This document shows positions 1-28,666 of a stretch of 28,666 nucleotides of DNA, piece by piece. The DNA lies in the IMG/VR virus record IMGVR_UViG_3300010354_000444, positions 1 through 28,666 of that record. The stretch is one strand, 5' to 3'. The notes under the pieces are model-generated. The model was not told the origin of the DNA. It worked only from the letters and a program-made list of their open reading frames with translations, and did no database searches. Position numbers and translations under genes: made by a program. The DNA comes from a virus. Within the stretch, counting starts at the first letter, position 1, and the number at the start of each line of letters is the position of its first letter.

Positions 1-449
1 CCCCATTTCTTACCATTTCTACTATCCTTTCTATTCTTATTCACCTCCTCCTCCCAATACCACTTCTCACATACCAACGGTCTCATCCACAAACCATCAA
101 CATATCCCCACACACCAATCTCCTTCAATTTCTTCACCGTTACACCTCTTCCACTACTTCCTCTTACAGTTACACAAACTATCGTATAACCCCTTCTCTT
201 TAACTCTTTAACCACTTCTACTCCTATTACTAACTTCTTAGCATGTATAGTCTTTTCATTCCATACATCCCAGAAGTCTTTACCAAAACCAACAATACCT
301 TGAAAATCCTTATCCCCCTCTTTATCAACATTAGTCTTAAAAACTAATGTTCCGTCTATATCAACCAATATTAAACCTTTCTCATCCCCCATCCTTCTAA
401 TTAAATCTTCCACTAATATCATTACACTAAACTTCATCATATTCTTCAT
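1..449 (-). CDS. HAD-superfamily phosphatase, polynucleotide 3'-phosphatase-like (3' end outside window)
   Basis: An open minus-strand frame runs off the left edge (149 codons visible). It carries HAD motif I, LVDIDGTL, at residues 28-35 with nucleophile D30 and general acid D32, and a motif II-like strand IVCVTVRGSSG with T94. A following DGLWMRP stretch (118-124) and a Lys-rich end resemble the phosphatase domain of T4-type polynucleotide kinase, which removes 3'-phosphates from nicked ends. I chose the ATG at 449 because AAAGGA lies 5 nt upstream (455-460); an in-frame ATG at 476 has no such site. The coding strand is almost free of cytosine: I count about 15 G on the plus strand in 1-480, against about 24 C in the first 60 bases alone. 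The protein is correspondingly poor in Pro, Ala, His and Gln. Family assignment is fair; substrate is inferred. Confidence 0.6.
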   Translation of the reverse strand, partial: MKNMMKFSVMILVEDLIRRMGDEKGLILVDIDGTLVFKTNVDKEGDKDFQGIVGFGKDFWDVWNEKTIHAKKLVIGVEVVKELKRRGYTIVCVTVRGSSGRGVTVKKLKEIGVWGYVDGLWMRPLVCEKWYWEEEVNKNRKDSRNGKKW

Positions 450-591
450 TACTATCCTTTCCGTTACAAACCCCATACCCCGGTGGGCACGTTTAAGGTT
501 TGCAACAAATCCAATACTAATTATCTCCCCCCTATATTTTTTTCTGTATTTTTACCCTATTAGAACTTATATAAACATATATACATATATG

Positions 592-605
592 GTGACGGCC
601 GCCAC
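592..605. repeat. GC-rich near-palindrome, possible operator
   Basis: GTGACGGCCGCCAC reads as a palindrome around the centre CGGCCG with a single mismatched pair. It is a GC island inside a very AT-rich stretch (541-625) between the divergent HAD and zinc-ribbon genes and just upstream of the rightward promoter. A protein-binding site is plausible by position; nothing else shows its role. Confidence 0.3.
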
Positions 606-627
606 AAGAAAAAATCTGTAAAACTAC

Positions 628-657
628 TTGCAATCTCAAATACACAGTGCTTATACT
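628..657 (+). promoter_or_regulatory. sigma70-like promoter for the 715 gene
   Basis: TTGCAA at 628-633 and TATACT at 652-657 are separated by 18 bp. Transcription would begin near 664, about 50 nt before the ATG at 715. The TTG at 628 that opens a longer reading frame is therefore more likely part of the -35 box than a start codon. Confidence 0.5.
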
Positions 658-714
658 TCTCTATCTACACACCAAGTGAGTGACAATAATGCTCACACAA
701 ACAAAGGAAAACAA

Positions 715-936
715 ATGAGTGAATACATGGAATGTCCAACATGTGGAGAAGAATTCCAGGTTGCAGATGAACTGTTAGGGACAGCTATGAGATGCCCTAT
801 CTGCTTTCAGGGTATTAATCCGTTTGGAGGTATTTTGAACACTAAAAGTTATTATGATGATGATGACAGATATGAGTCTAGTTATACTCGTGAAGTCTAT
901 GATGAACTAGGGTATGAGCAAGGGTATGATTACTAA
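715..936 (+). CDS. Small zinc-ribbon protein, function unknown
   Basis: A 73-aa protein with two Cys pairs, CPTC and CPIC, about 20 residues apart near the N terminus. This is a classic zinc-ribbon knuckle arrangement, followed by a Gly/Phe segment and a very acidic, Tyr-rich tail (DDDDRYESSY and later YEQGYDY). I start it at the ATG at 715, which has AAAGGA about 7 nt upstream. The frame is open back to a TTG at 628, but that codon overlaps a promoter -35 box. The gene stands alone between its own promoter and a strong terminator, so it is probably monocistronic. Such ribbons bind nucleic acid or RNA polymerase in other phages, but no specific role can be read here. Confidence 0.7.
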   Translation: MSEYMECPTCGEEFQVADELLGTAMRCPICFQGINPFGGILNTKSYYDDDDRYESSYTREVYDELGYEQGYDY

Positions 937-961
937 AATTTGTTCTTAATCATAACAAAAC

Positions 962-1003
962 AAAAGACGCTTCTGTGCATATCCACGGAAGCGTCTTTTT
1001 TTA
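962..1003. terminator. Bidirectional rho-independent terminator
   Basis: AAAAGACGCTTC (962-973) pairs perfectly with GAAGCGTCTTTT (988-999). The stem continues inward through a T-G wobble and GTG/CAC to a six-base loop. A T-run follows on the plus strand (996-1002), and on the minus strand the stem is followed by TTTTGTTTTG. It sits between the convergent ends of the 715 gene and the 453-aa gene and can stop both. Confidence 0.9.
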
Positions 1004-1024
1004 TTGTTTGTACGGCGAAATCAA

Positions 1025-2386
1025 CTATTGTAGTTGGCGTTCTCCTCTACCTTTATTATACAGGTAGGCTGCGCCGGCAGCGCCGGCTACAACACCAGCA
1101 GATAAAACATTAGCGTTTAACATTCCTTCAGCTGTTCTTAGAGAAGTTACTTTTTTTCTGATAATTTCCATAGGTCTTTCAACAACTTTTGGTGTGACAG
1201 CAGAAGGCTTTGGAGTTTCACTGGCTATTTCAGCAACAAGAGGTGTTTCAGCTTTTTTGAAGAATTGTAGATCATCTGATGACATTGGTTGTCTACGTAA
1301 AGATAACCTAGATTTTTTTTCTGCCTCAAAGGTTTGTTTTTCTAAATTTTTTTGGCGAAGTTTTTCGGCAGTTGCTTGTTGTCTTAAAAGTTTTTGCTCT
1401 GCTCGCTGCTCTGCTATTTTCCTTTCAGAATCGCTAATTCTCAACGCCTGCCCATAAGATAATCTGTCAAAATCTTCAATATCTATACCAAGTCTATCCA
1501 TTAAACGAATTGCGTTTCCTCCACCAGTGTTGACATACTTTGTTTGACGTATTAACTGTTCTATTTGAGATTGAGACATATTTTCTTCAAGTATAGAAAC
1601 TAAATCATCAGCCAACGGCATGCCTCTGGACATCCGTGATCTAGCAAGGTCTAAGGCGCTCATATAATCAGGAACAAATTGTCCACCAGTATACGTTCTG
1701 TTGATTGTTTCAACAAATCTTCCTGCTTTTACCCTACGGCGACCACTTTTATCTACAAATGTTCTAAGCTCATCCTCAATCGGATTAGCAAGTGACTTTT
1801 GATTCAAAGGATCATGTATAATTGATGCAGTTTGTTCATCATTAACAAAAACTGTAAATCCAGCTGCAACTCTTCTGTCCATTGACCCCATCTTTTTACC
1901 TCGTCTACCAGTCATTATTGGGTGAGGGCCTGCAGGTTTCCTGGTTGCCGGATTAACATATATTGGTTTAATTTCTACAGTTCGTTTTCCAGTTTTGATA
2001 GAAGAATTATTTTGTGAACGAAGTTTATTAGCCTTATTTTTTTTAACCTTGTTTTTTTTAGCTTTTATTCGCGCTGGTTTGATAGGTTCTGATTTTGATA
2101 CAAAGTTATCAATGGGCACAGTAGAAATAGGCGCAGTAGAAACAGGTGTTACTGGTTTAGGAAGATTGTCAATATCAAAAGAATCCTTACCTATTATTTC
2201 TTTTAAGGTTGACTTGATGTCTGCCTCAGTAGCATCTTCCTTCAACCGTACTTTAGCCTTCATTTCCGGGGGAGACCAAGTAACTCCACCTTTTTTACTA
2301 ATACTTTTTTGCCAACCCTTGTTAAGGGCTTGTTCTTCTGAATCAAATGTGTGAGTTACTCCAAAAAATTTAATTTGAAAAGACAT
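1025..2386 (-). CDS. 453-aa basic coiled-coil protein with C-terminal membrane segment, unknown function
   Basis: No family is recognised. The N-terminal 80 residues look folded. Residues about 100-135 are a Lys/Asn-rich basic linker, and residues about 318-370 are rich in Lys, Glu, Gln and Arg and probably form a long helix or coiled coil. The C terminus (about 424-445) is a small-residue hydrophobic segment, NVLSAGVVAGAAGAAYLY, followed by a basic tail. The motif RLGI-D-IEDFDRLSYGQALRI (298-317) resembles RLGMIDLSVLSYEQQVKM in the 1155-aa exonuclease protein, and both proteins end in a similar Gly/Ala membrane segment. GGAG lies upstream of the ATG, and the previous stop is 3 nt away, so it is translated from the mRNA of the 96-aa gene. 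A structural or ejected virion protein is an inference. Confidence 0.7.
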   Translation of the reverse strand: MSFQIKFFGVTHTFDSEEQALNKGWQKSISKKGGVTWSPPEMKAKVRLKEDATEADIKSTLKEIIGKDSFDIDNLPKPVTPVSTAPISTVPIDNFVSKSEPIKPARIKAKKNKVKKNKANKLRSQNNSSIKTGKRTVEIKPIYVNPATRKPAGPHPIMTGRRGKKMGSMDRRVAAGFTVFVNDEQTASIIHDPLNQKSLANPIEDELRTFVDKSGRRRVKAGRFVETINRTYTGGQFVPDYMSALDLARSRMSRGMPLADDLVSILEENMSQSQIEQLIRQTKYVNTGGGNAIRLMDRLGIDIEDFDRLSYGQALRISDSERKIAEQRAEQKLLRQQATAEKLRQKNLEKQTFEAEKKSRLSLRRQPMSSDDLQFFKKAETPLVAEIASETPKPSAVTPKVVERPMEIIRKKVTSLRTAEGMLNANVLSAGVVAGAAGAAYLYNKGRGERQLQ

Positions 2387-2389
2387 TAT

Positions 2390-2680
2390 TTACTCCAAAT
2401 TTCTTGGATCAATAACTAAAGAAGTTATTTCATCGTTATCAACAAGATAGCTAATCATATCTTGCACATTACTGGAAGTTAGTTGACATATATCAATGAT
2501 CATTAACCACTGATCTTTTGGTACAACGGCAAAAATAAGATATCCATTAATTTCTGGATATATTGTTATAATATAATGCTCAGAATCCTCTGCGGATACA
2601 TGCGGAAATGTACAGAACCCTGTATCATCATTCTGTAAAGAATTTTCAAAAATTTCTAATATTTTACGAACAAAATCCAT
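2390..2680 (-). CDS. 96-aa protein of unknown function
   Basis: A compact 96-residue acidic protein with alternating hydrophobic strands (HYIITIYPEINGYLIFAVVP, then a helix and SLVIDP), compatible with a small alpha/beta fold. No catalytic motif or signal peptide is visible. It is the first gene after a consensus TTGACA box at 2733-2738 and leads directly into the 453-aa gene, with the stop and next start only 3 nt apart. A GGGG run about 8 nt before the ATG can serve as its ribosome binding site. Confidence 0.65.
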   Translation of the reverse strand: MDFVRKILEIFENSLQNDDTGFCTFPHVSAEDSEHYIITIYPEINGYLIFAVVPKDQWLMIIDICQLTSSNVQDMISYLVDNDEITSLVIDPRNLE

Positions 2681-2707
2681 AACTATACCCCAAAGTCTAT
2701 GTGGAGT

Positions 2708-2738
2708 ATAGTAACTATCTAGTAAAAGATATTGTCAA
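2708..2738 (-). promoter_or_regulatory. Candidate promoter for the 96-aa/453-aa pair
   Basis: On the minus strand a perfect TTGACA (2738-2733) is followed after 19 bp by TACTAT (2713-2708), 28 nt before the ATG. The spacer is 2 bp longer than optimal. The downstream TTACTAT matches a heptamer found at a similar distance before several late genes in this window. Confidence 0.45.
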
Positions 2739-2785
2739 CCTGTTTTGCTATTAATAAATAGTCTAAATAATATTTTATTTGCATA

Positions 2786-2956
2786 CTAATCGTTATCCAC
2801 TTCTTCTTCCCACACGTCACCACAATCTCTGCAGGTAACATTAAATCTTAGACAGTGTGATTCTTCTTCAGAATCAGATTTGATTACTGGGAGCTGTTTA
2901 ACAATAAAATTTGGTGGATAACTACAGTCCGGACAAATAATTGGATTAAATGTCAT
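2786..2956 (-). CDS. 56-aa zinc-ribbon protein
   Basis: A short frame coding 56 residues. CPDC (residues 8-11) and CRDC (42-45) form a two-knuckle zinc ribbon with a 30-residue spacer, and the C terminus is acidic (EEEVDND). Its ATG overlaps the recA stop in an ATGA junction (2953-2956), which implies translational coupling with recA. The conserved Cys pairs and the coupling make this a real gene. It may modulate RecA or another DNA transaction, but no partner can be read from the sequence. Confidence 0.75.
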   Translation of the reverse strand: MTFNPIICPDCSYPPNFIVKQLPVIKSDSEEESHCLRFNVTCRDCGDVWEEEVDND

Positions 2957-3945
2957 TTGCTTGAGATTTCTTTTATTTCGTTTACAATATCAAGATTTTC
3001 ACGCAACTTTTCTATTGCGTTATCTCGTCCTTGAGCAAAAGATTCACCATTATAATAAACCCATGCACCTTTTTGACTAAAAACTCCATGATCAATACCT
3101 AAATCAAAAATACAGCCAAATTGGTCTATGCCTTTTGAATAATAAATATCAAACTCAGCAATTTTCATTGGTGGAGCAACTTTATTTTTAATAATCTTAG
3201 CTTTAACTTTAACACCTATAGGATTGCCAGCTTTGTCTTTAAGTTCTTCTTTTTTGCGAACATCAATTCTAACTGACGCAGTATATTTTAATGCTAAGCC
3301 ACCAGGAGTTGTTTCTGGATTACCAAACATAACACCTATTTTAGATCTCAACTGATTAATAAAAATAATGAGTGTTTTATGCTGAGAAGCTAAACCAGTC
3401 AATTTTCTCATAGCTTTAGCCATCATACGAGCTTGCAATCCCATTTGAGCCTGTTCCATTTCACCATCTAATTCTGCTTTAGGAATTAGTGCTGCAACAG
3501 AATCAACAACTACAACACCAAGCTCACCCGTTCTAACTAAACGATCAACAATTTCAATAGCTTGCTCGCCATAATCTGGTTGAGCCAACAATAGATTATC
3601 TAAGTCAATTCCTAAATCATGCATATAGCTAGGATCAAGAGCGTGTTCAGCATCAATATAGGCACACTTTAGCCCTGCTCTCTGCGCTTCAGCAACAACA
3701 GTTAAAGCTATTGTAGATTTTCCAGATGATTCTGGACCGTATATCTCAACAATACGACCACGAGGAAGTCCGCCTATACCGAGGATAGCATCTAATGTTA
3801 GAGCACCAGTTGATATTGATGGCCACTTCTGAACATTTTTGGAGCCTAATCTCATTACTGTCCCAGAACCAAATTGTCTGTCCAGTTGAGCTAATGCAAG
3901 TTCTAATGCTTTTGATTCAGAACCAGCTGATTGTTCTTCTGACAT
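2953..3945 (-). CDS. recA: RecA recombinase, phage-encoded
   Basis: A 330-aa RecA that forms ATP-dependent filaments on single-stranded DNA for strand exchange and repair. Visible features are Walker A GPESSGKS (70-77), the catalytic glutamate in DAEHALDP (E100), Walker B VVVVDS (144-149), the loop 1 region MGLQARMM, FINQLR, and the loop 2 region GNPETTPGG. It lacks the long acidic C-terminal tail of Escherichia coli RecA (about 352 aa). The open frame extends 49 codons further upstream, but that part is hydrophobic, not RecA-like, and covers a promoter. The ATG at 3945 with GAAGGGA upstream is the likely start. The gene is followed by an overlapping zinc-ribbon gene and is probably expressed early from the promoter at 3989-4017. 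Confidence 0.95.
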   Translation of the reverse strand: MSEEQSAGSESKALELALAQLDRQFGSGTVMRLGSKNVQKWPSISTGALTLDAILGIGGLPRGRIVEIYGPESSGKSTIALTVVAEAQRAGLKCAYIDAEHALDPSYMHDLGIDLDNLLLAQPDYGEQAIEIVDRLVRTGELGVVVVDSVAALIPKAELDGEMEQAQMGLQARMMAKAMRKLTGLASQHKTLIIFINQLRSKIGVMFGNPETTPGGLALKYTASVRIDVRKKEELKDKAGNPIGVKVKAKIIKNKVAPPMKIAEFDIYYSKGIDQFGCIFDLGIDHGVFSQKGAWVYYNGESFAQGRDNAIEKLRENLDIVNEIKEISSK

Positions 3946-3947
3946 CT

Positions 3948-3976
3948 TTGAATAAATCCCTTCAAAATGGTATAAT
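3948..3976 (+). promoter_or_regulatory. Rightward sigma70-like promoter
   Basis: TTGAAT (3948-3953), a 17-bp spacer and a perfect TATAAT (3971-3976). Transcription would start near 3983, giving a leader of about 27 nt to the 52-aa gene at 4010. It faces the leftward recA promoter and the two start points nearly coincide. Confidence 0.6.
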
Positions 3977-3988
3977 CTTGTACCAACA

Positions 3989-4017
3989 ATTATACAGCAT
4001 AGGAGCATTATGCGCAA
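3989..4017 (-). promoter_or_regulatory. Leftward recA promoter
   Basis: On the minus strand TTGCGC (4017-4012), a 17-bp spacer and a perfect TATAAT (3994-3989). The start near 3982 leaves a leader of about 37 nt before the recA ATG at 3945. The -35 box is weak. The element overlaps the ribosome binding site and start codon of the opposite 52-aa gene. Confidence 0.55.
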
Positions 4018-4168
4018 AAAAATACAACTCACAAACGAATACAGTATAGCAATATATCTATTAAAAAACCGTTTCAACACAGTTGATGACATTTTGAGAT
4101 ATTGGAGTATTTGTGGACCGTGCCAAGAACCACATCCTTCAATAGAAGATTATAATAGTTCAAATTGA
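4010..4168 (+). CDS. 52-aa small protein, unknown
   Basis: A short frame beginning at an ATG 4 nt after AGGAG (4001-4005) and 27 nt after the predicted start of a consensus promoter. The protein has a basic, helix-prone N-terminal half (residues 1-32) and a Cys pair in WSICGPCQEP (CGPC, 35-38), then an acidic polar tail. It overlaps the recA leader in antisense. Promoter, ribosome binding site and frame fit together, so I call it a gene despite its size. A small early regulator or host-takeover peptide would fit the position, but the function is unknown. Confidence 0.5.
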   Translation: MRKKIQLTNEYSIAIYLLKNRFNTVDDILRYWSICGPCQEPHPSIEDYNSSN

Positions 4169-4203
4169 TTTTATACTCAAAAATGTGCTAGTGTGGACTG
4201 GGA

Positions 4204-4221
4204 CCCCCTACCCCCTACCCC
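4204..4221 (+). repeat. C5TA tandem repeat (G-rich on minus strand)
   Basis: Three consecutive C4-5 runs separated by TA. The minus strand therefore has three close G-runs of 4-5, enough for a two-layer G-quadruplex. It marks the left edge of the A/T-only part of the switch region and overlaps a copy of the ACCYCTTACTAT motif. Confidence 0.6.
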
Positions 4222-4231
4222 TTACTATATA
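4217..4231 (+). promoter_or_regulatory. ACCYCTTACTAT motif, copy 1
   Basis: ACCCCTTACTATATA matches the motif at 5758-5775 and 23256-23273 with one difference in the ACCTCTTACTAT core. Here it lies about 110 nt before the AAA+ gene, further than the 31-32 nt of the other two copies. Confidence 0.35.
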
Positions 4232-4320
4232 CTTATATATTCTATATACTATACGTATACTTATATATAACGTATAAGTATATAATAATAATAATATATA
4301 CATATATATAATTTTTTAAT
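4222..4320. other. A/T-only intergenic stretch with 10-bp inverted repeat
   Basis: About 100 bp almost without G or C. TATACTTATA (4256-4265) and TATAAGTATA (4273-4282) form a perfect inverted repeat with a 7-base loop. It is flanked by the C5TA repeat and by the AAA+ gene, at the point where leftward genes give way to a long rightward block. This resembles a DNA-unwinding or regulatory region, but no initiator boxes are recognised. Confidence 0.45.
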
Positions 4321-4341
4321 AATAAAGAATACGGAGATGGC

Positions 4342-5757
4342 ATGCAGATATATCAGATATTTGTCAGCGAATTGCATGCAAATGTAAAATTCAAAGTGTT
4401 AACTGTTGAAGAAGCTAACGAATTCAACGAAAAGATTAAAAACGCTAAAGATCGTAAAAAACGTGTTCTTCAGCATGTTGTATTTAATTTAAATACTGAT
4501 GTTGCCGGTTCATTAGCAATGATGACAAGAACCGCAGCGGAACGAACATTAGATGCAATATACGCTGGATGTATTATGTTAAATCCATCTCTAGATTTAG
4601 AATATTGGTTAACAATAGCTTTTATGACAGCGCCTATTGAAAACGATGGAGATTTGTCTCAAGCAAGTATTGCAGAGATAAAAAGAATGCTTGAAAAAGC
4701 AAAACGAGCACAACCAGTTAGTAAGCAGTCAAAGACAAAGAAAATAACTAAACAAAAGTTTCTTGGTTTAGATTTTTATTTAAAGTCTAATGTGATTGGT
4801 CAAGATGAGGCTATAGATGAAATAGTTTCTGCTTTAGCAAGATCTCAAGCTGATATGCATGATCCTAATAGGCCATTAGGAAGTTTTTTATTTGCAGGAA
4901 GTTCAGGTGTTGGAAAAACCCATTTAGCACAATGCCTGCACAAATATCTTTTTGATGAAGATACCCCTATGATTAGAATTGATTGTGGTGAATTTCAGCA
5001 TAAACACGAGAATCAAAAACTGCTTGGATCACCTCCAGGATATGTTGGCCATGATGATGGTGGTCAATTAACTAATCAAGTTAAAAAAAATCCATATTCT
5101 GTTGTTTTAATTGATGAAGTTGAAAAAGCTCATCCAGATATTTGGAATACTTTTTTGCGTATTTTTGATGAAGGTTGCGTAACAGATTCAAAAGGTGATG
5201 TTGTTAGTTTTAAAAATACAATAATTATTATGACAACAAACTTGGGAAATGAAAAAACTGTTGAAAATTTGATTTCAACTGGAACTGGTTTCACTAACCG
5301 TGTTGATTTTGATAGAAAAACTTCACAAATTCCAATAAGATCACTAGTTGAAAAAAATACGCATCAAGCTATAGATAAATACTTTAGACCTGAGTTCATT
5401 AATAGAATTGATAAAATTATAGTTTTCAATCATTTAAGTCGTAATGATTGCGAAAAAATAGCTGAACTTGAAATGTCTCTAGTTGCAGAAAAACTATCAA
5501 GAAAAGGTTTAATTATTGAATATACAGATAAAGTTATTGATGGCTTAATACAAAAAGGTATTGATACTGTTAAGGGTGCACGTGGAATATCTCAAGTTAG
5601 AAGAGATACTATAGAAACTTCTTTGGCTAAAGTTATGGTAAAAAGCCATATTCCTAGAGGCACTATTTTTCATATAGATTTTTTTGATGATAATTTTGTT
5701 TTTAATATTAAAAAGCCAATTAAAAAAATAGCAACATCAACAAATAATGAGGCTTAA
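4342..5757 (+). CDS. AAA+ ClpA/ClpB-type unfoldase with phage-specific N-terminal domain
   Basis: A 471-aa protein. Residues about 150-460 form one AAA+ module of the second-domain ClpA/ClpB type. Walker A is GSSGVGKT (186-193), the pore loop is GYVG (233-236) within LGSPPGYVGHDDGGQL, Walker B is VVLIDE (254-259), TTNLG supplies sensor 1, FRPEFINRID is characteristic of the family, and GAR with R414 is sensor 2. The family threads proteins through a hexameric pore using ATP. The N domain, first AAA+ module and coiled middle domain of ClpB are missing. Instead residues 1-130 are a helical domain I do not recognise, perhaps a substrate adaptor. GGAG lies upstream of the ATG. As the first gene of the rightward block it may remodel virion or host proteins. 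Confidence 0.85.
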   Translation: MQIYQIFVSELHANVKFKVLTVEEANEFNEKIKNAKDRKKRVLQHVVFNLNTDVAGSLAMMTRTAAERTLDAIYAGCIMLNPSLDLEYWLTIAFMTAPIENDGDLSQASIAEIKRMLEKAKRAQPVSKQSKTKKITKQKFLGLDFYLKSNVIGQDEAIDEIVSALARSQADMHDPNRPLGSFLFAGSSGVGKTHLAQCLHKYLFDEDTPMIRIDCGEFQHKHENQKLLGSPPGYVGHDDGGQLTNQVKKNPYSVVLIDEVEKAHPDIWNTFLRIFDEGCVTDSKGDVVSFKNTIIIMTTNLGNEKTVENLISTGTGFTNRVDFDRKTSQIPIRSLVEKNTHQAIDKYFRPEFINRIDKIIVFNHLSRNDCEKIAELEMSLVAEKLSRKGLIIEYTDKVIDGLIQKGIDTVKGARGISQVRRDTIETSLAKVMVKSHIPRGTIFHIDFFDDNFVFNIKKPIKKIATSTNNEA

Positions 5758-5775
5758 ATAAAAACCTCTTACTAT
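5758..5775 (+). promoter_or_regulatory. 18-bp motif, copy 2
   Basis: ataaaaacctcttactat occurs identically at 23256-23273. Its end is 32 nt before the ATG at 5807. TACTAT could act as a -10-like box. A small inverted repeat, TTAGT-6-ACTAA, follows at 5776-5791. Confidence 0.5.
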
Positions 5776-5806
5776 TTAGTATTATAACTAATAAATAGGA
5801 GGGCAT

Positions 5807-6778
5807 ATGCCTTATATACCTGGAGTAAAACTTCCATATGTTCCAAGAACAGCAACAGGTCCTAGTGGAGCAACATCGCGTCCTAGAATATTTATAGGTT
5901 CTCATGGGGGAGATAATGCGGTATTGGGAGACAATTTTAACTCACTTTTTGGAACTCAAACATCTACTCTTGGTGGATTAGAAGGTAGTAGAGGTAGAGT
6001 TTTAGCAAGTACAGCTGATTATGGTGGAGTATTAGATGCGAGAAGGCAAGCTAGGTTAGCTGCAGCAGATCCTGGATTGTCAACTAGAGGACGCGTTGGC
6101 GCTCCCGGCAGAGGCGCTAGGCCAGTCGGTGGTGGACTAGAGGGCAGAGGTGTTAGACCATCATCTGGAGCAAGAATGCGACCAGAACCAATGCCAATGT
6201 ACGGTCCGGGTAGAGGCGAACTTGCTAGAATAAAGAGAGGACAAAACGCTCAAAGAAGAACAATATTGGGAAATCTTGATGCAAATAGAGCGAGGTCTGG
6301 GTCTGGCGCAGGCATTTCTAGAATGGAAGCTTTAGCCGGAAAAAGAATGGAGCAACATGGAGCTGCATCATTAAGGCGACAGAATGTTCTTGCAAATATT
6401 GAGAGAAGTAAAGCTGGTAGAACTGGTGGTTATAGGCTTGCTAATTCGCCAATGTTGGGTCCTGGTAGAGCAGAATTCAACGTAGCTATGGGGCAGCGAG
6501 TTAGAGAAAATATTGAGAGAAGTAAAGCTGGTAGAACTGGTGGTTATAGGAAAGCTAGTAGAGTTCCTATTGGTTCTGCAGCTAGCGGTTCATCGGACGC
6601 CGCAAGTAAAATTGCTACACAAGCTATTACAGAAGACAAAGGTAGAAATGTCAGTAAATTTCTAAAAGGTAGAAACGGCATGCTTCTTGCTGGAGCTGGA
6701 GCTATTGGACTTGGTGCATATTTGGGTGGAAGGGAAAGAAGAGGAACTTCATCTGGTGCAAGAGGCGCATATAGATGA
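5807..6778 (+). CDS. Gly/Arg-rich repeat protein with C-terminal membrane segment
   Basis: 323 aa, very basic and low in complexity. The N terminus repeats a PY-[IV]-P element (PYIPGV, PYVPRT). Residues 90-250 contain repeated units, GPGR-[GA]-E and then NIERSKAGRTGGYR; the last part is duplicated exactly at DNA level (6394-6436 and 6508-6550). The end (about 291-307) is a Gly/Ala hydrophobic segment, MLLAGAGAIGLGAYLGG, with a basic tail, like those of the 453-aa and 1155-aa proteins. AGGAGGG precedes the ATG. The many Arg residues suggest DNA or RNA binding, for instance an internal head protein, but this is inference and no family is recognised. Confidence 0.7.
   Translation: MPYIPGVKLPYVPRTATGPSGATSRPRIFIGSHGGDNAVLGDNFNSLFGTQTSTLGGLEGSRGRVLASTADYGGVLDARRQARLAAADPGLSTRGRVGAPGRGARPVGGGLEGRGVRPSSGARMRPEPMPMYGPGRGELARIKRGQNAQRRTILGNLDANRARSGSGAGISRMEALAGKRMEQHGAASLRRQNVLANIERSKAGRTGGYRLANSPMLGPGRAEFNVAMGQRVRENIERSKAGRTGGYRKASRVPIGSAASGSSDAASKIATQAITEDKGRNVSKFLKGRNGMLLAGAGAIGLGAYLGGRERRGTSSGARGAYR
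6394..6436 (+). repeat. 43-bp exact repeat, unit 1
   Basis: The 43 bases are identical to 6508-6550, 114 bp downstream, and code for the NIERSKAGRTGGYR unit. 114 bp is 38 codons, so the repeat keeps frame. It indicates recent duplication or gene conversion within the gene. Confidence 0.9.
6508..6550 (+). repeat. 43-bp exact repeat, unit 2
   Basis: Second copy of the in-frame repeat in the Gly/Arg-rich gene; the flanking codons differ between copies, so the identity ends sharply. Confidence 0.9.
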
Positions 6779-6812
6779 TAGAATTATATAAAAATATTTG
6801 AGAAGGTGATTT

Positions 6813-15532: not shown

Positions 15533-17182
15533 ATGTCAGTAAATAATATGCAGCCACTAAATCAGAATAACCAATTGTTTGGAGAATATCGTTTTTCAGA
15601 TTCACATACTGAAGACGCAAATGAAACAAATTTTGCACAGTATTATAAGCCAAACAAACAAGGTCTTGATGCAAGTTCCTATTTACAGAAAGTATATTCA
15701 TTGCCATTAAATGGCATTAGGGCAAATATCCTTGACGCAGAAAATCAGCTATCTATAATTCTTTCTCAAATAGAAACTGTTATTTCTAATATTTATATTA
15801 ATCCAAGAATTGATCCAGATCTGGAACAAGCCCATTATAAAGTATGGGAAGAGCTAAAATCAATAGCAAATATTCCTATTACAAAAAATGTATCAGAAGA
15901 TATTATGACGATACAACCTTTTCCTTATGACAAAAATTGGTTGTCTAATCCACTGCCTCCACCAAATTATATCCCTTTTGCAGAAATAGTTTTTTGTGAA
16001 AGAAGTCAAACATTAGCTTCAAGGACTTTAATTAAAGAATTTTATGAGGCTGTTTGTCATTCAAGTTTTTCCTATGTGTATACATTTAGGAAGATAATTA
16101 AGGTACTTCTTAATGAATTACTTAAAATAAAAACATCAATATTTTCAGATTTTGGAGAAGCTTATGAGGATGAATCAGAACAGCAAGTTGCGGTGCAATA
16201 TGATGCATGGACAAAAACGACCTTACACTGTGCGCAGCGGATTGCAGGGACGATCTCATCAGACCCAATCAGATTACCAACAACCGAAGTGGATTATCTC
16301 ACTAAAGAACAGGCCACAAAATTTCAAGCTTTTTTTGCGATTAAACTAAACGCAACAGAAGATGAATTAAATAATATTATTTCTAGTTTAGAAAGAGATA
16401 TGTCTGATAATGCAGACTATTTCTATAATAGATATTTAAGTCCATCTTTAAGATTTATTAAAGATATATCAAACACTCTTGAAACTGACTTTTTAAGTAC
16501 AAAATTTTTATCTAGTGCTCCATCTTTATCAAGAGAGCTTGTTATTGCTACTAATGTTATTAATGGAAACTTTGCTGGAATATTTGCAGATTTAATGGAA
16601 AGATTTAATATAGCCAAAAATAAAATTGATTTAATTATTCCACTTTGTCACGAAAAAAGAAAGTATGCAAACTATATTACTCAGTTAAGTAAATTGGGTA
16701 GTTCAAAAATACCGACAACGGTACAGGTTAAACAAGATGTTTATTCTAATATTTTTATTTCAACAATAATTCCTTATGATAGAAAAAATAAATATGTATC
16801 AAAGCATTCCTTACTATCTGATCTTGAGTCAGATGATCATCCTCAGTATTTATTGAAGTCTGGTGGAGTTATTACTGGAGATATAAGTGTCCAGAATGGC
16901 GCAAAGATAGATGGTATTAACATAGCTAATCATTCTCATACACCAGGTGATGGAAGTAGTATTATTAAAGCAGAAAATATTGATTTTGGTTTATCAGAAA
17001 ACGCAGATATAAATACTATAGCACCAACTCCATATAGTGTAGTAGTTAAAGAGTTTATTAGCGATATAGTTAGCGGTGGCTTACCCGTGGTTGATGCTAT
17101 AATTGAGTTTGAGATTCCAGATATATTATCTGATTTTCAACGAAATATAGAATTTGAAATAGTTTATACGGAAATAGAATAA
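15533..17182 (+). CDS. Putative fibre/tail-associated structural protein
   Basis: 549 aa. The first 400 residues are not recognised and are helical with few repeats. Residues about 425-480 contain the fibre element HSLLSDLESDDHPQYLL, then GVITGDI and NHSHTPGDGSS, patterns common in trimeric phage fibres and their head- or baseplate-binding regions. AGGT lies before the ATG, and the gene ends 1 base before the next start. Residues about 222-265 use more C-ending codons than the rest of the gene. A baseplate or neck fibre anchor is a reasonable guess. Confidence 0.6.
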   Translation: MSVNNMQPLNQNNQLFGEYRFSDSHTEDANETNFAQYYKPNKQGLDASSYLQKVYSLPLNGIRANILDAENQLSIILSQIETVISNIYINPRIDPDLEQAHYKVWEELKSIANIPITKNVSEDIMTIQPFPYDKNWLSNPLPPPNYIPFAEIVFCERSQTLASRTLIKEFYEAVCHSSFSYVYTFRKIIKVLLNELLKIKTSIFSDFGEAYEDESEQQVAVQYDAWTKTTLHCAQRIAGTISSDPIRLPTTEVDYLTKEQATKFQAFFAIKLNATEDELNNIISSLERDMSDNADYFYNRYLSPSLRFIKDISNTLETDFLSTKFLSSAPSLSRELVIATNVINGNFAGIFADLMERFNIAKNKIDLIIPLCHEKRKYANYITQLSKLGSSKIPTTVQVKQDVYSNIFISTIIPYDRKNKYVSKHSLLSDLESDDHPQYLLKSGGVITGDISVQNGAKIDGINIANHSHTPGDGSSIIKAENIDFGLSENADINTIAPTPYSVVVKEFISDIVSGGLPVVDAIIEFEIPDILSDFQRNIEFEIVYTEIE

Positions 17183-17183
17183 T

Positions 17184-18134
17184 ATGGCTTGGTTTAGATA
17201 TTTTAAAAGCACCGAAGTAATATCGTCATCTGTTATAAATACTAATTATTCTTATCCTCTTTCAAAGAGAACTTTGTCATCTTTTATTCCTGTTGATACA
17301 GTTTCTCAGGGGTCTTGGCTTTTTGCTAATATATCGGAATATGACATATCCTCTTATTTGGATTCAAATTTAGAGAAGCAAACAGATGATACATCTTATT
17401 TGGTTGTTTATGAAAAAGGTGATAATTTTTATCCAGTAAAATGTGTTATTGAAGGTTTAAATATATATTTTCAAGCATATGAAAACCATGTTGCTCTTGA
17501 ACCAATATCTGGTTTATACTGCATATATTATAATACTCCAAATATAAGAAAAATAAATCAAGTTAATAATGGAGGAGATACAGAGTATCAGGTTAATTTG
17601 GCTTCTTCTAATCCTTATTATGGATTTAGCGCTGAAGTTAATATATATAGTTTTTTAATTTCTGTTGGATCTTCTACTAATTATAATTTTTCTTTTGTAA
17701 ATTCTGCAACAGATTGGAATAATGGAGTCACAGAAAAAGTTGGCGCAAAAACAACCTTTAAAATAACTGGTCCTAATTTAATAGTTAAAGGAAATAAAGG
17801 ACCAGATTTTGGAAAGATTAAAATACTTGCGTCACCAAATATAAAACATGAACCTGGTTTTGTTTACACTATGGATTGGGTAGATGTAGAAGAAATAGTA
17901 GATTGTTTTTCAAATCAATTAGAAGAAAATGTTGTTTTGTATGAAACAAATAATTTAAGAAATGTTGATTATTTTGTTGAAATAGAAAATTTATCACAAA
18001 AAAATATATCATCTACTAATAATAAAATAAAATTAACATCTTTTTCTTTTTCATATAATCCATATTTAAATATAGCAAAAGAAAATATTAATAAAGATGT
18101 TCATCGTTATAATCAATCAGGTGGAGTTAGCTAA
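17184..18134 (+). CDS. 316-aa putative tail/fibre structural protein
   Basis: Rich in Tyr, Ser, Asn and Val with alternating strands, so probably beta-sandwich. No family is recognised. It lies between two fibre-type genes and shares its stop with the start of the S74 fibre (TAATG), indicating coupled expression in fixed ratio. An adaptor between the tail and the next fibre would fit. Confidence 0.55.
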   Translation: MAWFRYFKSTEVISSSVINTNYSYPLSKRTLSSFIPVDTVSQGSWLFANISEYDISSYLDSNLEKQTDDTSYLVVYEKGDNFYPVKCVIEGLNIYFQAYENHVALEPISGLYCIYYNTPNIRKINQVNNGGDTEYQVNLASSNPYYGFSAEVNIYSFLISVGSSTNYNFSFVNSATDWNNGVTEKVGAKTTFKITGPNLIVKGNKGPDFGKIKILASPNIKHEPGFVYTMDWVDVEEIVDCFSNQLEENVVLYETNNLRNVDYFVEIENLSQKNISSTNNKIKLTSFSFSYNPYLNIAKENINKDVHRYNQSGGVS

Positions 18135-20044
18135 TGGCTAAAATAGTTAAAAAAGTTGAAAATTTAAAACCAGGAAAACAATATGTTCTTGGAGTAAAAG
18201 TTAAAAATACTTCATTAGGAATTTCATCAGAGACATCTGATTTAATAAGGTTTCAGGTTCCGCTTGACCCAACTATTCCAGCAGAAATAACAAATTTACA
18301 ATTGTATGCTAGTTTTGAAAAAGTTATGTTTAAATTTGACTTTGGTCAAGATGAAGATATATCTACTTATGATTATGAGTTATATGATAACAGCTCTGGA
18401 ACTGGCACTGCTACAGCTTCTGGCAGAAACGCTGCAAATATATTTACTGTAGCGGTACCAAATAGTACTGATACTGAAATGAAATCATATTGGGGTAGAG
18501 TTAGAGGAATTGATACCACTGGGAATGAAGGCCCTTGGACGTCTTTAGTTCAAACCGATCAAGATACTCCACTTATTGATGAACAATATATAGATAGCCT
18601 TACAGCTTCTAAGATTACAGCCGGAACAATTGGCGCGCATGAAATAGTATTAACTCAACCAGGAACTCCGTCTTCCTATACTCCTCCAGCTAATATGGCA
18701 GTAATAAGAACATCTAATTATCAATCTGGTTTAACTGGCTGGTTAATTAGAGGTGATGGTCAAGCAGAATTTAATAACATAACCGTAAGAGGAACAGTAG
18801 AAGCGACGGCTGGAACTTTCAAGGGGGCATTGGACATAGGTGGTCCAGATGACGATTCTTTGCAGGTTGATACGAGTGGTAATTTCTGGATCGGAAATAG
18901 AGTTTTTGAAAGCGCAAAATTTAGAGTTACAAATACAGGTAACTTTACGACAACTGGCACAGGAAACATCTCTGGCACATTAAGCGTAACAGGTAATACT
19001 ACAATTGGCTCAGGAACTAGTGCTGGAGGTTCACCTTACAGTGAGCTTCTTAGGGTTAATGGTACAACAGTTTTAGCTGGAACAACATATGTTACTGGTG
19101 CAACTACAGTCTCTGGAAACTTAACGGTTAATGGATCTTTAACAACAGTTTCTGGAAACTTGACAGTAAATGGTACAGTTATCAATATAGGTGGGCCATC
19201 TAGCACAACCACAGTAAGTGGCACATTAATTGTTGGAAGCGCAACGACAATTAGCGGCGGTTTAACCGTTAATGGTACTACAACACTAAATGCAAATCTA
19301 ACATTTGGATCTGGCGCTCCTATCGTTCAAGTTAATAATGGAAAAATTAGAGGCAACAATGGAACTGTATATTGGGAGGTGGATTCTTCTGGCTTTAGAG
19401 CTGGCCTGTCTGAAGGTGCCAGTAATATTGTATCCGTTGGTCAAACACTAAGAGTTCTTGGCGGAAGCGCTAGTTCTCCGGCTATAGGTTTTTCTGGTGA
19501 CGATGATACTGGATTTTTTCAAGTAGCTAATAATCAGTTTGGTGTTTCTGCGGGTCAACAACTTGTAGCTTATTTCACATCTGATCCATATGTGATAGTC
19601 TCTACTCCAAATACCACTAATTCAACAACAGTTAGGGTTCATTCTTTTGGATTTGGGTATACAACTTTAGGTTATCCATCATCTAAAAGAGAATATAAAA
19701 ATAATATTAATGAAATATCTAACTCATTATCTATAATTGATAAATTAAAACCATCTACATTCAAATGGAACAGGATGCCCGATGATGACGATTTTAAAGC
19801 GGGGCTGCGACCATTTGTGACTAACTATGGATTTATAGCAGAAGAAGTAGCTGAAGTTGATAGTCAATTGGCTGTATGGGAGCCATATTCGTGGGATGGC
19901 ATGACTGAAGAAGACAAAATTACACAGATGAATGATTTAGGCTCATGGATTCCAAGCTATTGGTCGGAATCAGCAATGATTGCACTATGCGTTGCTGCAA
20001 TTAAAGATATATCAAATAAACTGAAGAATAACAATATATTGTGA
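18134..20044 (+). CDS. Tail fibre with FN3-like N terminus and C-terminal peptidase S74 chaperone
   Basis: 636 aa. Residues 1-150 look like FN3 material: the end of one domain (LKPGKQYVLGVKVKN) and a second one from PAEITNL to GNEGPWTS. LTASKITAGTI (about 155-165) is typical of central tail fibres. Residues about 260-395 are Thr/Ser/Val/Asn-Gly repeats expected to form a triple beta-helix. The end is an intramolecular chaperone of the S74 type, with S517 and K522 in SSKREYKNNI and YGFIAEEV downstream. In known members this domain trimerises the fibre and then cleaves itself off just before the serine. TGGAG precedes the ATG. It is the best receptor-binding candidate here. Confidence 0.85.
   Translation: MAKIVKKVENLKPGKQYVLGVKVKNTSLGISSETSDLIRFQVPLDPTIPAEITNLQLYASFEKVMFKFDFGQDEDISTYDYELYDNSSGTGTATASGRNAANIFTVAVPNSTDTEMKSYWGRVRGIDTTGNEGPWTSLVQTDQDTPLIDEQYIDSLTASKITAGTIGAHEIVLTQPGTPSSYTPPANMAVIRTSNYQSGLTGWLIRGDGQAEFNNITVRGTVEATAGTFKGALDIGGPDDDSLQVDTSGNFWIGNRVFESAKFRVTNTGNFTTTGTGNISGTLSVTGNTTIGSGTSAGGSPYSELLRVNGTTVLAGTTYVTGATTVSGNLTVNGSLTTVSGNLTVNGTVINIGGPSSTTTVSGTLIVGSATTISGGLTVNGTTTLNANLTFGSGAPIVQVNNGKIRGNNGTVYWEVDSSGFRAGLSEGASNIVSVGQTLRVLGGSASSPAIGFSGDDDTGFFQVANNQFGVSAGQQLVAYFTSDPYVIVSTPNTTNSTTVRVHSFGFGYTTLGYPSSKREYKNNINEISNSLSIIDKLKPSTFKWNRMPDDDDFKAGLRPFVTNYGFIAEEVAEVDSQLAVWEPYSWDGMTEEDKITQMNDLGSWIPSYWSESAMIALCVAAIKDISNKLKNNNIL
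19106..19183 (+). repeat. 13-codon tandem repeat in fibre gene
   Basis: Two adjacent 39-bp units coding TVSGNLTVNG plus three residues, 80-90 percent alike in DNA by eye. Looser copies (TVSGTLIVGS, TISGGLTVNG) continue to about 19300. This is the beta-helix shaft of the fibre. Confidence 0.7.
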
Positions 20045-20050
20045 TATAAT
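20042..20050 (+). promoter_or_regulatory. Extended -10 promoter
   Basis: TGATATAAT is an extended -10 element with a perfect TATAAT (20045-20050). It overlaps the fibre stop codon and would start transcripts near 20057, 18 nt before the ATG at 20075. No good -35 box is visible, as is usual for extended -10 promoters. Confidence 0.5.
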
Positions 20051-20074
20051 AGATTCCCATCTAAGGAGAAAAAA

Positions 20075-20257
20075 ATGAACAATGATCTTGATATTAATAT
20101 ATTAGTTCAAACTTTTAATGAAAAAATGTCTCAAATGATGACAGAGATTGTCATTAAAGAGGCTACAATTAAACAGTTAACAGCTCAGATTGAAAAAATG
20201 AGCACACAACAAAAAACAGTAAAAACAACAAAAACAAAAACAGATGAATTTGAGTGA
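20075..20257 (+). CDS. 60-aa coiled-coil protein
   Basis: AAGGAG lies 7-8 nt before the ATG. The protein is acidic then Thr/Lys-rich, with hydrophobic residues spaced as in a coiled coil from residue 8 to 43, and an unstructured KTVKTTKTKTDEFE tail. Short coiled-coil proteins next to the portal gene can be assembly factors, but there is no direct evidence. Confidence 0.6.
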   Translation: MNNDLDINILVQTFNEKMSQMMTEIVIKEATIKQLTAQIEKMSTQQKTVKTTKTKTDEFE

Positions 20258-20267
20258 GGTAAATAAA

Positions 20268-20441
20268 ATGTCAGAAGAAGTAATTGAAACAAAAGAATTT
20301 TCAATTGAAATTAAGATTTCAAATAAAGATCTTCAATATAAAAGTGATTTTTCAGAACCAGAAACTATTTTTTGGTTAGAAGCAGTTAAAAGTCTTATTA
20401 TTGGAAAATCATTTAACCAGGATGGATTTGTTCAATCCTGA
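20268..20441 (+). CDS. 57-aa protein of unknown function
   Basis: The ATG at 20268 is preferred to an in-frame ATG at 20244, because GTGAGG lies upstream and the earlier start would overlap the preceding gene. It encodes an acidic 57-aa protein with an alternating strand (EFSIEIKISNKDLQY) and a helix (ETIFWLEAVKSLIIG). No family recognised. Confidence 0.55.
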   Translation: MSEEVIETKEFSIEIKISNKDLQYKSDFSEPETIFWLEAVKSLIIGKSFNQDGFVQS

Positions 20442-20461
20442 ATGATTAATAATTTATTTTT

Positions 20462-20488
20462 TTAGAACTACTATTTAAGTAATTCTAA
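20462..20488 (+). other. mRNA hairpin before portal gene
   Basis: TTAGAACTACT and AGTAATTCTAA pair over 11 positions with one mismatch around an ATTTA loop. There is no T-run after it, so it is not a terminator. It ends 13 nt before the portal ATG, next to the GGAG site, and could stabilise the mRNA or act as a processing site. Confidence 0.4.
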
Positions 20489-20501
20489 AATTGGAGAAAA
20501 A

Positions 20502-22124
20502 ATGGCACTTCTAGATTATATTCCTTTTCGCAAAGCAAATAAAAACGTTGATTTTTTAGCAAAAATGCTTATGCCAGAAGAAATAAAAACAATTAATAAA
20601 TCAATGAAAATATCTGCTTTAGCATTGGGATATCAAGGCACCACTCTATATTATAACAATAGAGCTACATTTGAACCTTCTCCTTATGATTTTGATAGAA
20701 TTATGCAAGCGGCGGATACAGACTCTTACCTTAAACAAGCATTATCTAAATATAGAGAATTGTTTTGGAAAGAAGGTTGGAAAATAATTGGAGAAAATCA
20801 AGAAGCAGTTTCTTACCTATATCAAAGAATAGATTATATGGAAATGGCAATGAAAAGGCCGTTTTTAGATTTCTTAGTAGAAGTTTCTGATCAACTATTT
20901 AAATTTGGTAATGCTTTTATAGTTAGAGCTAGAGGAGATATTTCAGAGTATTTTCCAAGTGATTTAACTCCAATTTCTTCAACACAACCTATAGTTGGAT
21001 ATTATTTAATACCAACAGAGCAAGTTAGAATTCTTAGAGATAAATATAATAGACCAAGATCATATCAGCAGGCAACAGATCCTCTTACTTATTCTCCGAC
21101 AGAAAGAGATCCGGTTTGGACAGCAGATAGAGTAATACATCTTTATTTTGATAAAAAAACTGGACGGGCTTTTGGTACTCCATTTTTAGGAACTGTTTTA
21201 GATGATGTTGTTGCACTTAGACAAATAGAAGAAGATATTCAAAATTTAGTTCATAGAGAACTTTTTCCGCTATATAAATACACAATAGGTACAGCTGAGC
21301 AACCAGCTGAACCAGATGAGATTGAAAAAGCTTCTTCTGAACTTGAAAATCTTAGGTCAGAGGGTGGATTAATATTACCGTTTAGACATACGATTGATAT
21401 TGTTGGATCACAGAATCAAGCGCTAGATGCAACAAGCTATTTAGAACATTTTAAAGAAAGAGTTGCAGTTGGATTAGGTGTTGCTCCGCACCATTTGGGA
21501 ATGTCAATGAATGGAGGCAATAGATCAGTAACAGATAGATTAGATACTGCGCTTTACGATAAAGTTAAGCAATATCAAAAACATTTTAGTGAAATGATAA
21601 GAGTATTTATTCTAAATGAATTGTTGCTTGAAGGCGGATACGATCCAATGGTTAATCCTATTGACGAATCGGTATCCGATAGGTGCTTTTTCAAATTTAA
21701 TGAAATTGATGTTGATACTCAAGTTAAAAAAGAAACTCATGTAATTCAAAAATATGTTAATAATATGATTAGTCTTTCTGAGGCAAGAATTGATTTAGGA
21801 ATAGATCCAGAATTTGATGAATCTGAGATGTTTGCTGCAATTCAGGGAAATGTTCAAATAAATATATCAAAAGCGCAAAATCAAGCTAAGGATGTTGTGG
21901 CTGATGGAGACAAGCAAGCTTCAGCAACAAAGGGGCAAAGAAATCTTCCAAATAAAAGACGAGGCGTAGGTAATGCGACACGTCCCGCTAATCAACAGGG
22001 AAGAAAAACGTCTCCTGATATTAAAAGATATGACCCAAGTTGGTTAAATATGATAGAAAATGTTTTAGAAGATGATTATCATGTAATATATACAGATGAA
22101 GAGAAAGGTAATGAAAATGTTTAA
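20502..22124 (+). CDS. Portal protein
   Basis: 540 aa; the twelve-subunit ring at the head vertex through which DNA passes. The family is recognised by the N-terminal part ending in GYYLIPTEQVRILRDKYNRP, the HLYFDKKTGRAFGTPFL segment, the long stem helix region around VALRQIEEDIQNLVHRELFP, and VGLGVAPHHLGMS followed by a helix-rich crown. The Arg/Lys-rich C-terminal tail (about 470-515) is low in complexity. GGAG precedes the ATG. It lies downstream of the fibre genes rather than directly after the terminase. Confidence 0.92.
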   Translation: MALLDYIPFRKANKNVDFLAKMLMPEEIKTINKSMKISALALGYQGTTLYYNNRATFEPSPYDFDRIMQAADTDSYLKQALSKYRELFWKEGWKIIGENQEAVSYLYQRIDYMEMAMKRPFLDFLVEVSDQLFKFGNAFIVRARGDISEYFPSDLTPISSTQPIVGYYLIPTEQVRILRDKYNRPRSYQQATDPLTYSPTERDPVWTADRVIHLYFDKKTGRAFGTPFLGTVLDDVVALRQIEEDIQNLVHRELFPLYKYTIGTAEQPAEPDEIEKASSELENLRSEGGLILPFRHTIDIVGSQNQALDATSYLEHFKERVAVGLGVAPHHLGMSMNGGNRSVTDRLDTALYDKVKQYQKHFSEMIRVFILNELLLEGGYDPMVNPIDESVSDRCFFKFNEIDVDTQVKKETHVIQKYVNNMISLSEARIDLGIDPEFDESEMFAAIQGNVQINISKAQNQAKDVVADGDKQASATKGQRNLPNKRRGVGNATRPANQQGRKTSPDIKRYDPSWLNMIENVLEDDYHVIYTDEEKGNENV

Positions 22125-22446
22125 GATTAAAACCAGTGCCCCAGTGCCATTTAATATTAACGACGATGCGGTTGATTCATATAGAAGAGCTGTAACTAAT
22201 GGTCAGGCTAGATTAGCAATAGAAATTTTAGTTGATGTTGTAGATGGTTTAGTAGAAAAAATAAATGAACTTGAAGAAAAAATAAATATTCTTGAACAAA
22301 ATAATGTAAATAAAATTACACAGAATAAAAAAGATGATATAACAGTTGAAGATAAAAAACAAGAAATAAAGACTCAAGCTAAACAACAAGTCAAAACAAA
22401 ACAAGATGTAGATGTTGTTACAGAGGCTATTGAAAATAAAGAGTAA
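22117..22446 (+). CDS. 109-aa acidic/basic coiled-coil protein, unknown
   Basis: Start chosen at the third in-frame ATG (22117), 8 nt after AAAGG; earlier ATGs at 22096 and 22111 have poor spacing. It overlaps the portal gene by 8 nt. Residues 10-55 are helical with a coiled coil (LVEKINELEEKINILE), and the rest is Lys/Gln/Asp-rich and probably disordered. A head-assembly accessory is possible from context. Confidence 0.6.
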   Translation: MFKIKTSAPVPFNINDDAVDSYRRAVTNGQARLAIEILVDVVDGLVEKINELEEKINILEQNNVNKITQNKKDDITVEDKKQEIKTQAKQQVKTKQDVDVVTEAIENKE

Positions 22447-22451
22447 TTTTA

Positions 22452-23228
22452 ATGAAACTTCTTATAGGCTGCCCTATATATAAAAGATCTTGGATATTAC
22501 CTTTGTGGATTAGGGGAATTATTACTCAATCTTTAGATATGTCAAATATTGGTTTTGTTTTTGAGACTGCTCCAGACGACGAATCTACCATTGCCTCACT
22601 GGAGGCATGGAAGAAATATGATAAAAATATACCTTATTTTAATATAAAAATAAGAGAAGATATTCCTCATTTTGAACATCAGGAAAATGGTAGACAGTGG
22701 ACTGTATCAAGATATGAAAATATGACATCTTTAAGAAATTCTTTATTAAATACAGTAAAAGAAGTTGAACCAGATTATTATTTTAGTTTAGATTCTGATA
22801 TTCTTTTAGAAAATCAATCAACAATTGAGTTATTGATAGCACACATTAAAGACGGCGCTGATGCAGTTAGTCCACTTATGTTTATGACGCCTCACAATAT
22901 ATTGTATCCATCTGTTATGTCTTGGCGTTCAGAAAATGATTCTATGGCATATAGAAAAGATTCTTATCCATTAGGAACATATTTTCAATCAGATGTTATT
23001 ATGGCAGCAAAAATGATGAGCAAAAAAGTATATTCTAACACTGAATATTCAATACATAATCAAGGAGAAGATGTTGGCTGGTCTTTGAATTGTAGAAAAA
23101 ATCAATATAAACTTTTTTGTGCTTCTTATATATACTGTCCACATATAATGAATCAACATATGTTATCTGATTATCTAAAAACAGGTGATGATAGAAAGCT
23201 TGCACTTGAAAACTATAGTAAACTGTGA
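22452..23228 (+). CDS. GT-A fold glycosyltransferase-like protein
   Basis: 258 aa. It begins LLIGCPIYKRSWILP, as in family 2-type transferases, and has a DSDI motif (DxD at 114-116) preceded by a hydrophobic strand in PDYYFSLDSDILLEN. That is the metal and nucleotide-sugar site. The later part has GEDVGWSLNCRKNQY, which resembles the acceptor/base region, and a Cys/His stretch. It lies between portal and protease genes, so a virion protein rather than DNA may be its target. The ribosome binding site is weak. Sugar donor and acceptor cannot be read. Confidence 0.75.
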   Translation: MKLLIGCPIYKRSWILPLWIRGIITQSLDMSNIGFVFETAPDDESTIASLEAWKKYDKNIPYFNIKIREDIPHFEHQENGRQWTVSRYENMTSLRNSLLNTVKEVEPDYYFSLDSDILLENQSTIELLIAHIKDGADAVSPLMFMTPHNILYPSVMSWRSENDSMAYRKDSYPLGTYFQSDVIMAAKMMSKKVYSNTEYSIHNQGEDVGWSLNCRKNQYKLFCASYIYCPHIMNQHMLSDYLKTGDDRKLALENYSKL

Positions 23229-23255
23229 TATATTTATATAAAATTGTTCAATGCT

Positions 23256-23273
23256 ATAAAAACCTCTTACTAT
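23256..23273 (+). promoter_or_regulatory. 18-bp motif, copy 3
   Basis: ataaaaacctcttactat, identical to 5758-5775, with its end 31 nt before the protease ATG at 23304. Both sites are intergenic with nearly the same spacing, as expected of a promoter or processing signal. Confidence 0.5.
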
Positions 23274-23303
23274 ATTGGAAGATCTAAAATTAAAGGAAAA
23301 ATA

Positions 23304-24929
23304 ATGTCATTTGATTTTATTGAAAACTTTACAATTGAAATGCCTGATTTCACAAAGGCTAATATAGATTTTTCAGAATCTTTCAATTCTAAACACGGTT
23401 TGATTATAGAAGTTGCTGCAATTCATGAGGGTCTTACTTCTAACTTTAATTTTTATTCAGGTGATCAGCTTGAAAAGGCTTTGCAATCATGGGTTGAGCC
23501 TTATCCTAAGCCAATTATTTTAAATCATGATCTTAATACAGAGCCAATAGGCAGGGTTATGGCCGCTAGAATGGATAAGGAGCAAGATGGAACTCCGTTT
23601 GTTCGCTTGCAAGTTGCAATAACTGATCCAGTAGCTGCACAAAAAGTTTTAGATAAAAGATATTTAACAGGATCTGTTGGAGGTAGAGCAGGTAAGGCAA
23701 TTTGTTCAATTACTGGCGACGATCTTGCGGCAGAGGATGATAGCGGAAGACCTAAGGCTATCAGGTATAAGCGCGGTAAAGTCTATAAAGGTAAACTAGC
23801 TTATATCAATATGGAAGATATTTCTTTTAAGGAGTATTCTTTTGTTAATCAACCAGCAGATCAAAAATCTGGTGTGCGAGGAATAGCATCTGGGGATAGT
23901 ACCGTAAGTGCTAATTCCTCAGATTCTTGGGTTGCCAAGAGTCAAGCTTTTGTTCTTCATATGGATGAAGAGGAAATCTTTTCTGTAAAAGAAAATAAAT
24001 CAGTTTTATCTGGCTTAAAAAAGAAAGAATCTAAGCCAGTTTATCTTCATCTTAAAGGCGCATTTTTAACAGCAATGGCGCTTCAGGAGAACGAAAGTTA
24101 TAATAGTAATTCAGATACATTACTATCTGATGAAGAATATATCAAAAATAAATCTGAGGAGACCCATAAGATGGATGAAGCTACTAAAGATGAAGACATC
24201 CTTGCCGTGTCAAACGGTTTAAGTGAAGATCTTTCTACTATTGCAGCTTATACAACAGCTTCTGAATCAGAAGAAGTTGTAGAGTCTGATAATAACGAAA
24301 AGCCGACCGCTGAGGAAACACAAGAAGAAGTTTCTAAAGACAGCAAAGAGGCAAATGAGAACTCATCTGACGATTCAGAAGAGGCGGATGTACAGACTGT
24401 AGATTCCGAAAATGCTGAAAAGCCAGAAGAGGCTTCATCAGAAGTAAATGATGGAGCAGAAGAAAATCAAGAAGAAGCCAGCAAAGATGATGAGCTCACC
24501 ACAGAAAAGAGCAGTGATGAGCAAGTAGTTGCTGAACTAAAAGAAAAGGTCGCTTCTCTTGAAGAAGAAAATGCTCGCCTAAAGAAGGCATTGCATCAGA
24601 CTCTTGTTGAAAGAGTTGTTGACACTAAAATAGCTCTTGGACTAGAGAGTGTTGAAGATAGAGAAAAGGTCATCGCAGAACACGTTGGCAGAACAGCTTC
24701 TTCATTAGCTGATAGTTTAAGAGATCTAGCTAAAACTCCAGTTAAGGCAATTAAAAGAATCAAGGGATTTGTAGACGTTCCAGAAATGGATTCAGATGTT
24801 GAGGCTTCTTCAAAAGAAGACGCAAACGTACTAACATTAGGTTCTGAATCTCCTAAGGAACAGGAAAGTCCTGTTAACAACTTTGAACAAGTTCTAGTTG
24901 ATGCTCTCATGGGCAGACGTAAACTCTAA
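23304..24929 (+). CDS. Prohead protease with C-terminal scaffold region
   Basis: 541 aa. The N-terminal 190 residues are a herpes/phage-type prohead protease: H75 in PIILNHDL and S124 in LTGSVGGRAG are the likely catalytic pair, and EYSFVNQPAD ends the domain. The protease matures the capsid and degrades scaffold. The rest is highly acidic (about 290-430, full of Glu, Asp and Ser) and ends in a coiled coil (ELKEKVASLEEENARLKKAL) and a basic segment, all typical of scaffolds. The frame extends 20 codons upstream to a TTG; ATG 23304 with AAAGGA is preferred. An internal start at 24171 probably makes a separate scaffold. Confidence 0.88.
   Translation: MSFDFIENFTIEMPDFTKANIDFSESFNSKHGLIIEVAAIHEGLTSNFNFYSGDQLEKALQSWVEPYPKPIILNHDLNTEPIGRVMAARMDKEQDGTPFVRLQVAITDPVAAQKVLDKRYLTGSVGGRAGKAICSITGDDLAAEDDSGRPKAIRYKRGKVYKGKLAYINMEDISFKEYSFVNQPADQKSGVRGIASGDSTVSANSSDSWVAKSQAFVLHMDEEEIFSVKENKSVLSGLKKKESKPVYLHLKGAFLTAMALQENESYNSNSDTLLSDEEYIKNKSEETHKMDEATKDEDILAVSNGLSEDLSTIAAYTTASESEEVVESDNNEKPTAEETQEEVSKDSKEANENSSDDSEEADVQTVDSENAEKPEEASSEVNDGAEENQEEASKDDELTTEKSSDEQVVAELKEKVASLEEENARLKKALHQTLVERVVDTKIALGLESVEDREKVIAEHVGRTASSLADSLRDLAKTPVKAIKRIKGFVDVPEMDSDVEASSKEDANVLTLGSESPKEQESPVNNFEQVLVDALMGRRKL
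24156..24161 (+). promoter_or_regulatory. Internal ribosome binding site for nested scaffold
   Basis: GAGGAG lies inside the protease gene, 9 nt before an in-frame ATG at 24171. It is as strong as any start signal in the window and stands between the protease domain and the acidic region. Confidence 0.6.
24171..24929 (+). CDS. Nested in-frame scaffold protein (internal start of protease gene)
   Basis: Codon 290 of the protease gene is an ATG behind GAGGAG; it would yield a 252-aa protein with only the acidic, coiled-coil and basic parts. The same arrangement is known for lambda C/Nu3, where the shorter product is the scaffold and the longer one the protease. Such a product would be needed in excess over protease. 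The assignment rests on the ribosome binding site and the domain boundary. Confidence 0.6.
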   Translation: MDEATKDEDILAVSNGLSEDLSTIAAYTTASESEEVVESDNNEKPTAEETQEEVSKDSKEANENSSDDSEEADVQTVDSENAEKPEEASSEVNDGAEENQEEASKDDELTTEKSSDEQVVAELKEKVASLEEENARLKKALHQTLVERVVDTKIALGLESVEDREKVIAEHVGRTASSLADSLRDLAKTPVKAIKRIKGFVDVPEMDSDVEASSKEDANVLTLGSESPKEQESPVNNFEQVLVDALMGRRKL

Positions 24930-24949
24930 TATTTTAAGGAGTATATAAA

Positions 24950-25723
24950 ATGAGTTTAGCAAAATTCCGTAAGGTACATAGCAAGACTGGTGCTGGTCGC
25001 TTTGTGGTTTCTGAGGGCATAGCCCCCAGCGCCTATTTGCTTCCCCATCCAGGTTTGCCAACATGGTACAATGACAGTGAAGATGATCGCTTTGAAATTG
25101 TTATTCCAAAGGGAACAATTCTTTCTGTCGTAGCCGATAGTAATGGCGATGCACGCATCGTTCCAGCTAATGGTACATCCGCAAGTAAGGCCTGGGGCGA
25201 TAGTATGCCTTCAACCTGGGACCCACTAGATGGCGCAACACCAAACTATAGCTCTGGTGCAACTGACACAGTCACTGTTGCAGCACGGTCAATTCCAATT
25301 GGTTGCGCTCAATACGACCTCTACAGACCTTTTGATAAGGGCACATCACAGGGTGCTGGTTTTATCACCCGTGGCTACGTAGAGTATCCCATGGTTACTG
25401 GCCTCAACGACGATGTAACAATCGGTTCAGTTGTTCGCTCAGATAGCATGGGTCGTCCAGTGCTTGCTGCTGCTGCAGATTTTTATAGCAGCAGTGCTGC
25501 ATACTCTTACCTCCAGGTAGGTAAGGTAATTGAAGTAGAGAAGTTTGCCACCAATTTTGATGATGGCCTACTTAGCTACATGCAACTTCCCTCTGACCCA
25601 GGTGCACTCAAGACCGTGTATGAACTTACACGTGCAGGCACCTACAGCGGTAAGTTGGGTATCCGGGCCAACCTGGACGTCCATAACGTCATTGGTGCTT
25701 TCCGCGTCAATCTGACACTATAA
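24950..25723 (+). CDS. Probable capsid decoration/head-stabilising protein
   Basis: 257 aa, Ser/Thr/Ala/Gly-rich, without long helices; likely beta-rich. It lies between protease and capsid genes, the usual place of lambda gpD-type decoration genes, though it is about twice as long. AAGGAG precedes the ATG. Codon use shifts to C-ending codons (TTC, ATC, CGC, CTC) as in the capsid gene next to it, a sign of very high expression. No domain is recognised with certainty. Confidence 0.6.
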   Translation: MSLAKFRKVHSKTGAGRFVVSEGIAPSAYLLPHPGLPTWYNDSEDDRFEIVIPKGTILSVVADSNGDARIVPANGTSASKAWGDSMPSTWDPLDGATPNYSSGATDTVTVAARSIPIGCAQYDLYRPFDKGTSQGAGFITRGYVEYPMVTGLNDDVTIGSVVRSDSMGRPVLAAAADFYSSSAAYSYLQVGKVIEVEKFATNFDDGLLSYMQLPSDPGALKTVYELTRAGTYSGKLGIRANLDVHNVIGAFRVNLTL

Positions 25724-25724
25724 T
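25719..25724 (+). promoter_or_regulatory. Possible -10 box before capsid gene
   Basis: TATAAT overlaps the stop codon of the decoration gene and lies 32 nt before the capsid ATG. I see no matching -35 box at 16-18 bp, so this is a weak call. Confidence 0.25.
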
Positions 25725-25755
25725 AGAAATATAACACAGGAGGAATAATCCTAAG

Positions 25756-26811
25756 ATGAGTAAGACAATCCAAGAGCTCCTCTCAGGTCTCCCCGCTTGG
25801 GAGGCTGCACTGACTGAGGACGGGTATATCGATGGAGAAAATAGAGTAACTATTAAGGAAGCTTTTGCATCATCAGATGCTGCAGCACTATTCCCCAAGG
25901 TTCTCTCACGCACTCTAAGAGAGGCTGCTGAACCACAATTGCTGGTCACCCCTCTTCTTTCGGTAGTTCGCCTCGGAAAGGGGCGCTCCTTGGAGTTCCC
26001 AGCAGTCAATGCAATCCAAGCAGCTGAGATCCCTGAAGGACAAGAATATCCAGAGCAAGCACTCGCCTTCGCAAAGCAGGTAGAGGGCAAAGTTTCAAAG
26101 AAAGGCGTTAAGCTCGCTTTTACAGAAGAGGTTATTGCCGATTCACTTTGGGACATCGTAGGTATGCATGTTCGTGCAGCTGGACGAGCCATGGCCCGTC
26201 TTAAGGAGCAAATTGCTCTCAGCCGTTTTAAGGACGCTGCAACTATCGTTTTTGATAACGACAGTGGTTCATATGATGACACCACAGGTCTTGACATTAC
26301 TGGCACAGCCAATAAAACAGTGACCTGGGATGACATCATTGACATGGCTGCTGTGCTCATGGCTGAAAACCATGTTCCAACAGATTTTATTCTGCATCCG
26401 CTAATGTGGTCAGTGTTCCTTAAGGACGCTATCTTCCATGCCGGTGGCGCAGCTTCATCTGTTGGCACAAGCTGGGGTTATCGTCCACAGTCAGCTGACA
26501 GCGCACTCAATGCAACCGCTCCTATGGGTCTTAACGTTCTAGTTTCACCATTCGTAAGCTTCACAGCTAAGAGTGGCGCAACTGCAGCTAAGTCAGACCT
26601 TTTCTTGATTGACCGCAACGAGGTTGGAACAATCCTCGTTAAGGATGACATGAGCACAGATCAGTTTGATGATCCAAGTCGTGATATTCGTTCACTCAAG
26701 ATGAAAGAGCGTTATGACATCGTAATGCTTGGCGATGGTGAAGGTATCACTGTAGCCAAGAATGTCAGACTAAGCCGTAACTATGAGGTGCAGGTTACTA
26801 ACGAGATGTGA
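25756..26811 (+). CDS. Major capsid protein, HK97 fold
   Basis: 351 aa. Predicted layout fits the HK97 fold: an N-terminal arm (about 1-60), an E-loop-type stretch (LGKGRSLEFPAVNA to EGQEYPEQAL), a spine helix (EEVIADSLWDIVGMHVRAAGRAMA), then the domain with DFILHPLMWSVFLKDAIF and the final strands ending RNYEVQV. AGGAGG lies about 11 nt before the ATG. Codons are C-ending and differ from the A/T-ending genes around the head module. Transcription ends at the strong hairpin after it, so this is the end of the main late transcript. No clear protease cleavage site is visible. Confidence 0.9.
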   Translation: MSKTIQELLSGLPAWEAALTEDGYIDGENRVTIKEAFASSDAAALFPKVLSRTLREAAEPQLLVTPLLSVVRLGKGRSLEFPAVNAIQAAEIPEGQEYPEQALAFAKQVEGKVSKKGVKLAFTEEVIADSLWDIVGMHVRAAGRAMARLKEQIALSRFKDAATIVFDNDSGSYDDTTGLDITGTANKTVTWDDIIDMAAVLMAENHVPTDFILHPLMWSVFLKDAIFHAGGAASSVGTSWGYRPQSADSALNATAPMGLNVLVSPFVSFTAKSGATAAKSDLFLIDRNEVGTILVKDDMSTDQFDDPSRDIRSLKMKERYDIVMLGDGEGITVAKNVRLSRNYEVQVTNEM

Positions 26812-26825
26812 TTTAGTTAAGCCTT

Positions 26826-26852
26826 AGGGTTGTTATAGTTACAAACTACCCT
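26826..26852 (+). other. Hairpin before capsid terminator
   Basis: AGGGT and ACCCT pair, and after one mismatch GTT pairs with AAC, over a short loop. It stands directly before the main terminator and may help to stop transcription or protect the mRNA end. Confidence 0.4.
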
Positions 26853-26857
26853 TGAGC

Positions 26858-26900
26858 TAGGGGATGGTGGAGAAATCTACCATCCCCTACGCTTTTATTT
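26858..26900 (+). terminator. Rho-independent terminator after capsid gene
   Basis: TAGGGGATGGT (26858-26868) and ACCATCCCCTA (26879-26889) form a perfect 11-bp stem over a 10-base loop. CGCTTTTATTTA follows. It separates the capsid transcript from the next genes. Confidence 0.9.
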
Positions 26901-26908
26901 ATACATGT

Positions 26909-26935
26909 TTGTTACTATCTATATATGACTATTAT
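26909..26935 (+). promoter_or_regulatory. Candidate promoter after terminator
   Basis: TTGTTA (26909-26914) and TATTAT (26930-26935) are spaced by only 15 bp. The heptamer TTACTAT (26912-26918) also lies 33 nt before the start, like the motif at 5758 and 23256. A restart of transcription is needed here, but the exact element is unclear. Confidence 0.35.
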
Positions 26936-26950
26936 GTTGGAGAGTGTTAA

Positions 26951-27724
26951 GTGACGTTACATTTAATAGACAATGCCACTGTAACAGTTAATACTGTTAA
27001 CATTAAATTTGGTAGAACTATAAAGATATCTTCTTTAGTGAATGCTAATTTTATTGTAACAACAGATGAAGCTACACCAGTGACTATAAGTTCACCATTT
27101 AGAAATATAAATACTTTAACTGATTATAATCAAATTAGTAGAGTATTAAGTCTTTATTGGAAAGTTGTTTTAGATGGTAATAAAGACTATATAATTACTG
27201 TTTCAAATTTAGTTGATTCTTCTGGAATTACAGTTCCAGATGAACAAGTTAAATTTACTTCGCAAACACAGGCTGCAACTCCATCAATTCTAACTGAATC
27301 AAACGCAACAGTTTTAAATGAAGTTTTAATTGAAGACAAATCAGTTAGAGTAGATATTGAAACAGGCTATCAAATAATAGCAAAAAACCCTGACTTTTAC
27401 ATAGAATCAGTTATCCCTGCAAATGGAGATTTTTATATTAATAACGATGAGAATGATGGAAGAGTTACAATTACCTTTAGCTCTAGGCCAGCATCTAACT
27501 TTTTAACGTCTAAATATTTTAAAGCTCAAAGAAAAAAAATACAAAAAACTCCGTCTAGATGGGAAATAGTTTCAACGCATATTTCAATGCACTCATGGAA
27601 ACCAGATGTATATATTGACTTTCCTTCAGATGATGCAACTCCAGTGTATTATACAGAAGATAAAACATATTTTGAATCTGGCTATAAGTATAGAGTTATT
27701 ATTTCTTCTGAGGTAGGAATATAA
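26951..27724 (+). CDS. Ig-like-domain structural protein
   Basis: 257 aa with GTG start (GGAGA about 9 nt upstream). It contains two beta-domains of SbsA Ig-like (Big_5) type: the first around residues 30-110, where NKDYIITVSNLVDSSG matches the usual end, and the second around 140-257, with IPANGDFYIN and VTITFSSRP. Such domains decorate capsids and tails. It is followed with a TAATG junction by the next structural gene. Confidence 0.65.
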   Translation: MTLHLIDNATVTVNTVNIKFGRTIKISSLVNANFIVTTDEATPVTISSPFRNINTLTDYNQISRVLSLYWKVVLDGNKDYIITVSNLVDSSGITVPDEQVKFTSQTQAATPSILTESNATVLNEVLIEDKSVRVDIETGYQIIAKNPDFYIESVIPANGDFYINNDENDGRVTITFSSRPASNFLTSKYFKAQRKKIQKTPSRWEIVSTHISMHSWKPDVYIDFPSDDATPVYYTEDKTYFESGYKYRVIISSEVGI

Positions 27725-28134
27725 TGGCTAATGCTCTTTACGCTAAGGCAAAAGAAGCTCTTTTAGAGGGTTTGTTTGATTTAACTGATAATACAATAAG
27801 GGTTGCATTTGTAAAAAATACATATTCAGTTAATATTAATTTACATGAATTTTTATCTGATATTAATGAATCTTATGTTGCGGCAACATCTGATCCTCTT
27901 GCAAATAAAACAACGGGGTCAGGAATTTTTGATGCAGACAACATAATTGTTGAAAATTATGGTACAAGTGGATTTTCTTATCTTGTTTTATATAAAGATA
28001 GTGGATCCAGGACAACATCAAGGCTGATAGCATATATAGATACGGCAACAGGTTTACCTGTTTCTGCCACAGCAGAGAGTGTATCAATTACTATTAACTG
28101 GAGTAATGAGATTAATAGAATATTTAGTTTATAA
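27724..28134 (+). CDS. 136-aa conserved phage structural protein
   Basis: The pattern of an opening ANALYAKAKEALLEG, then FVKNTY, HEFLSDI, GIFDADN and LIAYIDTATGLP is familiar from a widespread family of small virion-associated phage proteins. Its precise place in the virion is not established for me. TAGGA precedes the ATG, which overlaps the preceding stop. Confidence 0.65.
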   Translation: MANALYAKAKEALLEGLFDLTDNTIRVAFVKNTYSVNINLHEFLSDINESYVAATSDPLANKTTGSGIFDADNIIVENYGTSGFSYLVLYKDSGSRTTSRLIAYIDTATGLPVSATAESVSITINWSNEINRIFSL

Positions 28135-28142
28135 GGAAAAAC

Positions 28143-28481
28143 ATGAGTACAGCATATCCAGCTTCTTTAGATAATTTTATTAATCCTACTGCAACAGATA
28201 AATTAAATTCTGTTACGGTACCACACCATCAGCAGCACGCTGATTTAAATGACGCTGTTGAAGCAATAGAAACTGTTCTTGGACTTAGCCCAGCAGGAAG
28301 TCATCTAACTGTAAAAGATAGAATAATCGCAGCAGAATCCTCAATAGCTACACAATCAGTTTTAAATGGTTTAACAGATGTTACTATAACATCAGCAAAT
28401 CCAGGTGATGTTCTGCGTTATAACGGCTCAGCTTGGGTGAATTATGATGAAGAAAATCTTGTTGATGGAGGAAACTTTTAA
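28143..28481 (+). CDS. 112-aa fibre/virion attachment protein
   Basis: The pattern YPASLDNFINPTATDKLN, then VPHHQQHADLNDAVEAIETVLG, is a recurrent N-terminal segment of phage fibres and head-fibre proteins. Here it stands alone as a short protein ending LRYNGSAWVNYDEENLVDGG, also a fibre-type motif. AAGGA lies before the ATG. It may anchor the fibre encoded by the next gene. Confidence 0.65.
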   Translation: MSTAYPASLDNFINPTATDKLNSVTVPHHQQHADLNDAVEAIETVLGLSPAGSHLTVKDRIIAAESSIATQSVLNGLTDVTITSANPGDVLRYNGSAWVNYDEENLVDGGNF

Positions 28482-28483
28482 AA

Positions 28484-28666
28484 ATGGCTAATACAATTAG
28501 AATCAAAAGAAGGGCTTCTGGAGCATCTGGTGCACCGAGTAGCTTGGAGAACGCAGAACTAGCTTTTAATGAAGTTGATGATGTTCTTTATTATGGTAAA
28601 GGTACAGGTGGAGCAGGCGGTAGTGCAACAACAGTTGAAGCAATTGCCGGTAAAGGGGCTTTTGTA
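28484..28666 (+). CDS. Fibre-like protein (3' end outside window)
   Basis: 61 codons are visible. NTIRIKRRASGASG, then LENAELAFNEVDDVLYYGKG, is a common N-terminal module of phage fibre and receptor-binding proteins. GGAGGA lies about 11 nt upstream and the start is 2 nt after the previous stop. The rest of the gene lies beyond the right edge. Confidence 0.75.
   Translation, partial: MANTIRIKRRASGASGAPSSLENAELAFNEVDDVLYYGKGTGGAGGSATTVEAIAGKGAFV

Follow-up and report, generated by a model that had tools for sequence, protein, structure and literature searches.

Phages of one freshwater group carry a pair of genes in a leftward operon, one for a HAD-fold phosphatase and one MazG-like, and the reading we prefer, at somewhat less than even chances, is that selection against cytosine in their mRNA has purged the base from one or both of them in several lineages and has kept it out. 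The cytosine poverty itself is real, recurrent and maintained, and is not an assembly error. The enzymes are of known kinds and the cytosine-free message is the new part; in the literature searched (mostly open-access papers) we found no description of cytosine-free phage genes.

A left-end gene nearly devoid of cytosine

The stretch analysed here, which we call the window, is an entire IMG/VR virus record of 28,666 bases, a linear fragment from a freshwater phage. Its left end carries the following features.

1..462, minus strand: stretch with a C-poor coding strand (3%), which starts at the ribosome site and continues past the contig start
3..449, minus strand: C-poor gene for a predicted HAD-fold phosphatase (PNKP 3'-phosphatase / acid phosphatase B type), called from the ORF, PF03767 and phrog_415
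471..491, minus strand: conserved element CGTGCCCACCGGGGTATGGGG, which heads the leftward operon
694..936, plus strand: divergent small zinc-ribbon-like gene of normal C content, the upstream neighbour, with a similar gene at the same place in L140 and relatives in L087 and L088

A sequence-only reading of the window had put about 15 G on the plus strand between 1 and 480, and the exact counts (A 137, C 163, G 15, T 165) bear this out; on the minus strand, which is the coding one, C accounts for 15 bases (3.1%) and G for 163 (34%), against a mean of about 14-15% C for the genes of the window. Elsewhere in the window a sliding 480-base count of C or G reached minima of about 9%, and the composition of each gene agreed with the earlier statement that the neighbours lack the bias. 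From the ATG at 449 the HAD gene holds 14 C in 447 bases, where 69 would be expected at the window-gene mean (binomial 2.9e-17) and 32.4 ± 4.0 for the same protein under the codon usage of the window (z -4.6). The amino acid composition is altered, as had been noticed, and synonymous choice is affected as well.

The last C before the C-poor stretch lies opposite plus-strand position 463, just ahead of the AAAGGA site that serves the ATG at 449. The sharp onset near the start codon that had been described stands, but the C-rich 'upstream codons' set against it (CGT GCC CAC CGG) belong to the conserved 21-base element at 471-491, which lies at the same place in relatives, and are no evidence of a coding frame. 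The frame of the HAD gene is open with motif I (VDIDGTL) intact, as the same reading held. Mechanically the ORF extends to 476, and the AAAGGA site together with the alignment of relatives makes the ATG at 449 the likely start. The gene is truncated by the contig start, which leaves its 3' end and last HAD motif outside the window; the orthologue in L140 is complete. Further to the right, where two convergent genes meet, 964-1002 reads as a strong hairpin with a run of T behind it (GACGCTTC...GAAGCGTC), likely to be an intrinsic terminator.

The terminase of the window phage is encoded by 286 IMG/VR stretches, of which the best 80 were kept, and the relatives are about 200 kb in size. Among isolate phages it had 12 matches, all below 60% identity. 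RecA and a Clp-type AAA ATPase are encoded at 2953-4092 and 4342-5757, adjoining head and packaging genes, and the ATPase is close to phrog_4871, ATP-dependent protease. An ORF of 1155 aa at 8267-11734 had no PHROG match and contains 'ILTIDVESTGV' and 'HNANFDVNEL', which we take to resemble DEDDh exonuclease motifs.

Two predicted enzymes

From its sequence, the HAD gene is predicted to encode a phosphatase like the T4-type polynucleotide 3'-phosphatase. The protein from the window matched Pfam PF03767 (1e-8) and phrog_415, 'polynucleotide kinase' (2.1e-12), the L157 protein matched PF25109 HAD_PNKP (2.1e-12), and a profile of 11 relatives had 5uj0 (E 4.9e-8), 4xrp (1.3e-7) and 1ltq (2.8e-7) as its top solved structures. 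The residues V, D, D, G, T and L of the DxDGT motif are invariant in 11/11 relatives. An RNA ligase (PF09414) was found in 0/26 records; a search with PF09511 gave no match and neither did its control, which makes it uninformative.

In L089 a MazG-like gene of 117 codons precedes the HAD gene and has 2 C in 351 bases. The same gene in L157, with a 73% identical protein, has 2 C in 348 bases; the C expected for these two proteins is 28-31 (z -6.2 and -6.9). The metal-binding ExxE...ExxD motifs (E42, E45, E61, D64) are invariant in 10/10 MazG-like relatives. Of three proteins scanned against the Pfam MazG family, that of L089 scored 14.6 bits against a cut-off of 22 and those of L157 and L087 had no match, and we therefore call the family MazG-like only. 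A structure model of modest confidence gave four helices at a mean pLDDT of 65, with MazG as the best Foldseek hit (E 1.9), and in a second look at structural matches the best eight were MazG or HisE/HisIE (Z 4.3-5.1), MazG at the top.

Cytosine poverty recurs in related phages and stops at gene borders

A protein search found HAD relatives in four of 37 related records, three of the four on the same side of the recA and clp genes, and a profile search recovered an orthologue 58% identical to that of the window in L140, a 70-kb contig from a different metagenome. L140 has the zinc-ribbon gene pointing away, then CGTGCCCACCGGGGTATGGGG, then the HAD gene, which is the order of the window, and its HAD gene has 6.6% C. 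Searches of IMG/VR with the HAD protein alone and with the gene at 1025-2386 returned nothing useful, nor did searches of isolate phages with the window DNA, the HAD protein or the MazG-like protein; a pattern search for C-free genes behind the ribosome site of the clade returned only the L089 contig.

Whether relatives share the C-poor coding strand was a check that had been put forward for this stretch. Many do, to very different degrees: the 13 HAD genes range from 3.1% to 18.7% C (nine below 12%) and the ten MazG-like genes from 0.6% to 20.1% (four below 11%), with one more at 10.3%. Total G+C stays near the genome level in the C-poor genes, G replacing C. Because relatives with normal C exist (0.20 for the MazG-like gene of L142, 0.19 for the HAD gene of L145), C poverty is not needed for function. 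Low-C branches of the HAD tree hold the window with L140, L089 with L142, and L157/L158/L160/L216, and the normal-C pairs L146/L148 and L145/L087 fall among these low-C clades, some inner branches being weak. Among bacterial relatives (18 loci) C lies between 0.155 and 0.400, near that of the flanks, with the lowest in L231 (0.155 vs 0.205 in its flanks), and the isolate-phage relatives measured, three of 88 matched records, all have normal C.

The two genes also stand out when whole records are scanned. Coding-strand GC skew was ranked over 910 ORFs of at least 80 aa from 12 records, mostly picked for holding the genes (G022 for a C-free run), and ranks 1 to 10 (0.95 to 0.45) were all MazG-like or HAD genes, against a background mean of 0.08 (sd 0.13). 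Gene calls were longest non-overlapping ORFs, some of them spurious: the L089 MazG-like gene is missing from the set, displaced by a longer antisense frame, and the two most negative skews were spurious antisense frames of a MazG-like gene; the scan gave only G-rich, C-poor genes. Coverage was partial for G041 (200,000 of 202,043 bases), G047 (200,000 of 216,024), G011 and G050, and the pieces of G018 overlap slightly. In eight other records (509 ORFs) the top skew was 0.37, and the top ORFs listed include one MazG-like gene, at 0.32. The HAD and MazG-like genes of G048 are the two lowest in C of its 177 ORFs. When followed in 60-base steps, C drops at the gene start and recovers at the gene end, and C is at an ordinary level in the 120 bases that separate the two genes of L160.

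Two further observations concern neighbouring or similar sequences. A 72-codon ORF just ahead of the MazG-like gene of G047 (L205 11564-11779; C 0.097, G 0.329) is perhaps a third member of the module. Tracts of GTA/GTG-type repeats in L122 (5151-5455) and L133 (9528-9830) are C-poor on one strand, are unrelated to the two genes and look like low-complexity linkers.

The conserved element at the operon head

The element at the head of the operon has a longer form, TTTAACGTGCCCACCnGGGTATGGGG(TCT), at 471-496 on the minus strand of the window, and is often flanked by AGACC and GGTCT arms. CGTGCCCACCGGGGTATGGGG occurs exactly in L140 and L136 and with one or two mismatches in 11 further loci (the full set being L087, L088, L120, L132, L134, L136, L138, L139, L140, L141, L145, L157 and L158). 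Rfam gave nothing above noise in window 300-1100 and no family for the element, which may be a promoter, an operator or an RNA leader. A position effect of the element as the general cause of C poverty was rejected: normal C follows the element in most phages that have it, and no C-poor zone is seen in phages that lack the two genes. In G022 (L120 15684-15930) an unrelated, unnamed first gene behind the element is C-poor (9% C, skew 0.42; about 5% C at its start), and neither a HAD nor a MazG-like gene was found near it.

The cytosine-free state is maintained

Comparison of the L089 and L157 MazG-like genes shows 66 base differences, of which 39 are A-G, none is T-C and two involve any C. The C-free state has outlasted 27% protein divergence between two phages. 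Counted in cells, which are sequence pairs and not events, the two C-free genes carry T (0.41), A (0.32), G (0.24) or C (0.03) opposite C in six C-normal relatives, and opposite T they carry C in 0.00 of 894 cells, where a control between normal genes gives 0.12. This mixture of replacements argues against simple deamination. The three extreme genes have no CTN codon for Leu, no CGN for Arg and no TCN for Ser, and only 3/146 of their NNY codons end in C; third positions in L089 are A 0.31, G 0.32 and T 0.36. NNC and NNU codons are read by the same tRNAs, and a codon or tRNA preference accordingly leaves the NNC loss in the extreme genes unexplained. A repeated motif as the cause was also discarded, k-mer counts having shown no single motif.

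The milder members behave differently. In nine genes with 6-12% C, NNY codons end in C at a frequency of 0.24 (129/540) against 0.26 (26,575/103,552) in 569 background genes, third-position C is rare before G or C (17/236 before G vs 0.22 in the background), and G/(A+G) at codon ends is 0.62 against 0.265. Their skew arises from amino acids and from purine-ending and G-ending codons, and the synonymous null is weak for L160 (z -2.1 and -1.8). Milder members may therefore show G enrichment more than C avoidance; their ordinary use of NNC and bias towards codons that end in G mean that the pressure is uneven.

Proposed selection against cytosine in the message

Because the loss is confined to one strand, and because synonymous NNC codons have disappeared although they share their tRNAs with NNU, we infer that selection acts against C in the mRNA of the two genes. 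Selection on C had been among the proposals of the sequence-only reading and is the part of it that fits best, whereas the agents it named, a cytosine-directed modification or a deaminase, drew no support, and the replacements are unlike deamination.

A further, weaker step is that the two enzymes would work at a time when the infected cell has difficulty in making, or preserving, RNA that contains C. CTP might be in short supply or a C-type chain terminator might poison it, or RNA might be cleaved or damaged wherever it has C; transcripts lacking C would still be made or would survive, and both proteins would be produced in such a state. A pyrophosphohydrolase together with a phosphatase would be apt enzymes for removing a C nucleotide or for repairing the ends of cut nucleic acid. 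Cleavage or damage of RNA at C would fit because the borders follow the genes, ribosome site included, and scarce or poisoned CTP because of the likely chemistry of the two enzymes. Upstream genes in the same operon have normal C, which cleavage would explain more easily than CTP supply would, unless the C-free gene has a start of its own; a promoter-like site lies at the gene border in L157 and none in L089, and such sites are fewer than in shuffled sequences. The analysis identified no C-directed enzyme, drug or nuclease. In its most specific form, which we regard as rather unlikely, the pair would be a counter-defence or takeover module whose C-free messages are expressed precisely when the supply of cytosine for RNA is cut off or poisoned (by ddhCTP, for example) or RNA is cleaved at C, with the enzymes clearing the C nucleotide or healing ends and their own genes exempt from the condition that they would relieve.

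Alternative explanations

The composition might meet some other need of the message, such as little structure or freedom from Rho-dependent termination or pausing, an explanation that we consider unlikely. Rho binds C-rich, G-poor RNA, of which a C-poor, G-rich message is the opposite, and over all positions of the milder genes no dinucleotides are scarcer relative to background than TC and CC (0.38 and 0.31). In the same genes, however, third-position depletion is no stronger for NTC than for NAC or NGC, so that the TC effect may stem from amino acids; third positions thus give no support to the avoidance of Rho sites, and neighbours in the same transcript do without the composition. Similarly unlikely is that a G-rich, C-poor zone forms a stable RNA-DNA hybrid (R-loop) for replication or regulation, in which case the composition would serve the DNA strand. 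Skews of up to 0.95, runs of at least three G at 13.3 per kb (background genes, 5.3) and the third-position G enrichment of milder members would all suit such a hybrid, as would the fact that the C-poor gene is the first behind the element in the window, L140 and G022, in the last with an unrelated protein. Yet C poverty tracks two gene families and not a place, genomes that lack them have no zone, and in L089 and L157 the zone lies 1.2-1.5 kb past the element with normal genes between; the borders follow ORFs, and the total exclusion of even single Cs exceeds what hybrid stability needs.

Strand-specific mutation, either deamination of cytosine on an exposed coding strand or mutagenesis of C of the reverse-transcriptase type, is quite improbable. 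It would account for loss on one strand and for the T that the C-free genes have at most synonymous third positions where relatives have C (0.82 of 162 cells, though few alternatives exist there), but over all positions C has gone to T, A and G alike with much amino acid change, third positions of L089 are not dominated by T, G+C is not lowered and the borders follow genes. Moreover, a reverse transcriptase (PF00078) was found in 0/25 records, many of them fragments (the control was positive in three genomes), and a dCMP-deaminase domain, present in 12/25 records, is in neither G034 nor G045, both fragments. The proposal of recent transfer from an unusual replicon has been weakened, since the bacterial and isolate-phage relatives measured are not C-poor and the C-free state survives 27% divergence. 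Its fuller version, an imported pair whose bias is fading, with mild members as older imports, is more doubtful still: graded C (0.6% to 20%) within the same families and G that is high throughout agree with it, whereas the absence of T-C differences, where the return of C should have begun, and the failure to find a C-poor donor in the 18 bacterial loci and the three of 88 isolate-phage matches speak against it. A chimaera or other assembly fault where the contig ends, the last of the earlier suggestions, has a negligible probability. The stretch does touch the contig end and was found in no longer record, but synteny with L140, from another metagenome, led us to reject a chimaera at 480-600, and the nearly C-free genes of L089 and L157 are internal to contigs from other metagenomes.

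Protein genes are not expected to do without one base, which sacrifices almost every codon for Ala, Pro, Thr, Gln and His, and that two linked enzymes keep the loss despite protein divergence points to strong pressure on their messages. If C in RNA is indeed attacked or starved during infection, a host defence could be read from the composition of a gene, and genes with another forbidden base could reveal further host defences.

Comparison with known systems

The HAD protein resembles the phosphatase domain of T4-type and bacterial Pnkp in sequence (5uj0, 4xrp and 1ltq) and in keeping DxDGT. Canonical Pnkp has a fused 5'-kinase domain, whereas the gene here stands alone, with ORFs of its relatives starting a few residues ahead of the HAD domain; because the kinase domain is missing we file it as like the phosphatase domain and not as Pnkp. 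It also differs from its Pnkp relatives in its C-poor coding strand, the three isolate-phage relatives not being C-poor. The MazG-like protein shares ExxE...ExxD with MazG and the all-alpha NTP pyrophosphohydrolases, whose fold its four-helix model may resemble, and it is unlike known MazG in its extra conserved CxC and C-terminal Cys, its score below the Pfam cut-off and, in two phages, its cytosine-free gene. A cyanophage MazG prefers dGTP and dCTP (PMC6850273), which would be in keeping with scarce or poisoned CTP as the pressure.

Phages of the T4 type with hypermodified cytosine differ in their dCMP hydroxymethylase, whose fold (thymidylate synthase, PF00303) was found in 0/25 records here, with a positive control in 9/14. 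Purine loading is a mild, genome-wide tendency that likewise gives purine excess and G over C in the message; the present skew is limited to two gene families and reaches 0.95. Genes free of ACA have reportedly been engineered for use with the MazF toxin, and there, too, a message stripped of the target of an RNase survives, although here the case is natural, a single base and not a triplet is excluded, and no such RNase was identified. Prokaryotic viperins offer a possible parallel, a defence in which RNA synthesis is poisoned at C: ddhCTP, ddhGTP and ddhUTP terminate RNA chains in T7 infection (PMC12926258). A C-free message would escape ddhCTP.
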